The position numbers and the translations under genes were made by a program. Below are positions 1-64,000 of a DNA stretch of 64,000 nt, one piece after another; the first letter of the stretch is position 1; each line of letters opens with the position of its first letter. The notes under the pieces are model-generated. The model saw only the letters and a program-made list of their open reading frames with translations. It was not told the DNA's origin and searched no databases. The DNA lies in assembly GCF_030149505.1 (NCBI RefSeq), contig NZ_JASBRN010000057.1, forward strand, positions 1 through 64,000, written 5' to 3'. This DNA comes from Nocardioides sp. Its GTDB lineage: Bacteria > Actinomycetota > Actinomycetes > Propionibacteriales > Nocardioidaceae.

Positions 1-12
1 ACTCTCCGTTGA
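1..12 (-). rRNA. 16S rRNA, extreme 5' edge (partial)
   Basis: Read on the minus strand the window ends in CAACGGAGAGT. In actinobacteria this sequence runs directly into TTTGATCCTGGCTCAG at the start of 16S rRNA. Only about a dozen bases around the mature 5' end can therefore be inside the window; the rest of the operon lies to the left. The rRNA-type leader and promoter immediately upstream support the call, but the gene itself cannot be verified here. Confidence 0.6.
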
Positions 13-270
13 AAAACAACACCACAACCACAAACGCGATCATGGAAAAAGAGATGCCTGACAGGAGACACTGACACCCAACCGATTCACACCGATCAGG
101 CAAATTGTCAGAATCATTGTCAAAGAAACCATCAACCAACCAAAACCCGAAAGTTCAGACCAGTCAACGGGGCATAACAAACTAATTCGTCGACTATGAC
201 ACACTGTTGAGTTCTCAAGAATCAGACGCACCGGGCCACTCGCCTTTCGGCTCGCATTCCCGCGCTGACT
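13..270 (-). promoter_or_regulatory. Pre-16S rRNA leader with boxA-like antitermination element
   Basis: This stretch is clearly less GC-rich than the rest of the window and has no credible gene. On the minus strand positions 218-200 read TTGAGAACTCAACAGTGTG, which resembles the conserved nut/boxA-like element of actinobacterial rRNA leaders. The element is followed by about 190 nt of T/G-rich leader before the 16S start. The likely role is Nus-factor antitermination and pre-rRNA processing. The 63-aa ORF drawn across it is a chance reading. Confidence 0.7.
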
Positions 271-276
271 TGTCCT

Positions 277-306
277 ACGTTAGCGGCTTGGTTTCTCGCG
301 GTGCAA
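277..306 (-). promoter_or_regulatory. rRNA operon promoter
   Basis: On the minus strand a -35 TTGCAC (306-301) is separated by 18 nt from a -10 TAACGT (282-277). Transcription would start near 270, upstream of the boxA-like leader. Both hexamers fit a housekeeping sigma factor. A second upstream promoter is common in rRNA operons, but I could not identify one. The rest of the space up to the oxidase stop at 491 holds no gene and only weak GC-rich hairpins. Confidence 0.55.
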
Positions 307-490
307 ATCCGCGCTTTTCCCTCGCCTTTCCCCATTGCTCCGCCTCCCAGTACTTCGGTGGCCGCTGTGGCGGACACACCGGTGACCGGGTGGTGATGGT
401 GCTGGGGTGGTCACCTCGGGGCCGGGAGCCCGGCCAGACCGGCCTTGCTCCCCGCCGCTCCCTGGCGACGAGAAGAACAGTAGACGACGC

Positions 491-1600
491 TCAGGGACTG
501 CACAAATCGGGGGGTGCCACGACGGTCCTGGCGCCCTGGAGGGAGCCGCAACCGGCCAGCTCCAGGGCCTCGAGCAGCTCCTCGGTGAGCGTGTCGAGGA
601 GCCCCGCGACTCCGGCGGCGCCGTCGCTGGCGAGCGCGTGCAGCGCCGGTCGACCCACGAGGACGGCGCGGGCACCCAGTCCCAGTGCGGTGAGCACGTC
701 GATGCCGGAGCGCACTCCCCCGTCGACGTACACCTCGGCCTCGGCTCCCACCGCGGCGACGACCTGGGGCAGGGCGGTGGCGGTGCTGACCACACGGTCG
801 AGCTGACGCCCCCCGTGGTTGGAGACCCACACGGCGGCGGCTCCGGCCTCCACGCAGCGGCGTGCGTCGTCGGGTCGCAGCACTCCCTTCACCACGACCG
901 GCAGCCCGCAGGTCTCGCGGATCCACGCCAGGTCCTCCGGGCGGAGGCCGCGGTGGTGGCGGTAGGCCGCTGGGTCGGTGAAGTTGATGCGGTGCCAGGA
1001 GAGGTCGATGCCCTCCCAGTCCTCCTCCGCCGGCTCGTACTTCGTGCCGGGGAAGGGCGTGTCGACAGTGAGCGCCACGGCCCGGGCCCCTGCGGCGGCG
1101 GCGGCGCGCAGGACCGGGGCGGCCTGCTCGCGGTCCGGCGGGAGGTAGGCCTGCAGCCACCACACGGCGGCGGGGTCGACCGCCCGCGCGGCGGCGCCGA
1201 TCTCGTCGAGCAGGTGACCGGCGTTGCTGGACACGACGTGCACTGCGCCAGCCGCGGCCGCGCCCGCGGCCATCGCGAGCTCTCCGTCGGGGTGCGCGAC
1301 CCGCTGCAGCGACGTGGGCGCCACCCCGACGGGGGTGCGCACCGGCGTGCCCAGCACCGACGTGCGGGCGTCGGGGGCGTCCTCCCCGTGCAGGACCCGC
1401 GGCCACAGCCGCACCGAGCGCCACGCGTCGTGGGCCTCGTCCCGGGTCACGCCCTCGCGGGCGCCGGACTCCAGGTAGGCCCACATCGGTGCGGGGAGGA
1501 CGGCTCGCGCGCGCTCGGCCAGCTCGGCCTGCCACCCGCGACGGCAGGGGTCGGCCCACCCGGGCCGACCCGCGCGTGCTGCCCCCGGTGCCGGGCTCAT
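491..1600 (-). CDS. FMN-dependent alpha-hydroxy-acid oxidase/dehydrogenase
   Basis: A 369-aa member of the lactate/glycolate/mandelate oxidase TIM-barrel family, which oxidises a 2-hydroxy acid to the 2-keto acid using FMN. Visible family marks are GVAPTSLQR near the FMN site, the Lys in VVVKGV, the catalytic His-Gly-Gly-Arg in SNHGGRQLD and the phosphate-binding DGGVRSG and VGRP segments. The start is the ATG at 1600, which overlaps the tyrS stop as ATGA, so the two genes are probably co-transcribed and coupled. The ORF track extends this frame far upstream through tyrS; that extension is a shadow. Substrate (lactate or another hydroxy acid) cannot be decided. Confidence 0.87.
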   Translation of the reverse strand: MSPAPGAARAGRPGWADPCRRGWQAELAERARAVLPAPMWAYLESGAREGVTRDEAHDAWRSVRLWPRVLHGEDAPDARTSVLGTPVRTPVGVAPTSLQRVAHPDGELAMAAGAAAAGAVHVVSSNAGHLLDEIGAAARAVDPAAVWWLQAYLPPDREQAAPVLRAAAAAGARAVALTVDTPFPGTKYEPAEEDWEGIDLSWHRINFTDPAAYRHHRGLRPEDLAWIRETCGLPVVVKGVLRPDDARRCVEAGAAAVWVSNHGGRQLDRVVSTATALPQVVAAVGAEAEVYVDGGVRSGIDVLTALGLGARAVLVGRPALHALASDGAAGVAGLLDTLTEELLEALELAGCGSLQGARTVVAPPDLCSP

Positions 1601-2868
1601 GCCACCTCGACGCCCTTGAAGCTCTTCTTGCCCTTGCGCAGGACCAGCCACCTGCCACCGATGAGGTCCGACTCCGCCGGGACGGCCTCGGGGTCCTCGA
1701 CCCGCGTGTTGTTGAGGTAGGCCCCGCCCTCGCCGATCGTCCGGCGCGCCTCCCCCTTGCTCTTGGCCAGACCGGTCTCCACGAGCAGGTCGGTGATGGT
1801 CGGCAGGGCGCCCCGTTCGACCGTGACGGCGCCGGCCTCGCGCAGCGCCGCGCCCAGCGTGTCGGCGGAGAGGGTGCTCATGTCGCCGCCCCCGAACAGC
1901 GCGGCGGAGGCCGCCTGGATGCGGGCGGTCTCCGCAGGCCCGTGCACCAGCGTGGTCACGTGCTCGGCCAGCGCCTTCTGCCCGGCGCGCAGGAACGGCT
2001 TCTCGGCGTGCGTGGCCTCGAGCGCCTCGATCTCCTCGCGCGGCAGGAACGTGAAGATGCGCAGCAGCTCGCCCACCTTCTCGTCCTCGACGTTGAGCCA
2101 GAACTGGAAGAAGGAGTACGGCGAGAGCATCTCCGGGTCGAGCCACAGGGCGCCGCCCTCGGTCTTGCCGTACTTCGTGCCGTCCGCCTTGGTGATCAGC
2201 GGCGTCGCGAAGGCGTGCACGGAGTCGCCGGTCGCGCGACGGATCAGCTCCGCGCCGCCGGTGATGTTGCCCCACTGGTCGGAGCCGCCGAACTGCAGCG
2301 TGACCCCGTGCTCGCGGTAGAGGGAGAGGAAGTCCATCGACTGCAGCAGGACGTAGGAGAACTCGGTGTAGGAGATGCCTCCGGCCTCCAGCCTGCGCTT
2401 GACGGTCTCGCGCGCCAGCATCCGGTTGACCGGGAAGTGCTTGCCGATGTCGCGCAGGAAGTCGATGGTCGACAGGCCCTGGGTCCAGTCCAGGTTGTTG
2501 ACCATGGTCGCGGCGTTCGCGCCCTCGAACGACAGGAACGGCTCGATCTGGCGGCGTACCCGGCCCACCCACTCCGAGACCGTGGCGGCGTCGTTGAGGG
2601 TGCGCTCCCCGGAGTCACGGGGGTCGCCGATCATGCCGGTCGCACCGCCCACCAGCGCGTACGGCGTGTGGCCCGCGTCCTGGAGCCGCTTGGCGGTCAG
2701 GATCTGCATCAGGTTGCCCAAGTGCAGGCTCGGCGCGGTCGGGTCGAAGCCCACGTAGAACCGCACGCTGCCCGACGTGAGCGCCTCGCGCAGGGCGTCG
2801 AGGTCCGTCGAGTGCGCGATGAGGCCGCGCCACTCGAGGTCGTCGAGGAGGGTGGGGTCGAGGGACAC
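1597..2868 (-). CDS. tyrS: Tyrosyl-tRNA synthetase
   Basis: A 423-aa class I aminoacyl-tRNA synthetase that charges tRNA-Tyr. The HIGH-type motif is HLGN at residues 49-52, the KMSKS-type loop is KYGKT within TKADGTKYGKTEGG, and the C-terminus (KSKGEARRTI...) is an S4 RNA-binding domain. The length is normal for bacterial TyrRS. I chose the GTG at 2868 because the protein then begins at the family N-terminus (LLDDLEWRGLIA) and an AAGG sits about 7 nt upstream. The longer ORF-track start adds 52 low-complexity residues. The downstream oxidase overlaps its stop. Confidence 0.95.
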   Translation of the reverse strand: MSLDPTLLDDLEWRGLIAHSTDLDALREALTSGSVRFYVGFDPTAPSLHLGNLMQILTAKRLQDAGHTPYALVGGATGMIGDPRDSGERTLNDAATVSEWVGRVRRQIEPFLSFEGANAATMVNNLDWTQGLSTIDFLRDIGKHFPVNRMLARETVKRRLEAGGISYTEFSYVLLQSMDFLSLYREHGVTLQFGGSDQWGNITGGAELIRRATGDSVHAFATPLITKADGTKYGKTEGGALWLDPEMLSPYSFFQFWLNVEDEKVGELLRIFTFLPREEIEALEATHAEKPFLRAGQKALAEHVTTLVHGPAETARIQAASAALFGGGDMSTLSADTLGAALREAGAVTVERGALPTITDLLVETGLAKSKGEARRTIGEGGAYLNNTRVEDPEAVPAESDLIGGRWLVLRKGKKSFKGVEVA

Positions 2869-3025
2869 CGTGCCGCCTTCCGTCCGCGGGCCGGGAGCCC
2901 GGCCGTCGTCATGGGTGCGCCGCCCGGGAGCGGGCGCGCGGTCCAAGCCTGCCTCATGACCACGTCGCACACCCATCGGGTTCCGCCCACCCGCACGAGG
3001 GAGCAGTGCCCCGCACCGGTGCACC

Positions 3026-3031
3026 TATCCT
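3026..3031 (+). promoter_or_regulatory. -10 element of the Ser/Thr kinase gene
   Basis: TATCCT lies 24 nt upstream of the kinase start and places transcription near 3038. A strong AGGAGGTG ribosome-binding site follows at 3041-3048. No convincing -35 is visible. The 187-nt gap with tyrS is a divergent promoter region. Confidence 0.45.
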
Positions 3032-3055
3032 GACGGGCTGAGGAGGTGCCCATCA

Positions 3056-4594
3056 GTGATCGCTGGCAGGTACTCGCTGGACCGTGAGCTCGGCCGGGGC
3101 GGCATGGGCGCCGTCTGGCTGGGTCGCGACGAGGTGCTCGGACGCGAGGTCGCGGTCAAGCGGCTGGGGCTGGCCCCGGGCGCCGAGAGCCCCGACCTCG
3201 AGCGGGCCGAGCGGGAGGCCAGGCTCGCGGCACGGCTCAGCCACCCCCACGTCGTCGCGGTCTACGACCTCGTGGACGAGGAGGAGCAGCAGTACCTCGT
3301 CATGGAGTACGTCGAGGGCACCAACCTCTCCGGACTGCTGCGCGCCCGCGGACCGCTGCTGCCCGACGCCGCCGCGGCCCTGCTCGGCCAGGCCGCCGAC
3401 GCACTGGCCGCCGCGCACGAGGCCGGCATCGTCCACCGTGACGTCAAGCCGTCCAACATGCTGGTGGGCGAGGACGGGCAGCTGAAGCTGTCGGACTTCG
3501 GGATCGCCCGCGCCGACGCCGACGCCTCCCTCACCCAGACCGGCCTGGTCACGGGATCGCCCGCCTACCTCGCGCCCGAGGTCGCCTCGGGCGGCACGGC
3601 CACCGACGCCAGCGACGTCTGGTCGCTGGGGGCCTCGCTCTTCCACGCGCTGACCGGCCACCCGCCGTACGAGGTCACCGACAACGTGCTCGGCGCGCTC
3701 TTCCGGATCGTGCACGAGGAGCCGCCGCGGGTCCCCGACCCGGGCTGGTTGGGGCCGGTCCTGGAGGCGACGATGCACCGCGACCCGGCCGCGCGCTGGT
3801 CGATGGCGCAGGTGCGCGACTTCCTGCTCGAGGGGCCGAGCACCGTCGGCGGGGCCGCCGGCCTGCCGGCGGGCGCCGAGGACACCGCGGCCCTGCCCGC
3901 TGCCGAGGCGGTCCGCGCGCCCGCGGCCGCCGGGGGCGGCCGGACCGAGGGGACCCAGGTCCTGTCCGCGGTGCCGGCCGTGACGACCGGCCCGCAGCCC
4001 GTGGTCGCGTCCCCCGACTCCCCCGACTCCCCCGTCTCCTCCGACTCCCCGGGCCAGCGCCGGGGCCGGCCTCCCGGCAGCGCCGCCGCCGCGACCGGCT
4101 CGCCGCAGCGTCGAGGGGGCCGGACGGTGCCGGTGCTGCTCGGCCTGGTGGCCGGCGCAGCCGTCATCGTCCTGGCGTTCGTGCTGGGCCAGGGCCGCGG
4201 CGACGACGACCCGCAGGAACCGACCGCGCCGGCTGCGGCCGGCCCGTCGCAGGAGGCCCCGAGCGAGCCGGAGCCGGTGACGGCCGAGGACCTGGAGCAG
4301 TTCGCGACGTCGTACGTCGAGACGGCGGTGGCCGACCCCGCGGCCGGCTTCGAGCTGCTCACCCCGCCGTACCAGGAGGCCAGCCAGGGGCTGGACGGCT
4401 ACACCGGCTTCTGGGGCGGCGTGCGCGAGGTGACGGGGTTCAACATCCGCGGCACCGACGCCGAGCAGGGCACCGTCACCTACGAGTACTCCTACGTGCT
4501 GGGCAACGGGCAGCGACGCACCGACGTGGTCGAGCTGACCCTGGAGCAGCAGCCCGACGGCTCGCTGCTCATCGCCGGCGCGCGCACCATCTGA
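3056..4594 (+). CDS. Membrane-anchored serine/threonine protein kinase (PknB-like, no PASTA)
   Basis: A 512-aa Hanks-type kinase that phosphorylates Ser/Thr residues. The catalytic domain fills about residues 5-260: glycine loop GRGGMGAVW (13-21), ATP-binding Lys35 in VAVK, catalytic Asp129 in HRDVKPSN, DFGIA, and APE of the activation segment. A low-complexity Pro/Ser linker with repeated DSPDSP follows. One transmembrane helix spans about 358-378, then a roughly 130-residue extracellular domain resembling small NTF2-like domains rather than PASTA repeats. Start is GTG 3056 behind a near-perfect AGGAGGTG. Signal and substrates are unknown; the neighbouring hybrid histidine kinase could belong to the same sensory locus, which is inference. 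Confidence 0.92.
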   Translation: MIAGRYSLDRELGRGGMGAVWLGRDEVLGREVAVKRLGLAPGAESPDLERAEREARLAARLSHPHVVAVYDLVDEEEQQYLVMEYVEGTNLSGLLRARGPLLPDAAAALLGQAADALAAAHEAGIVHRDVKPSNMLVGEDGQLKLSDFGIARADADASLTQTGLVTGSPAYLAPEVASGGTATDASDVWSLGASLFHALTGHPPYEVTDNVLGALFRIVHEEPPRVPDPGWLGPVLEATMHRDPAARWSMAQVRDFLLEGPSTVGGAAGLPAGAEDTAALPAAEAVRAPAAAGGGRTEGTQVLSAVPAVTTGPQPVVASPDSPDSPVSSDSPGQRRGRPPGSAAAATGSPQRRGGRTVPVLLGLVAGAAVIVLAFVLGQGRGDDDPQEPTAPAAAGPSQEAPSEPEPVTAEDLEQFATSYVETAVADPAAGFELLTPPYQEASQGLDGYTGFWGGVREVTGFNIRGTDAEQGTVTYEYSYVLGNGQRRTDVVELTLEQQPDGSLLIAGARTI

Positions 4595-4680
4595 GCCTCC
4601 TCCCGAGGCCCCTGGCTGACGAGCTGACAGGGACGCGCCGGGCCTTTGCCCGACCTGGCCCTCGGCCGCTCGCCAGCCCC

Positions 4681-4686
4681 TAGGGT
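4681..4686 (+). promoter_or_regulatory. -10 element of the hybrid histidine kinase gene
   Basis: TAGGGT sits inside the extended ORF that starts at TTG 4646. Transcription would begin near 4693, downstream of that TTG. This supports the GTG at 4727, which has a GGGAGGTGGG ribosome-binding site. Confidence 0.45.
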
Positions 4687-4726
4687 GGGCAGCACGGGAT
4701 CGGCAGCGTGGCCGGGGAGGTGGGAC

Positions 4727-7978
<3,252 letters not shown>

Positions 7979-8005
7979 CCAGGCAGGCCGCGCGGCAGCC
8001 ACGCC

Positions 8006-9664
8006 TCAGTCGAGGGTGGCCTCCTCGGCCGTGACGCTGTCCACCTGCTCCTCGGTCGGCGGCGCGGTCGGGTCGACCGGGTCGTAGGCGCAGGAGTTCG
8101 CGGTGTTCTTGGGGCGTGCGGGGTCGTCCTTCTTGCGGCGCTGCTCGGGCGGGTCGATGGCCTTGGCGACGGTCTCGCGGAGGTAGTCGAAGTCGGGGTC
8201 GCCGGAGAAGAAGGCCTCGCTGGTGCGGAAGACGACCGAGCGGACCTTGGCGTCCTTCATCTTCAGCGCCAGCCCGGCGAAGGCCGGCAGCAGCCGCTGC
8301 GGGATGTCGGAGTAGACGACGTCCTTGCCTGCCGCGGCCAGCGCGGTGTAGCGGCGCAGCAGGGTGATCGGGTCGGCAGCCTCGATCATCGCCGCCACGG
8401 CGCACCGCTGGCGGTCCATCCGCTCGTAGTCGTCGCTGCCGTAGCGACCGCGGGCGAACCACAGCGCCCGGAAGCCGTCGAGCTCCTGGTCGGGGCCGGG
8501 CTCGATCCAGCCGGTCGGTGGGATGCCGGCGTCGGTGTTGCCGTTGATCGCGACGCGGGTGTTGACGTTGACGGTGATCCCGCCGATGGCGTCGACGATC
8601 TCCTGGAAGCCCGCGAGGTTGACCAGGACGTAGTAGTCGACGTCGAGGCCCAGGCTGCCGCCGACCGCCTGCTTGAGGGCGTCGGCGCCCTCGTTGGTGC
8701 TCTGGCCCAGCACGCCGGGGTGCAGGTCGGGGACCACCTTGTAGATCGCGTTGAGCATCGAGGAGCCCGGGTCGCCGGGCAGCGTGAAGCCCGTCGGGTA
8801 GAGGTCGCGGAGCGGGCTGTCCTCGGGGAACTGGGCGTTGACCATGTTGCGCGGCAGGCTGAAGAGCAGGGTCTTGCCCGTGAGGGTGTCGATGCTGGCG
8901 AGGATGACGGTGTCGGTGCGGACACCGTCGCGCCCCTCTCCCCCGTCACCGCCGAGGAGCAGGACGTTGACCCGGTCGCGGCCGCCCCAGGGGTCCTCGG
9001 CGGTCACGTCGCGCGGGATCGTGGAGGTGGTGTTGTCGCTGAAGACGGTCTCCACCAGGTCCGCCTGGACGGTGGCGTAGCGTGCGGCGACCGCGAACGG
9101 CGCACCGACCACCCCCACCAGGGCCAGCACGAAGGCGTGGCCGACCAGGGTCGTCCACGGGCGGCGCTGGGTGGGTCGCACCTGGCGGTAGGTCAGGTAG
9201 ACCACCACGGCCCACACGGCCAGGGCGGCGACGATGACGCCGGCCGCGACCTTCAGCCGGGTCGGGTCCAGGGCGAGGTCGAGCGCCGCGTCGAGGTCGC
9301 GGGCGGCGTACCAGCCAGCGAAGCCGGCCAGCGCGAGGGTCGGCAGGAGCACCAGCACGCCGAGCAGGCGACGGCCCGTCCACAGGAAGCCGCTGCCGGG
9401 CACGAGGGCGCCCAGCAGGGTGACGGCGAGCGTGCCGGGCAGGCCGGCGGCGCGGCGCCAGGGACGCCGTCGCGCCCGGTGACCGACGGGACGCGAGGGG
9501 ACCATCGGCGCGGCCCCGTCCGGCGCCACCGCTGCCGGCAGCGCCTGGGCTCGCCCGAGGGCGCTGGCCTTGCGGGCCGCCCGGGACTGACGAGGGGTGG
9601 TGGCGCGACGACGGCCGGTGCGTGGGGCCCGGGGCTCCGGGGCGCGGTCGGCCGGCTCGGTCAC
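8006..9664 (-). CDS. LytR-CpsA-Psr (LCP) family cell-wall glycopolymer ligase
   Basis: A 552-aa membrane protein. LCP enzymes transfer lipid-linked glycopolymers such as teichoic acids or arabinogalactan onto peptidoglycan. A basic disordered N-terminus (about 1-65) precedes four predicted helices (LAVTLLGALVPG, LLGVLVLLPTLALAG, VIVAALAVWAVVVYL, FVLALVGVVGA). The external LCP domain occupies about 210-430, with NVLLLGGDGG, the Arg/Asp motif RTDTVILASID, LPRNM and the conserved RYGSDDYERMDRQ. A disordered acidic tail follows. Start GTG 9664 has GAGG 5 nt upstream. It converges with the hybrid kinase, whose stop is only 27 nt away. Confidence 0.9.
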   Translation of the reverse strand: MTEPADRAPEPRAPRTGRRRATTPRQSRAARKASALGRAQALPAAVAPDGAAPMVPSRPVGHRARRRPWRRAAGLPGTLAVTLLGALVPGSGFLWTGRRLLGVLVLLPTLALAGFAGWYAARDLDAALDLALDPTRLKVAAGVIVAALAVWAVVVYLTYRQVRPTQRRPWTTLVGHAFVLALVGVVGAPFAVAARYATVQADLVETVFSDNTTSTIPRDVTAEDPWGGRDRVNVLLLGGDGGEGRDGVRTDTVILASIDTLTGKTLLFSLPRNMVNAQFPEDSPLRDLYPTGFTLPGDPGSSMLNAIYKVVPDLHPGVLGQSTNEGADALKQAVGGSLGLDVDYYVLVNLAGFQEIVDAIGGITVNVNTRVAINGNTDAGIPPTGWIEPGPDQELDGFRALWFARGRYGSDDYERMDRQRCAVAAMIEAADPITLLRRYTALAAAGKDVVYSDIPQRLLPAFAGLALKMKDAKVRSVVFRTSEAFFSGDPDFDYLRETVAKAIDPPEQRRKKDDPARPKNTANSCAYDPVDPTAPPTEEQVDSVTAEEATLD

Positions 9665-9718
9665 GGAAACCTCATGAGGGAAGGGCGGAGCGCTGGCCGG
9701 GTCAGCCCACGCGCGGCG

Positions 9719-9724
9719 AAAATA
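9719..9724 (-). promoter_or_regulatory. -10 element of the LCP gene
   Basis: TATTTT on the minus strand lies directly against the stop codon of the upstream sulfotransferase-like gene. This suggests the LCP gene has its own promoter in the 60-nt gap. Confidence 0.35.
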
Positions 9725-10315
9725 TCACCCGATCGAGCGGTAGAGCGTGAGGTCGGCGGCGTACGCCTCCTCGATCAGCGCCCGCGTCGAAGCGCTGACC
9801 TCGTGCTCGCGGGGCGGGGAGACGTTGCGCTGGGGCAGCCGGACCTTCTTCTTGCCGACCTTGCCACGCATCCACTCGAACGCGACCTCGAGGTCGTCGT
9901 AGCGCCAGAGCCGATCCACGCCCAGGTGGCCGTCCTCGCCGGTGACGTAGTCGGTCTGCGGGCGCAACCGGATCTCTCCGCTCACGACGCGTCCGACGAA
10001 CTCGTCGAAGCCCAGGTCGCCGACATAGCTGCGCTTGCCGGCGATCCCGGGCCGGGACCGGTAGCGCCACCACGACGCCAGCCACGAGACCGGCTCGCGC
10101 AGGAGGGCGGTCACCTCGTAGTCGGAGCGGGCGTAGCCGTGCTCGGCGAGCAGCGGCACGAAGCGCGCCTCGAACTCCCGGGCGGTCACGTGCTTCAGCG
10201 ACGGCGGGCCGGAGGTGACCAGCTGCGCGTGCTTGGTGAAGGCGGCCTCGAGGGCGGTCGACCCGGACTTCGGCACCGCGAGGACGACGAACCCGTGCTT
10301 GGGGACGGCCAGCAT
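9725..10315 (-). CDS. Small sulfotransferase-family protein
   Basis: A 196-aa protein with the two PAPS-binding signatures of cytosolic-type sulfotransferases: VAVPKSGSTALE near the N-terminus (5'-phosphosulfate loop) and REPVSWLASWWRY (3'-phosphate binding, about 90-103). The enzyme would transfer sulfate from PAPS to an acceptor that cannot be predicted. The ATG at 10315 is preceded by AGGA at 7 nt. The long ORF-track version starts inside the penicillin-acylase gene and is an extension artefact. It shares strand with the LCP gene, so a surface-glycan substrate is possible but unproven. Confidence 0.75.
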   Translation of the reverse strand: MLAVPKHGFVVLAVPKSGSTALEAAFTKHAQLVTSGPPSLKHVTAREFEARFVPLLAEHGYARSDYEVTALLREPVSWLASWWRYRSRPGIAGKRSYVGDLGFDEFVGRVVSGEIRLRPQTDYVTGEDGHLGVDRLWRYDDLEVAFEWMRGKVGKKKVRLPQRNVSPPREHEVSASTRALIEEAYAADLTLYRSIG

Positions 10316-10355
10316 GGGCGCATCCTGCCAGCGCAAGGTGAACAGGTCCCGGCCG

Positions 10356-10379
10356 ACCCTGCCCCACCCCGGGCAGGGT
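10356..10379 (-). terminator. GC-rich hairpin between penicillin acylase and sulfotransferase genes
   Basis: ACCCTGCCC and GGGCAGGGT form a perfect 9-bp stem with a 6-nt loop in the 86-nt gap downstream of the acylase stop. There is no U-run, so it is only a terminator-like or processing structure. Confidence 0.4.
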
Positions 10380-10401
10380 GCGGCGGGCCGGCCGGTAGGA
10401 C

Positions 10402-13167
10402 TCAGCGCGGTCGGTGACCCTCGAAGGCGACCACCTGCTGGAACGTGGGCCGGTTCTGCCAGTCGATGGGTCGTACGCCGACGGCGCCACCGGTGACCGC
10501 GCGGATCTGGTCCTGGGTCTTGTCGTAGGTCAGCTCCTCGACCGACGCGACCTCCTGGGCCGCGAGGGCCCGGGCGACCGCGTCCCGGAAGGAGGCGACC
10601 AGGTCGGTGCGGCAGGCCTGCAGGCGGCCGTCGCCGCAGTAGGTGAGGCGGTAGGGGTCCTGGACCCGTCGACCGAGGACCGAGCGCAGCTCCTTGTCGA
10701 CGTACCCGTACCAGGCGATGCCGTTCCAGGCCGAGCCGATCCCGTGGCGGGGGTGGTCGTCGAGACCCTGGGGCAGCGCCGCGACGAGGTCGCCCAGCCG
10801 GCCGCGCAGCACGTCGCGGGCCACCGACTCCTGGCCGTCCTGCCACCAGGTGTCGAACAGCGCGATGGCCTGCTCGTGGGTGTACGCACCGTCGCGGTCC
10901 CGGTCGACGCGAGGGGCGCCGTCGGCGAGCCACGCACGCAGCAGCCCGACCGCCCGCTGCGCCTGCTCGTCCCCGTCGAGGTCGCGGCCGAGGACCGCGA
11001 GCAGCTCGGGCAGCGTGGCGGCGGCGCGCGAGTCGACCGTGGCGGCCTCCGACATGATCCCGACCACGGTCGGCAGGTCGACGCGGCGCGTGCCCCGCGT
11101 GGCCGCGCGGACCCGGTCCTCCAGGGCTGCGGAGCGGTAGACCGAGCCGTAGGACCAGTTGTCGTCGGCGGCGGTGAAGCCGGGGGCGGGCTTGTTGTTC
11201 CAGGACACCAGGTAGCCGCGGTCGGGGTCGATCTCGCGCGGGTGGGCGGCGTAGGGCAGCCAGCCCTTCCAGTCGTACTTCTTCTCCCCCCAGCGCGGCA
11301 GGTCCGGCTCGACCCCGCGGGCCCGCTGCGGCAGCAGCCCCGAGGAGAAGTAGGCGATGTCGCGGTCGTCGGCGTAGAACCAGTTGAACGTGAAGTCGAT
11401 GTTGCCCGCGGCCCGCTGGAAGGTGCGGGCATCACGCACGAAGCCCGGGTCGTTCAGCTGGCTGAACCCGATCACCGAGTCGACCTCACGGCCGTAGGTG
11501 GAACGCTGCTTGACCACGGCGACGGGCTCACCGTCGACGGTGGTGCGCTCCTGGACGATGCCGTGGCGGGTGCGCAGCACCTGGAACTCGTAGGTGGTCG
11601 GCGGCGTGGGGGCGGTGGCGTTCGGGGTGGTGGTCTGGGTGTGGACGAACTGCTCCATCTCCACGCACCGCTCGCCCACGCGGTAGCCCGTCGACTCCAC
11701 GCTCGGCTCGCTGCCGTCGACGTTGCACAGCCGCTCGACCACGGTGTCGATGTTGTCGGAGCCGGCGCTGGTCGCCGACCAGGCGTAGTCGGTGCCGCGG
11801 CCGAGCTGGACGAAGAGGTTGGTGCCGGCGAAGGCGACGCCCCGGGCGCGGATGCCCGGGCCCATGAGCACCTGCTCGACCAGCAGCTGCGGAGCGTAGT
11901 AGCCGGTCTGCGGGCCCATGACGGCCAGCGGCTTGCCGGTCGTCGACTCCTTGCCGGTGACCAGGAGCGCATTGCTCATGCCGCGCGGCTCGAGGGGCAC
12001 CTCGATGCCGCCGGGCAGCTCCAGGAGCGGCTCGACCGCACCGGGTGAGGCGACCCGGCTCGCGGTGGCACCGACGGGCTCGCCGGTCCCGCCACCCGAG
12101 GGTCCGTCGAGGTCCGGGAGCGCGACGCCGGGCTTGCCGGGGCGGAACGCCTCGCTGCCGTACGGCGCAGCGACCGTCGTGGTCACCGGTGCCTCGCGGT
12201 CCTCCTTCTCGCGCAGGTCGCGGTAGGCCGCGGTGCCGCGCGCGGCACCCAGGGCGTCGACGAGCCGCTGGTACCAGTCGGCGTTGGCGGCCTCGCCGCC
12301 ACCGCCCTTGCCGAAGATCCCGCCGACCAGCGAGGCGACGTAGACGACGTCGGCCCGGTCCCAGTCCCGGGGCTGCTTCTGCAGCACGGCGTACTCGGCG
12401 GGGCAGGAGGGCGCCACGACCACCGGGCACAGGTCGGCCTGGGCGTCGTTGATGCCCGCGATGAAGGCGTCCACGCCCGCCTCGAGACGCTCGGCGTCCG
12501 CGCCGGCGGCCTCCGCCCGCTCGGCGGCGATGTCGATCTGGGCAGCCGCCTCCTCGCGGGTGTAGAAGGCCGAGCGCAGCTGGGCCTGGTCCATCGCGAC
12601 GTTGCCGGGGGTGTCCCCCACGAACTCGGTCATCCGGGCTGCACCCGTGTGGCGCAGGACGTCCATGAGGAACATCCGGTCCTGCACGGCTGCGTAGCCG
12701 GCGCCGTACTCGACGTCCTCGAAGGTCTCCCCGGTGATGAAGGGGACTCCCCACTGGTCACGCTCGATGACCACGCCCTCACGGGGGCTCTCGGTGGACA
12801 CGACCTCCTGCGGCGTGAAGGAGGCGTCCTTGAAGAACCGGTCGAGGTCGGTGCCGGTCAGGGCGTCGGGCTCCGCGGTGGTCAGGGCGTCGTAGACCTC
12901 GAGCTGGTCGGCGAAGTTGGTCGGCGTCGACTCGTCGGCGGTGGTGCCCCCCAGGGCCAGCAGGTCCAGCGCCGTGGCATTGCCGTTCGATCCCGGCGGC
13001 AGGATGTTGCGCACCCCGCCGAAGTCGGCCTCTGCCCGCCGCTGCGCCTGCGCGCTCAGGGCGCCCGGTGCGCCCGGTGCCGCGGTGGCACTGAGGGAGC
13101 CGAGGGACGGGGCCAGCAGCGCGAGCGTGGAGGTCGCCACGAGGGCGGCGAGGGCGGGACGGCGCAC
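10402..13167 (-). CDS. Secreted penicillin-acylase family (Ntn-hydrolase) protein
   Basis: A 921-aa exported enzyme. The N-terminus is a signal peptide (ALAALVATSTLALL...ATAAPG). The family entry motif RDQWGVPFI and the GYAAVQDRMFLMD segment follow, then the autocatalytic site GMSNALLV with nucleophile Ser398. Cleavage before this Ser normally gives alpha and beta chains. The beta part contains NWFYAD and SWNNKP as in penicillin/cephalosporin or acyl-homoserine-lactone acylases. Start GTG 13167 has AGGAGA 5 nt upstream. It is somewhat longer than typical members (about 800 aa). Substrate is unknown; these proteins hydrolyse amide bonds of acylated compounds outside the cell. Confidence 0.88.
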   Translation of the reverse strand: MRRPALAALVATSTLALLAPSLGSLSATAAPGAPGALSAQAQRRAEADFGGVRNILPPGSNGNATALDLLALGGTTADESTPTNFADQLEVYDALTTAEPDALTGTDLDRFFKDASFTPQEVVSTESPREGVVIERDQWGVPFITGETFEDVEYGAGYAAVQDRMFLMDVLRHTGAARMTEFVGDTPGNVAMDQAQLRSAFYTREEAAAQIDIAAERAEAAGADAERLEAGVDAFIAGINDAQADLCPVVVAPSCPAEYAVLQKQPRDWDRADVVYVASLVGGIFGKGGGGEAANADWYQRLVDALGAARGTAAYRDLREKEDREAPVTTTVAAPYGSEAFRPGKPGVALPDLDGPSGGGTGEPVGATASRVASPGAVEPLLELPGGIEVPLEPRGMSNALLVTGKESTTGKPLAVMGPQTGYYAPQLLVEQVLMGPGIRARGVAFAGTNLFVQLGRGTDYAWSATSAGSDNIDTVVERLCNVDGSEPSVESTGYRVGERCVEMEQFVHTQTTTPNATAPTPPTTYEFQVLRTRHGIVQERTTVDGEPVAVVKQRSTYGREVDSVIGFSQLNDPGFVRDARTFQRAAGNIDFTFNWFYADDRDIAYFSSGLLPQRARGVEPDLPRWGEKKYDWKGWLPYAAHPREIDPDRGYLVSWNNKPAPGFTAADDNWSYGSVYRSAALEDRVRAATRGTRRVDLPTVVGIMSEAATVDSRAAATLPELLAVLGRDLDGDEQAQRAVGLLRAWLADGAPRVDRDRDGAYTHEQAIALFDTWWQDGQESVARDVLRGRLGDLVAALPQGLDDHPRHGIGSAWNGIAWYGYVDKELRSVLGRRVQDPYRLTYCGDGRLQACRTDLVASFRDAVARALAAQEVASVEELTYDKTQDQIRAVTGGAVGVRPIDWQNRPTFQQVVAFEGHRPR

Positions 13168-13380
13168 GGGTTCTCCTGTGGTCGGGGGGTGACGACGGTC
13201 TCAACGACGCACGGGTCCCGGGGACACGCCACGGTCGGCCGGGACCCCGGGACCCCGGGAGCACGGCGCCGGACCCATCCGCACGGGTGGGACCGCCGGT
13301 GGGGTGGGATGGCCGCACGCACCCCCGGGTAAGCGTCCGGCGTGTGCCCCGGGTCCCGGGGCGGAACAGGGAGGTGCGTC

Positions 13381-13611
13381 ATGCGTGGAGGTGTGAGAGG
13401 GATCGTCGGGATCCTGGTGGTGGTGTGGCTCGTGATCGGTGTGGTCGCCGCAGCCCAGCGGGGCTACTTCGGTGACGACCGCGACGTGAGCTGCAAGACG
13501 ATCGGTGACACCGCACTGACGGTCGTGGCCGGTCCGCTGAACTACGTCGGTGTGAACCCGAAGATCGACTGCGAGGAGCTGCCCGACGAGCTGCCGCAGC
13601 CCTCGGAGTAG
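13381..13611 (+). CDS. Small membrane protein of unknown function
   Basis: A 76-aa protein with one hydrophobic segment (GIVGILVVVWLVIGVVAAA, about 8-26) and a short outer part with two cysteines (SCKTIGD and DCEEL). The ATG at 13381 has GGGAGG 6 nt upstream and is preferred over the GTG 39 nt earlier. I recognise no family. Its stop codon overlaps the 3' end of the tRNA gene on the other strand by three bases. Confidence 0.7.
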   Translation: MRGGVRGIVGILVVVWLVIGVVAAAQRGYFGDDRDVSCKTIGDTALTVVAGPLNYVGVNPKIDCEELPDELPQPSE

Positions 13612-13682
13612 GGCGGGTGGGGCTCGAACCCACGACCCAAGGATTATGAGTCCTCTGCTCTGACCGACTGAGCTACCGCCCC
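13609..13682 (-). tRNA. tRNA with CAU anticodon (tRNA-Ile2 or elongator tRNA-Met)
   Basis: On the minus strand a full cloverleaf folds: acceptor GGGGCGG/CCGCCCT, D-stem GCTC/GAGC, anticodon arm GAGGA-CTCATAA-TCCTT, T-arm GTGGG-TTCGAGC-CCCAC and discriminator A. CCA is not encoded. CAU is shared by Met tRNAs and by tRNA-Ile2, whose C34 is modified to lysidine. The anticodon-arm surroundings (GCAGAGGACTCATAATCCTTGG) resemble E. coli ileX more than metT, so I lean to Ile2 without certainty. It is not initiator tRNA, which has GGG/CCC anticodon-stem pairs. Confidence 0.9.
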
Positions 13683-13712
13683 GCGAGCGTGCGCACTGTT
13701 GCCGCGTACGTC

Positions 13713-13737
13713 GGCCGCGACCCTATCGGTCGCGGCC
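13713..13737 (-). promoter_or_regulatory. tRNA promoter -10 inside a perfect 10-bp inverted repeat
   Basis: GGCCGCGACC and GGTCGCGGCC are perfect inverted repeats separated by CTATC. On the minus strand the -10 hexamer TAGGGT (13725-13720) overlaps the repeat and would start transcription near 13713, about 30 nt before the tRNA. The palindrome may be an operator or only a GC-rich coincidence. Confidence 0.4.
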
Positions 13738-13821
13738 GGCGCAGCCCGAGGCCACCCGCCCGGGTGGCAGGGTCCGAGCCCGGTCCGTGCCACGGTGGAC
13801 GCATGACCGAGTCGAACACCA

Positions 13822-14055
13822 GTGCGAACACGCCCAAACGACGTTCTGGGAGCCGAGGCCCCCAGCACCGACGCCACGGAGAAGGACCCCTCGGACTGGG
13901 TGACCGGGGACGAGCCCATGACGGGCGCCCAGCGCTCCTACCTCGACACCTTGGCCCGCGAGGCCGGGGAGACCCTGCCCGCGGACCTGAGCAAGGCCGA
14001 GGCGTCCGAGCACATCGAGCGGCTCCGCGCGGCCAGCGACCGCGTCGACGGCTGA
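13822..14055 (+). CDS. DUF3072 family protein (start uncertain, possible frameshift)
   Basis: The 77-aa ORF carries a clear DUF3072 domain: KDPSDWVTGDEPMTGAQ, then SYLDTLAREAGE and LSKAEASEHIERLR. The family is small, cytoplasmic and without known function. The frame opens at GTG 13822 with no ribosome-binding site. An ATG at 13803 in the previous frame encodes a natural-looking N-terminus (MTESNTSANTP). Dropping one A from the CCCAAAC stretch near 13836 would join it to this frame. Either the gene is frameshifted or it starts at the poorly supported GTG. Confidence 0.65.
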   Translation: MRTRPNDVLGAEAPSTDATEKDPSDWVTGDEPMTGAQRSYLDTLAREAGETLPADLSKAEASEHIERLRAASDRVDG

Positions 14056-14116
14056 GGGAGGGCCCTCCGACGGACACCGGAACCCGGGAAGACACAGAGT
14101 CTCCGGGGATTGTGTT

Positions 14117-14887
14117 CTAGTCCAGCAGCCGCTTGACGAACCGATCGCGTCCGGGGCTGTAGAGGTGGGATTCCCCGCCCGCACGCTCCGCGGGTTCGGC
14201 CAGCGCACGGCCCACCAGAACGACGGCCGCCTGTCGCAGTCCGGCCGTCTCCACGGCCTCGGCGATCGTGTCGACAGTTCCGCGCAGCACCAGCTCCTCT
14301 GGCTGGCTGGCCCGGTACACGACCACCACCGGGCAGTCTCCACCGACGACCGGCTCCAACTGGCCCATCAGGGTCCGCGTCCGGGTGATCGCCAGGTGAA
14401 GCACCAGGGTCGCGCCGGTGGCGGCGAAGTCTGTCAGCGACTCCCCCGCGCCCATCGCGGTCGACCGGGCCCTCGTGCGCGTCAGCACCACGGACTGCGC
14501 TACCAGAGGCACTGTCAGTTCGCTGCCCACCCGCGCGGCCGCCGCGGCGTACGCGGGCACGCCGGGCGTCACCGACCACGTCACGCCGGCGGCGTCGAGC
14601 CGCTTGGTCTGCTCGTGCAGTGCGGAGTACAGCGACGGGTCGCCGGAGGTGAGGCGGACAATCACGCGTCCGGTCCGGAAGCCGTCCACGAGCAATGCCG
14701 TGATCTGGTCGAGGTCGAGGTCCTGAGTGTCCACGAGCGTCGCCCGTGGGCCGCAGTGGGCGAGCACCTCCGGGTCGAGGTAGGTGCCCGGATAGAGCAC
14801 CAGGTCGGCCGACGCCAGCAGCCGGGTGGCCCGCACGGTCAGCAGGTCGGCGGCACCCGGTCCAGCGCCCACGAAGTGCACGGTCAT
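14117..14887 (-). CDS. cobM: Precorrin-4 C11-methyltransferase
   Basis: A 256-aa SAM-dependent tetrapyrrole methylase (CobM) that methylates C-11 of precorrin-4 to give precorrin-5. Family marks are VHFVGAGPGAADLLTVRA at the N-terminus, YPGTYLDPE, LTSGDPSLYSA and VTPGVPAYAAAAA. The ATG at 14887 overlaps the cobIJ stop as ATGA; the ORF-track start lies 24 residues inside that gene. It is the last gene of the riboswitch-led cobG-cobH-cobIJ-cobM operon. The stop lies 61 nt from the convergent DUF3072 gene, with only weak hairpins between. Confidence 0.94.
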   Translation of the reverse strand: MTVHFVGAGPGAADLLTVRATRLLASADLVLYPGTYLDPEVLAHCGPRATLVDTQDLDLDQITALLVDGFRTGRVIVRLTSGDPSLYSALHEQTKRLDAAGVTWSVTPGVPAYAAAAARVGSELTVPLVAQSVVLTRTRARSTAMGAGESLTDFAATGATLVLHLAITRTRTLMGQLEPVVGGDCPVVVVYRASQPEELVLRGTVDTIAEAVETAGLRQAAVVLVGRALAEPAERAGGESHLYSPGRDRFVKRLLD

Positions 14888-16419
14888 CGCACGAACCTCG
14901 GGGTCCAGACGCCTGCGGGCGAGACGCGCGTCGACGAGGCGCCCACGATGAGCAGGCACTTCATGTCGATGGTGGCGGGGTCGAGCTCACCCAGCGTGGT
15001 CACGGTCAAGGCCTCCTCCGCGCGCCCGACGTCGCGTCCCACGACGACGACGGTGTCCGGACTCTTGTGCTCCAGCAAGACCCGGCGTGCCGTCGCGACC
15101 TGCTCGGTGCGGCTGCGTGAGGCCGGGTTGTAGATGGCGAGGACGAGGTCCGCCTCGGCCACAGCCCGTAGCCGCTTCTCGACGACCTCCCACGGCTTGA
15201 GGCGGTCAGAGAGGCTCATCACCGCGAAGTCGGCCCCGACGGGGGCGCCCGCGCGGGCGGCCACGGCCTGCACCGCGCTCACCCCGGGAAGCACCCGGAT
15301 GGAGACGTCGGCGTACGCCGGGTCCTCGGCGGCCTCGAAGACAGCGGCGGCCATGCCGAACACACCCGCGTCGCCGCCCGAGACGACGGCGACCTTCTCG
15401 CCGCGCTTGGCGAGGTCCAACGCGAACCCGGCCCGGTCGACCTCGACGGTGTTGCCCGACGCGTGTCGGGTCAGTCCTGCTCGCTGCGGCACCCGGTTGA
15501 TGTACGGCGCGTATCCCACGACGTGGTCGACGTCGGCCAGCGCCGCGCTCACCTCCGGCGTGAGCCAGCCTTCTGGGCCCGGCCCGAGCCCGACGACCAG
15601 CAGTTCGGCCGGGGCCACGTCGCGGGCCGGGAGCGCGGCCGCGACGGCGTGCTTGCCGCACTCACGCGAGCGCCGTCCGTTGAGGCTGTCGCCGGTGACC
15701 ACGATCAGCGAGAAGTACGGCACCGATGCCTCATCGACGTCCCTCACCGAGATCCAGCGCTCCTCCGGCATCGAGGCGCGCTCTACGTACAGAGCATGGT
15801 CAAGGCGCCCCGCTGCGGCGAGAGCACGGCGTACGGCCGGGAAGGTGCGCCCCAGCTTCATGATGATCGCGCCGTCGGTGTCGGCCAGCCGTCGCGCGAG
15901 CTCGGGCTCGGGCAGGGTCCCGGGCAGCACAGTCAGCACGTCGGTCTGACGCACGAGTGGACTCGCGGTCGCGGCGGTGGCGGCCAGGAAGGCAGGGACG
16001 CCCGGCACGATCTCGGTCGGGAAGCGATCGGCCAGCCGGTCATGCATGTACATGTACGAGCCGTAGAACAGCGGGTCTCCCTCCGAGAGGAGCACGACGT
16101 TACGACCGGCCGTGAGGTGGGCGGCCAGGCGCTCGGCCGACTCCTCGTAGAACTCCGCGAGCACCCCGGTGTACCCGCCGGGGTGGTCGGTCGTGCCTGT
16201 GGTGATCGGGTAAGTCAGCTCCTCCTCCAGCACACCGGTGGGGAAGAGCTCCACGGCGATTCGTCGCGCGTTGGACTGCTTGTCGCGGGCCGCGTGGTAC
16301 GCGATCACGTCGGCGTTCTCGATCAGTCGAGCGGCCTTGAGGGTGATCAGTTCCGGGTCGCCGGGGCCGACGCCGACCCCGGAGAAGTGACCGCTGACGG
16401 GGATGGTGGTCGTGCTCAT
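14884..16419 (-). CDS. cobIJ: Fused precorrin-2 C20-methyltransferase / precorrin-3B C17-methyltransferase
   Basis: A 511-aa two-domain protein. Residues 1 to about 250 are CobI (GVGVGPGDPELITLKA, LLSEGDPLFYGSYMYMHD, IVPGVPAFLAATA), which makes precorrin-3A. About 265-511 are CobJ (LLVVGLGPGPEGWLTPE, VVSGGDAGVFGMA, RVLPGVSAVQAVAA, AIYNPASRSR), which contracts the ring and methylates C-17 to give precorrin-4. CobG acts between the two steps. ATGA overlaps couple it to cobH upstream and cobM downstream. The fusion is known in actinobacteria, for example mycobacteria. Confidence 0.95.
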   Translation of the reverse strand: MSTTTIPVSGHFSGVGVGPGDPELITLKAARLIENADVIAYHAARDKQSNARRIAVELFPTGVLEEELTYPITTGTTDHPGGYTGVLAEFYEESAERLAAHLTAGRNVVLLSEGDPLFYGSYMYMHDRLADRFPTEIVPGVPAFLAATAATASPLVRQTDVLTVLPGTLPEPELARRLADTDGAIIMKLGRTFPAVRRALAAAGRLDHALYVERASMPEERWISVRDVDEASVPYFSLIVVTGDSLNGRRSRECGKHAVAAALPARDVAPAELLVVGLGPGPEGWLTPEVSAALADVDHVVGYAPYINRVPQRAGLTRHASGNTVEVDRAGFALDLAKRGEKVAVVSGGDAGVFGMAAAVFEAAEDPAYADVSIRVLPGVSAVQAVAARAGAPVGADFAVMSLSDRLKPWEVVEKRLRAVAEADLVLAIYNPASRSRTEQVATARRVLLEHKSPDTVVVVGRDVGRAEEALTVTTLGELDPATIDMKCLLIVGASSTRVSPAGVWTPRFVR

Positions 16420-17096
16420 TCCTGCTCCTGTGCCAGCGCGTTGAGGGCCGACGACGTCATGGCGGAACCGCCCCGACGTCCGCGCACGGTGACGAACGGG
16501 ATGTCGATCCCGTGGTCGACGCGAAAGTCCTCGAGGGCCTGCTTGGACTCGGCGGCGCCGATGAAGCCCACAGGGCAGCCGACGATCGCTGCGGGACGCG
16601 GGGCGCCGTCGACCAGCATCTCGAGCAGGTGGAAGAGGGCGGTGGGCGCATTACCGATGGCGACGACCGCACCTTCGAGGTGCGGCTCCCACAGCGACAC
16701 CGCGGCCGCCGTGCGGGTGGTGCCCCACGCGTCGGCAAGGGCCGGCACCGCGGGGTCGTTCAGGGTGCAGAGCACGTCGTTGTCGGCGGGAAGACGGCTG
16801 CGCGTCACGCCCTTCACCACCATCGTGGCGTCGCAGAGCACGGGCGCCCCCGCCTCCAGGGCCGCCCGGGCGGCCTGCACGAGCTCCCGGTGAATGACCA
16901 GATCGTCGACCAGGTCGACCTGCCCGCTGCCATGGATCATCCGGACGGCCACCTTCTCGGCGTTCACCGGGACCTTCGAGAGGTCAGCCTCGCGGCGGAT
17001 GGTGGCGAACGAGTCGACGTAGATCGCCGGTCCCCGGTCGGTGTAGGGGTAGTGACGCCCCGGACGCCGGGGCTGGAAGGCCGAGGTGGTGCTCAC
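16416..17096 (-). CDS. cobH: Precorrin-8X methylmutase
   Basis: A 226-aa CobH that moves the methyl group from C-11 to C-12 of precorrin-8X, giving hydrogenobyrinic acid. The catalytic His is His55 in VRMIHGSGQVD. Other marks are LCDATMVVKGV, AVVAIGNAPTALF and the C-terminal IVGCPVGFIGAAESK and GRRGGSAM. The GTG at 17096 overlaps the cobG stop as GTGA. The ORF-track start (17417) lies inside cobG and is rejected. Confidence 0.95.
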   Translation of the reverse strand: MSTTSAFQPRRPGRHYPYTDRGPAIYVDSFATIRREADLSKVPVNAEKVAVRMIHGSGQVDLVDDLVIHRELVQAARAALEAGAPVLCDATMVVKGVTRSRLPADNDVLCTLNDPAVPALADAWGTTRTAAAVSLWEPHLEGAVVAIGNAPTALFHLLEMLVDGAPRPAAIVGCPVGFIGAAESKQALEDFRVDHGIDIPFVTVRGRRGGSAMTSSALNALAQEQE

Positions 17097-17938
17097 GGGG
17101 TCTCCTCGGGAATGAGAACGCCACGCCACGGGGTGACGACGAGTGTGGACGCCGCGGCGCAGAGCCGCTCCACGGCGGGACGGTCCAGTCCGTCCTCGGG
17201 CACGGGGACGTGTTCCCCACCGAGGACACGCCCGTACGGAAGTGGTGGTGCTGCGGCGGGTAGGTGTGGGGACGGCGGCACGGACGCTGCCAACGGTGCT
17301 GGTAGCTCGTGGACGTGCCACGGCGCCTGTGGTCCGATGCCCCGGACGTCGAGGAACCGGTGCGCGAGCTGGATCAGGCGACCAATCACCACGTCCAGCC
17401 CGACCACCGGTCCCCACCCCGTGCTGATCCTCAGCTGCGCGGAGTGGGAGTCGAGCACGACGAACCCGAGGTCGCAGGTGCGATCGAGCAGGTCACCGCG
17501 ACCGTCATCGAGCACCAAGAGAAAGCGGCCGGGCAGCGCACCGAGCGCAGGCTCACTCAGCAGGGCAGCGTCCAGTGCCCTCACCATGGGACGTAGGTCG
17601 GCGCGACCGCCGGCCAGTCCCGTCTGGGGCGACGCCATGATGTTCCTCGCCAGGTCGTGCGTTCGGCTGGGAAGGAGGCCCGTGACCTCGAGCGCGTTCA
17701 GCACGTCCTGGGGGAGCTGATCGGTCCCCGGGGTGGCAGGCAGGCCGCGGACCTGAAGATTGGTACGGGTGGTGACGTACACCCGTCCGTCGCCGTGTCG
17801 CTCCGCGAACGTGAGCAGCTCGAGCAGCTCGCGGCACGTCACGTGACCGCCCGGCAGACGCAGTCGGACGAGAAGACCATCGGTCGCGGCCCACGGGCGC
17901 AGGGCGCCAGGACAACGGTCGGGACGTGACCGGATCAC
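17093..17938 (-). CDS. cobG: Precorrin-3B synthase-like protein, short CobG
   Basis: A 281-aa protein of the nitrite/sulfite-reductase-like CobG family. CobG uses oxygen to hydroxylate precorrin-3A to precorrin-3B, the step that marks the aerobic route. The N-terminus is typical (RCPGALRPW, LVRLRLPGG, TTRTNLQVRG, ARNIMASP, RFLLVLDDGRGD). Characterised CobG proteins are longer and bind a [4Fe-4S] cluster; here only four scattered Cys (CPG, TCRE, RTCD, LCAA) and no paired Cys motif are visible. Start GTG 17938 has no clear ribosome-binding site. First gene behind riboswitch 1. It could be a compact working CobG or a derived relative. Confidence 0.82.
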   Translation of the reverse strand: MIRSRPDRCPGALRPWAATDGLLVRLRLPGGHVTCRELLELLTFAERHGDGRVYVTTRTNLQVRGLPATPGTDQLPQDVLNALEVTGLLPSRTHDLARNIMASPQTGLAGGRADLRPMVRALDAALLSEPALGALPGRFLLVLDDGRGDLLDRTCDLGFVVLDSHSAQLRISTGWGPVVGLDVVIGRLIQLAHRFLDVRGIGPQAPWHVHELPAPLAASVPPSPHLPAAAPPLPYGRVLGGEHVPVPEDGLDRPAVERLCAAASTLVVTPWRGVLIPEETP

Positions 17939-17989
17939 CGAAAATCACCATGTTTCGAGTCCGGGCCCGTACGCGGGACCCATCATGAC

Positions 17990-18182
17990 CCGACGACGGT
18001 TGTCGTCAGGGCCAGCAGGTCTTCGGACTCGGATCAACCGGGAGAGGACGCCTTCCCAGGATCCGAAGACCCCAGTGGCTGCCATTGCTGGCGTGTCCGT
18101 CCCGTCCCCTCACCGCTGCGCGTCAGTTCCGGACTTTCACCGGATTCCCTGACTCCACCTGGGAGTACGACTGGCTTGGGCG
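17990..18182 (-). promoter_or_regulatory. Cobalamin riboswitch 1 (cobG operon)
   Basis: On the minus strand the conserved core is present: AATCCGGTGAAAGTCCGG, then CTGACGCGCAGCGGTGA (B12-box equivalent), then CCGAAGACCTGCTGGC at the 3' side. It ends about 50 nt before cobG. A TATGGT -10 (18188-18183) lies just upstream. GGGTCCC/GGGCCC pairing at about 17965-17983 could serve as the expression platform. The rest of the 418-nt gap (18189-18356) shows nothing recognisable. Confidence 0.88.
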
Positions 18183-18356
18183 ACCATACCGCGACCGATC
18201 ACGGGCGACGCCGGGCCCCCGCCACCGGTGCGCTCCTGAGCGTCGACGCAGCCCACCGCCGGTAGGACGTCGGGGCTCGACCCGGTCAAGTCCAAGGGAC
18301 GGCCCTCGTCTCCCTACCGCCCGCCGGTTCTCGGCGCAGCACGAGAGATGCCACCG

Positions 18357-18905
18357 TCACGCCCGACGTACCGACGTTCCGTCCCACACAAGCACGTCGC
18401 CATTGCCGACCACGCCCAGCTCGGTACCTCCAGGCAGCAGGCGGAAGAGTTCGCCGTGACCCACGACCACGTGGGTCACCCCTTCAGCCAGGGAGCCCAG
18501 GGCTGCTTGGCCCCGGCTGCACGCACTGGCGGAATCCTCTACGCCACCGTGGGCGAGAGCCACCAGGGAAGCCCCGCCGGTCCACGCGACGGTGCGAGTG
18601 TGCCGTGTCCCCTCGAACAGGCCGAAGGAACGCTCGCGCAGCCGGACGTCCTCCCCACGACTCGCCCCCAACCGCCGGGCCATGATCTCGGCGCCCGCGA
18701 CCGCTCGGCCCAGATCGCTCGATGTCACGTGCACAGCCCCCTCCCCGGACACGAGGCCCGCGATTCTCGCGGCAGCGGCGACCATCTGTTCGCGCCCCCG
18801 AACGGTGAGTCGGGGATGGGCGGTCTGCCCCTGCGTCACGCCGCTGATGTTCCACTCCGACTCCCCGTGCCTCACGAGGTACACCGACTCCTGCACGCGT
18901 CCCAT
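18357..18905 (-). CDS. Histidine-phosphatase family protein (CobC/alpha-ribazole phosphatase-like)
   Basis: A 182-aa phosphoglycerate-mutase-fold phosphatase. The phospho-His motif LVRHGESEWN is at about residues 10-19, followed by TSSDLGRAVAGAE, RERSFGLFEG and the second catalytic His in VVVGHGELFRL. Its position between two riboswitch-led cobalamin operons suggests alpha-ribazole-phosphate phosphatase in nucleotide-loop assembly. Other phosphatase roles are possible, and the partners cobS/cobT are not in the window. Start ATG 18905 is chosen; GTG 18896 is an alternative. The cobN -10 element lies only 8 nt beyond its start, so the two promoters must interleave. Confidence 0.82.
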   Translation of the reverse strand: MGRVQESVYLVRHGESEWNISGVTQGQTAHPRLTVRGREQMVAAAARIAGLVSGEGAVHVTSSDLGRAVAGAEIMARRLGASRGEDVRLRERSFGLFEGTRHTRTVAWTGGASLVALAHGGVEDSASACSRGQAALGSLAEGVTHVVVGHGELFRLLPGGTELGVVGNGDVLVWDGTSVRRA

Positions 18906-18912
18906 CCTCCCG

Positions 18913-18918
18913 TAGGCT
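18913..18918 (+). promoter_or_regulatory. -10 element of the cobN operon
   Basis: TAGGCT, 7 nt before the riboswitch RNA would begin (about 18925). It lies 8 nt from the start codon of the divergent phosphatase gene. Confidence 0.4.
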
Positions 18919-19018
18919 GCCTGGGATCCACGGCGCAGGAACCCGGTGAGACTCCGGGGCGGTTCCGCCACTGTGACCGAGCACGCGTGCTCGAAGCCAG
19001 ACACTGGCCGTGGGTGAA
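18919..19018 (+). promoter_or_regulatory. Cobalamin riboswitch 2 (cobN operon)
   Basis: The core motifs CCCGGTGAGACTCCGGGG, CCGCCACTGTGA and GAAGCCAGACACTGG occur in the right order. They are followed by a hairpin CGGGGCGAGAACCCCG (about 19032-19047) that abuts the GGAGGAGGA ribosome-binding site of cobN. This suggests control of translation initiation. Confidence 0.92.
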
Positions 19019-19064
19019 TCCGACCGCTACACGGGGCGAGAACCCCGGAGGAGGACCCCGGCAC

Positions 19065-22000
19065 ATGGCCGCGTCCGTACACGTCTGCCTGCTCTCCACG
19101 TCCGACACGGACCTGCTCTCGGCCCGGGCAAGCGGCGTGAGCTTCGCGCTGGCCAACCCGGCGCGCAGCACGGACACCGAGCTGGACGCGGTGATCGAGG
19201 GAGCCGACCTCGTCGTCGTCCGCCAGCTGGGCTCGCCCCACGACCTGTGGCACGGACTGTCCGCTGTGCGCGCGTCCGGCACTCCCCTGGTCGTCCTGGG
19301 TGGCGAGCAGCAGCCCAGCGCCGAGCTGATGGAGCTCAGCACCGTCCCGATCGGTGTCGCCGCCGAGGCGCACCGCTACCTGGCCGAAGGCGGTCCGGCG
19401 AATCTCGCGCAGATGCACGCCTTCCTCTCCGACACAGTCCTGCTCACCGGCGAAGGGTTCGAGCCACCGGCGGTCGTGCCGTCGTGGGGCTTCGCCGAGC
19501 GGAGCGCCCCCGCCGACGCGTCGCTGCCGAAGGTCGGCATCCTCTACTACCGCGCCCACCAGACCAGCGGCAACACCGCCTTCGCACACGCGCTGGCGGA
19601 CGCCGTGGACGCCACCGGCCGAGGTGTGGGCGTCCCCATCTTCGCTGGCTCGCTGCGGAGCGCCCCCGACGACCTCTTCGACGCCCTTGGTCAGCTCGAC
19701 GCACTCGTGGTGACTGTCTTGGCCGCCGGCGGCAGCGTCCCGGCCTCGGTCAGCGCAGGAGGTGACGACGAGACCTGGGACGTCGAGCGGATCGCCGCCC
19801 TCGACATCCCCGTCCTCCAGGGCCTGTGCCTGACCAGCAGCCGTGAGGAGTGGGAGGCCAACGACGACGGCGTGACCCCGCTGGATTCGGCGAACCAGAT
19901 CGCCATCCCGGAGTTCGACGGACGCATCATCACCGCGCCGTTCTCCTTCAAGGAGATCGACGACGAGGGGCTACCCCGCTACGTCGCCGACCGTGAGCGG
20001 TGTGCCCGCGTCGCCACCATCGCGGTCAACCACGCCCACCTGCGTCACGTCCCGAACGCCGAGAAGAAGATCGCCCTCGTCCTCTCCGCGTACCCCACCA
20101 AGCACTCCCGCATCGGCAACGCCGTGGGCCTTGACACCCCGGTCTCGACCATTCGCCTGCTCCGACGGCTCCGAGACGCCGGGTACGACCTGGGCGGCCC
20201 CGGCGCCGTGCCGGGCCTCGACCTCACCGACGACACCGAGGCCGGCGACACGCTGATCCACGCCATGATCGCGGCCGGCGGCCAGGACGAGGAATGGTTG
20301 ACGTCCGGACAGCTCACTGACGCTCACGTTCGCATCAGCACCGAGCAGTACCGACGCTGGACCGCACATCTTCCCCAGGCTCTGCGCGACGAGATGACCG
20401 AGGCGTGGGGTGAGGCTCCCGGCTCGCTCTTCGTCAACGAGGCCGACGAGATCGTGATCGCCACGCTGGTCGCCGGCAACGTGGTCATCATGATCCAGCC
20501 GCCCCGCGGCTTCGGCGAGAACCCGGTGGCGATCTACCACGACCCTGACCTGGCGCCGACCCACCACTACATGGCGGCCTACCGCTGGTTGGAGGAGTCC
20601 CCGAACTCAGGTGGTTTCGGTGCCCACGCGGTCGTCCATGTCGGCAAGCACGGTTCCCTGGAGTGGCTGCCGGGCAAGAATGCTGCGCTCTCGGCCGAGT
20701 GTGGCACCGATGCCGTGCTGGGCAACCTGCCGCTCTTCTACCCGTTCCTCGTCAACGACCCCGGTGAAGGGGCCCAGGCGAAGCGACGTGCCCACGCCAC
20801 CATCGTCGACCACCTCATCCCGCCGATGGCGCGCGCCGAGACATACGGCGACATCGCCCGTCTCGAGCAACTGCTGGACGAATACGGCAACATCGCCGCG
20901 ATGGACCCGGCCAAGCTGCCCGCCATCCGTGGCGAGATCTGGCAGCTCATGAAGGCCGCGGAGCTGCACCGCGACCTCGGCCTCGACGAGCGCCCCGACG
21001 ACGAGGAGTTCGACGACTTCCTGTTGCACGTCGACGGGTGGCTGTGCGAGATCAAGGACGTCCAGATCCGCGACGGCCTGCACGTCCTGGGGCAGGCACC
21101 CGCGGACGAGGCACTGGTGAACCTGGTCCTGGCTGCGCTGCGCGCCTCCCAGGTCTGGGGCGGGGTGGGTAACGCCGTCCCGGGCCTCCGCTCTGCCCTG
21201 GGCCTGGGCGAGGGAGCGATCACCGCCGAGGTCGACGCCTTCGAGGCCGAGGCGCGCCGACTCGTCGAGGCGCTGGCCGCGGCGGACTGGGACCCCACGG
21301 TCGTGCCCGGGCTCCACGAGGACGCCGGCGTGCAGGCCGCACTCACCTTCGCCGCCGACGAAGTGGTCCCGCGCCTCGCCAGCACCACCGACGAGATGGA
21401 CACGCTCCTGCACGCCCTCGACGGCGGCTACGTGCCCGCCGGGCCCTCCGGCTCACCGCTGCGCGGCCTCGTCAACGTGCTGCCGACCGGCCGCAACTTC
21501 TACACCGTCGACCCTCGCGCCATCCCCTCGCGCCTGGCCTGGCAGACCGGTCAGGCGATGGCCGAGTCCCTCGTGCAGCGCTACCTCGACGAGACCGGCG
21601 AGCATCCCACCTCGGTCGGCCTCTCGGTGTGGGGCACCAGCGCGATGCGTACCTCGGGCGACGACGTCGCCGAGGTGCTGGCGCTGCTCGGTGTCCGTCC
21701 GGAGTGGGACGACATGTCGCGTCGGGTGAACAACCTGCAGGTGATCGACCTGGCTGAGCTGGGCCGCCCGCGCATCGACGTCACCGTCCGGATCTCCGGC
21801 TTCTTCCGGGACGCGTTCCCCCACGTGGTGGCGATGCTGGACGACGCCGTCCAGCTGGTGGCGGACCTGGACGAGCCGGAGGAGATGAACTTCGTGCGCG
21901 CCCACAGCCGGGCCGACCTGGCCCAGCACGGGGACGCCCGCCGGGCCACGACCCGCATCTTCGGCTCGAAGCCGGGCTCCTACGGGGCGGGCATCCTCCA

Positions 22001-22673
22001 GGTGGTCGAGTCGGGCTCCTGGCGCGACGACAACGACCTGGCCGAGGTCTACACCGCGTGGGGCGGCTTCGCCTACGGCCGTGGCCTGGACGGGGTCGCT
22101 GCGGCCGACGACATGCGTACCGCCTACCGCCGGATCAAGGTGGCCGCGAAGAACGTCGACAGCACCGAGCACGACATTGCCGACTCCGACGACTACTTCC
22201 AGTACCACGGCGGCATGGTGGCCACGGTGCGCGCGCTCACGGGCGCCGACCCGAAGGCGTACGTCGGCGACTCCACCTCCCCCGACTCCGTGCGCACCCG
22301 GTCACTGCAGGAGGAGACGAACCGGGTCTTCCGGGCCCGGGTGGTCAATCCGCGCTGGATCGGCGCGATGCAGCGTCACGGCTACAAGGGCGCCTTCGAA
22401 CTGGCGGCCACCGTCGACTACCTGTTCGGGTTCGACGCCACCGCCGGTGTCGTCCACGACTGGATGTACGAGTCGCTGGCGTCCTCGTACGTGTTGGACG
22501 AGACCAACCAGGACTTCCTGCGCACCTCGAACCCGTGGGCGCTGCGCGGCATCGTAGAACGGCTGCACGAGGCCGCCGAGCGCGGCCTCTGGGCCGAGCC
22601 CGACCCGGAGACGCTGGCCCAGTTGCAGAAGGTCTACCTCGAGGTCGAAGGAGACCTGGAGGACGACGCGTGA
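19065..22673 (+). CDS. cobN: Cobaltochelatase subunit CobN
   Basis: A 1202-aa CobN/Mg-chelatase-H family protein that inserts Co2+ into hydrogenobyrinic acid a,c-diamide with ATPase partner subunits. Family segments include GHKGSLEWLPG-type VHVGKHGSLEWLPGKN, NVLPTGRNFYTVDPRAIPS and RISGFFRDAFPHV. The start is ATG 19065, with GGAGGAGGA 9 nt upstream and directly after the riboswitch; the ORF-track start at 18348 is an upstream extension through the riboswitch. The likely partner is the ChlI-ChlD fusion at 32.7-34.8 kb. GTGA overlap with cobF. Confidence 0.96.
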   Translation: MAASVHVCLLSTSDTDLLSARASGVSFALANPARSTDTELDAVIEGADLVVVRQLGSPHDLWHGLSAVRASGTPLVVLGGEQQPSAELMELSTVPIGVAAEAHRYLAEGGPANLAQMHAFLSDTVLLTGEGFEPPAVVPSWGFAERSAPADASLPKVGILYYRAHQTSGNTAFAHALADAVDATGRGVGVPIFAGSLRSAPDDLFDALGQLDALVVTVLAAGGSVPASVSAGGDDETWDVERIAALDIPVLQGLCLTSSREEWEANDDGVTPLDSANQIAIPEFDGRIITAPFSFKEIDDEGLPRYVADRERCARVATIAVNHAHLRHVPNAEKKIALVLSAYPTKHSRIGNAVGLDTPVSTIRLLRRLRDAGYDLGGPGAVPGLDLTDDTEAGDTLIHAMIAAGGQDEEWLTSGQLTDAHVRISTEQYRRWTAHLPQALRDEMTEAWGEAPGSLFVNEADEIVIATLVAGNVVIMIQPPRGFGENPVAIYHDPDLAPTHHYMAAYRWLEESPNSGGFGAHAVVHVGKHGSLEWLPGKNAALSAECGTDAVLGNLPLFYPFLVNDPGEGAQAKRRAHATIVDHLIPPMARAETYGDIARLEQLLDEYGNIAAMDPAKLPAIRGEIWQLMKAAELHRDLGLDERPDDEEFDDFLLHVDGWLCEIKDVQIRDGLHVLGQAPADEALVNLVLAALRASQVWGGVGNAVPGLRSALGLGEGAITAEVDAFEAEARRLVEALAAADWDPTVVPGLHEDAGVQAALTFAADEVVPRLASTTDEMDTLLHALDGGYVPAGPSGSPLRGLVNVLPTGRNFYTVDPRAIPSRLAWQTGQAMAESLVQRYLDETGEHPTSVGLSVWGTSAMRTSGDDVAEVLALLGVRPEWDDMSRRVNNLQVIDLAELGRPRIDVTVRISGFFRDAFPHVVAMLDDAVQLVADLDEPEEMNFVRAHSRADLAQHGDARRATTRIFGSKPGSYGAGILQVVESGSWRDDNDLAEVYTAWGGFAYGRGLDGVAAADDMRTAYRRIKVAAKNVDSTEHDIADSDDYFQYHGGMVATVRALTGADPKAYVGDSTSPDSVRTRSLQEETNRVFRARVVNPRWIGAMQRHGYKGAFELAATVDYLFGFDATAGVVHDWMYESLASSYVLDETNQDFLRTSNPWALRGIVERLHEAAERGLWAEPDPETLAQLQKVYLEVEGDLEDDA

Positions 22674-23422
22674 GTGCCCACGTGCACGTCGTCGGGTTCG
22701 GCACCGGCCCCGACCACCTGACCCGCGACGCCGTCCGCGCGCTGCTGGACACCGACTACGTGCTGGCGGTGCGCAAGCAAGAGGACGACGATCTGCTGAG
22801 AGTACGCCGCGCGATCTGCGAGGAGTTCGAGGTCGAACTGGTCGAGGTGCCCGATCCGCAGCGTGACCGGGACGACCCGACCGACTACCCGGCCGCAGTG
22901 CGCGACTGGCATGCCGCGCGGGTCGCGGCGTTCGCCGACATCCTGGCTGACAGGGGTGGCCGCGCGACCTTCCTGGTGTGGGGCGACCCCTCGCTGTACG
23001 ACTCGACCTTGCGTGTGGTCGAAGGCCTGGCGGCAGATACGCGCCTCGCCGGCCTGACCTGGGACGTGGTGCCCGGCATCAGCGCTCCCCAGCTCCTTGC
23101 TGCCCGCCACCGCGTCGTGCTGCACCCGATCGGCGCGCCTGTACACGTCACCACCGCCCGCCGCCTGCGCGACACGATCGACGAGGGCCAGCGCAACGTG
23201 CTGGTCATGCTCGGTTCCGAGGCCAGCCTTGACCTGCTCGAGAAGCTGCCCGGGTGGACCATCTGGTGGGGGGCCAACCTGGGTTCTGCCGGCGAGGAGC
23301 TGGTCGCGGGGCCGGTGCGCGACGTGCTGCCGCAGGTGCGGGCCGCTCGGGCACGGGCCCGTGAACTCGCGGGCTGGGTCATGGACGTCTACCTGCTGCG
23401 TGACCCGGTGGGGGACGTGTGA
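22670..23422 (+). CDS. cobF: Precorrin-6A synthase (deacetylating), C1-methyltransferase
   Basis: A 250-aa SAM-dependent methylase (CobF) that methylates C-1 of precorrin-5 and releases the acetyl fragment, giving precorrin-6A. Marks are VHVVGFGTGPDHLTRDAVRA, FLVWGDPSLYDST and VVPGISAPQLLAARH. CobF is restricted to the aerobic pathway, so its presence supports an oxygen-dependent route. Start GTG 22670 overlaps the cobN stop as GTGA, with a GGAGG stretch upstream. Its own stop overlaps cobQ as GTGTGA. Confidence 0.94.
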   Translation: MSAHVHVVGFGTGPDHLTRDAVRALLDTDYVLAVRKQEDDDLLRVRRAICEEFEVELVEVPDPQRDRDDPTDYPAAVRDWHAARVAAFADILADRGGRATFLVWGDPSLYDSTLRVVEGLAADTRLAGLTWDVVPGISAPQLLAARHRVVLHPIGAPVHVTTARRLRDTIDEGQRNVLVMLGSEASLDLLEKLPGWTIWWGANLGSAGEELVAGPVRDVLPQVRAARARARELAGWVMDVYLLRDPVGDV

Positions 23423-24915
23423 GCGGATTGCTCGTGGCGGGCACCACCTCGGACGCCGGCAAGTCGGTGGTGACCACCGGCCTGTGCCGGGCCTTCGCGC
23501 GTCGCGGGGTCCGGGTGGCTCCGTACAAGGCCCAGAACATGTCCAACAACTCCATGGTCTGCACGGCCGCCGACGGGGGCACCGCCGAGATCGGCCGTGC
23601 CCAGTGGGTCCAGGCTCTCGCCGCCCGCGTCACCCCTGAGCCCGCCATGAACCCGGTGCTCCTGAAGCCCGGCTCCGACCGGCGAAGTCACGTCGTGGTG
23701 ATGGGGCACCCGGCCGGCGAGGTCTCCGCGACCGACTTCGCGACCGATCGCCGGCACCTCGCACAGGCGGCGCACGCCGCGTACGACGACCTCGCCTCGC
23801 GTTTCGACGTCGTGGTGGCCGAGGGCGCCGGGAGTCCGGCGGAGATCAACCTCCGCTCCAGCGACTACGTCAACATGGGCCTGGCCCGCCACGCGGACCT
23901 GCCGGTGGTGCTGGTCGGCGACATCGACCGGGGCGGTCTCTTCGCCTCGATGTTCGGCACCCTGGCGCTGCTCGAACCCGCGGACCAGGCGTTGCTGGCC
24001 GGCTTCGTGGTCAACAAGTTCCGCGGCGAGCTGGGGCTGCTGCGCCCGGGGCTGGAGCAGCTGGAACGTCTGACCGGACGCCCGGTGCACGGCGTGCTGC
24101 CGTGGCACCCGGATCTGTGGCTCGACTCCGAGGACGCCCTCGACCTCGAGGGCCGCCGCAGCCGTACGGGTGCCCGAGTGCGGGTCGCGGTCGTACGGCT
24201 CCCCCGGATCAGCAACTTCACCGACGTCGACGCGCTCGGCCTCGAACCGGATCTCGACGTCGTCTTCGTCTCCGACCCGCGTGACCTCGCCGACGCCCAC
24301 CTCGTGGTGCTGCCGGGAACCCGCGCCACCATGGACGACCTCGCGTGGCTGCGGTCGCGCGGCCTCGACGCCGCGATCACCGCGCACGCCGCATCGGGCC
24401 GCCCGGTCCTGGGGATCTGCGGCGGGTTCCAGATGTTGGGGCGCAGCGTCCACGACCCGGCGGGCGTCGAAGGGGCCGCCGGCGCGTACGCCGAGGGGCT
24501 GGGTCTGCTGCCGGTGAGCACGACCTTCGCGCCGGAGAAGGCGCTGCGCCTGCCCGCCGGCGAGGCGCTGGGCGCCTCCACCAAAGGCTATGAGATCCAC
24601 CACGGCCGCATCACCCGCGACCCTGACGCCGAGGAGTTCCTGGGTGGCGCCCGCGTGGGTCAGGTGTCCGGCACCATGTGGCACGGCAGCCTGGAGGGTG
24701 ACGCGTTCCGGGCCGCGTTCCTGGCGGAGGTCGCCGACCTGCCGCCGTCGGGCGCGAGCTTCCCCGCTGCCCGGGAACGGCGCATGGAGCTGCTCGCCGA
24801 CCTCGTCGAGGAGCACCTCGACGTCGACGCCCTGCTGGCGCTGGCCCGGGGAGGGGCGCCTGCGTCGCTGCCCGTCCTGACCGTTCCCGCTCTCCCCCGC
24901 GAAGGTGCACGGTGA
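23419..24915 (+). CDS. cobQ: Cobyric acid synthase
   Basis: A 498-aa glutamine- and ATP-dependent amidotransferase that amidates positions b, d, e and g of adenosyl-cobyrinic acid a,c-diamide. The N-terminal dethiobiotin-synthetase-like domain has [17 protein letters not shown] (P-loop) and [10 protein letters not shown]. The C-terminal glutaminase domain has the Cys nucleophile in [11 protein letters not shown] and the His region GYEIHHGR. Length is normal. Start GTG 23419 overlaps cobF and the stop overlaps cobK (GTGA). Confidence 0.95.
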
Positions 24916-25637
24916 AGGTTCTGCTGCTCGGCGGCACCGCGGAGGCACGCGACCTCGCCCGCCTCCTCGTCGACGAGCAGGTGGACGTGACCTCATCGCT
25001 CGCCGGCCGGGTGGCGCGCCCGCGGCTGCCGGTGGGCCCGGTCCGCATCGGTGGGTTCGGCGGGGTCGCCGGGCTGTGCGCAACGCTGGCCGCGTACGAC
25101 CTCGTGGTGGACGCGACCCACCCGTTCGCGCGCGGCATGAGCGCCAACGCCGTCGAGGCCTGCACGGCCGAGCAGGTGCCCCTGTTGCGGTTCGAGCGTC
25201 CCGGCTGGGAACGGGACCCTGCCTGGAGGTACGTCCGGACGCACGACGAGGCGGCCACGCTCGCCGGGGAGCTCGGTGAGCGCCCGTTCCTGACCGTCGG
25301 CCGCCAGGAGCTGGCCCGCTTCGTGCCCGCACTGGAGCAGCTCCCCGTCCTGGCCCGGGTCGTCGACGCGCCCGAGGTGGCCCTTCCTGCCTCCTGGCGC
25401 CTGCTCACCAGCCGCGGCCCGTACACGCTCGAGGGCGACCTGGCCGTCATGCGGGAACACGGCACCGACGTCCTGGTGACGAAGGACTCCGGCGGGACGT
25501 ACACCTGGCCCAAGATGCAGGCCACCGCCCAACTGGGCATCCCCGTCGTGGTGGTGGAACGACCGGAGCCGGACCCCCGCGCGCAGGTCGTGCACGCGGT
25601 GGGCCCGGCCCTCGAGTGGGTGCTGGCGCACCGCTGA
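24912..25637 (+). CDS. cobK: Precorrin-6A reductase
   Basis: A 241-aa NADPH-dependent reductase (CobK/CbiJ) converting precorrin-6A to precorrin-6B. The N-terminus [17 protein letters not shown] and the segments [26 protein letters not shown] and VTKDSGG are characteristic. It is the last gene of the riboswitch-2 operon, starting with GTG 24912 inside the cobQ stop. Its stop is one base from the stop of the convergent cbtA gene. Confidence 0.94.
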
Positions 25638-25638
25638 G

Positions 25639-26424
25639 TCAGGCGACCGCCCTCGGGGTGGTCTCGACCCGTCCGAGCAGCCACGTGAGGGCCATGCCGA
25701 GCGTGGCCCACAGGGCCGCGAGCGTCAGGATCGAGGAGATCCGGAACTCCCACAGCACGTCAGCCGGGAAGTCGCCCAGCTCGTTGACCGCCGGCATGGC
25801 GAGTGCAGCGACGGCGACCACGACGACGTAGCCCACACCGGCCACGACGACGCCCGTCCACGCGCTCCGTTCGGCAGCGAGCCGGCGTCCGAGGACCACG
25901 GCGGCGACCATCGCGACGATCGAGATCAGCGCGAAGGCGAAGTAGTACGCGGTGCGCTCCTCGATGGTGTCACCGCTGCCCACGGCCGGCGGAGCGGCCG
26001 GGTACTTCAGGAAGGGCACCAGCGCGTACGCGACGAACCCGAGGGCGGTCACGAGCGCGGTGGAGGCGACCACCGACAGTCGTCCCAGGCGCCCGGCGAC
26101 GGCGGCGGCGACGAGGGCGATGATGCCGCCCAGGGCGACGCCGATGGCGATGGTCGCGGTGGCCAGGCCCCAGGTCTTCTGGTTGGTGCGGGTGATGCCG
26201 CCCTCCTCGTCGCTGTGAGAGTGAGTGTGGCCCTCCTCGGCGTGGGTGTGGGTGTGCGCCTCGTCCGCGGCGGGCTCGGCGGGAGCCTCCGCGGCTGAGG
26301 CCTCCTCGATGCCGATGGCGGTGTCGATCGGCGGCTCGCCGACCGTGAAGGCCACGACGAAGGCCACGATGCCGGCGATGAGGCCCGCGAGCAGGCCGCG
26401 GACCAGGAATGTACGTGCGTTCAC
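25639..26424 (-). CDS. cbtA: CbtA family cobalt-transport membrane protein
   Basis: A 261-aa membrane protein with about six hydrophobic segments (GLLAGLIAGIVAFVVAF, TATIAIGVALGGIIALVAAAVAG, ALVTALGFVAYALVPFL, FALISIVAMVAAVVLG, GVGYVVVVAVAAL, ILTLAALWATLGMAL). A His-rich loop (HTHTHAEEGHTHSHSDEEG) lies between the first two and probably binds metal. CbtA proteins are predicted cobalt-uptake components that go with CbtB. It lies downstream of cbtB and riboswitch 3, so it should be repressed when B12 is plentiful. Start GTG 26424. Confidence 0.88.
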   Translation of the reverse strand: MNARTFLVRGLLAGLIAGIVAFVVAFTVGEPPIDTAIGIEEASAAEAPAEPAADEAHTHTHAEEGHTHSHSDEEGGITRTNQKTWGLATATIAIGVALGGIIALVAAAVAGRLGRLSVVASTALVTALGFVAYALVPFLKYPAAPPAVGSGDTIEERTAYYFAFALISIVAMVAAVVLGRRLAAERSAWTGVVVAGVGYVVVVAVAALAMPAVNELGDFPADVLWEFRISSILTLAALWATLGMALTWLLGRVETTPRAVA

Positions 26425-26518
26425 TTGTGGTTCCAGTTTCTGTGGTCGTCAACGGGCCGTGCACACAGCACCGCAGGCCGAGGTCGCCGCGTCGCGAACG
26501 GCGCGGGGTCGGCTCGGG

Positions 26519-26537
26519 GCCGTCCCTCAGGGACGGC
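26519..26537 (-). repeat. Perfect 8-bp hairpin between cbtB and cbtA
   Basis: GCCGTCCC and GGGACGGC pair with a 3-nt loop in the 145-nt gap between cbtB and cbtA. With no U-run it may be an mRNA-stability or processing element that sets different levels for the two proteins. Confidence 0.4.
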
Positions 26538-26569
26538 GCGGGTTCAGCAGCCCGGTTCCTGCGACAGAG

Positions 26570-26803
26570 TCAGTGGCAGGGGTAGCCGAGCAGGTGACGA
26601 CCGTCGTGGACCCACTCGTGGATCGCGCTGCCGGCGAAGAGAGAGACGGCGCCCTGGTCGGTGCTGACGAAGAAGACGACCAGGACCGCGAGCAGTCCGG
26701 CGAACAGGGCCCAGGGGGCGAGCTCGCGCAGGTCGACCGTCGGGATCTCGACGGCGGGAATGGCCGTGGCGCCGGAAAGCGGTGCGGCAACAGAGTGCGA
26801 CAT
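26570..26803 (-). CDS. cbtB: CbtB family cobalt-transport accessory protein
   Basis: A 77-aa protein with a single transmembrane helix (LAPWALFAGLLAVLVVFFV, about 27-45). The C-terminus HEWVHDGRHLLGYPCH is rich in His and ends Cys-His, the typical metal-binding tail of CbtB. It is the first gene behind riboswitch 3 and precedes cbtA. ATG 26803 has GAGGA about 8 nt upstream. Small but well supported by motif and context. Confidence 0.9.
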   Translation of the reverse strand: MSHSVAAPLSGATAIPAVEIPTVDLRELAPWALFAGLLAVLVVFFVSTDQGAVSLFAGSAIHEWVHDGRHLLGYPCH

Positions 26804-26827
26804 GTTTCCTCCTCAGGGTTCTGCGCC

Positions 26828-26936
26828 CTGGTGATGTGGGAATGGACGAACGCCTGGGTCTGACTTCACCGACTGACGTCGGTGTCACAGCAGCGCGACT
26901 GTGCCGGATTCACACCGGCTTCCATGGCGTTCGCTC
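26828..26936 (-). promoter_or_regulatory. Cobalamin riboswitch 3 (cbtB-cbtA)
   Basis: Minus-strand core motifs are AAGCCGGTGTGAATCCGGC, CGCGCTGCTGTGA and AAGTCAGACCCAGGCG, with a hairpin CACCGACGTCAGTCGGTG between the last two. A TACGCT -10 (26947-26942) lies just upstream. It ends about 25 nt before the cbtB start. Confidence 0.9.
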
Positions 26937-26996
26937 GCGACAGCGTACGACGTGGAGCGCCCCGGTCCAGCGCCGCCCCACGGACTGGTACGTTGC

Positions 26997-27180
26997 GTGT
27001 CGCCGTGGTGCACGGGAAGCCGGTGGAAGACCGGCGCGGCCCTCGCCACTGTGAGCGCGGAGCTGCGCGACCTCGTCGGTGCTGAGGCACCGAGGCCACT
27101 GGACCGGCAGGTCCGGGAAGGCCCGTCGGGCAGTGTGGATGCGCGAGCCAGGAGACCGGCCACGGCGTGTTCACATCCAC
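26997..27180 (+). promoter_or_regulatory. Cobalamin riboswitch 4 (CbiX-like/ferredoxin gene)
   Basis: Plus-strand core motifs are AAGCCGGTGGAAGACCGGC, CGCCACTGTGAG and, after a long variable arm, GAGCCAGGAGACCGGCC. It begins about 60 nt from riboswitch 3 on the other strand, so the two form a divergent pair. A TACGTT (26991-26996) is a possible -10. The RNA ends about 20 nt before the ATG. Confidence 0.9.
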
Positions 27181-27203
27181 GAGGTGCCTGGAGAACAAGC
27201 CCG

Positions 27204-27893
27204 ATGACCACCCACGTCCTGGTGGGCACGTCGCCCGCCGACGCCACCCGCCACGCCGAGCTCGTGACGACCGCCGGGCAGCTGGGAGCCGACCTGGCCT
27301 TCCTGCAGCTGGCCTCCCCCTCCCTCGGGGAGGTCCTGGACCGGCTCGCCGCCCGGCGCGAGACCTCGGTGACCCTCGTCGGGGTCTCGAGCGGGCTGGG
27401 TGGGCCGGGCGTCTCCTGGCTGCGCCGGATCGCGGCTGACTGGTGGCGCTCGTACGGCGACGGCGCGCCTGAGGTCCGTACGGCCCCCGCGTTCATGGAC
27501 GACGTCCGGGAGTGGAAGGCGCTGGTCGACCTGGCCCGACCCGTCACCCTCGGCGGAGCCGGGCTGACGTCAGCGGCGTGGGAGGACGTCCCCGAGCACC
27601 GTCACCAGGTGCTGGTCTGTCGTGGTCCCAGGTGCACCGTCCGGGGCGCGGAGGACAGCTGGAAGGCGTTGGTGCTGGGTCTGATGCGGGCAGGTCAGGG
27701 GGACGACGACGTCCTCGTCACGCAGACCGGGTGCCAGTTCCCCTGCAACCACGCACCGGTCGTCGCCGTGCAGCCCGACGACGTCTGGTACGGCCGCGTG
27801 GACGAGGCTGCGGCCGACGAGATCGTGGCCACGCACCTCGTAGGCGGCACCCCCGTGGAACGTCTGCGGTTGCCGCGACGTCGTCGGGCCTGA
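27204..27893 (+). CDS. Degenerate CbiX-like chelatase domain fused to a thioredoxin-like [2Fe-2S] ferredoxin
   Basis: A 229-aa protein of unknown function. Residues 1 to about 125 resemble CbiX/SirB cobaltochelatase halves (VLVGTSPADATRHAEL, LAFLQLASPSLGEVLDRLAA), but the HGS start motif and the later His of that family are absent. Residues about 134-215 are a thioredoxin-fold [2Fe-2S] domain with Cys139, Cys144, Cys177 and Cys181 (CRGPRC, GCQFPC) and VWYGRVDE. The gene has its own cobalamin riboswitch, which ties it to B12 metabolism. Possible roles are cobalt handling or electron supply to a cobalamin enzyme; both are inference. ATG 27204 has GGAG at 10 nt. Confidence 0.78.
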   Translation: MTTHVLVGTSPADATRHAELVTTAGQLGADLAFLQLASPSLGEVLDRLAARRETSVTLVGVSSGLGGPGVSWLRRIAADWWRSYGDGAPEVRTAPAFMDDVREWKALVDLARPVTLGGAGLTSAAWEDVPEHRHQVLVCRGPRCTVRGAEDSWKALVLGLMRAGQGDDDVLVTQTGCQFPCNHAPVVAVQPDDVWYGRVDEAAADEIVATHLVGGTPVERLRLPRRRRA

Positions 27894-27910
27894 GCCCGCC
27901 TCGCGTTCCC

Positions 27911-28882
27911 CTACCGGACGGGGTTCGGTCGCACGGCGCGCAGGAGCCCACCCGCGGCGGCGGCCAGCGCTGAGGCAGCCAGTGCGGCGACGGTTCCGAC
28001 GTGGGTGGCGAGCCCGGTGGCTCGTACGACGACGTCCGGGGCGGGCGGGGGCCCGTCCCCCATGGTGGGTCGGTGCTCGACGCGGTCGCCGTACCGGTTG
28101 GTCCCTCCCAGGGTGATGCCGAGGGCGCCGGCGAAGGCGGACTCTACGACGCCGCCGTTGGGGCTCGGGTGTCCTGCGGCGTCGCGCCGCCACACAGCCA
28201 GGGCGGCGGTTGCCTGTCGAGGCCGCGCGACCAGCACGGCCAGGCCTGCCAGTCGCGACCCGGGCAGGTTGACCAGGTCGTCGAGGCGGGCCGACGCCCA
28301 CCCGAAGTTCTCGTACCGGGGGTTGCGGTAACCGACCATCGCGTCCAGGGTGTTGGCCGCCCGGTGGGCCAGGAGGCCCGGGATGCCTGCGATGGCACCC
28401 CAGACGAGCGGTGCGGTGACGGCGTCGGAGGTGTTCTCGGCGACCGACTCGACCACGGCCCGGGTGATCTCGCCCGACAAGAGCGTGGTCGTGTCGCGCC
28501 CCACCAGGTAGGTGAGGCGGTGCCGTGCCCCGGCGAGGTCGTCGGCGGCGAGGAACTCGTGTACGGCCAGGGCTTCGCGCTCCAGGCTGCGACCGCCCAG
28601 GACCGTCCAGGTCGCGGCGGCGGTGACCGCGGTGTGCGCCAGGGGACGCTCGCGGGTGGCGCGTTCGAGGGGGGCCCCGAGGGCAGCGCTGGCACCGACG
28701 AGCACCGACGTGTACAGCACGCCGCGGGCCCGCGAGTCGGCGTACAGGCTTCGTTCGAGGCGGGTGGCGAGGGTGCCGAAGCTGGCGACGGGGTGGCCGC
28801 GGCGTGGGTCGCCCAGGAGCCGGTCGGCGGCGAAGCCGAGCAGGAGTCCTGCGGCTCTCGTCGCCCCGCGCGGAGAGTTCAT
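27911..28882 (-). CDS. cobD: Adenosylcobinamide-phosphate synthase
   Basis: A 323-aa CobD/CbiB membrane protein that joins adenosylcobyric acid to (R)-1-amino-2-propanol (phosphate). Marks are the N-terminal FAADRLLGDPRRGHPV, VESVAENTSDAVTAPL, AANTLDAMVGYRNPRYENFGW and the late GGTNRYGDR. Several hydrophobic segments are present. Start ATG 28882 overlaps the cobBC stop as ATGA. It is the last gene of the riboswitch-5 operon. Confidence 0.93.
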   Translation of the reverse strand: MNSPRGATRAAGLLLGFAADRLLGDPRRGHPVASFGTLATRLERSLYADSRARGVLYTSVLVGASAALGAPLERATRERPLAHTAVTAAATWTVLGGRSLEREALAVHEFLAADDLAGARHRLTYLVGRDTTTLLSGEITRAVVESVAENTSDAVTAPLVWGAIAGIPGLLAHRAANTLDAMVGYRNPRYENFGWASARLDDLVNLPGSRLAGLAVLVARPRQATAALAVWRRDAAGHPSPNGGVVESAFAGALGITLGGTNRYGDRVEHRPTMGDGPPPAPDVVVRATGLATHVGTVAALAASALAAAAGGLLRAVRPNPVR

Positions 28883-31347
28883 GCGCCGATCGCGGCCGGG
28901 GTGCCAGCCCGTACGTCGTCGAGGGCGCGGAGCAGGTCGGTGACTGTCTTGGGCGGTCGCACCGCGATCCTGACCCAGGTGGCGTCGAGCCCCGGGAACG
29001 TGTCGGCGCGGCGCACCGCGACACCGTGGTCGCGCAGCGCCTCACGGGTGCCACGGCCCAGACGCGCCAGCACGAAGGAGGTCTGGGAGCCCAGCACCTC
29101 GTACCCGCGTCCGGTGAGGGCCGCGACGAGGTGGGCACGCCACTGCGCAATGCGTTCGGCGCGCCTGGCCGCCTCCATGGACGCCTCGCCGGAGCAGCAA
29201 GCCACCGCGGCCGTGATCGCCGGCGCGGAGACCGACCAGGGCACCTGCCGGGCGGCGAGGGCGGCGACGGCGCGTTCGTTGCCGAGCACGTAGCCCGCCC
29301 GGATACCCGGGATCGACCAGTGCTTCGTGAGGCTGCGTACGACCAGGAGCCCTCGGCGCCGGTCGGTGGCGAGCGAGTTTCCAGTGTCGGTCACGGCGTC
29401 CATGAACGCCTCGTCGACGACGACGACCCGCTTGGGACGGCGCAGCTTGAGGATCTCCTCGGCCGGGTGGAGCACGCCGGTGGGGTTGGTGGGGTTGCCC
29501 ACGACCACCAGGTCGGCGTCCTCGGGCACGGCCGACGCGTCGAGGCGGTAGCCGTCCTCGGGCCGGCAGCTGACGACGGTGACCTGGTGGCCTGCGCGTT
29601 CGAGCGCCGCGTGGGGTTCGGTGAACTGGGGGTGCACCACGACGGGGCGCCGCCACGGCTTCCACCGGGCGATCAGCTCGAACGCCTCGGCGGCCCCCGA
29701 GGTCACGAGCACCTCGTCGGCACGTCGGTGGTGGAGCTCGGCGATCGCGTCGCGGGCCGGTGTCACGTCCGGGTACGTGGTCGACTGCTCGATGCCGTCA
29801 CGCAGCGCAGCCTCCAGCCACGAGGGCCTGGGCTCGGGGTGGACGTTGACGGCGAAGTCGATCAGGCCACGTCCGGTCTCGACGTCGCCGTGGTGGAGCA
29901 GCGGCTCCGCGACGGGCTCGTCCGGCCGCGGGCAGGGAACGACGGAGGGGCGGGGCGTGGGTGCGGTGACCGGGGTGGCGCAGGACGCCGCGTGCGCGAG
30001 ACGTTCGGCCATCACCGGGTGCCCGGCCCAGTGGGTGTGGAGGTAGGAGGCGTGGAGCGTGGGGGTGGCGACACCGATCAGCTCCCCGTCGACCTGCCAC
30101 GCGGGGGCCCAGCCGCGGGCGGGGGCCGTCAGGGTCGTGCGGTGGAACTCGTGCCCGCGGACGCGTTCACCGGCGCGGGTGAGCAGGTTGTCCCCGGCGG
30201 CGACGGCTTCGGGGTACCGCAGCGTCAGCCGCTGCGACATCGCGGCACCGGTCCTGATGACGCCGGCCATGGAAGAGCCGTCGAGGTCGTCGAGGAGATA
30301 GAGCAGTCCCGCACACTCCGCCACCGTCGGAAGCCCCGCGCGTACGGCCTCACGCACCTGTTCGAGCAACGCGCGGTTCCGGGCGAGTTGCTGCACGTGC
30401 ATCTCGGGGAAGCCACCTCCGAGCAGCAACGCGCTGGTCCCTTCGGGGAGCGAGCGGTCCCGCAGGGGGTCGAACGGCACGACCGTGCAACCCGCGGCCC
30501 GCAGCAGTTCCTCGGTCTCCTGGTAGGCGAACGTGAAGGCGCGTCCCCCGGCGACGGCGACCACCGGCGACCTTCCCTCCACGGGACGCACCTCACGGCG
30601 AGGGTCCCACGCGTTGTCGGTGAGGTCGGATGCCTGACGTGCCACCTCGAGCACGGCGTCGAGGTCGACGTGCCGGGCGACCTGTTCGCCGAGGCGGGAG
30701 ACGACCTCGGCGGACTCGTGCCGCTCCCCCGCCGGCACCAGGCCGAGGTGTCGCGACGGTGAGGAGATCGTTTCGTCCCGAGGAACCACACCCAGCACCG
30801 GAAGGCGCAGGCTTCGTTGCACCTCGGCGACGTTGCGTGCGGAACCGGCTCGGTTGAGGATCACGCCGACCACGTCGACCTCGGGGTCGTAGGCCGCCAT
30901 GCCCGCGACGACGGCCCCCACGGAGCGCGACATCCGGGCGATGTCCACGACCAGCACGACGGGGGTGCGCGTCAGCTTCGCGACGTGCGCCGTCGAGGCG
31001 AAGCCGTCGGTGCCGATGCGCCCGTCATGCAGGCCCATCACGCCCTCGATCACTGCGACGTCGGCGCCACGTGCGCCGTGCAGCAGCAACGGGGCGATGC
31101 GCTCCTCTCCCACCAGGTGCGGGTCGAGGTTGCGTCCTGGACGTCCGGCCGCCAAAGCGTGGTAGCCGGGGTCGATGTAGTCAGGGCCGACCTTGTGACC
31201 CGAGACCTCGAGTCCACGGGCCCGCAGGGCGGCCATCAACCCGGTGGAGATGGTGGTCTTTCCCTGACCGGTCGACGGGGCTGCCAGGACGACGCGCGGC
31301 AGCAGAGTGGGCGTGATCGACGACTCGGGGTCGGGCACCGTCACCAT
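28879..31347 (-). CDS. cobB: Fused cobyrinate a,c-diamide synthase (CobB/CbiA) and threonine-phosphate decarboxylase-like aminotransferase (CobC/CobD type)
   Basis: An 822-aa protein with two complete enzymes. Residues 1 to about 455 are CobB: P-loop APSTGQGKTTISTG, KVGPDYIDPGYH, IEGVMGLHDGR and glutaminase Cys in VAECAGLLYLLDD; it amidates groups a and c of hydrogenobyrinic acid. After a Pro-rich linker, about 495-822 form a fold-type I PLP enzyme (VNVHPEPRPSW, GAAEAFELIARWKP, VGNPTNPTGVLHP, PLP Lys675 in SLTKHWSIPGIRAGY) like L-threonine-O-3-phosphate decarboxylase, which makes aminopropanol phosphate. ATG 31347 overlaps cobO by 7 nt; a GTG one codon later gives a 4-nt overlap. Confidence 0.92.
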   Translation of the reverse strand: MVTVPDPESSITPTLLPRVVLAAPSTGQGKTTISTGLMAALRARGLEVSGHKVGPDYIDPGYHALAAGRPGRNLDPHLVGEERIAPLLLHGARGADVAVIEGVMGLHDGRIGTDGFASTAHVAKLTRTPVVLVVDIARMSRSVGAVVAGMAAYDPEVDVVGVILNRAGSARNVAEVQRSLRLPVLGVVPRDETISSPSRHLGLVPAGERHESAEVVSRLGEQVARHVDLDAVLEVARQASDLTDNAWDPRREVRPVEGRSPVVAVAGGRAFTFAYQETEELLRAAGCTVVPFDPLRDRSLPEGTSALLLGGGFPEMHVQQLARNRALLEQVREAVRAGLPTVAECAGLLYLLDDLDGSSMAGVIRTGAAMSQRLTLRYPEAVAAGDNLLTRAGERVRGHEFHRTTLTAPARGWAPAWQVDGELIGVATPTLHASYLHTHWAGHPVMAERLAHAASCATPVTAPTPRPSVVPCPRPDEPVAEPLLHHGDVETGRGLIDFAVNVHPEPRPSWLEAALRDGIEQSTTYPDVTPARDAIAELHHRRADEVLVTSGAAEAFELIARWKPWRRPVVVHPQFTEPHAALERAGHQVTVVSCRPEDGYRLDASAVPEDADLVVVGNPTNPTGVLHPAEEILKLRRPKRVVVVDEAFMDAVTDTGNSLATDRRRGLLVVRSLTKHWSIPGIRAGYVLGNERAVAALAARQVPWSVSAPAITAAVACCSGEASMEAARRAERIAQWRAHLVAALTGRGYEVLGSQTSFVLARLGRGTREALRDHGVAVRRADTFPGLDATWVRIAVRPPKTVTDLLRALDDVRAGTPAAIGA

Positions 31348-31955
31348 TCGATTCCCCGTTGGCCCTTCTGGCCGGCGTCCATCGGGTGCTTGATCTTGCC
31401 CATCTCCGTGACCAGGTCGGCGACCTCGATCAGCGCGGGGGCTGCCCGACGGCCGGTGACGACGACGTGCTGGCGTCCGGGCCGATCCCGCAGGGTGGTG
31501 ACAACGTCGTCGAGGTCGACCCAGCCCCAGGCGATGGGGTACGTGAACTCGTCAAGCACGTAGAGGTCGTGGGTCTCGGCGGCCAGACGCCGCTTGATCT
31601 CCTGCCAGCCCTCAGCGGCGGTGCGGGCGTGGTCCTCGACGTCGCCCTGCTTCTTGGTCCACGACCACCCGGCCCCCATCTTGTGCCACTCGACCGGGCC
31701 ACCCTCACCGGTCTCGTCGTGGAGGCGACCCAGCCGTTCGAGGACGGTCTGCTCGCCGATGCGCCACTTGGCGGACTTCACGAACTGGAAGACTCCGACG
31801 TTCCAGCCCTGGTTCCAGCCCCTGATGGAGAGGCCGAAGGCAGCGGTGGACTTCCCCTTGCCGTCTCCGGTGTGCACCATCAGCAGGGGGCGGTTGCGCC
31901 GCTGGCGAGTGGTGAGACCGTCGTCGGGGACGGTGAGCGGCTGGCCTTGGGGCAT
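31341..31955 (-). CDS. cobO: Corrinoid (cob(I)yrinic acid a,c-diamide) adenosyltransferase
   Basis: A 204-aa ATP:corrinoid adenosyltransferase of the CobA/CobO/BtuR family, which attaches the 5'-deoxyadenosyl ligand to reduced cobalt. The P-loop-like VHTGDGKGKSTAAFG is at about residues 27-41. FQFVKSAKWRIGE, DLYVLDEFTYPIAWGWVD and VVVTGRRAAPAL follow. It overlaps cobA by one base upstream and cobBC by 7 nt downstream. Confidence 0.95.
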   Translation of the reverse strand: MPQGQPLTVPDDGLTTRQRRNRPLLMVHTGDGKGKSTAAFGLSIRGWNQGWNVGVFQFVKSAKWRIGEQTVLERLGRLHDETGEGGPVEWHKMGAGWSWTKKQGDVEDHARTAAEGWQEIKRRLAAETHDLYVLDEFTYPIAWGWVDLDDVVTTLRDRPGRQHVVVTGRRAAPALIEVADLVTEMGKIKHPMDAGQKGQRGIEW

Positions 31956-32728
31956 CAGATGACCTCTTCGAATGCGGGGGCGTCGGTGACGGCGGCGAAC
32001 GACGCCACCTCGCCGATGACGGTGATGGCGGGCGGTTCGACGTGGGCGGCGCGGTCGGCGATCTCCGCGACCGCGGCCAGCACGACCTGCTGGTCCGGGT
32101 ACCCCCCACGGGCGACGATGGCAGCCGGCGTGGCCGGGTCCAGGCCGTTGTCCACGAGGGCCGCGGTGATCGCGGGCAGGGTGGCGACGCCCATGAGAAC
32201 CACCAGGGTCGTGCCGGAGCGGGCAAGAGCGGCGTAGTCGATCGTCGAGGCGGGGTGACCGGGAGGCACATGTCCGGAGACGACGCTGAAGCCCTGGACG
32301 AGTCCCCGGTGGGTGACGGGGATGCCGCCCAGCGCCGGGACGGCGACGGACGAGGTGACCCCGGGAATCACCCGTACCGGAACTCCGGCCTCAGCGCAGG
32401 CCTGGAGCTCCTCCATCCCGCGGCCGAACACGAACCCGTCGCCGCCCTTGAGTCGGACGACGCGGCGCCCGACGCGAGCGTGCTCCACCAGGAGCTCGTT
32501 GATGCGTTCCTGTGGAGTGAAGGCTCCGCGCGGCAGCTTGGCGACGTCGATGATCTGGGCCTGCGGGGACGCCCAGGCCCCCGCTTCTGCGGGGGCGAGG
32601 TGGTCGACCAGCAGGACGTCTGCCTGCTCGACGGCGGCGCGTCCGGCAACCGTCATCAGGCCGACGTCGCCGGGGCCGCCGCCGACCAGCGCGACTGTGC
32701 CCGGCAACAGAGGGGCCAGCGAACTCAT
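31955..32728 (-). CDS. cobA: Uroporphyrinogen-III C-methyltransferase (SUMT)
   Basis: A 257-aa SAM-dependent methylase that makes precorrin-2, the branch point into corrinoids (also used for siroheme). Marks are VALVGGGPGDVGLMTVAG, VVRLKGGDGFVFGRGMEE, VIPGVTSSVAVPALGGIPVTHRG and VVLMGVATLPAI. It is not fused to CysG reductase or HemD domains. The start codon overlaps the chlID stop (ATGA) and the stop overlaps cobO. Confidence 0.95.
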   Translation of the reverse strand: MSSLAPLLPGTVALVGGGPGDVGLMTVAGRAAVEQADVLLVDHLAPAEAGAWASPQAQIIDVAKLPRGAFTPQERINELLVEHARVGRRVVRLKGGDGFVFGRGMEELQACAEAGVPVRVIPGVTSSVAVPALGGIPVTHRGLVQGFSVVSGHVPPGHPASTIDYAALARSGTTLVVLMGVATLPAITAALVDNGLDPATPAAIVARGGYPDQQVVLAAVAEIADRAAHVEPPAITVIGEVASFAAVTDAPAFEEVI

Positions 32729-34839
32729 CAGGCAACTCGCCCGTTCACGACGTCGACCAGACCGGCTGCGCTGACCCTCGCCATGGGGACGTGCTCAGCA
32801 CTCAGGTGTGCGGCGAGCGTCTGGGCGAGTCCGAGCCGTAGCGGTCCTTCCTCGCAGTCGATGACGACACTGGGGACCCGCATTGCCGCGACGTGGCCTG
32901 CCGCAAGCCTGGACCGTTCGACGGCGTCCGCTCCGAGGGTGGCGCGACCGTCGGTGACGACCACGAGGAGCGGTCGCAGTCGCACGTCCCGGAGCCTCTC
33001 GCGCCGTACGACGTCCGCAGCGGTCAGCAACCCTTCGGCCAGGGGGGTGCGTCCCCCGGCGGGGAGGTCGTCGAGCAGCGCAGCGGCGACCTCGACGGAA
33101 GCCGTGGGCGGGAGCGTCAGGGCGGCTTCGGCGCCGCGGAAGCTGACCATGGCCACCTTGTCCCGGCGTCGGTACGCGTCGGTCAGCAGCGAGAGGATCG
33201 CCGTCTTCACCTGCGCCATCCGGCGTCGCGCGGCCATCGACCCGGAGGCGTCGACACAGAACAGGAGGAGGTTGGCCTCGCGCCCCTCGCGCACGGCGGT
33301 ACGCAGGTCGGCCACCTCGAAGGAGAAGCGGGTGGAGCCCTGAGCAGGCCCTTCTGAGGCGTGCCGCTCGGCGGCGGCACGGAGGGTCTCGACCAGGTGG
33401 AGCGCGCCTGCTCCACGCCCCGGGGCCGCACCGACTCGGCGGCCATTCGAGCTGAGCGCCCGGCTGCGACGTCCCGGCGTCCCCTGTCCAACGCCGTCGA
33501 CGGTGAAGAGGCGTGGGCGGTAGGCGTCTCCTGCCCTCACCGTGCTGGACTTGCCGTCACCGGTGGACTGCGGCAGTGCCGGTGGGGCCGGCGGGGTCTT
33601 CTCGGCGACCACGTCTTCGGTCTGGTCAGCGCTCGCCGGCTCGGGCACGTCGCCCTGCGTGTCGACCGGTGCACCGTCGGCCTCTGAACCGTCTGCACCG
33701 GAGGCATCGGTCTGCGCCGCAGGGTCCTGCCCCGCGTCGGACGGGGCTTCCGGTCCGTCAGTGGAATCCGTGGGTCCGTCTGGTTCGGGGGGCTCTGGCA
33801 GCTCGTCGTCACCGAGGAGCTCGTCGAGCAGCGTCTCGTCCAGGCCGGGGGCGTCGAACGGGTTGCGGCGACGGCGGTGCGGAAGTGCGAGGAGGGCGGC
33901 GGCGCGGACGTCCGCCCGTGTGACGAACCCGCGGCCAGCCCACGCGGCGTGCGCCACGGCGGTACGGGCGGTGACGATGTCGGCACGAAGACCATCGACC
34001 TCGAAGGCCGCGCACACCTCGGCGATCTTCAGCAGAGCCGCGTCTCCGAGGGTGACCTCGTCGAGCTGGGCGCGGGCCGCCTCGATGCGGTGGGTGAGCG
34101 CCTCCTGCCGGCCCGCGTACGCAGCGGTGAACGCGCCCGGGTCGCGGTCGAACGCGAGACGGCGACGCACCACCTCGACGCGCAGGGCGGGATCACGCGG
34201 AGCGGCCACCTCGACGGTGAGGCCGAACCGGTCGAGCAGTTGGGGGCGCAGCTCGCCCTCCTCGGGGTTCATCGTGCCGATCAGCACGAACCGGGCGCTG
34301 TGACCCACCGAGACTCCGTCCCGCTCCACGGTGACCTGGCCGGTGGCGGCGGCGTCGAGCATGAGGTCGACGAGGTGGTCATGCAGCAAATTGACCTCGT
34401 CGACGTAGAGGACGCCACGGTGGGCGCGGGCCAGAAGCCCCGGCTCGAACTCGACAGCGCCGGCGGTGAGCGCCTTCTCCAGGTTGAGCGAGCCGAGCAC
34501 CCGGTCCTCGGTGGCGCCGACGGGCAGTTCCACCAGCCGCACCGGGCGGCTCACGACGGCACCCGTATCGGCGTCCAGGTCGGGCGAGGTCGCCTCGGGG
34601 TCGTGCGGGTCCGCGGAGAATCGGTCACCGTCACGAACGTCGATCCACGGCAGCACGTCGGCCAGGCCGCGGACCGTCGTCGACTTGGCGGTGCCCTTCT
34701 CGCCGCGGACCAGGACGCCGCCGATCTGGGGGCTGATCGAGGTCAGGACCAGCGCGAGGCCCATGGCGTCGAGGCCGGAGGCGGTCGTCGGGTCGTACTC
34801 GCAGCCGACGACGGCAGAAAATGGGTACTTCAGTGGCAC
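32728..34839 (-). CDS. Fused ChlI-ChlD-type chelatase subunit, probable partner of CobN
   Basis: A 703-aa protein joining an AAA+ ATPase (about 1-330; Walker A GEKGTAKST 46-54, Walker B GVLYVDEVNLL, TMNPEEGELRPQLLDRFG) to a von Willebrand A domain (about 515-700; MIDAS Asp530 in DASGSM) through a long acidic, Pro-rich linker. Mg-chelatases use separate ChlI and ChlD, and proteobacterial cobaltochelatase uses CobS and CobT. Here one polypeptide would supply the ATPase motor for CobN. It leads the riboswitch-5 operon. GTG 34839 has GGGAG at 7 nt. That it serves CobN is inferred from location. Confidence 0.9.
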   Translation of the reverse strand: MPLKYPFSAVVGCEYDPTTASGLDAMGLALVLTSISPQIGGVLVRGEKGTAKSTTVRGLADVLPWIDVRDGDRFSADPHDPEATSPDLDADTGAVVSRPVRLVELPVGATEDRVLGSLNLEKALTAGAVEFEPGLLARAHRGVLYVDEVNLLHDHLVDLMLDAAATGQVTVERDGVSVGHSARFVLIGTMNPEEGELRPQLLDRFGLTVEVAAPRDPALRVEVVRRRLAFDRDPGAFTAAYAGRQEALTHRIEAARAQLDEVTLGDAALLKIAEVCAAFEVDGLRADIVTARTAVAHAAWAGRGFVTRADVRAAALLALPHRRRRNPFDAPGLDETLLDELLGDDELPEPPEPDGPTDSTDGPEAPSDAGQDPAAQTDASGADGSEADGAPVDTQGDVPEPASADQTEDVVAEKTPPAPPALPQSTGDGKSSTVRAGDAYRPRLFTVDGVGQGTPGRRSRALSSNGRRVGAAPGRGAGALHLVETLRAAAERHASEGPAQGSTRFSFEVADLRTAVREGREANLLLFCVDASGSMAARRRMAQVKTAILSLLTDAYRRRDKVAMVSFRGAEAALTLPPTASVEVAAALLDDLPAGGRTPLAEGLLTAADVVRRERLRDVRLRPLLVVVTDGRATLGADAVERSRLAAGHVAAMRVPSVVIDCEEGPLRLGLAQTLAAHLSAEHVPMARVSAAGLVDVVNGRVA

Positions 34840-34871
34840 GTTGAGGCTCCCGCTCGTAGGCCATGGATGGC

Positions 34872-35025
34872 TAGACGCGAGGCCGGTCTTCGGACTTGCC
34901 GGGTCACTCCTGACGGAGTGCTCGACTCACCGCAGCGGGCCTGTGCCGGACTCTCACCGGCTTCCCAGATTCTCCCCTTTGCTGGTTCCACCGTTTCCGA
35001 TGGCTGGCGCGCAGGGGCACCTCAC
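34872..35025 (-). promoter_or_regulatory. Cobalamin riboswitch 5 (chlID-cobA-cobO-cobBC-cobD)
   Basis: Minus-strand core motifs are AAGCCGGTGAGAGTCCGGC, CCCGCTGCGGTGAG and AAGTCCGAAGACCGG, with a stem-loop (AGCACTCCGTCAGGAGT) between them. The conserved region ends about 35 nt before the GTG of the chelatase gene. Confidence 0.9.
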
Positions 35026-35036
35026 GTGTTGCGCTG

Positions 35037-35046
35037 ACGATAGCCT
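35037..35046. promoter_or_regulatory. Overlapping divergent -10 elements (cobL and riboswitch-5 operon)
   Basis: On the plus strand TAGCCT (35041-35046) lies 8 nt before the cobL GTG. On the minus strand TATCGT (35042-35037) would start the riboswitch-5 transcript. The hexamers share two bases, so the two promoters should exclude each other. Confidence 0.45.
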
Positions 35047-35054
35047 CCCGACTC

Positions 35055-36290
35055 GTGGATGACAGGACACCCCCTCCCGGTGGACAGCTCGTGACGGTGA
35101 TCGGGGTGGGTGCAGACGGGACGTTCGAGCCCGCGGCGGAAGCGCTCCTGCGGGAGGCGGACGTCGTCCTCGGTGGCCGACGCCATCTCGACCTCGTGGC
35201 CGCAGTGCCGGGACAGGAACGACGCCCGTGGCCCTCCCCGCTGTTGCCCTCGATGCCGGACTTGCTCGCCGAACTGCAGGGGCGTCGAGTGGTGGCCCTG
35301 GCCTCCGGCGACCCGATGGTCTCGGGCATCGGCACGACGCTGGTCCGTACCCTCGGCGCGGATGCCGTCCGGGTCGTCCCGGCGGTGTCGTCCGTGGCCT
35401 TGGCGCGAGCGCGTATGCGCTGGTCAGCCGAGGAATCCGTGGTCGTCACACTGGTCGGTCGTCACGAGGCACGGGTGCTGCGGGAGGTCGCTCCGGGGCG
35501 ACGGATCCTAGTGCTGACGTCGAGCGCCGAGACCCCGGCGATCGTCGGTGAGCTGCTGACGGAGACCGGTCATCCGGACGCTGCGATCACCCTGCTCAGT
35601 GACCTCGGGAGTGACGTCGAGTCGCGGTCCGTGAAGACCGCCCAGGAGTGGGCCCGGGTGACCGCCGCGGACGTGCCGGCGCTGCACGTGCTGGCAATCG
35701 AGATCCCCGCGGACGCTGAGCCCTGGCGCTCGTCTTGGGTGGCGGGACTGCCCGACCACGTCTTCGACAACGACGGCCAGCTCACCAAGCGTGACCTGAG
35801 GGCCTCGGCCTTGGCTCGCCTCTCCCCCGGGCCTGGTCAGCACCTCTGGGACGTGGGCGCAGGGGCCGGCTCGGTGGGTATTGAGTGGATGCGTGCGCAC
35901 CCCACCTGTCGTACGACGGCGGTGGAGGCGGATGCTGAGCGCGCAGCCCGGGTAGCGCGCAACGCGACCCGTCTGGGCGTGCCAGACCTACGTGTGGTCG
36001 AGGGCCGCGCCCCCGACGCCCTCGCGGGCCTCCAGGCTGCGGACGCGATCTTCATCGGCGGCGGAGCCACCCGACCCGGAGTCTTGGACGCCTGCATCGG
36101 CGCGTTAGGTCCGGGTGGGCGACTCGTGGTGCACGGCGTGACCCTGGAGACTGAGTCCCTTCTCGCAGACGCCTACCGGACACACGGTGGCGAGCTCACC
36201 CGCCTAGCCGTGGAGACGACGCACCCTGTCGGCGCCTTCACCGGTTGGACGCCGCTACGGACCGTGACCCAGTGGAGCCTGTGCACCTGA
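35055..36290 (+). CDS. cobL: Precorrin-6Y C5,15-methyltransferase (decarboxylating)
   Basis: A 411-aa bifunctional enzyme that methylates C-5 and C-15 and decarboxylates the C-12 acetate of precorrin-6B, giving precorrin-8X. The N-terminal CobL/CbiE part (about 12-210) has VTVIGVGADGTFEP, ALASGDPMVSGIG and VVPAVSSVALA. The C-terminal CbiT part (about 240-411) is a Rossmann methylase with WDVGAGAGSVGIEWMR and IFIGGGATRPGVL. GTG 35055 is 8 nt downstream of a -10 element, so the mRNA is probably leaderless. No riboswitch is seen on this transcript, unlike the rest of the pathway. Confidence 0.95.
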   Translation: MDDRTPPPGGQLVTVIGVGADGTFEPAAEALLREADVVLGGRRHLDLVAAVPGQERRPWPSPLLPSMPDLLAELQGRRVVALASGDPMVSGIGTTLVRTLGADAVRVVPAVSSVALARARMRWSAEESVVVTLVGRHEARVLREVAPGRRILVLTSSAETPAIVGELLTETGHPDAAITLLSDLGSDVESRSVKTAQEWARVTAADVPALHVLAIEIPADAEPWRSSWVAGLPDHVFDNDGQLTKRDLRASALARLSPGPGQHLWDVGAGAGSVGIEWMRAHPTCRTTAVEADAERAARVARNATRLGVPDLRVVEGRAPDALAGLQAADAIFIGGGATRPGVLDACIGALGPGGRLVVHGVTLETESLLADAYRTHGGELTRLAVETTHPVGAFTGWTPLRTVTQWSLCT

Positions 36291-36450
36291 GTCGGCTTGA
36301 GGTGCTGCACTCCGCAGCCTGTCGGCGCCGACCCGGGCTCGGTATTGGTCGAACGTCGTCTCCCACTGCATGAGGTGAGCTGAGACCTGCTCGGCAGCGG
36401 TTCTCTAGATGGTTCTTGTCGAGTAAACGTCGGATAGCCCGAACACGTAG

Positions 36451-36490
36451 AAGGGCCCCCCACCTGTTTGTGCAGGTGAGGGGCCCTTTT
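36451..36490. terminator. Strong hairpin terminator between cobL and tRNA-Asn
   Basis: AAGGGCCCC/GGGGCCCTTTT plus CACCTG/CAGGTG form a long stem with a 6-nt loop and T-run on the plus strand. It can end cobL transcripts and, on the opposite strand, tRNA-Asn transcripts. The 160 nt between cobL and this hairpin are less GC-rich and hold no gene. Confidence 0.8.
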
Positions 36491-36493
36491 CTG

Positions 36494-36566
36494 CTCCCCC
36501 GGTTGGACTCGAACCAACAACCCTCCGGTTAACAGCCGAATGCTCTGCCAGTTGAGCTACAGGGGA
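36494..36566 (-). tRNA. tRNA-Asn (GTT)
   Basis: On the minus strand the cloverleaf is complete: acceptor TCCCCTG/CGGGGGA, D-stem GCTC/GAGC, anticodon arm TTCGG-CTGTTAA-CCGGA, T-arm GTTGG-TTCGAGT-CCAAC and discriminator G. The anticodon is GUU. CCA is not encoded. It is followed closely by the hairpin terminator. Confidence 0.95.
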
Positions 36567-36631
36567 TCGCGCAGCGCGCACACAGTAGCAAGGGGCCAGG
36601 AGGCCGGTGAAATCGGGCCGGGGCCGGCGCG

Positions 36632-37147
36632 TCAGAGCCCGCCGAGCTGCTCGCGGGCCTGCGCCAGGGCAGCCTTCGCGACCTCGCGGACGGCAGGGTC
36701 GTGGGGGTCGACGCCCTCGTCGTACTCGTAGATCCAGTGGATCGGTGAGCCGCCGGACGGCGCCCGCCGGGCGATCACCCGCAGGCCCCGACGGCCGGTC
36801 ACGGGGACGTGCCGCTGGTGCACGACCGAGGCGGTCACGCGCTCGCGAACCAGCTCCAGGAGCCGGCCGGGCTCCTCCAGCGTCCACGCGTGCTCGGGTC
36901 GGTCCTCGCCCCACGTGCCGACCTGGCTGACCCGCAGGATGCCGGTGTCGGCGTCCCAGTCGGCGGCCTCCACCTGCTCCCAGACGACCCGCAGGGTGCG
37001 GCCGTCACCCTCCCGCGCGTGCAGGGCGTCGCGGGTGCCGGCGACGACCGCGCCGTCGGTCGCGCGGGCCCAGGCCAGGACCCGCTCCCCCGGCAGGGAC
37101 AGACCGTGGGGGTCGCGGTTGAACAGGCTTCTCGAGATCCGGCCCAT
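36632..37147 (-). CDS. Conserved-looking hypothetical protein downstream of dnaG
   Basis: A 171-aa soluble protein, not recognised with certainty. The first about 100 residues (LPGERVLAWARA, VAGTRDALHA, VVWEQVEAADWDADTGILRV) have the alternating strand pattern of a PH-like domain. The C-terminal part is charged and helical (VREVAKAALAQAREQLGG). The ATG at 37147 overlaps the dnaG stop by one base, so it is translationally coupled to primase. The longer ORF-track version runs antisense-like through dnaG and is rejected. No function is assigned. Confidence 0.75.
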   Translation of the reverse strand: MGRISRSLFNRDPHGLSLPGERVLAWARATDGAVVAGTRDALHAREGDGRTLRVVWEQVEAADWDADTGILRVSQVGTWGEDRPEHAWTLEEPGRLLELVRERVTASVVHQRHVPVTGRRGLRVIARRAPSGGSPIHWIYEYDEGVDPHDPAVREVAKAALAQAREQLGGL

Positions 37148-39060
37148 CAGTGCGCCGCCTCCCCTGCCACGAGCTGGTCGCGCAGTCCGCGCCGGTGCTG
37201 CTCCAGGGCGGCGAGCTCGCCGAACATGCGGTTGTAGGCCTCCGGTTCCTCGACGGGGTTGGTGCGCTGCAGCCGCGACTTCACCGAGGCGATCCGGCGC
37301 GCCGAGGTCAGCTCCAGCAGCCGCAGGACGTGGTGGGTGACGTAGGCGGCGTCCGGCTGCTTGGGGGTCAGCACCGGCTCGACCGCCAGCGCGGCGACCG
37401 CCGAGGAGACCTCGGGGTCGGTGGCGGCGTCGCGCAGCCGACCCGCCCACGTCGGGTCGCCGGAGCCCTGCGCAGGACCGCCCAGCGCGGTGACCGCCTC
37501 CCACACGCCGCGGTAGACGGGGTGGGTGAAGTCGTCGGGTCCGATGTCCCCGGTGAGGCGGCCGATGCCCATGGGGTGCTGCACGACGAGCTTCAGCAGC
37601 TCGCGCTCCAGGCGGAACCGCGGGTCGAGCAGGTCGGGGACAGCCGGCCGGGCCGGGGCCGCCGCGGCCACCGCTGCGGGCGCCTGCGTGCGCGGGCCGC
37701 GCTCGGCCGGGGGGCGTGCGGCGGCCCGGCGTACCTCCGCCAGGACGGCGTTGGGGTCGACCTCCCCGCCGATGAGACGCGAGATCTCCTGGGCGAACGC
37801 GGTGATCTTGGCCTGGTCGCGCACCGAGGCCACGACCCGCGCGGCCTCGCGCATGGCGTCGATCCGGCCGTCGGCGCGGTCGAGGTCGTGCTTGCCGATG
37901 ATGTTGCCGATGACGAAGCGGTACAGCGGGACCCGGCGCGCCACCAGCTCGCGCACCGCCGCCTCGCCGGTCGCGAGGTCGCCGGTGGACATCCGCAGGT
38001 CGCAGGGGTCCATGCCGGACGGCTCGACGGCGACGTAGGTCTGCGACACGAAGTTCTGGTCGCCGCCGAAGGCGCGCAGCGCAGCTTTCTGCCCGGCGGC
38101 GTCACCGTCGAAGGTGAAGATGACCTCGCCGCGGAACTCCTCGTGGTCGTGCAGGAAGCGGCGCAGCACCCGGGCGTGGTCGTCGCCGAAGGCGGTGCCG
38201 CAGGTGGCCACGGCCGTGCCGACGCCGGAGAGGTGGCAGGCCATGACGTCGGTGTAGCCCTCGACGATGACCGCCTGGCTGGTGCGCCCGATCTCGCGAC
38301 GCGCCAGGTCGATGCCGTAGAGGACGTGCGACTTCTTGTAGATCGGCGTCTCGGCGGTGTTGAGGTACTTCGCCTCGATCCGGTCGTCGTCGAAGATCCG
38401 GCGCGCACCGAAGCCGATGGTCTCCCCGCTCGGCTCGCGGATCGGCCACAGCAGCCGGCCGCGGAACTTGTCGTACGGCGAACGGCCGACCGCCACCAGC
38501 CCGGCCACCGTCAGCTCCTCGACCGAGAAGCCCTTCTGCTGCAGGTGCCGGTAGAGCGCCTCCCCCGCACGCGGGGCGAACCCGATCCCGAAGGTGTCTG
38601 CCGCGGCCTTGTCGAAGCCGCGCTCGGCGAGGAACTGCCGCGCCACCAGGGCGTCGGGGCTGCCGAGTTGGTCGGCGTAGAACTCCTGGGCGTGCTTGTG
38701 CGCCTCCACCAGCCGGCCGCGCTGGGGGCCCTTGGGTCGCTCGGGGGCGTCGCCGTCCTCGCGCTGCAACGCCACCCCGGTCTTGTCGGCCAGCCGCTCG
38801 ACGGCCTCGGAGAAGGACAGCGCGTCGATCTTCATCAGGAAGGTGATGACGTCGCCGCCCTCCTGGCAGCCGAAACAATGAAAGAAACCGCGACTCGGTG
38901 TCACGTGAAAAGACGGGGACTTCTCGTCGTGGAAGGGGCAGAGCCCCTTCATCGAGCCGCCGCCGGCGTTGCGCAGGGTGACGTACTGGCTCACGACCTC
39001 GTCGATCCGAGCTTTCTCGCGCACCTCGGCGATGCTGTCGTCTCGGATCCGGCCTGGCAC
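37147..39060 (-). CDS. dnaG: DNA primase
   Basis: A 637-aa DnaG that makes RNA primers at the replication fork. The N-terminal zinc finger has Cys41, His44, Cys62 and Cys65 (CPFHDEKSPSFH, HCFGCQEGG). The RNA-polymerase/TOPRIM core has VIVEGYTDVMA and FTFDGDAAGQKAA. The C-terminal part (about 440-637) is the DnaB-interacting domain. Start is GTG 39060. The upstream neighbour across 30 nt is a 2-hydroxyacid dehydrogenase gene. Confidence 0.97.
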   Translation of the reverse strand: MPGRIRDDSIAEVREKARIDEVVSQYVTLRNAGGGSMKGLCPFHDEKSPSFHVTPSRGFFHCFGCQEGGDVITFLMKIDALSFSEAVERLADKTGVALQREDGDAPERPKGPQRGRLVEAHKHAQEFYADQLGSPDALVARQFLAERGFDKAAADTFGIGFAPRAGEALYRHLQQKGFSVEELTVAGLVAVGRSPYDKFRGRLLWPIREPSGETIGFGARRIFDDDRIEAKYLNTAETPIYKKSHVLYGIDLARREIGRTSQAVIVEGYTDVMACHLSGVGTAVATCGTAFGDDHARVLRRFLHDHEEFRGEVIFTFDGDAAGQKAALRAFGGDQNFVSQTYVAVEPSGMDPCDLRMSTGDLATGEAAVRELVARRVPLYRFVIGNIIGKHDLDRADGRIDAMREAARVVASVRDQAKITAFAQEISRLIGGEVDPNAVLAEVRRAAARPPAERGPRTQAPAAVAAAAPARPAVPDLLDPRFRLERELLKLVVQHPMGIGRLTGDIGPDDFTHPVYRGVWEAVTALGGPAQGSGDPTWAGRLRDAATDPEVSSAVAALAVEPVLTPKQPDAAYVTHHVLRLLELTSARRIASVKSRLQRTNPVEEPEAYNRMFGELAALEQHRRGLRDQLVAGEAAH

Positions 39061-39090
39061 GTCGGCGATCCTACGGGCGCGCGTGCTCGC

Positions 39091-40020
39091 TCAGTAGGCG
39101 CCCGTCATCTGGTTGTGGAGGGGCTCGCCCGCGGCGTAGCGACGCAGCTGCTCGCGGACGAGTCGGTGGGCACGCGGCCACATGGCCGAGGACGCGCCGC
39201 CCACGTGCGGGGAGACCAACAGGCCGGGGGCCTCCCACCACGGGCTGTCGGCGGGCAGCGGTTCGGTGTCGACGACGTCGACGGCCGCCGTGAGCCGGCC
39301 GGCGTGCAGCTCGGCAAGCAAGGCGGGGGTGTCCACCACCGGGCCGCGCGCCATGTTGACCAGCAGCGCACCGTCCCTCATCCGGGCCAGGAAAGCCGCG
39401 TCGACCAGTCCGCGGGTCTCGGGCGTGAGAGGGCAGATCAGCACCACCACGTCGGCGTCGGGCAGCAGCGCGGGCAGCTCCTCGAAGGAGTGGACGGGGC
39501 CACGCTCGTCGGTGCGCGCGGTCCGCGCCACGCGCACGACCTCGGTCTCGAACGCGAGCAGCCGCTCCTCGATGGCGCGGCCGATGGCGCCGTACCCCAC
39601 GAGCAGGACCCGGCGGTCGGCGAGCGCCGGCCGCCAGCGGGTGTTCCACCGGCGGGCGTGCTGGTCGCGGACCATGCCGGGGACGTCGCGCAACGAGGCG
39701 AGGACGAGGGTCAGCGCGAGCTCGGCGGTCGAGGTGTCGTGGATGCCGCGGCCGTTGCAGAGCGTCACCCCCTCGGGCACCCGGTCACGGACGTTGTCGA
39801 CGCCGGCCGAGAGCAGCTGCACCACCTCGAGCGAGGTCATCCGCGGCAGGACCTCACCCACCGCGGGCCCCATCTGGTACGGCGCCACGTAGAAGCGCAC
39901 GTCGCCGACCGAGTCCGGGACGTGCACGGTCGGGTCGACGACCTCGTAGCGCAGGCCGTCGGGGACCTCGCCCAGCTCGGAGGGGTCGAAGGGCAGCCAG
40001 ACCAGGGGCGAGTCGCTCAC
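39091..40020 (-). CDS. D-isomer-specific 2-hydroxyacid dehydrogenase
   Basis: A 309-aa NAD(P)-dependent oxidoreductase that interconverts 2-keto and D-2-hydroxy acids. The Rossmann motif is VLLVGYGAIGRAIEERL. The catalytic set is Arg in NMARGPVVD, Glu in DVVDTEPLP and His in SPHVGGAS. GTG 40020 lies 7 nt after a TAGCCT -10, so the transcript is probably leaderless; the ORF-track start within dgt is rejected. The substrate (glyoxylate/hydroxypyruvate-like) is not defined. Confidence 0.9.
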   Translation of the reverse strand: MSDSPLVWLPFDPSELGEVPDGLRYEVVDPTVHVPDSVGDVRFYVAPYQMGPAVGEVLPRMTSLEVVQLLSAGVDNVRDRVPEGVTLCNGRGIHDTSTAELALTLVLASLRDVPGMVRDQHARRWNTRWRPALADRRVLLVGYGAIGRAIEERLLAFETEVVRVARTARTDERGPVHSFEELPALLPDADVVVLICPLTPETRGLVDAAFLARMRDGALLVNMARGPVVDTPALLAELHAGRLTAAVDVVDTEPLPADSPWWEAPGLLVSPHVGGASSAMWPRAHRLVREQLRRYAAGEPLHNQMTGAY

Positions 40021-40027
40021 CCCGGCG

Positions 40028-40033
40028 AGGCTA
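40028..40033 (-). promoter_or_regulatory. -10 element of the 2-hydroxyacid dehydrogenase gene
   Basis: TAGCCT on the minus strand, 7 nt from the GTG start and overlapping the end of dgt. It suggests leaderless transcription. Confidence 0.4.
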
Positions 40034-41269
40034 CCGACGCAGGCGCAGGGCCTCCCAGCGGGAGACGGCCGAGGCGTCCGTGAGCGAGGCGACCTGGTCG
40101 ACGACCACGCGCAGCCGCGCGGGGTCGTCGGTCGCGGCGTGCCAGTCGTCGGCGAAGGGCCGGTCCAGGGCGTCGGGCCCACGGTGGGCCAGCAGCGCGA
40201 CCAGCTCGCCGAGCAGCTCGCGCTGGCGGGCCAGGACGGCCAGGCGGTCCTCGGCCTGCATGACGTAGTGCGCGGCGATGCCCTTGAGCACCAGCATCTC
40301 CAGGCCGGTGCGGTGCGGGACCTGCAGGTCTGCGGCGTACCGGACGAAGGGGCCGGGCCCGGCCGCGTGGGTCGCCGCCTGCACGGCACCGCAGAAGCGG
40401 CCGATCAGGTCGCTGGTGAGGTTCTTCAGCGAACCCAGCGAGCGGCGGGTGCCGTCGTAGGCGGTCGTGGGCCAGGAGCCGACCGCCCGCAGGTCGGCCA
40501 GCACCTCGTCGAGCTCGTCGTCGGTCGCGGACACCGAGTACCACTCGCGCAGCGTCGCCCACACTGCCGGCGGGTCGATGGCGGTGAGGTCGACCCGGCC
40601 GGCCACGACGCCGTCCTCGACGTCGTGCACGGAGTACGCGACGTCGTCGGCGAGGTCCATGACCTGCGCCTCCAGGCAGCGCCGCTGGCCCCCAGGGGCA
40701 CCCTGCCGCAGCCAGGTGAAGACAGGCAGGTCGTCGGCGTAGACGCCGAACTTGCCCTCGCGCGCCTGCTCGAGCGGCCAGGGGTACTTCGTGCAGGCGT
40801 CCAGGGTGGCCCGGGTCAGGTTGAGCCCCACCGAGCGCCCCTCGGCGTCGACGCTCTTGGCCTCCAGCCGGGTCAGCAGCCGCAGGGTCTGGGCGTTGCC
40901 CTCGAAGCCGCCGGCCTGCGCGGCCAGGTCCGCCAGCACCCGCTCGCCGTTGTGGCCGAAGGGCGGGTGGCCCAGGTCGTGGGCCAGTGCCGCGGTCTCG
41001 GCGATGTCGGGCAGGCTCCCCAGCGCGCGGGAGAGGTCGCGGGCGACCTGGGCGACCTCGAGGCTGTGCGTCAGCCGGTTGCGGACGAAGTCGTCGCTCT
41101 GCGGCCCGACCACCTGGGTCTTGGCGGCCAGGCGGCGCGAGGACGCCGCGTGCACGACGCGGGCCCGGTCACGCTCGAACGGGGTGCGCTCGGGGGCGTC
41201 GACCCGCTTCGGCGGCTCCGGGACCAGGCGCGCGCGGGCGTGGTCGTCGTACAGCTCCAGGGCGTCCAT
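40031..41269 (-). CDS. dgt: Deoxyguanosinetriphosphate triphosphohydrolase-like protein
   Basis: A 412-aa HD-domain dNTP triphosphohydrolase that splits dGTP and related dNTPs to nucleoside and triphosphate. The metal-binding HD motif is LAHDLGHPPFGHNGE, preceded by RNRLTHSLEVAQVAR and followed later by DLADDVAYSVHDVEDG. Position near dnaG is common in actinobacteria. ATG 41269 lies 8 nt after a TAGGCT -10, which fits leaderless translation; the ORF-track start 44 codons upstream is rejected. Confidence 0.93.
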   Translation of the reverse strand: MDALELYDDHARARLVPEPPKRVDAPERTPFERDRARVVHAASSRRLAAKTQVVGPQSDDFVRNRLTHSLEVAQVARDLSRALGSLPDIAETAALAHDLGHPPFGHNGERVLADLAAQAGGFEGNAQTLRLLTRLEAKSVDAEGRSVGLNLTRATLDACTKYPWPLEQAREGKFGVYADDLPVFTWLRQGAPGGQRRCLEAQVMDLADDVAYSVHDVEDGVVAGRVDLTAIDPPAVWATLREWYSVSATDDELDEVLADLRAVGSWPTTAYDGTRRSLGSLKNLTSDLIGRFCGAVQAATHAAGPGPFVRYAADLQVPHRTGLEMLVLKGIAAHYVMQAEDRLAVLARQRELLGELVALLAHRGPDALDRPFADDWHAATDDPARLRVVVDQVASLTDASAVSRWEALRLRR

Positions 41270-41277
41270 CGAGGCGG

Positions 41278-41283
41278 AGCCTA
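41278..41283 (-). promoter_or_regulatory. -10 element of dgt
   Basis: TAGGCT on the minus strand, 8 nt upstream of the dgt ATG. It lies in the 59-nt gap to the next gene. Confidence 0.45.
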
Positions 41284-41328
41284 GAGGAGCGAGCCGACGA
41301 CCCGGCCCGCGCGGGCCCGGCCCTTGCG

Positions 41329-42225
41329 TCAGTACGTCGTGACGTGGACGTGGTCGTAGTGGTTGGCCGTGACCGAGCCGCGGTCCTCCATGCCACGCCA
41401 ACCTTCGCCGCTGCGCTCGACCGACCAGATGTTGCGGGCGTGGATGACGTAGGAGACGCCCAGGTCGGCGTAGTTGGCGCGGACGAACTCCGCCACCTGC
41501 CAGGCCAGGTCGCCGGAGACCATGATGTCGACCGCGATGCCCTGGGCGTGCTCACCGTCGCTGCGGAGCGTGCCATAGGTCGTGATGCTCGGGAAGTTCG
41601 CGCACACCGCGCGGTGGACCGCCGCGATGTTGGGGCTGACGCCGGAGGGCACGCTCGTGCCGTTGGTGCACGAGGCCTCCGAGGGCGCGACCTGCGCGGC
41701 CGGCTTCTCGTCGGAGAGGTAGCCCTGGGTGACCCAGCGGGCCTCGCCGTCGACGACGACCTCGTCGCGGCCGTAGAGGCTGCGGCCGGTGACGAGGACC
41801 TTCTTGCCCTCGTCGAGCACGCCGACCTTCTTGGCCTTCTCGCCGGGCTCGGTCCACAGGTTCAGCGGGGCGGTGGCCCACAGCTTCGTGTCGGCCCGCT
41901 TGATCGCCTTGGCGACGGCCTGGCGCGAGGTCACGCGCTCGAGCTTGGTCTTCTCCTGCTGGGGGGCCGAGCGGTCCGCGGTGCGGGAGACCAGCTCCTC
42001 GCGCAGGTCCGGCAGCCCGGCGGAGGCGTCGGTCCCCGCGAAGGCCTGGCGCAGGTCGGCGGCGGTGGTGCGGGCGACGGCGGTCTCACTGGCAGGGGCG
42101 TCGCTGAAGGCGACTCCCAGGGAGACCACGGAGGCGGTCGCGAACAGGGCGAGGGGGCCTGCCACGAGGATGGCTCGGGGCTTCCGGCGGGCATCGGTGT
42201 CCCGCTTGTGGCGATGATCTGCCAC
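41329..42225 (-). CDS. Exported SH3-domain protein with ARB_07466/peptidase-like C-terminal domain
   Basis: A 298-aa envelope protein. The basic N-terminus and one hydrophobic segment (ILVAGPLALFATASVVSLGVA) are a signal or anchor. Residues about 110-175 form a bacterial SH3 domain (LWATAPLNLWTEPGEKAKKVGVLDEGKKV). The C-terminal part (about 190-298) has GTLRSDGEHAQGIAVDIMV and ends ANHYDHVHVTTY, the D,D-peptidase-like fold with His/Asp metal ligands. The likely site of action is peptidoglycan. Start GTG 42225 has AAGGA 8 nt upstream. Catalytic activity is unproven. Confidence 0.82.
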   Translation of the reverse strand: MADHRHKRDTDARRKPRAILVAGPLALFATASVVSLGVAFSDAPASETAVARTTAADLRQAFAGTDASAGLPDLREELVSRTADRSAPQQEKTKLERVTSRQAVAKAIKRADTKLWATAPLNLWTEPGEKAKKVGVLDEGKKVLVTGRSLYGRDEVVVDGEARWVTQGYLSDEKPAAQVAPSEASCTNGTSVPSGVSPNIAAVHRAVCANFPSITTYGTLRSDGEHAQGIAVDIMVSGDLAWQVAEFVRANYADLGVSYVIHARNIWSVERSGEGWRGMEDRGSVTANHYDHVHVTTY

Positions 42226-42320
42226 AGCGCTGATCCTTAGCTGTCGAGGTCGGGGGATGTGCGCGCGATTCCTGGGTACCAGGCTCGTGCGCGGTCAGTA
42301 GTGGACCACAGCCGCAAGAC

Positions 42321-42338
42321 CGTGACCGCATCGTGACC
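42321..42338 (-). promoter_or_regulatory. MtrA-like direct repeat upstream of the SH3/peptidase gene
   Basis: GGTCACG is repeated exactly with starts 11 bp apart (minus strand), one helical turn, about 100 nt before the gene. A GGTCACA lies at 42378-42384 on the plus strand. Spaced GTCAC-type repeats are known operators of the actinobacterial cell-wall regulator MtrA. The remainder of the 194-nt gap shows nothing else. Confidence 0.35.
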
Positions 42339-42419
42339 TGGAAATGAGGGGTGTCTCTGCTCACCCGTGGTGGGCCAGGTCACACCGTACCCGGGACGCG
42401 CGGACGGAGGGGTGGCTTC

Positions 42420-43583
42420 TCAACCGCCGGAGTGCAGGTCCTCCTCGACCGCGCAGCCCCGGCCGTCGGCGTCGTCGAGCCAGCCCTCCGGCAGCACCAC
42501 CCGCGCGCGCGGGGAGCCCTGCCGCCCGCGCGGTGTGCCGAGCTCGGAGCGCGGGAACTCCTCGTCCGGGTCCAGCTCGGCCAGCAGCGCGTCGAGGTCG
42601 GCCAGGGTGCTGACCAGGCCGAGGTCACGACGCCTCTCGCCTCCCGCGGAGAAGCCCTTGAGGTACCAGGACACGTGCTTGCGGAACTCCTTGCAGCCGC
42701 GCTCCTCCCCCATGTGCTGGCACAGCAGCTCGGCGTGCCGGCGCATCATCGCCGCGACCTCGCCGAGTCGCGGGAGCGTCGCGACCTCCTGACCGGCGAA
42801 GGCCGCGGCCAGGTCGCGGAAGAGCCAGGGGCGGCCCAGGCAGCCGCGGCCGACGACGACGCCGGCCACCCCGGTCTGCTCGACCATCCGCAGCGCGTCC
42901 GCCGCCTCCCAGATGTCACCGTTGCCGAGCACCGGGATGTCGACGGCAGCCACGAGCTCGCCGATCGCGTCCCAGTCGGCCTGCCCGGAGTAGGCCTGGG
43001 CGACGGTGCGGCCGTGCAGCGCGATCGCGGCGGCGCCGCTCTCCTGGGCGATCCGCCCGGCGTCGAGGTAGGTCAGGTGGTCCTGGTCGATGCCCTTGCG
43101 GGTCTTCATCGTCACGGGCACGTCGTAGGGCGCCGCGGCCCGCACCGCGTGCTCGAGGATCTCGGCGAGCAGCCCGCGCTTCCACGGCAACGCGCCGCCG
43201 CCGCCCTTGCGGGTCACCTTCGGGACCGGGCAGCCGAAGTTGAGGTCGATGTGGGCGACGCCGTGCTCGGCGCAGAGGATCTCGGCGGCCTTGCCGACGT
43301 GGACCGGGTCGGTGCCGTAGAGCTGCACCGAGCGCACGGTCTCCAGCTCGTCGAAGACGAGCATGTCGCGCGTGTGCTGGTCGCCCTCGACCAGGCCGCG
43401 GCTGGTGATCATCTCGCAGACGTACAGACCGGCACCCTGCTCCGCGCACAGGCGGCGGTACGCCGCGTTCGTGATGCCGGCCATCGGCGCGAGCACCACG
43501 GGGGTCGGCACGTGAAGGTTCCCGAGCGTCAGGCCGGGGTGCTGTGCGACGTCGGTGGCGGACGGGTCGTGCATGGGACCCAT
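42420..43583 (-). CDS. dusB: tRNA-dihydrouridine synthase
   Basis: A 387-aa FMN enzyme reducing uridines in the tRNA D-loop. Marks are VVLAPMAGITNAAYR, DLNFGCPVPKVTRKGGG with the catalytic Cys, VTMKTRKGID, IALHGRTVAQAYSG and VLGNGDIWEAADA. ATG 43583 (MGPMHDP) is used; the ATG three codons later is equally possible. The ORF-track extension through the divergent IMPase-like gene is a shadow. The dusB subtype is assigned by general similarity only. Confidence 0.93.
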   Translation of the reverse strand: MGPMHDPSATDVAQHPGLTLGNLHVPTPVVLAPMAGITNAAYRRLCAEQGAGLYVCEMITSRGLVEGDQHTRDMLVFDELETVRSVQLYGTDPVHVGKAAEILCAEHGVAHIDLNFGCPVPKVTRKGGGGALPWKRGLLAEILEHAVRAAAPYDVPVTMKTRKGIDQDHLTYLDAGRIAQESGAAAIALHGRTVAQAYSGQADWDAIGELVAAVDIPVLGNGDIWEAADALRMVEQTGVAGVVVGRGCLGRPWLFRDLAAAFAGQEVATLPRLGEVAAMMRRHAELLCQHMGEERGCKEFRKHVSWYLKGFSAGGERRRDLGLVSTLADLDALLAELDPDEEFPRSELGTPRGRQGSPRARVVLPEGWLDDADGRGCAVEEDLHSGG

Positions 43584-43607
43584 GGTGCGCGATGGGAGGC
43601 TGGCCCC

Positions 43608-44285
43608 GTGAATCCGTCCCCGCTGGGCACCGAGGAGGTGCTGGCGATGGTCCAGGACGTCGTGGCGCGCCTCGTGACCCCCCGCTTCGGTCGGCTCGGC
43701 GACGGCGACGTCGCCAGCAAGCGCCGCCCCGGCGACCTCGTGACCGTCGCCGACCGCGAGGCCGAGGTCGAGCTGACCCGGCTGCTGCGCGCCGCGCACC
43801 CCGGCGGCGTGCTGGTCGTGGGCGAGGAGGCGGTCAGCGCCGACCCCCGCCTGCTGGGCGGGCTGGACACCGCCGAGCACGCCTTCACCGTCGACCCCGT
43901 CGACGGCACCCGGCACTTCGTCGCCGGCTCCCCCGACCACGCCACCATGCTCGCCGAGCTGCGCCGCGGCGAGGTCGTGCGCAGCTGGATCTGGCAGCCC
44001 CAGCACGGGCGCGCCTACGTGGCGGAGCGCGGCGCCGGCGCCTGGTGCGACGGCACCCGCCTCTCCCCGGGCCGGCGCCGGCCCGCCGGCCGAGCGCCCC
44101 GGCCGACCGGCACCTGCTGCGGGGTCGACTACCCGAGGCTGGCCTCGGGCGAGGCCGACGTGGCGGCGTACCTCAAGCAGAAGCCGTGGGACCACCTGCC
44201 GGGCGGACTGCTGCTCGCCGAGGCGGGCGGGAGCGTACGCCGCTGGGGACCGCTGCTCGTGGCGCGCCGGGGCCGGGGCGGCTAG
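43608..44285 (+). CDS. Inositol-monophosphatase family protein, shortened
   Basis: A 225-aa Mg-dependent phosphatase-like protein. Metal sites GEEA and DPVDGT are present, as are AGSPDHATMLA, CCGVDYPRLASG and PWDHLPGGLLLAEAGG. The family is normally about 260-270 aa. Here the stretch between CDGTRLSPG and TGTCCGVDY is replaced by a short Arg/Pro-rich linker, and the C-terminus ends early. GTG 43608 has GGGAGG 8 nt upstream. It may be a divergent enzyme or one losing function. Its stop overlaps the convergent lipoprotein gene by 4 nt. Confidence 0.78.
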   Translation: MNPSPLGTEEVLAMVQDVVARLVTPRFGRLGDGDVASKRRPGDLVTVADREAEVELTRLLRAAHPGGVLVVGEEAVSADPRLLGGLDTAEHAFTVDPVDGTRHFVAGSPDHATMLAELRRGEVVRSWIWQPQHGRAYVAERGAGAWCDGTRLSPGRRRPAGRAPRPTGTCCGVDYPRLASGEADVAAYLKQKPWDHLPGGLLLAEAGGSVRRWGPLLVARRGRGG

Positions 44286-45007
44286 GAGCGGCCGTTCCCG
44301 CCGTTGCCGTTGCCGCCGCCCTTGCCGGCGTTCCGGTCCTTGCCCGTGCCCTTGCCGTCCCCGGGGCGCTTGGCCCCGAGCTTCAGGACGTCGCCGGACC
44401 AGGTGATGGGGTTGAACTCCTGCGCGGGTCGGAAGGAGACCGACACCAGCTCCCCGGCGTCCGGGGCGAGGAAGACCAGGCAGCGCGTGACCTTGTCGCC
44501 CGGCCGGAACTTCTTGGGGAAGCTGGTGGACGGGCAGGGCTCGAACTCGGTCACGAAGGTGGAGGACTCCACCAGGGTGTCGTTGCCGTCGACGATGTAG
44601 AGCGGCGGGCGCTGGCCGCCGAGGTCGGTCTCACCGAGGTTCTTGAAGGTCGCCTCGACGAAGTAGGGGTTGGCCTTGGCCAGCTGCTTGTCCAGCTTCC
44701 AGCCCTGGAAGGACTCCTTGAACGTGGTGCGCCGCATGTCGGTGACCGTGATGCCCAGGACGCCCACGGTCGACTGGTCGACCTCGTACCCGACGGTCGC
44801 GGTGTCACCCAGCTCCAGCGCCGAGCCCTGGGCCGTCAGCTCCACGCCCTCGGGCACCTCGACGTCCGGGGTGGGCAGCGGCTCGGGGGTCGGGGTCGCC
44901 GACTCCGTCACCTCCGGCGCGGCGCCTTCGGGCTCGTCCCCGCCCGAGCAGGCGCTCAGCAGCAGGGCCGGGACGAGGACGAGAGGTCCGAGGAGGCGGG
45001 TGCGCAC
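44282..45007 (-). CDS. Lipoprotein with DUF4352-like beta-sandwich domain
   Basis: A 241-aa protein. The signal peptide ends in the lipobox LLSACSGG, so it is probably lipidated on Cys and held at the outer face of the membrane. A Pro/Thr/Glu-rich spacer follows, then about 55-210 an immunoglobulin-like domain (VGVLGITVTDMR, PYFVEATFKNLGE, CLVFLAPDAGELVSVSF). The tail is Lys/Gly/Asn-rich. GTG 45007 lies 6 nt after CACAAT, a possible leaderless promoter also seen before recO. Function is unknown. Confidence 0.75.
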   Translation of the reverse strand: MRTRLLGPLVLVPALLLSACSGGDEPEGAAPEVTESATPTPEPLPTPDVEVPEGVELTAQGSALELGDTATVGYEVDQSTVGVLGITVTDMRRTTFKESFQGWKLDKQLAKANPYFVEATFKNLGETDLGGQRPPLYIVDGNDTLVESSTFVTEFEPCPSTSFPKKFRPGDKVTRCLVFLAPDAGELVSVSFRPAQEFNPITWSGDVLKLGAKRPGDGKGTGKDRNAGKGGGNGNGGNGRS

Positions 45008-45033
45008 CGCGCCATTGTGCACGCGCGACCCGC

Positions 45034-46431
<1,398 letters not shown>

Positions 46432-46486
46432 GGGATGGCTCGCTCTCTGCTGCGGTTCGACGCCGGCCGGCTGCCGACGGGAGCGC

Positions 46487-46810
46487 TCAGCCTAACGAGC
46501 GGGCCGACGCCACGTTGAGGTCGGTCCCCGGGCCCTCGACGACCTCGTAGGCACTGGGTTCGTCCAGCGCCCGGTAGAGCACCGGCACGGCGCGCATCTT
46601 GACGTCGTACGACGACAGGGCCCGGCGATAGGCGCCCACGTGCTCCCAGCGCGTCGTGAGCACCCACAGGGTCGGGTCGTCGACGTTGCGCCCGACCGTG
46701 CCGTCCAGGTAGCCGGGCCGCGCCGCCAGCGCCTCGTGCGCGGTCGCCAGGTCGACCCGGAAGGAGTCGACGTCCTCGACGGGGACCCGGAAGCGCGTCA
46801 CGACCAGCAC
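46487..46810 (-). CDS. Antibiotic-biosynthesis-monooxygenase-like (ABM) dimeric alpha-beta barrel protein
   Basis: A 107-aa single-domain ferredoxin-like protein ([51 protein letters not shown]). ABM-domain proteins include small oxygenases and heme-degrading enzymes, but many have no known role. GTG 46810 lies 7 nt after TAGGCT, which indicates a leaderless mRNA. The ORF-track start 21 codons upstream would pass through this promoter and is rejected. Divergent from znuA. Confidence 0.75.
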
Positions 46811-46817
46811 GGCGGCG

Positions 46818-46823
46818 AGCCTA
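46818..46823 (-). promoter_or_regulatory. -10 element of the ABM gene
   Basis: TAGGCT on the minus strand, 7 nt from the GTG start, as for dgt and uppS. Confidence 0.45.
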
Positions 46824-46856
46824 CGGCAGCCGTCCCGGCGGCCCGCCTCGATCAAG

Positions 46857-46894
46857 TTGACAATGATTCCCACTACTGCTGAGAATCGTTCCCA
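46857..46894 (+). promoter_or_regulatory. znuA promoter with two Zur-type operators
   Basis: TGACAATGATTCCCA (46858-46872) and TGAGAATCGTTCCCA (46880-46894) are two similar Zur-box-like sequences with starts 22 bp apart, two helical turns. The first overlaps a -35-like TTGACA (46857-46862). The second overlaps a -10-like GAGAAT (46881-46886) and the ATG itself. Zinc-bound Zur should block transcription of znuACB. No zur gene is visible in the window. Confidence 0.75.
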
Positions 46895-47841
46895 TGAGCT
46901 CGTTCCCCGCCCGCCCTGCCGCCCTGTCCGCCCTCCTCCTTGCCGGGACGGTCACGTTGAGCAGCTGCGCCGCGTTCTCCGACGCCGGCGCGGCGGGGGA
47001 CGGCTCGTCGGACGGCACGGTCACCGTGGCGGCCGCCTTCTACCCGTTGGAGTACGTCGCGTCCCGGGTCGCCGGTGACCGCGCGGTGGTCGAGGGGCTC
47101 ACGTCCCCCGGCCAGGAGGCCCACGACGCCGAGCTGTCGATCCAGCAGACCGCGACCCTGGCCGAGGCCGACCTGACGGTCTTCCTCGACGGTTTCCAGC
47201 CGACGGTCGACGCCGCCGTCGAGGAGGGCACCGGCGGTGCGGTCCTCGAGGTCGGCGAGACCGTGGGACTGCGCCAGCTCGGCGAGGCCCACTCCGAGGA
47301 CGACGGGCACGACCACGCCGCCGGCGACCTGGACCCGCACTTCTGGCTCGACCCGATGAAGATGGCCGACCTGGCCGACGCGGTGGCCGAGGAGCTGTCC
47401 GCGGTCGACGCCGAGGGCGCCGAGGAGTACGCCGCCAACGCCGCCGACCTGCGCGCCGAGCTGGAGCAGCTCGACGCCGACTACGCCTCCGGCCTGGCCT
47501 CGTGCGAGCGCGACCTGGTGGTGGTCAACCACGACGCGTTCGGCTACCTCACCAAGTACGGCCTGGAGCTGGAGGCGATCGCCGGTCTCTCCCCCGACTC
47601 CGAGCCCACCGCCGCCGACGTCGCGCGGCTGCAGGACCTGATCGAGGACGAGGGCGTCACCACCGTGTTCTCCGAGACCCTCGTGAGCCCGGAGACCGCC
47701 GAGACCCTGGCCCGCGACGCCGGCGTCGAGGCCGACGTGCTGGACCCGATCGAGGGCCTGACCGACACCACCGCGGACGAGGACTACCTTTCCCTCATGC
47801 GCGCCAACCTCGAGGCACTCCGGGCAGCGAACGGGTGCTGA
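46894..47841 (+). CDS. znuA: Zinc ABC transporter, substrate-binding lipoprotein
   Basis: A 315-aa cluster-9 metal-binding protein (ZnuA/AdcA type). A signal peptide with lipobox TLSSCAAF leads to the binding fold: AAFYPLEYVASRVAGD, GQEAHDAELS with the first His ligand, a His/Asp-rich loop HSEDDGHDHAAGDLDPHFWLDP, VVNHDAFGYLTKYGL, and VFSETLVSPETAE. The His-rich loop is typical of zinc rather than manganese binders. ATG 46894 lies inside the downstream Zur box and just after the -10, so the mRNA is probably leaderless. It leads the znuA-znuC-znuB operon. Confidence 0.93.
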   Translation: MSSFPARPAALSALLLAGTVTLSSCAAFSDAGAAGDGSSDGTVTVAAAFYPLEYVASRVAGDRAVVEGLTSPGQEAHDAELSIQQTATLAEADLTVFLDGFQPTVDAAVEEGTGGAVLEVGETVGLRQLGEAHSEDDGHDHAAGDLDPHFWLDPMKMADLADAVAEELSAVDAEGAEEYAANAADLRAELEQLDADYASGLASCERDLVVVNHDAFGYLTKYGLELEAIAGLSPDSEPTAADVARLQDLIEDEGVTTVFSETLVSPETAETLARDAGVEADVLDPIEGLTDTTADEDYLSLMRANLEALRAANGC

Positions 47842-48710
47842 GCACCCGCACGTCCCCCCCGACCACCCCGCACCCCGTCGTCGCCGTCCACGACGGCGGG
47901 GTGGTGCTGGGTGGTCGTCCCGTCCTCCGCGGCATCGACCTCGAGGTCCGCGCCGGCGAGTTCGTCGCGCTCCTCGGCGCGAACGGCTCCGGGAAGTCGA
48001 CCCTCGTGCGCGCCGTGACAGGGCTGCTCCCCCTGGCCCGCGGCGAGGTGCGGCTCTTCGGGGAGCCGCAGGACTCGCTGCGCGACCGGCACCGCGTGGG
48101 CTACGTGCCGCAGCGCGCGACCGCAGCCAGCGGAGTCCCGGCGTCGGTCTCGGAGGTCGTCGCCGCAGGCCGGCTGGGCCACCGCCGGCTCCTGCGTCCG
48201 CTGCGCCCGGTCGACCGGCGCGCGATCGCGGACGCCCTGGACGTGGTCGGCCTCGCCGACCAGGCTCGGGACAGCGTCTCCTCGCTCTCCGGCGGCCAGC
48301 AGCAGCGGGTGCTCATCGCCCGTGCCCTGGCCGGCCAGCCGGAGCTGCTGATCCTCGACGAGCCCACCGCTGGCGTGGACCTGCCGCACCAGCAGGCCCT
48401 CGCCGACGCGCTCGGCACCCTCAAGGAGCGCGGGGTCACGGTGCTGCTGGTCGCCCACGAGCTCGGGCCGCTGGCCCCGCTGGTGGACCGGGTCGTGGTG
48501 GTGCGTCACGGCCGGCTCGCCTACGACGGCCCTGCGCTGGCCGAGGCCGGGAGCGGCTCGGGGCACGCGCCGTACCTCTCCCTGGTCGACGGGCACCACC
48601 ACGCCCACGACCACGACCACCCCGGCACGGGCCGGGCACACCGGCACGACCACGCACCGCACGTCGCCGGCCCCCTGGACGGCTCGCACGAGGGAGGCGG
48701 TCGAGGATGA
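47835..48710 (+). CDS. znuC: Zinc ABC transporter, ATP-binding protein with His-rich tail
   Basis: A 291-aa ABC ATPase. Walker A is GANGSGKST, the signature LSGGQQQR, Walker B LLILDEP and the switch His is in LLVAHELG. After the normal domain (to about 245) comes a His/Asp-rich tail (DGHHHAHDHDHPG, HRHDHAPH) that could bind zinc and sense cytoplasmic metal. GTG 47835 overlaps the znuA stop by 7 nt; ATGA joins it to znuB. Confidence 0.93.
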   Translation: MLSTRTSPPTTPHPVVAVHDGGVVLGGRPVLRGIDLEVRAGEFVALLGANGSGKSTLVRAVTGLLPLARGEVRLFGEPQDSLRDRHRVGYVPQRATAASGVPASVSEVVAAGRLGHRRLLRPLRPVDRRAIADALDVVGLADQARDSVSSLSGGQQQRVLIARALAGQPELLILDEPTAGVDLPHQQALADALGTLKERGVTVLLVAHELGPLAPLVDRVVVVRHGRLAYDGPALAEAGSGSGHAPYLSLVDGHHHAHDHDHPGTGRAHRHDHAPHVAGPLDGSHEGGGRG

Positions 48711-49708
48711 TCGACCTGCTCGGCTACGGCTTCATGCAGCGGGCGCTGATCGCCGCGCTCGTCACCGGCCTCGCCGCACCCGTCGTGGGCGTCTACCTCG
48801 TCCAGCGCCGGCTCGCCCTCATGGGCGACGGTCTGGGCCACGTCGCGGTCACGGGCGTGGCCGTGGGCCTGCTGACGGGCACCTCCCCGACGTGGACCGC
48901 CGTCGGCGTGGCCGTGCTCGGCGCCGTGCTGATCGAGGTCATCCGCGAGCGCGGCCACACCAGCGGGGACGTCGCGCTGGCGCTGCTCTTCTACGGCGGC
49001 ATCGCCGGCGGCGTGCTGCTCGTGGGGCTGGGCGACCAGAGCGCCGCCCGGCTCAACCAGTTCCTCTTCGGCGCCCTCACCTCGCTCGGGCCCGACGACG
49101 TGCTCGCCGCCACGCTGCTCGCCGCCGTCGTGGTCGTCCTCGGGATCGGCCTGGCACCGCAGCTCTTCGCCGTCGCCCACGACGCGGAGTTCGCCCGCGT
49201 CAACGGGCTCAGCGTCCGCGGCTACAACCTGCTCGTCGCGGTGCTGGCCGCGGTGACGGTGACGGTCGCGATGCGCACCGTCGGCCTGCTGCTGGTCTCG
49301 GCGCTCATGGTGGTGCCGGTCGCCACGGCCCAGCAGCTGACCCGGACCTTCCGCGGCACCCTCCTGGCGGCCGTGGCCCTGGGCGCAGGCGCCTCGGTCG
49401 GTGGACTGCTGCTCGCCGCCTGGGTCGGGCTGCGCTTCGACGCCGACGTCGCCACCGGGCCCACGATCGTGCTGCTCTCGCTCGCCGGCTTCGTCCTCAC
49501 CTGGCCGATCGGCATCCTCGTGCGGCACCGGCAGCGGGTGCGGCGCCCCTTCGAGGACGAGGTGCCCGACGAGCACCTGGTAGCCGACCACGACCACGCG
49601 CACGGACCCGACTGCGGCCACGTCGCGGTCCCCCACGGCGACCACGTCGACTACGTGCACGACGGGCACCGGCACGCCCCGCACGGCCGGCACTACGACG
49701 AGCACTGA
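48707..49708 (+). CDS. znuB: Zinc ABC transporter, permease with His-rich C-terminus
   Basis: A 333-aa ABC-3 family permease with about eight transmembrane helices. Marks are PVVGVYLVQRRLALMGDGLGH near the N-terminus and VAMRTVGLLLVSALMVVPVATAQ. The last about 50 residues are cytoplasmic and His-rich (DHDHAHGPDCGH, HGDHVDYVHDGHRH). Similar tails on both ZnuB and ZnuC point to metal-dependent control of transport, which is inference. Last gene of the operon; convergent with a hydrolase gene 38 nt away. Confidence 0.93.
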   Translation: MIDLLGYGFMQRALIAALVTGLAAPVVGVYLVQRRLALMGDGLGHVAVTGVAVGLLTGTSPTWTAVGVAVLGAVLIEVIRERGHTSGDVALALLFYGGIAGGVLLVGLGDQSAARLNQFLFGALTSLGPDDVLAATLLAAVVVVLGIGLAPQLFAVAHDAEFARVNGLSVRGYNLLVAVLAAVTVTVAMRTVGLLLVSALMVVPVATAQQLTRTFRGTLLAAVALGAGASVGGLLLAAWVGLRFDADVATGPTIVLLSLAGFVLTWPIGILVRHRQRVRRPFEDEVPDEHLVADHDHAHGPDCGHVAVPHGDHVDYVHDGHRHAPHGRHYDEH

Positions 49709-49746
49709 CCGTCCGTCGTACCGGTCCGCGGCGGGGCCGGGGCTGG

Positions 49747-51186
49747 TCAGCAGCCGACGCCGGTGAGGTCCCCGTCGTCGATCGCGCCGCCGGCCAGGTG
49801 CATGGCCGAGCAGTAGTAGAACGACAGCAGCGGGTCGCGCTCCAGCACGACCGGCTCCCACACGCCGCCGCCGACCGGCTCGAGGTAGCGGAACCGCTCC
49901 GCCAGCAGCGGCCGCAGCGGCTTGTTCTTGAGGTAGTGGTCCAGCCACCGCTGGGTGTAGGCGCTGGTGAGCGCCTGGCCCCACCGGCTGGCCGGCAGCG
50001 CGAGCGGGATGTCGGTGTACTCCAGGTGCATCGAGGCCCGCGGGACGACGAGCAGCGAGTCGACGTCGGCGCTGCGCCAGGCGTCGAAGCCGGTCTCCTT
50101 CTCCCGGGTCGGGGACGGGCCGTCGGGCGAGGGCTCCGGACGCAACGAGGACCCTCCGGAGAGGAACCAGGGGCTGACCGTGAAGCCGTACTCGGACTGG
50201 ATCGCCAGCGCGGGCACCACCGGCTCGACAGGGGTGCCGTCCTCGGCCGGCCCGGACTGCAGCTTGTCCAGCGCCACGATCGTCGAGATCCGCTCGTCGA
50301 CCGCCTGCACCTGCGAGATCGCCGCCGCGCCCAGGGAGTGACCGACCACGGCGATCTTGGCGGTGCGCCCCGCGGCGCTGGGCCGGCGGTCCGGGCGGCG
50401 GTCCAGCAGCGCGTGCCAGGGGTTGGAGCCGGTCACCTCGCCCTCGGTGGCGCCGTACGCCGGGGCCGGGTCCTGCGGGGTGGACAGCAGGAAGGTGAGC
50501 GCGTCCTGCGTGCCGACGACGAAGTTGTCGATCTGCTGGGACGGCACCCCGCTGAGCGAGCCGTCGCTCGGGAGGGTCTGGCTCGTGCCCTGACCCTGCA
50601 CGTCGTAGGTGAGCACGACGTAGCCGCGCTCGGCGAGGTCCTGGGCCAGCCAGAGGTACATGTTCTCGCTGCCCTGCACCGAGCCCTCGGTGATGACGAC
50701 GCCGGGGAACGGCGGGCGCAGGCGCTTGCCGGTGTAGGGGTCCCGCGCACCCTCGAGCGGGGCGTGCAGGGTGCCGCGCAGCAGCGCGCCGTACCGGTTG
50801 GTGAACGAGACCGGCAGCGCGCGGCCGCGGGTGCCGTCCCAGCCGGCGCGCAGCGGGTTGCCGACGTTCCACCCCGGGAAGTACGCGCCGGCGGTGATCG
50901 AGGGTCGGGTCGGCGTCGCCGCCTGCTCGAGCAGCTGGGCCAGGGCGACGGCGGGGATCTCGGTGGCCAGCGCCGGCAGGTAGTCGGGGTCGGCCAGCTG
51001 CACGTCGGTGATCCGCCCGTAGGCGTCGTCGATGTTCTGCAGGTCGCGCGCGACGTACTCCGGGCTGCCGGGCTCGGGTGCCCCGCGGTCGGGTGCCGCG
51101 GCGGCGTACGTCGTCGGGGCCGCGAGGGCGGCGGCGAGCAGGGTGGCGGTGGCCAGCTTCCGAGAGGCCAGGGTGCGCAGGGTCAC
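49747..51186 (-). CDS. Secreted alpha/beta-hydrolase
   Basis: A 479-aa exported protein with a signal peptide (ATATLLAAALAAPTTYAAAAP). The hydrolase core has YVVLTYDVQGQGTS and the nucleophile elbow VVGHSLGAAA with the catalytic Ser. A late His (ASMHLEY) may complete the triad. The long N-terminal segment (about 40-120) and the C-terminal YYCSAMHLAGG region recall large prolyl-peptidase/lipase-like secreted hydrolases. Start GTG 51186 is tentative; GTG 51195 is equally possible and neither has a good ribosome-binding site. Substrate unknown. Confidence 0.8.
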   Translation of the reverse strand: MTLRTLASRKLATATLLAAALAAPTTYAAAAPDRGAPEPGSPEYVARDLQNIDDAYGRITDVQLADPDYLPALATEIPAVALAQLLEQAATPTRPSITAGAYFPGWNVGNPLRAGWDGTRGRALPVSFTNRYGALLRGTLHAPLEGARDPYTGKRLRPPFPGVVITEGSVQGSENMYLWLAQDLAERGYVVLTYDVQGQGTSQTLPSDGSLSGVPSQQIDNFVVGTQDALTFLLSTPQDPAPAYGATEGEVTGSNPWHALLDRRPDRRPSAAGRTAKIAVVGHSLGAAAISQVQAVDERISTIVALDKLQSGPAEDGTPVEPVVPALAIQSEYGFTVSPWFLSGGSSLRPEPSPDGPSPTREKETGFDAWRSADVDSLLVVPRASMHLEYTDIPLALPASRWGQALTSAYTQRWLDHYLKNKPLRPLLAERFRYLEPVGGGVWEPVVLERDPLLSFYYCSAMHLAGGAIDDGDLTGVGC

Positions 51187-51238
51187 GCACGTCACAACGA
51201 CGCCACGGCCCGGCCGGTCACGCGCCCGGCCGGGGTTC

Positions 51239-52030
51239 TCAGGGAGTGGGCGGCCCGGGGTTGGGCTGGGCGCCACCGAAGCGGCGGTCGCGCTCGGCGT
51301 AGATCTCGATGGCGCGCCACAGCGCGAGCCGGTCCACGTCGGGCCACAGGACGTCGGTGAAGACCATCTCGGAGTAGGCGGCCTGCCAGAGCATGAAGTT
51401 GGACAGCCGCTGCTCCCCCGAGGTGCGCCAGACCAGGTCGGCGTCGGGGAGGTCGGGCAGGTAGAGCGCCTTGGCGAAGCGCTTCTCGTCGATCTTCTCC
51501 GGGTCCAGGCGACCGGCGGCGACCTCGCGGGCGAGGGTGCGCGCGGCGTCGGCGAGCTCGGCGCGGCCGCCGTAGTTGACGCACATCGTCAGCGTGAGCA
51601 CGTCGTTGTCGCGGGTCATCTCCTCGGCGACCTGCAGCTCCTTGACCACGGAGCGCCACAGCCGCGGCGCCCGCCCGGCCCAGCGCACGCGCACCCCGAG
51701 CTCGTGCATCTCGTCGCGCCGGCGGCGGATGACGTCGCGGTTGAAGCCCATGAGGAAGCGCACCTCCTCGGGGCTGCGCCGCCAGTTCTCGGTGGAGAAG
51801 GCGTAGGCGGAGACCGCCTTCACGCCGATCTCGATGGCCCCCTCGACGACGTCGAAGAGCGAGGCCTCGCCGGCCTCGTGGCCGCGGGTGCGCGGCAGGC
51901 CGCGCTGCTTGGCCCACCGGCCGTTGCCGTCCATCACGATCGCCACGTGGCCGGGCACCAGCTCCGGCGGGAGCGCGGGCGGGCGGGCGCCCGAGGGGTG
52001 CGGCGTGGGCGGACGGACGGGGCGCTTCAC
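51239..52030 (-). CDS. uppS: Isoprenyl (undecaprenyl/decaprenyl) diphosphate synthase
   Basis: A 263-aa cis-prenyltransferase that makes the polyprenyl diphosphate carrier for peptidoglycan and other wall polymers. Marks are [48 protein letters not shown] and [21 protein letters not shown] 52030 lies 8 nt after TAGGCT, so the transcript is probably leaderless. The position next to recO, leuA and era is a common actinobacterial arrangement. Confidence 0.95.
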
Positions 52031-52038
52031 GACAGCGG

Positions 52039-52044
52039 AGCCTA
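52039..52044 (-). promoter_or_regulatory. -10 element of uppS
   Basis: TAGGCT on the minus strand, 8 nt upstream of the GTG, overlapping the end of the histidine-kinase gene. Confidence 0.45.
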
Positions 52045-53655
52045 CGGGCCCGCGGGGGCCTGCCGGGGCAGCAGGACCCGCACGGTCGTGCCCACCCCCA
52101 CCTCGCTCTCGACGTCGATCCGTCCGCCGTGGGCGGCGACGATGTCACGGGCGATGCACAGGCCCAGGCCCAGGCCCGGGATCGCCAGGTCGCGGCTGGT
52201 GCTGCTGCGGTGGAAGCGGACGAAGAGCCGGTCCAGGTCGTCGGGCGGGATGCCGGTGCCGGTGTCGCACACCGCCAGCTCGACGAGCCCGCCCTGCCCG
52301 CCCTGGCTCTCGGCGGGACGCTCGGTGACCTCGACGCAGACCCTCCCCCCGGCACCGGTGTGCTTGAGCGCGTTGGAGAGCAGGTTGTCCAGCACCTGCC
52401 CGATCCGTCGGGGGTCGACGTGCACGGGCAGCGACCCCGGGCAGCGCCGGTCGAGCTCGACGCCGGCGGCCTCCGCTGCCGGGGTGGCGACCTCCACGGC
52501 CTCTCGCACCAGCACCGCCAGGTCGCTCTCGGTGCGGTGGACGGGGAGCGGACCGCTGCCGGCCTGTGCCGTGGCGAGCAGGTCGCCGACGAGCCGGTCC
52601 AGGCGCACGGTGTTGCGCTCGACCACGCGCAGGTGGTCGGCGGCCGGGGCCGGGAGGTCCTCCCGCCCGAGCACCACCTCGACGTAACCGGCGATGGAGG
52701 CCAGCGGGGTGCGCAGCTCGTGGGAGACGGTGGAGACGAACTCGTCCTTGGCCTCCAGGGCGCTCAGCAGGTCGGTGATGTCCTTGTAGGCCAGCGCCGC
52801 CCCGACGCGCCGCCCCTGGTCGTCGCGCAGCGTGCGCGCTGAGACCGACAGCGCCCGCCGGGTCAGCGGGTCGTCGCCGCACCAGATCCGGATGTCGGAG
52901 TACTCCTCGCCGGAGGCGGCGCGGAAGCTCGGCATCTCCTCGCGCGCCACCCGTCGGCCGTCGGGGTGGTGGACCGCCCCGAGCTGACCGGCCCTCCCCG
53001 CATGGCCGTCGGGGAAGGCGAGGTCGATGAAGTCCTGGTGGCGACGGTTGGCGCGCAGGTAGCGGCCCTCGGCGTCGAGCAGCACCAGCCCCACGTCGAC
53101 GGTGTCGAGGATCGCGGTGGAGATCCGGCGTTCGGACTCGGCGCGGGTCACGGCCGAGGCGACGCCCAGGCCGACCAGCCAGGCGACGAGGGGCGGCAGC
53201 ACGGCCCGGGTCAGCGAGGCACCGGAGAGACCGACGTAGAGCAGCCCCGGGACCGACACGACCGCCGCGGCCGCCAGGCCCGCGGCGGCGGCTCCGCGGG
53301 CGCCGTGGAGCCGGGCCAGCCACAGCGCGGGCAGCACCACCAGGATCCCCGCCGCCGAGCCCTCGGGCACCAGCCGCACCAGCCCGACCGCGGCCAGGTC
53401 GAGCCCGACCACCAGCAGCGGAGCATGTCGCACGCCCGACCCCGCGCCGGGCGCGACCCACACCGCGAGGGTGGTCAGCGCCAGCAGGCCCAGCCCGACC
53501 AGCGGTCCGCGAGCCGCGTCCAGCGGCGTACCGACCGAGGAGCGCAGGAGGGTGTCGAGCAGCACGAGGGCGGCGAACGCGGTCTGCAGCAGGCGGGGGT
53601 CGGGGTCGTCGACCAGGTTGACCACCCGTCGCAGGGCAGCGAGGTAGGACCGCAT
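52042..53655 (-). CDS. Membrane PAS-domain sensor histidine kinase
   Basis: A 537-aa kinase. About five hydrophobic segments occupy residues 25-165 ([61 protein letters not shown]). A PAS domain follows (about 175-290, [20 protein letters not shown]), then HisKA with His312 ([14 protein letters not shown]) and HATPase ([32 protein letters not shown]). Start ATG 53655 with GGGAG just upstream. No partner regulator is adjacent; the NarL-type regulator at 60.2 kb is of a class usually paired with other kinases. Confidence 0.88.
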
Positions 53656-53738
53656 CGGACTCCCTTCCCCGGTCTCCCCCGGACCACCGGGGGCCAGCAT
53701 GACACCCCCGGGGGCACCGCGGGGGTCATCCGCGGGCG

Positions 53739-54467
53739 TCAGCGCTGCAGGTGCTCCATCGAGCGCAGGCCGCGCTCCAGGTGCCAGGAGAGGTACGCCG
53801 CCACCAACCCGCTCGCCTCGCGCAGGGTGCGCGGGTCGGCGCTGCCGACGGTCGGCCAGTCGCCGGCGAGCAGCGCTCCGAGGACCTCGACGGTGCCCGC
53901 GGCCGGGCTGGCGGAGCCGGGCACGCGACAGGTGCTGCACAGCACCCCGCCCATCGAGGGGTTGAACCAGCGGTGCGGGCCCTCGAGCCCGCAGCGGGCG
54001 CAGCCCTCGAAGCTCGGGGCGTAGCCGGCGACCGACAGCGAGCGCAGGATGTAGGAGTCGAGGACCTGGCCCGGCCCGATCTCACCCGCGGCCATCGCCC
54101 GCAGCCCGCCGACGAGCAGGAGGTACTGCTGCGTCGCCGGCTCGCGCTCCTCGACGACCAGCCGCTCGGCCGTCTCGAGCATCACCGTGCCGGCGGTGTA
54201 GCGCTCGTAGTCGGCTCCCATCCGGCCCGCGAAGGGCGTGATCGTCTCGGCCTGGGTGATGGTGTCGAGGTTGCGCCCGTCGGCGAGCTGGAGGTCGACG
54301 TGGGTGAAGGGCTCCAGCCGCGAGCCCCACCGCGACGAGGTGCGTCGCACCCCGCGGGCGACCGCGCGCACCACGCCGTGCCGGCGGGTGAGCAGGGTGA
54401 TGATCCGGTCGGCCTCCCCCAGCTTGTGGGTGCGCAGCACGACCGCCTCGTCGCGGTAGAGGGGCAC
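53739..54467 (-). CDS. recO: DNA repair protein RecO
   Basis: A 242-aa RecO that helps load RecA in RecF-pathway repair. The OB-fold N-terminus has YRDEAVVLRTHKLGEADRII and ARGVRRTSSRWGSRLEP. The zinc finger is CARCGLEGPHRWFNP...CSTC. GTG 54467 is 6-7 nt after CACAAT, a possible -10. The 83-nt gap before the upstream kinase gene holds only GC-rich palindromes (CCCCCGGGGG). Confidence 0.94.
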   Translation of the reverse strand: MPLYRDEAVVLRTHKLGEADRIITLLTRRHGVVRAVARGVRRTSSRWGSRLEPFTHVDLQLADGRNLDTITQAETITPFAGRMGADYERYTAGTVMLETAERLVVEEREPATQQYLLLVGGLRAMAAGEIGPGQVLDSYILRSLSVAGYAPSFEGCARCGLEGPHRWFNPSMGGVLCSTCRVPGSASPAAGTVEVLGALLAGDWPTVGSADPRTLREASGLVAAYLSWHLERGLRSMEHLQR

Positions 54468-54506
54468 CGCGCCATTGTGCCCCGTCGGGCCCGAGGATCC
54501 GGGGGT

Positions 54507-55367
54507 CTAGCGCGTGGCGGAGCGCCGGCGGCGGCGCTGGACGCGCCAGCAGCTCTGGCAGAAGCCGATGGCCGCACCCGTCAGCCGCTCGGGGCGCAGC
54601 CGCCACTCCAGCAGGCTGCGGGCGCTGACGAACTCGGCGTCGGGGATCTCCGCGGCCAGCATCGCCGCGTCGGCCGCGGGGTGGATGGGGTCCCGGGTGT
54701 GCCCGACCACCAGCGCAGGGGCGGTGATCCGGCGCCTTTCCCTCGACATCGGCGCGACCCTGCCGAACAGGAGACCGTGGAGCAGCGCGGCGGTCGCACC
54801 GGGGCGCTGGTCCAGCACGTCGAGGGCCACCCCGGCCCAGAAGGGCAGCAGCGAGCGGGGCACGACCCCGGACAGGAGACGAGCACCGTCGACGCTCACG
54901 GGCAGCAGGCGCGAGGCGAGCAGCAGCGGGGACGCCGCGACGATGCTCGCCTCGAGGGCGTTGTCCAGGACGGGCATCTCCAGCAGCAGGCCGCGCACGC
55001 GGTCGGGCGCGGCGACGGCGACCTCGAGGGCGACGTTGGCCCCCAGGGACGTCCCGCCGACCACGGCCTCGGGAGCCCCGAGATGGTCCAGCAGGGCGAC
55101 AACCTGCTCACCGAAGGCCTGCACGGAGTAGGCGAGCGGATCCGCCGGGCGGTCCGAGCGGCCGTGCCCGAGCAGGTCCAGGGTCACCACGTGCAGACCG
55201 GACCCGGCCAGGGCGCGGGCCAGCGGCTCGTGCATGCGCCGGGTCATCAGCTGGCCGTGCACGAGCACGACCCAGGAGTCGCCCGAGCCGTACTCGGTGT
55301 ACTCCAGGCGGTCCCGACCGTCCTCGGTGTGGAAGAAGAACTGCCCGACGCGCTCGGAGACCAGCAT
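54507..55367 (-). CDS. Alpha/beta-hydrolase
   Basis: A 286-aa cytoplasmic hydrolase. The oxyanion region is WVVLVHGQLM, followed by VVTLDLLGHGRSDRP, the nucleophile elbow VVGGTSLGANVAL with catalytic Ser, and the acid region VVGHTRDPIHP. The C-terminus is unusual: FCQSCWRVQRRRRR, a CxxC followed by a basic run. The expected catalytic His near the C-terminus is not obvious (DPIHP may be the nearest). ATG 55367 is 6 nt after TAGATT, so the mRNA is probably leaderless. Divergent from the MASE1 kinase. Substrate unknown. Confidence 0.82.
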   Translation of the reverse strand: MLVSERVGQFFFHTEDGRDRLEYTEYGSGDSWVVLVHGQLMTRRMHEPLARALAGSGLHVVTLDLLGHGRSDRPADPLAYSVQAFGEQVVALLDHLGAPEAVVGGTSLGANVALEVAVAAPDRVRGLLLEMPVLDNALEASIVAASPLLLASRLLPVSVDGARLLSGVVPRSLLPFWAGVALDVLDQRPGATAALLHGLLFGRVAPMSRERRRITAPALVVGHTRDPIHPAADAAMLAAEIPDAEFVSARSLLEWRLRPERLTGAAIGFCQSCWRVQRRRRRSATR

Positions 55368-55373
55368 GGGGCG

Positions 55374-55379
55374 AATCTA
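55374..55379 (-). promoter_or_regulatory. -10 element of the alpha/beta-hydrolase gene
   Basis: TAGATT on the minus strand, 6 nt from the ATG; leaderless arrangement. Confidence 0.4.
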
Positions 55380-55424
55380 GCCGGACCGGCCCCCGCCAGC
55401 GGTCAGGGACGTGAGAATGGGCCC

Positions 55425-58223
55425 ATGGCCACCGCGGTCACCTCCCTGCCCGCGCCCGCAGCCCCCGCCCTGGGCCTGCGGGTTGCCGTGCTGCTGCTGG
55501 CGACGACGTACGTCGTGGCGACCGTGTCGGTGGCCTGGCGCCCCGCGGACAACCCGGTCGCCGGCTGGTGGCCGGCGGCAGGGCTGGCGGTGGCCCTGGT
55601 GGCGCTGGCGCGCCCCGGCGCGGGTCGGCTGGCCGCGGTGGCGGCGGGCATCGCGGTCACGACGGGCCTGGCGAACCTCACCGGCGGCCGCACCCTGGAC
55701 GTCTCCGCCGCCTTCGGCGCGGTGAACGCGGCCGAGGCGGTGGTGGCAGGCCTGGTGCTGCGCGCCCGACCGACGCCCGGACCACCGGTGCTCGTGAGGC
55801 TGCCGGACTTCGTGCGGCTCCTGGTCGCGGCCGCGCTCGGCGGCCTCGTCATCGCCGTGGGCAGCGGCACCGTGGTGTGGGCGATGCTCGACGGAGGCTT
55901 CCTCGCGACCGCCCGGACCACCTTCCCGGCGCACGCTGCCGCGATCCTCGTGGTGCTCCCGCTCGCGCTCACCTGGCGCCTGCGCGGGGGCCCGGTCGTC
56001 GACCGGCGCGAGCTCGCTGCGCAGGTGACGCTCCTCGTGGTGTCGGTCGGCCTCGTCTTCATGCCGGCACAGGAGCTGGCGTTGACCTTCGTCCCCCTGA
56101 CCTTGCTGGTGTGGGCTGCGCTGCGCTTCGACCTGCGGGTCGTCTCCGTGCAGCTGGCGGGCTTCGCCGCGGCCACCACCTCCTTCAACGCCCTGGGCTG
56201 GGGCCCCTTCGCCGCCGAGATCGACGAGGGGTTCACGAGCCAGGTCGGTGCGGCGTCGCTGTGCCAGCTCTACGTCGTCTGCGCCGCCCTGCTGACCGTC
56301 CCGCTGGCCCTGCTGCTGGCCGAGCGCAACCGGCTGGCGGTCCAGGCCAGCGCCGAGGAGGTGCTCTTCCGGCGCAACTTCACCGACTCCCTGCTCGGCC
56401 AGCTGCTGCTGCGGCTGGAGGGCGGGGCACTGCGCGTCGTGGACGCCAACGACACCGCCGCGGACGTCCTCGGCCGCCCGCACGGCTCGCTGCTCGGCCT
56501 GGGGTTGGGCGACCTGCTGGCCACGCCGCCCGAGCTCGACGTGCGCACCGCCGCCGGGCAGTCGTGGCGTGGGCGGGTCAGCGTCCGCGGCGCCGCCTCC
56601 ACCCGGGTCGAGGTCGCGCTCAGCCGGCTCTCCCACGGCGACGACGACGACCGCCGGGTCGTGTGGTCGGCCCAGCTGCTCGACGTCTCCGCCGAGCACG
56701 TGGCACGCCAGCGGCTCGAGGCGGCCGAGCGGCTCACCTCCGCGACCCTCGACACGACCGCCGCGATCATCCTCGTCACCGACCTGGAGGGCCGGATCGT
56801 GCGCGTCAACGCCGCGACCACCGGGCTCACCGGCTGGACCGAGGCGGACCTGGTCGGACGCACCATCGCCGAGACCAGCCTGGTGGCCAGCGCCCCCGAC
56901 CTCGACGCCTTGTTCCTCTGGCCCAACCGGTCGGGCCAGCCGGTGGTCCGCGAGGCCGACGCGACGACCCGCGACGGATCCACGCTGCGGGTGCTGTGGA
57001 GCAACAACATGGTGCGCGACGAGCAGGACCTGCCGGCGTACGCCGTGCTCACCGGCATCGACGTCACCACCGAGCGCGCGAGCGCCGGCCTCGTCTCCCA
57101 CCTGATGCGGGCCGCGATCACGACCGCGATCATCGGTGTCGACGACCACGGGCGGATCACCGTGTTCAACGCCGGCGCCGAGCTGATGCTCGACCACGAC
57201 GCGGGCCGCCAGGTCGGGCAGCGCTTCCTCGACCTGCTCGACCCCGACCAGGTCTCCGAGCGGCTCGGCAGCCGGGACCCGGACGAGGCCTTCGCGACGC
57301 TGGTGCGGGGCATCGGCTCGGGCGAGCTGCCCGCCCGGGACTGGCTGTGGGTGGCCCGGGACGGCAGCCGCCGGGTCGTCTCGATGTCCCTGAGCGCCAC
57401 CGCCGGCGGCGTGACCCCGCACGTGGGCTTCCTCTGCGTGGGCCGCGACGTCACCGAGCAGCGCCAGGGCCAGGACATGCTGGTGGCGGCGCTGGAGAAG
57501 GAGCGGACCGCCGTCGAGCGGCTGCGGGCCCTGGACGAGGCGAAGAACGAGTTCGTCTCGACGGTCTCCCACGAGCTGCGCACGCCCGTGACCAGCATCG
57601 TGGGCTACACCGAGATGCTCCAGGACGGCACCGTCGTGGACCCCCTGCCCGACCAGCTCCCGCTGTTCGACACCATCGCGCGCAACGGCCAGCGTCTGAT
57701 CGTGCTCTGCAACGACCTGCTGACCCTGGCCGGCCTGGACTCGGAGTCGATCACCTGGGAGGCCGAGCAGGTCGACCTCGGCGAGGTGCTGGGCGCCGTC
57801 GAAGAGTCGGTGGCGCCGCTGCTGGCCGACCGCCACCTCGAGGTCCTGGTCGAGCGGCCCGACTCCCCCGCCGTGGTCGTCGGCGACCCCGCGCAGCTGG
57901 AGCGGGTCGTGCTCAACCTGGTCACCAACGCCATCAAGTTCACCGAGGACGGCGGCGTGGTCCGCGCCCGCGTCGAGGTCTCCGGCGACGAGGTCGTCCT
58001 GACCGTGACCGACACCGGCATCGGCATCCCGACCGAGGAGCAGGACAACCTGTTCCAGAAGTTCTTCCGCTCCTCGACCGCGCAGAAGGAGGCGATCCAG
58101 GGCACCGGTCTCGGGCTGTCGATCGTCTCGGCGATCGTCTCGGCCCACGGCGGCACGATCCGGGTGCGCTCAGCGCACCTGGAGGGCGCGACCTTCACGG
58201 TGCGGCTGCCGGTCAAGTACTGA
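55425..58223 (+). CDS. MASE1-PAS multi-sensor histidine kinase
   Basis: A 932-aa sensor. Residues about 20-300 form a MASE1-like integral membrane sensor of roughly eight helices (PVAGWWPAAGLAVALVALA, AAILVVLPLALTW, LTFVPLTLLVWAAL). Three PAS-like domains follow (about 315-430, 445-560, 570-680; ILVTDLEGRIVRVNAA, IIGVDDHGRITVFNAG). The catalytic part has His716 ([14 protein letters not shown]), NLVTNAIKFTEDG, DTGIGIP and GTGLGLSI. There is no receiver domain. ATG 55425 is 6 nt after GAGAAT, again leaderless-like. The giant ORF-track version from 53751 is an extension through recO and the hydrolase. Confidence 0.9.
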   Translation: MATAVTSLPAPAAPALGLRVAVLLLATTYVVATVSVAWRPADNPVAGWWPAAGLAVALVALARPGAGRLAAVAAGIAVTTGLANLTGGRTLDVSAAFGAVNAAEAVVAGLVLRARPTPGPPVLVRLPDFVRLLVAAALGGLVIAVGSGTVVWAMLDGGFLATARTTFPAHAAAILVVLPLALTWRLRGGPVVDRRELAAQVTLLVVSVGLVFMPAQELALTFVPLTLLVWAALRFDLRVVSVQLAGFAAATTSFNALGWGPFAAEIDEGFTSQVGAASLCQLYVVCAALLTVPLALLLAERNRLAVQASAEEVLFRRNFTDSLLGQLLLRLEGGALRVVDANDTAADVLGRPHGSLLGLGLGDLLATPPELDVRTAAGQSWRGRVSVRGAASTRVEVALSRLSHGDDDDRRVVWSAQLLDVSAEHVARQRLEAAERLTSATLDTTAAIILVTDLEGRIVRVNAATTGLTGWTEADLVGRTIAETSLVASAPDLDALFLWPNRSGQPVVREADATTRDGSTLRVLWSNNMVRDEQDLPAYAVLTGIDVTTERASAGLVSHLMRAAITTAIIGVDDHGRITVFNAGAELMLDHDAGRQVGQRFLDLLDPDQVSERLGSRDPDEAFATLVRGIGSGELPARDWLWVARDGSRRVVSMSLSATAGGVTPHVGFLCVGRDVTEQRQGQDMLVAALEKERTAVERLRALDEAKNEFVSTVSHELRTPVTSIVGYTEMLQDGTVVDPLPDQLPLFDTIARNGQRLIVLCNDLLTLAGLDSESITWEAEQVDLGEVLGAVEESVAPLLADRHLEVLVERPDSPAVVVGDPAQLERVVLNLVTNAIKFTEDGGVVRARVEVSGDEVVLTVTDTGIGIPTEEQDNLFQKFFRSSTAQKEAIQGTGLGLSIVSAIVSAHGGTIRVRSAHLEGATFTVRLPVKY

Positions 58224-58244
58224 CGCGCAGCCGCACCGTGGCGC

Positions 58245-60093
<1,849 letters not shown>

Positions 60094-60201
60094 GACCCGG
60101 TCACCATACCCTGCACGGCCCCGACGTGCGCCCCGGACGGCCGGACGACCACCACGCGGGCGACTCTGGTCCGAAATCACCCCGCAGGGTGAGGCGAGAT
60201 C

Positions 60202-60231
60202 TTGAGCGGTGCCTTGCGCCCCCAGTATTTT
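60202..60231 (+). promoter_or_regulatory. Promoter of the NarL-type regulator
   Basis: -35 TTGAGC (60202-60207) and -10 TATTTT (60226-60231) with 18-nt spacing. The ATG is 6 nt after the -10. The ORF-track TTG start coincides with the -35 and is excluded. Confidence 0.6.
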
Positions 60232-60237
60232 CGCCAC

Positions 60238-60855
60238 ATGCCTCCCTCGTCCGTGCGTCCGGTGCGGCTGGGCGTCCTCGACGAGAGCGAGCTGGTGACC
60301 CAGGGCCTCGCCGGGATGCTCCGGCCCCACGCGGCCCGGGTGTCCCTGCGCCCCCTGCGCAGCAGCGCCGGGCACGTGCCCGACACCACCGGGCTGGACG
60401 TCGTCCTCTGCGACCCGTTCGCCGGTCAGGACGTGCAGGAACGGCTGGGTCGCCTCCCCGCACTGGCGCCGGCGAAGGTGCTGGTCTACACCTGGCACGA
60501 CCACCCGCACCGTCGCCGGCGAGCGCTGGAGGCGGGCGCCGACGGCTACCTGGTCAAGGACGCCCCCGGCCAGGAGCTGGTCGCGGCCATCGATGCGCTG
60601 CTGCGCGGTGACCGGCCCTCCCTGCCCGCCGGCACCGCCGGCGAGCAGGACCACGACTTCCCCGGTCTCTCCCAGCGGGAGTCCGAGGTGCTGGTGCTGA
60701 TCGGTCGCGGCTTGTCCAACCAGGAGATCGCCGAGCGCCTCTACGTCTCGGTCAACTCCGTGAAGACCTACGTGCGCCAGGTGTACGCCAAGACCGGGGT
60801 GACCCGGCGCACCCAGGCCGTCGCCTGGGCCCACGAGCACGGCTGGACCGAGTAG
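60238..60855 (+). CDS. NarL/FixJ-family response regulator
   Basis: A 205-aa regulator. The receiver domain (about 8-120) has the phospho-acceptor Asp in VVLCDPF and the conserved Lys in GYLVKDAPG; the first acidic pocket is DES. The C-terminal LuxR-type HTH (about 140-200) has LSQRESEVLVLIGRGLSNQEIAERLYVS and VKTYVRQVYAKTG. There is no adjacent kinase gene of the usual HisKA_3 type, so it is an orphan. It is divergent from the leuA leader. Confidence 0.87.
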   Translation: MPPSSVRPVRLGVLDESELVTQGLAGMLRPHAARVSLRPLRSSAGHVPDTTGLDVVLCDPFAGQDVQERLGRLPALAPAKVLVYTWHDHPHRRRRALEAGADGYLVKDAPGQELVAAIDALLRGDRPSLPAGTAGEQDHDFPGLSQRESEVLVLIGRGLSNQEIAERLYVSVNSVKTYVRQVYAKTGVTRRTQAVAWAHEHGWTE

Positions 60856-60894
60856 CCGACCGGTCGCGTCCCCCGAGACGCCTCGGGAGCGTCC

Positions 60895-60900
60895 TAGGGT
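60895..60900 (+). promoter_or_regulatory. -10 element of the flavodoxin-like gene
   Basis: TAGGGT, 7 nt before the ATG at 60908; leaderless arrangement. Confidence 0.45.
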
Positions 60901-60907
60901 CGGGCAC

Positions 60908-61393
60908 ATGGCCCGGCTGCTGCTCGTCCACCACTCCCCCACCCCCACGCTGGCGCAGCTGGGCGCCGACCTGCTGGCCGGAACGCAAGACGAGGCGATC
61001 ACCGGCGTCGAGGTGCTGGTCCGCCCGGCCCTGGAGGCCAGCGCCGAGGACGTCCTCGCGGCCGACGGCTACCTGCTCCTCACCCCCGCCAACTTCGGCT
61101 ACATGTCCGGGGCCCTGAAGCACTTCTTCGACTCCCTCTTCCTGCACGTCGGTGGTGCGCTCGCGGACGACGGCTCAGGGGTGACCGCCGGGGGCGGGCG
61201 CCGCCCGTTCGGGCTCGCGGTCCACGGCCGCTACGACACGACCGGCGCCGTCCGCTCGGTGCTCGCGATCACCGGCGCGCTGCCCTGGCAGCAGGCCGCT
61301 CCGGTCCTGGAGGTGCTCGGCGACCCGGACGAGGAGGCGCGCGCGGCGGCGTACGAGCTGGGCGGGACGCTGGCGGCGCTGCTGTCCTCCTGA
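60908..61393 (+). CDS. Flavodoxin-like NAD(P)H-dependent reductase
   Basis: A 161-aa flavodoxin-fold protein. The FMN phosphate loop is HHSPTPTLAQL, and LLLTPANFGYMSGALKHFFD is the FMN-ring segment typical of NADPH-dependent FMN reductases. The rest (FGLAVHGRYDTTGAV, AAAYELGGTLAALL) completes the fold. It probably reduces quinones, flavins or similar acceptors in the cytoplasm. A 75-nt gap with a TAGCCT (61432-61437) separates it from the next gene. Confidence 0.82.
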   Translation: MARLLLVHHSPTPTLAQLGADLLAGTQDEAITGVEVLVRPALEASAEDVLAADGYLLLTPANFGYMSGALKHFFDSLFLHVGGALADDGSGVTAGGGRRPFGLAVHGRYDTTGAVRSVLAITGALPWQQAAPVLEVLGDPDEEARAAAYELGGTLAALLSS

Positions 61394-61468
61394 GCGCACG
61401 TCCTGGCCCCGCGGTCGTCGGGGGCGACGGGTAGCCTCCTCCCCGTCCCCACGACCCTGGAGCCCGAG

Positions 61469-62278
61469 GTGCCGTTGAACTCCCGAGCCGTCCGCGGCCA
61501 CGCTCCCGCGCTGCGGCTCGGCGGACTGGCCCTGCTGCTGGGTCTCCTGGCGGCCTGCGGCGAGGACGAGTCCGGGACGGCGAGCACCGAGCCCCCCGAG
61601 GTCGGCGCCTGCCGGCTGCTCGACGCCGAGGACGTCGCCCTGCCCTCCGACGACTCCCCCGTCGTGGACTGCGCCGAGCGGCACACCGCCGAGACCTTCG
61701 AGGTCCGGGAGCTCCCGGAGGAGCTGCACGACCTCGAGGCCGACGACCCGCAGATCGGGGCGCACGTCTACAAGACCTGCGCCCCCGCGTTCGCCTCCTT
61801 CCTCCGCGCCGACGAGTCGGCGGTCATGCGGACCGTCGTCTCCTGGGCCTGGTTCGCCCCGGAGGAGGCCGCCTGGGAGGCCGGGGCCCGCTGGTTCCGC
61901 TGCGACGTCGTCGGGGGCGGACCGCAGCTGACCGAGTACCGCGCTCTCCCGGAGACCGCCCAGGGGCTGCTCGAGGGCCTGCCGCCGGACCAGTGGATGG
62001 TCTGCGCCAACGGCCGCACCGTCAACGGCTCCCCCAAGGTGCCGTGCTCGGAGCCGCACACCTGGCGCGCGGTCACCACGATCAAGGTGGGCGAGCCGGC
62101 CGAGGACTACCCCGGTGACCGGATCGTCGAGGTCACCACCCGCGACTTCTGCTCCGACTCCGTCGGCGCCTGGCTGGGCTACCCGGACTCCTACGAGTTC
62201 GGCTACACGTGGTTCAAGCAGGCCGAGTGGGAGGTCGGCAACCGGAGGTCGGTGTGCTGGGCGCGCACCCAGCAGTGA
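61469..62278 (+). CDS. Septum-formation family lipoprotein (first copy)
   Basis: A 269-aa secreted protein. A hydrophobic signal ending LLGLLAACGED is a lipobox. The mature part has two repeats of the septum-formation fold with paired cysteines (VGACRLLD, VDCAERHTAETFEV; WMVCANG, VPCSEPHTWRAVTT) and ends FGYTWFKQAEWEVGNRRSVCW. Proteins with this domain are found in actinobacterial envelopes; a direct role in septation is not proven. GTG 61469 has GGAG 7 nt upstream. It overlaps the second copy. Confidence 0.8.
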   Translation: MPLNSRAVRGHAPALRLGGLALLLGLLAACGEDESGTASTEPPEVGACRLLDAEDVALPSDDSPVVDCAERHTAETFEVRELPEELHDLEADDPQIGAHVYKTCAPAFASFLRADESAVMRTVVSWAWFAPEEAAWEAGARWFRCDVVGGGPQLTEYRALPETAQGLLEGLPPDQWMVCANGRTVNGSPKVPCSEPHTWRAVTTIKVGEPAEDYPGDRIVEVTTRDFCSDSVGAWLGYPDSYEFGYTWFKQAEWEVGNRRSVCWARTQQ

Positions 62279-63171
62279 CGGCAGCGCTGAGGGCGCGCGC
62301 GGTCGGCCTGGTGCTGCTGGTCCCGCTGGTGCTGGCCGGCTGCTCGGACGCCGCGCAGGAGCCGGGGTCCAGGGCGGGCGACGTGACCGCGGACGCCGCC
62401 GGCCAGGAGGCCGCACCGGACGCGGCGGCTGCGGACGGGTCGCGCGTCGCCGGGCCGCAGCGGCCCGCACCCCCGCCGGAGCGCGGGTGCTACGACCTCG
62501 ACCTCGACGCGGCGCTCGCCGCCACCGACGACAGCCCCACCCGTCCCTGCGCCTCCCCGCACACCGCGCGCACGTTCCTCGTGGGGCGGCTGGACCGGGC
62601 GGTGGACGGCCACCTGCTGGCAGTCGACTCCGACCGGGTCCGCTCCCAGGTGGCCACGCAGTGTCCCGCGGCGTTGCCGGGCTTCCTGGGGGGAGGCGAG
62701 GACGGCTGGCGGCTGAGCGTCCTGCGCGCGGTGTGGTTCACCCCGACGCTGCCCGAGGCCGACGCCGGCGCCTCGTGGTTCCGCTGTGACGTGGTGGCGC
62801 CGGACGGTCGGGGCGGTCTGCTGCCCCTGGCCGGGCGGCTCGAGGGGGTCCTCGCCACGGTGACCGGCCGGGACCGCTGGGGCCTGTGCGCCACCGGAGC
62901 CCCCGACGACCGGGACGCCCGGCGGGTGGCGTGCGCGGAGCAGCACAGCTGGCGCGCGGTGTCGGTGGTCGAGCTGGCCGGCACCGGCGCAGCCGGCGAG
63001 GACTACCCCGGCGAGCAGGCCGCGCGGGAGCGGGGGCAGGAGCCCTGCGAGCAGGTCGGTCGCGACCGCGCCACGGACTCGCTGCAGTTCACCTGGGGCT
63101 ACGAGTGGCCCAGTGCCGAGCAGTGGGCCGCCGGCCAGCGCTTCGGGCGCTGCTGGTTGCCGGTCACCTGA
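62254..63171 (+). CDS. Septum-formation family lipoprotein (second copy)
   Basis: A 305-aa paralogue of the preceding gene. The lipobox is VLAGCSDA, followed by an Ala/Asp/Gly-rich spacer. Corresponding motifs are GCYDLD, PCASPHTARTFLVG, GASWFRCDVV, WGLCATG, VACAEQHSWRAVSVV, EDYPGEQ and FTWGYEWPSAEQW...RCWL. GTG 62254 is used because GGAGG lies 5 nt upstream; GTG 62275, which overlaps the previous stop as GTGA, is an alternative that also gives a good signal peptide. Co-transcribed with the first copy. Confidence 0.78.
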   Translation: MLGAHPAVTAALRARAVGLVLLVPLVLAGCSDAAQEPGSRAGDVTADAAGQEAAPDAAAADGSRVAGPQRPAPPPERGCYDLDLDAALAATDDSPTRPCASPHTARTFLVGRLDRAVDGHLLAVDSDRVRSQVATQCPAALPGFLGGGEDGWRLSVLRAVWFTPTLPEADAGASWFRCDVVAPDGRGGLLPLAGRLEGVLATVTGRDRWGLCATGAPDDRDARRVACAEQHSWRAVSVVELAGTGAAGEDYPGEQAARERGQEPCEQVGRDRATDSLQFTWGYEWPSAEQWAAGQRFGRCWLPVT

Positions 63172-63193
63172 CCGGGCGCGACCGGCGCTCGGG

Positions 63194-64000
63194 CTAGAAG
63201 CCGAGCTTGCGCAGCTGGCGCGGGTCGCGCTGCCAGTCCTTGGCGACCTTGACGTGCAGGTCGAGGTAGACCGGCGTGCCCAGCATCGCCTCGATCTGCT
63301 TGCGCGCCACCGTGCCGACCTGGCGCAGCCGGGCCCCCTTGTGGCCGATCATGATCCCCTTCTGGGAGTCGCGCTCGACATAGAGGTTGGCGTGGATGTC
63401 GAGCAGCGGCTTGTCCTCCGAACGGCCCTCGCGCAGACCCATCTCCTCGACCACGACGGCGATGGAGTGCGGGAGCTCGTCGCGCACGCCGTCGAGAGCG
63501 GCCTCGCGGATCAGCTCGGCGGCCAGGATCTCCTCGGGGCTGTCGGTGAGCTCACCCTCGGGGTAGAGCTGCGGCCCCTCCGGGAGCATCCCGACGAGCA
63601 GGTCGGCCAGCAGGTCCACCTGGTCACCGGCCTTGGCCGAGACGGGGACGATCTCGGCCCAGTCGGTACCCGTCTCCACGCCGAGCTGCTGGATGTCCAG
63701 CAGGTGCTGGCCGATCCGCTCGGGAGAGGCGAGGTCGGTCTTGGTGGCCACGGCGATCTTCGTCGTACGCCGCACCTTGGCCAGCTCCCCGACGATGAAC
63801 CGGTCGCCGGGGCCGATCTTCTCGTTGCTGGGGAAGCAGACCGCCACGACGTCGACCTCCGCCCAGGTCGTGGTGACCAGGTCGTTGAGCCGCTCGCCGA
63901 GGAGCGTGCGGGGGCGGTGCAGGCCGGGGGTGTCCACGAGGATCAGCTGGGCGTCGGGGCGGTGCACGATGCCGCGCACGACGGTGCGGGTGGTCTGCGG
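63194..64000 (-). CDS. era: GTPase Era (partial, N-terminus outside the window)
   Basis: The minus-strand frame stays open to the window edge, and the last codons read PQTTRTVVRGIVHRP, the Era switch I region. The P-loop must therefore lie to the right. Visible are G3 DTPGLHRP, G4 as TKTD, G5 VSAKAG, and the C-terminal KH domain GIMIGHKGARLRQVG that binds the 3' end of 16S rRNA during 30S assembly. The apparent start at 63979 is not real. The stop is 22 nt from the convergent lipoprotein gene. Confidence 0.95.
   Translation of the reverse strand, partial: PQTTRTVVRGIVHRPDAQLILVDTPGLHRPRTLLGERLNDLVTTTWAEVDVVAVCFPSNEKIGPGDRFIVGELAKVRRTTKIAVATKTDLASPERIGQHLLDIQQLGVETGTDWAEIVPVSAKAGDQVDLLADLLVGMLPEGPQLYPEGELTDSPEEILAAELIREAALDGVRDELPHSIAVVVEEMGLREGRSEDKPLLDIHANLYVERDSQKGIMIGHKGARLRQVGTVARKQIEAMLGTPVYLDLHVKVAKDWQRDPRQLRKLGF

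Follow-up and report, generated by a model that had tools for sequence, protein, structure and literature searches.

We found that a gene in the cobalamin cluster of a Nocardioides sp., within a window of 64,000 nucleotides (the whole stretch of DNA that was analysed), encodes a 229-residue protein in which an inactive CbiX-type chelatase half is joined to a thioredoxin-like [2Fe-2S] ferredoxin. Since this fusion gene travels with cobalt/B12 importers and cobN, its product is probably a redox helper of the cobalt supply for B12. The specific reading that we favour, with a probability of roughly 0.4, is that the protein works in the cytosol as a redox accessory in acquiring cobalt for late, CobN-type insertion, probably by reducing imported Co(III) complexes. 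The parts of the protein are known folds, and a description of a CbiX-type/ferredoxin fusion was not found in the literature searched.

Domain architecture of the fusion protein

The fusion gene runs on the forward strand from an ATG at 27204 to a stop codon ending at 27893. Pfam CbiX (PF01903) matched residues 13–59 of its product with 14.8 bits, below the 22-bit gathering cutoff, whereas two distant relatives from another class scored above it (33.2 and 38.5 bits), and a match at E ≤ 0.1 was obtained in 13 of 26 relatives. In an AlphaFold model built from the 26-sequence alignment (mean pLDDT 76), the N-terminal half was mostly at 80–97, while the linker and the first cluster loop were modelled poorly. 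Foldseek placed the N-terminal half (about residues 1–112; 27204–27539, +) on CbiX 3lyh (E 3.8e-4) and CfbA 6m29 (E 9.8e-4), and also on 8i57; furthermore, in a 70-residue alignment of a distant relative with CfbA, Arg takes the place of the first His. These fold matches, together with the CbiX/CfbA similarity of the distant relatives, identify the N-terminal half as a degenerate class II chelatase half. We fetched 35 relatives and aligned 26 sequences. None of the 26 contains the HGS motif; M, T or L stands where the chelatases have their first His, and no conserved His was present in the region of the second. The invariant residues of this half are S71, W72, R75, W80 and R82, and a new conserved cluster of His, Cys or Asp was not found there in the alignment. 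Thus, the fusion protein shares with the class II chelatases CbiX-S, CfbA and SirB (PF01903) the fold of residues 1–112, with sequence similarity that is clear in the distant relatives, but differs from them in the absence of HGS and of both His residues, in its invariant S-W-L and R75, W80 and R82, and in the attached ferredoxin. Among CbiX proteins, Bacillus megaterium CbiX-L likewise has an Fe-S centre, but its centre is of the 4Fe-4S type, the protein contains an MXCXXC motif, and it is described as an active chelatase (Leech 2003, as cited in PMC7242693).

The C-terminal half (residues 127–225; 27582–27878, +) matched Pfam 2Fe-2S_thioredx (PF01257) over residues 127–209 (E 2e-7, 31.4 bits against a cutoff of 24.8) and the Aquifex ferredoxin 1f37 (E 2e-14), and Foldseek also placed it on the Aquifex [2Fe-2S] ferredoxin. 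Its four Cys residues, arranged as C139-x4-C144...C177-x3-C181, are invariant in the 26 aligned sequences, as are W126, H134 and the CRGPRC motif. The four Cys fit a predicted [2Fe-2S] cluster. The protein resembles the thioredoxin-like [2Fe-2S] ferredoxins (Aquifex Fd 1f37/1m2a, the NuoE family) in the four Cys and the fold of this half, and shares the C-x4-C spacing with NuoE; unlike them, it carries a CbiX-type half in front and belongs to cobalt/B12 operons rather than to NADH dehydrogenase or hydrogenase genes. The metal-binding His residues being absent, the fusion protein is predicted not to be a chelatase, and judged by its sequence it is not a plain ferredoxin either. An earlier note on this DNA had described a CbiX/SirB-like half without HGS and the second His, followed by a thioredoxin-like ferredoxin with Cys139/144/177/181, and both descriptions were borne out, including the structural similarity to CbiX.

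Riboswitch and gene neighbourhoods

The window contains a cluster for aerobic cobalamin synthesis with late cobalt insertion, comprising cobM, cobIJ, cobH, cobG, cobN, cobF, cobQ, cobK, cbtA, cbtB, cbiB, cobB-cobC, cobO, cobA, chlID and cobL; several of these names were checked by domain, and the rest were read from translations. A cobalamin (AdoCbl) riboswitch aptamer at 26989–27178 (+; RF00174, 87.6 bits, E 3e-20) ends 25 nt before the ATG of the fusion gene, which is preceded by GGAG 10 nt upstream, so that the span 26997–27893 first singled out combines riboswitch and gene. The next gene, cbiB (27911–28882, −; PF03186, E 8.8e-91), is convergent, and the riboswitch thus serves the fusion gene alone. 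Back to back with it lies the AdoCbl riboswitch of cbtBA (26805–26950, −; RF01482, 51.9 bits), followed by a small membrane protein gene at 26570–26803 (−), assigned as cbtB-like by its position between cbtA and this riboswitch and by its recurring pairing with cbtA in relatives, and by cbtA for a predicted cobalt transporter (25639–26424, −; PF09490, E 2.7e-73), the divergent neighbour. The large subunit of the late cobaltochelatase is encoded by cobN (19050–22673, +, start approximate; TIGR02257, 1118 bits), which in relatives often follows immediately 3' of the fusion gene. The dedicated riboswitch emphasised by the earlier note does precede the fusion gene only, but such an element is not unusual here, as the same cluster holds four other cobalamin-riboswitch matches, including the AdoCbl-type one of the divergent cbtBA. 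A search of the organism's own genome gave five cobalamin riboswitches above the Rfam cut-off, among which that of the fusion gene scored highest, plus the weaker cbtBA one, and no paralogue of the fusion gene, which is single-copy. One cobalamin riboswitch outside the window (G000, contig C12:75424-75664; L068) lies upstream of a ribonucleotide reductase-like gene.

The CobG of the window (17093–17938, −) is short, as are those of six other loci (L008, L012, L014, L015, L018 and L023); at about 265–301 aa they end without the C-terminal [4Fe-4S] domain. Short CobG was also seen at carrier-free loci such as L137, L147 and L154, while the full-length CobG of G626 and G585 has the C-x5-C...C-x3-C [4Fe-4S] domain. 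Since the CobG stop codon overlaps the GTG start of cobH, the short form is not a frameshift artefact.

BtuFCD-like genes (Peripla_BP_2, FecCD and ABC ATPase), CbtAB and/or cobN were found within 1.5 kb of the fusion gene at 70 of 73 distinct loci (BtuFCD-like at 47, CbtA/CbtB at 14, CobN at 24). One of the remaining three has CobK/CobQ, and two adjoin a COG0523 GTPase. A same-strand riboswitch stands upstream, either immediately before the gene or in front of its operon, in 29 of 34 named relatives. The typical order is riboswitch-BtuF-BtuC-BtuD-gene-CobN-CobF; riboswitch-BtuF-gene was seen in Tsukamurella, riboswitch-CbtB-CbtA-gene at L010, and riboswitch-gene-BtuF-BtuC-BtuD at L072 of a distant class. 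The assignment of the protein to B12 physiology in the earlier note agrees with these counts, homologues being found overwhelmingly in cobalamin or cobalt contexts. At one locus (L073, 9491–13574) a relative is followed by BtuF-BtuC-BtuD, a riboswitch was not detected, and a Fur-family regulator and a COG0523 GTPase adjoin, so that metal control rather than AdoCbl control is possible for this relative. At another, in a distant actinobacterial class (L074, 4872–16944), the relative lies between a COG0523 GTPase gene and genes for an amidase and a nitrile hydratase, with CbtA 6 kb away. The alpha subunit of this nitrile hydratase contains VCTLCSC, which we take to be the cobalt-type motif, and no corrin gene was seen at the locus. 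This context, from one genome and a relative at about 33% identity, therefore points to cobalt rather than corrin. Cobalt is the common denominator of all contexts of the fusion gene.

Distribution of the fusion gene

Among 250 genomes of the window's family, the fusion gene was present in 77 and cobN in 155. All 77 carriers have cobN, whereas none of the 95 genomes lacking cobN has the fusion gene (Fisher 4.8e-21 over the 250 genomes, uncorrected for relatedness). In addition, 22 of 22 further carrier genomes have cobN, in most of them away from the fusion gene. The carriers are soil actinobacteria. Because all carriers possess cobN and genomes without cobN lack the fusion gene, the gene goes with de novo synthesis in which cobalt is inserted late, and a role in salvage only is ruled out by the 0 of 95. 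Phylum-wide, full-length relatives occurred in 6 of 397 genomes, many other matches covering the ferredoxin half only; this rules out a universal actinobacterial B12 enzyme.

Of the 155 cobN genomes, only half have the fusion gene. At one locus (L163, 2214–2585, −) a relic of it, comprising the start and about 14 codons, follows an intact riboswitch-BtuFCD-like set, which shows a recent loss of the fusion gene with the BtuFCD-like genes kept. The fusion gene must thus be dispensable or replaceable. Among cobN genomes, CbtA and CbiM are as frequent in carriers as in non-carriers, ruling out that one cobalt transporter was swapped for another.

Within genus g2, 12 of 20 carrier-free genomes and 3 of 14 carrier genomes encode FhuF_C-type [2Fe-2S] proteins close to cobN or BtuFCD (p 0.04). 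Such proteins, with the pattern CCLxYR...C..C, recur in the family's cobalamin clusters: they are encoded beside cobN or BtuFCD at L153, L157, L176, L177, L178 and L185, and FhuF-like genes stand directly before cobG in five carrier-free genomes (L154, L167, L179, L180 and L182). An FhuF_C-type protein and the fusion gene co-occur in two genomes (L201 and L207), and several FhuF genes stand before a riboswitch rather than behind it; for these reasons, the contrast is suggestive only. FhuF is a cytosolic [2Fe-2S] protein that acts as a ferric-siderophore reductase on an importer-delivered metal complex (PMC8068687). The fusion protein, with its predicted cluster, would likewise be a cytosolic [2Fe-2S] protein going with FecCD-type importers, and FhuF_C proteins occur at like loci. 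It differs in its unrelated sequence and fold and in its metal, presumably cobalt; Pfam gave no match to FhuF_C (PF11575, CC...C..C) in the window protein, whose Cys pattern is different.

Candidate roles in cobalt supply

The gene context favours roles in cobalt handling and cobalt reduction, both among the guesses of the earlier note. For the redox accessory of cobalt acquisition that we favour, we infer the ligand, the electron transfer and its direction, and the physiological substrate as follows. The ferredoxin half would carry the [2Fe-2S] cluster. The CbiX-fold half, having lost the metal-binding His residues and kept an invariant stretch rich in Trp and Arg, would most likely bind a cobalt complex (or a metallated corrinoid) without inserting metal. 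The cluster would donate electrons to the bound cobalt and reduce it from Co(III) to Co(II), and cobalt imported by the BtuFCD-like system or CbtAB would thereby become usable by CobN; the step would resemble the action of FhuF on Fe(III)-siderophores. AdoCbl would switch the gene off through the riboswitch. This reading is favoured by the fold and the Cys residues, the importer and cobN loci, the recurrent operons, the co-occurrence with cobN, the nitrile hydratase context, the FhuF contrast, the absence of CobW described below, and the precedent of CbtJKL of S. meliloti, which imports Co(II) as a BtuF-like ABC system controlled by an AdoCbl riboswitch (PMC7689651). Against it stand the cobN genomes without the gene, the deletion at L163 and the equal CbtA and CbiM frequencies. 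Furthermore, the BtuFCD-like importer may transport a corrinoid, the CbiX fold points to a tetrapyrrole as the ligand and not to a free-metal chelate, the nitrile hydratase context comes from a single genome, and the FhuF contrast is weak. In a broader version, which is possible but doubtful, aerobic B12 makers would take up cobalt as an oxidised complex via BtuFCD-like or CbtAB systems, and its reduction to free Co(II), destined for CobN, would fall to either the dead chelatase-ferredoxin fusion or an FhuF-type protein.

The main rival to the reduction of a cobalt complex is a corrin reductase, in which the CbiX-fold half would bind a cobalt-corrinoid and the [2Fe-2S] half would reduce it, eventually as far as the Co(I) that CobO adenosylates; the protein would take the place of CobR, acting on both the CobN product and imported corrinoids. 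We consider this unlikely. A tetrapyrrole-binding fold without metal-binding His would suit such a role, and the gene adjoins cobN and the BtuFCD-like importer. The earlier note held that no step in the known aerobic pathway needs such a protein, which is not supported, as the pathway is known to require that Co(II) be reduced to Co(I), a task of CobR (PMC7242693), and for mycobacteria no cobR is listed (PMC8192938). CobR would share this candidate role with the fusion protein but is a flavin enzyme, and Pfam and PDB searches detected no flavin-reductase domain in the window protein. Salvagers would need cobalt reduction too, yet the fusion gene is missing from every cobN-lacking genome of the family, as it is from half of the B12 makers, and no corrin gene accompanies the distant relative at the nitrile hydratase locus. 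In addition, unless an adenosyltransferase is coupled to it, a [2Fe-2S] ferredoxin may not have a potential low enough for Co(II)/Co(I).

CobW is the known cobalt chaperone for CobNST. The fusion protein could instead take Co(II) from the importer to CobN in CobW's place, with the ferredoxin half serving for binding or sensing rather than electron transfer, a role that appears quite improbable. Cobalt as the only common context and the COG0523 GTPase neighbours of distant relatives speak for it, as does the finding that a CobW-type GTPase (E ≤ 1e-30) occurred in no cobN-positive genome among the 250 of the family. CobW is, however, absent from carriers and non-carriers alike, so that cobN genomes without the fusion gene lack it as well and the comparison does not discriminate. 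Moreover, the N-terminal half has lost both metal-binding His of the chelatase fold and has no conserved set of metal ligands, which makes a pure chaperone less likely; the four conserved Cys all fit the [2Fe-2S] cluster, and Pfam found no G3E GTPase domain with a CxCC motif (CobW type) in the window protein.

Electron supply to CobG, also proposed in the earlier note, with the [2Fe-2S] fusion protein standing in for the [4Fe-4S] domain lost from the family's CobG, is weakened to the point of being very improbable: the window CobG (281 aa) and other family CobGs do end after '..VTPWR..' without the C-x5-C...C-x3-C motif, and FhuF-like genes directly precede cobG in the five carrier-free genomes, but cluster-less CobG occurs in carrier-free genomes too, and CobG matches span the full or nearly full model in the carriers Tsukamurella, Sciscionella, Streptomyces sp. 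MJM8645 and N. limicola. Replacement of the lost domain was rejected, as presence of the fusion gene and form of CobG do not track across cobN loci of carriers and non-carriers.

The fusion family is a single-gene, riboswitch-marked candidate for the feeding of cobalt to CobNST in aerobic actinobacteria without CobW, and also a candidate for corrinoid cobalt reduction where no CobR is known. It would show that a chelatase fold has been reused as a non-catalytic ligand-binding module, and it is relevant to B12 production strains. Reductive cobalt release, if true, would parallel for cobalt the reduction of siderophore iron.
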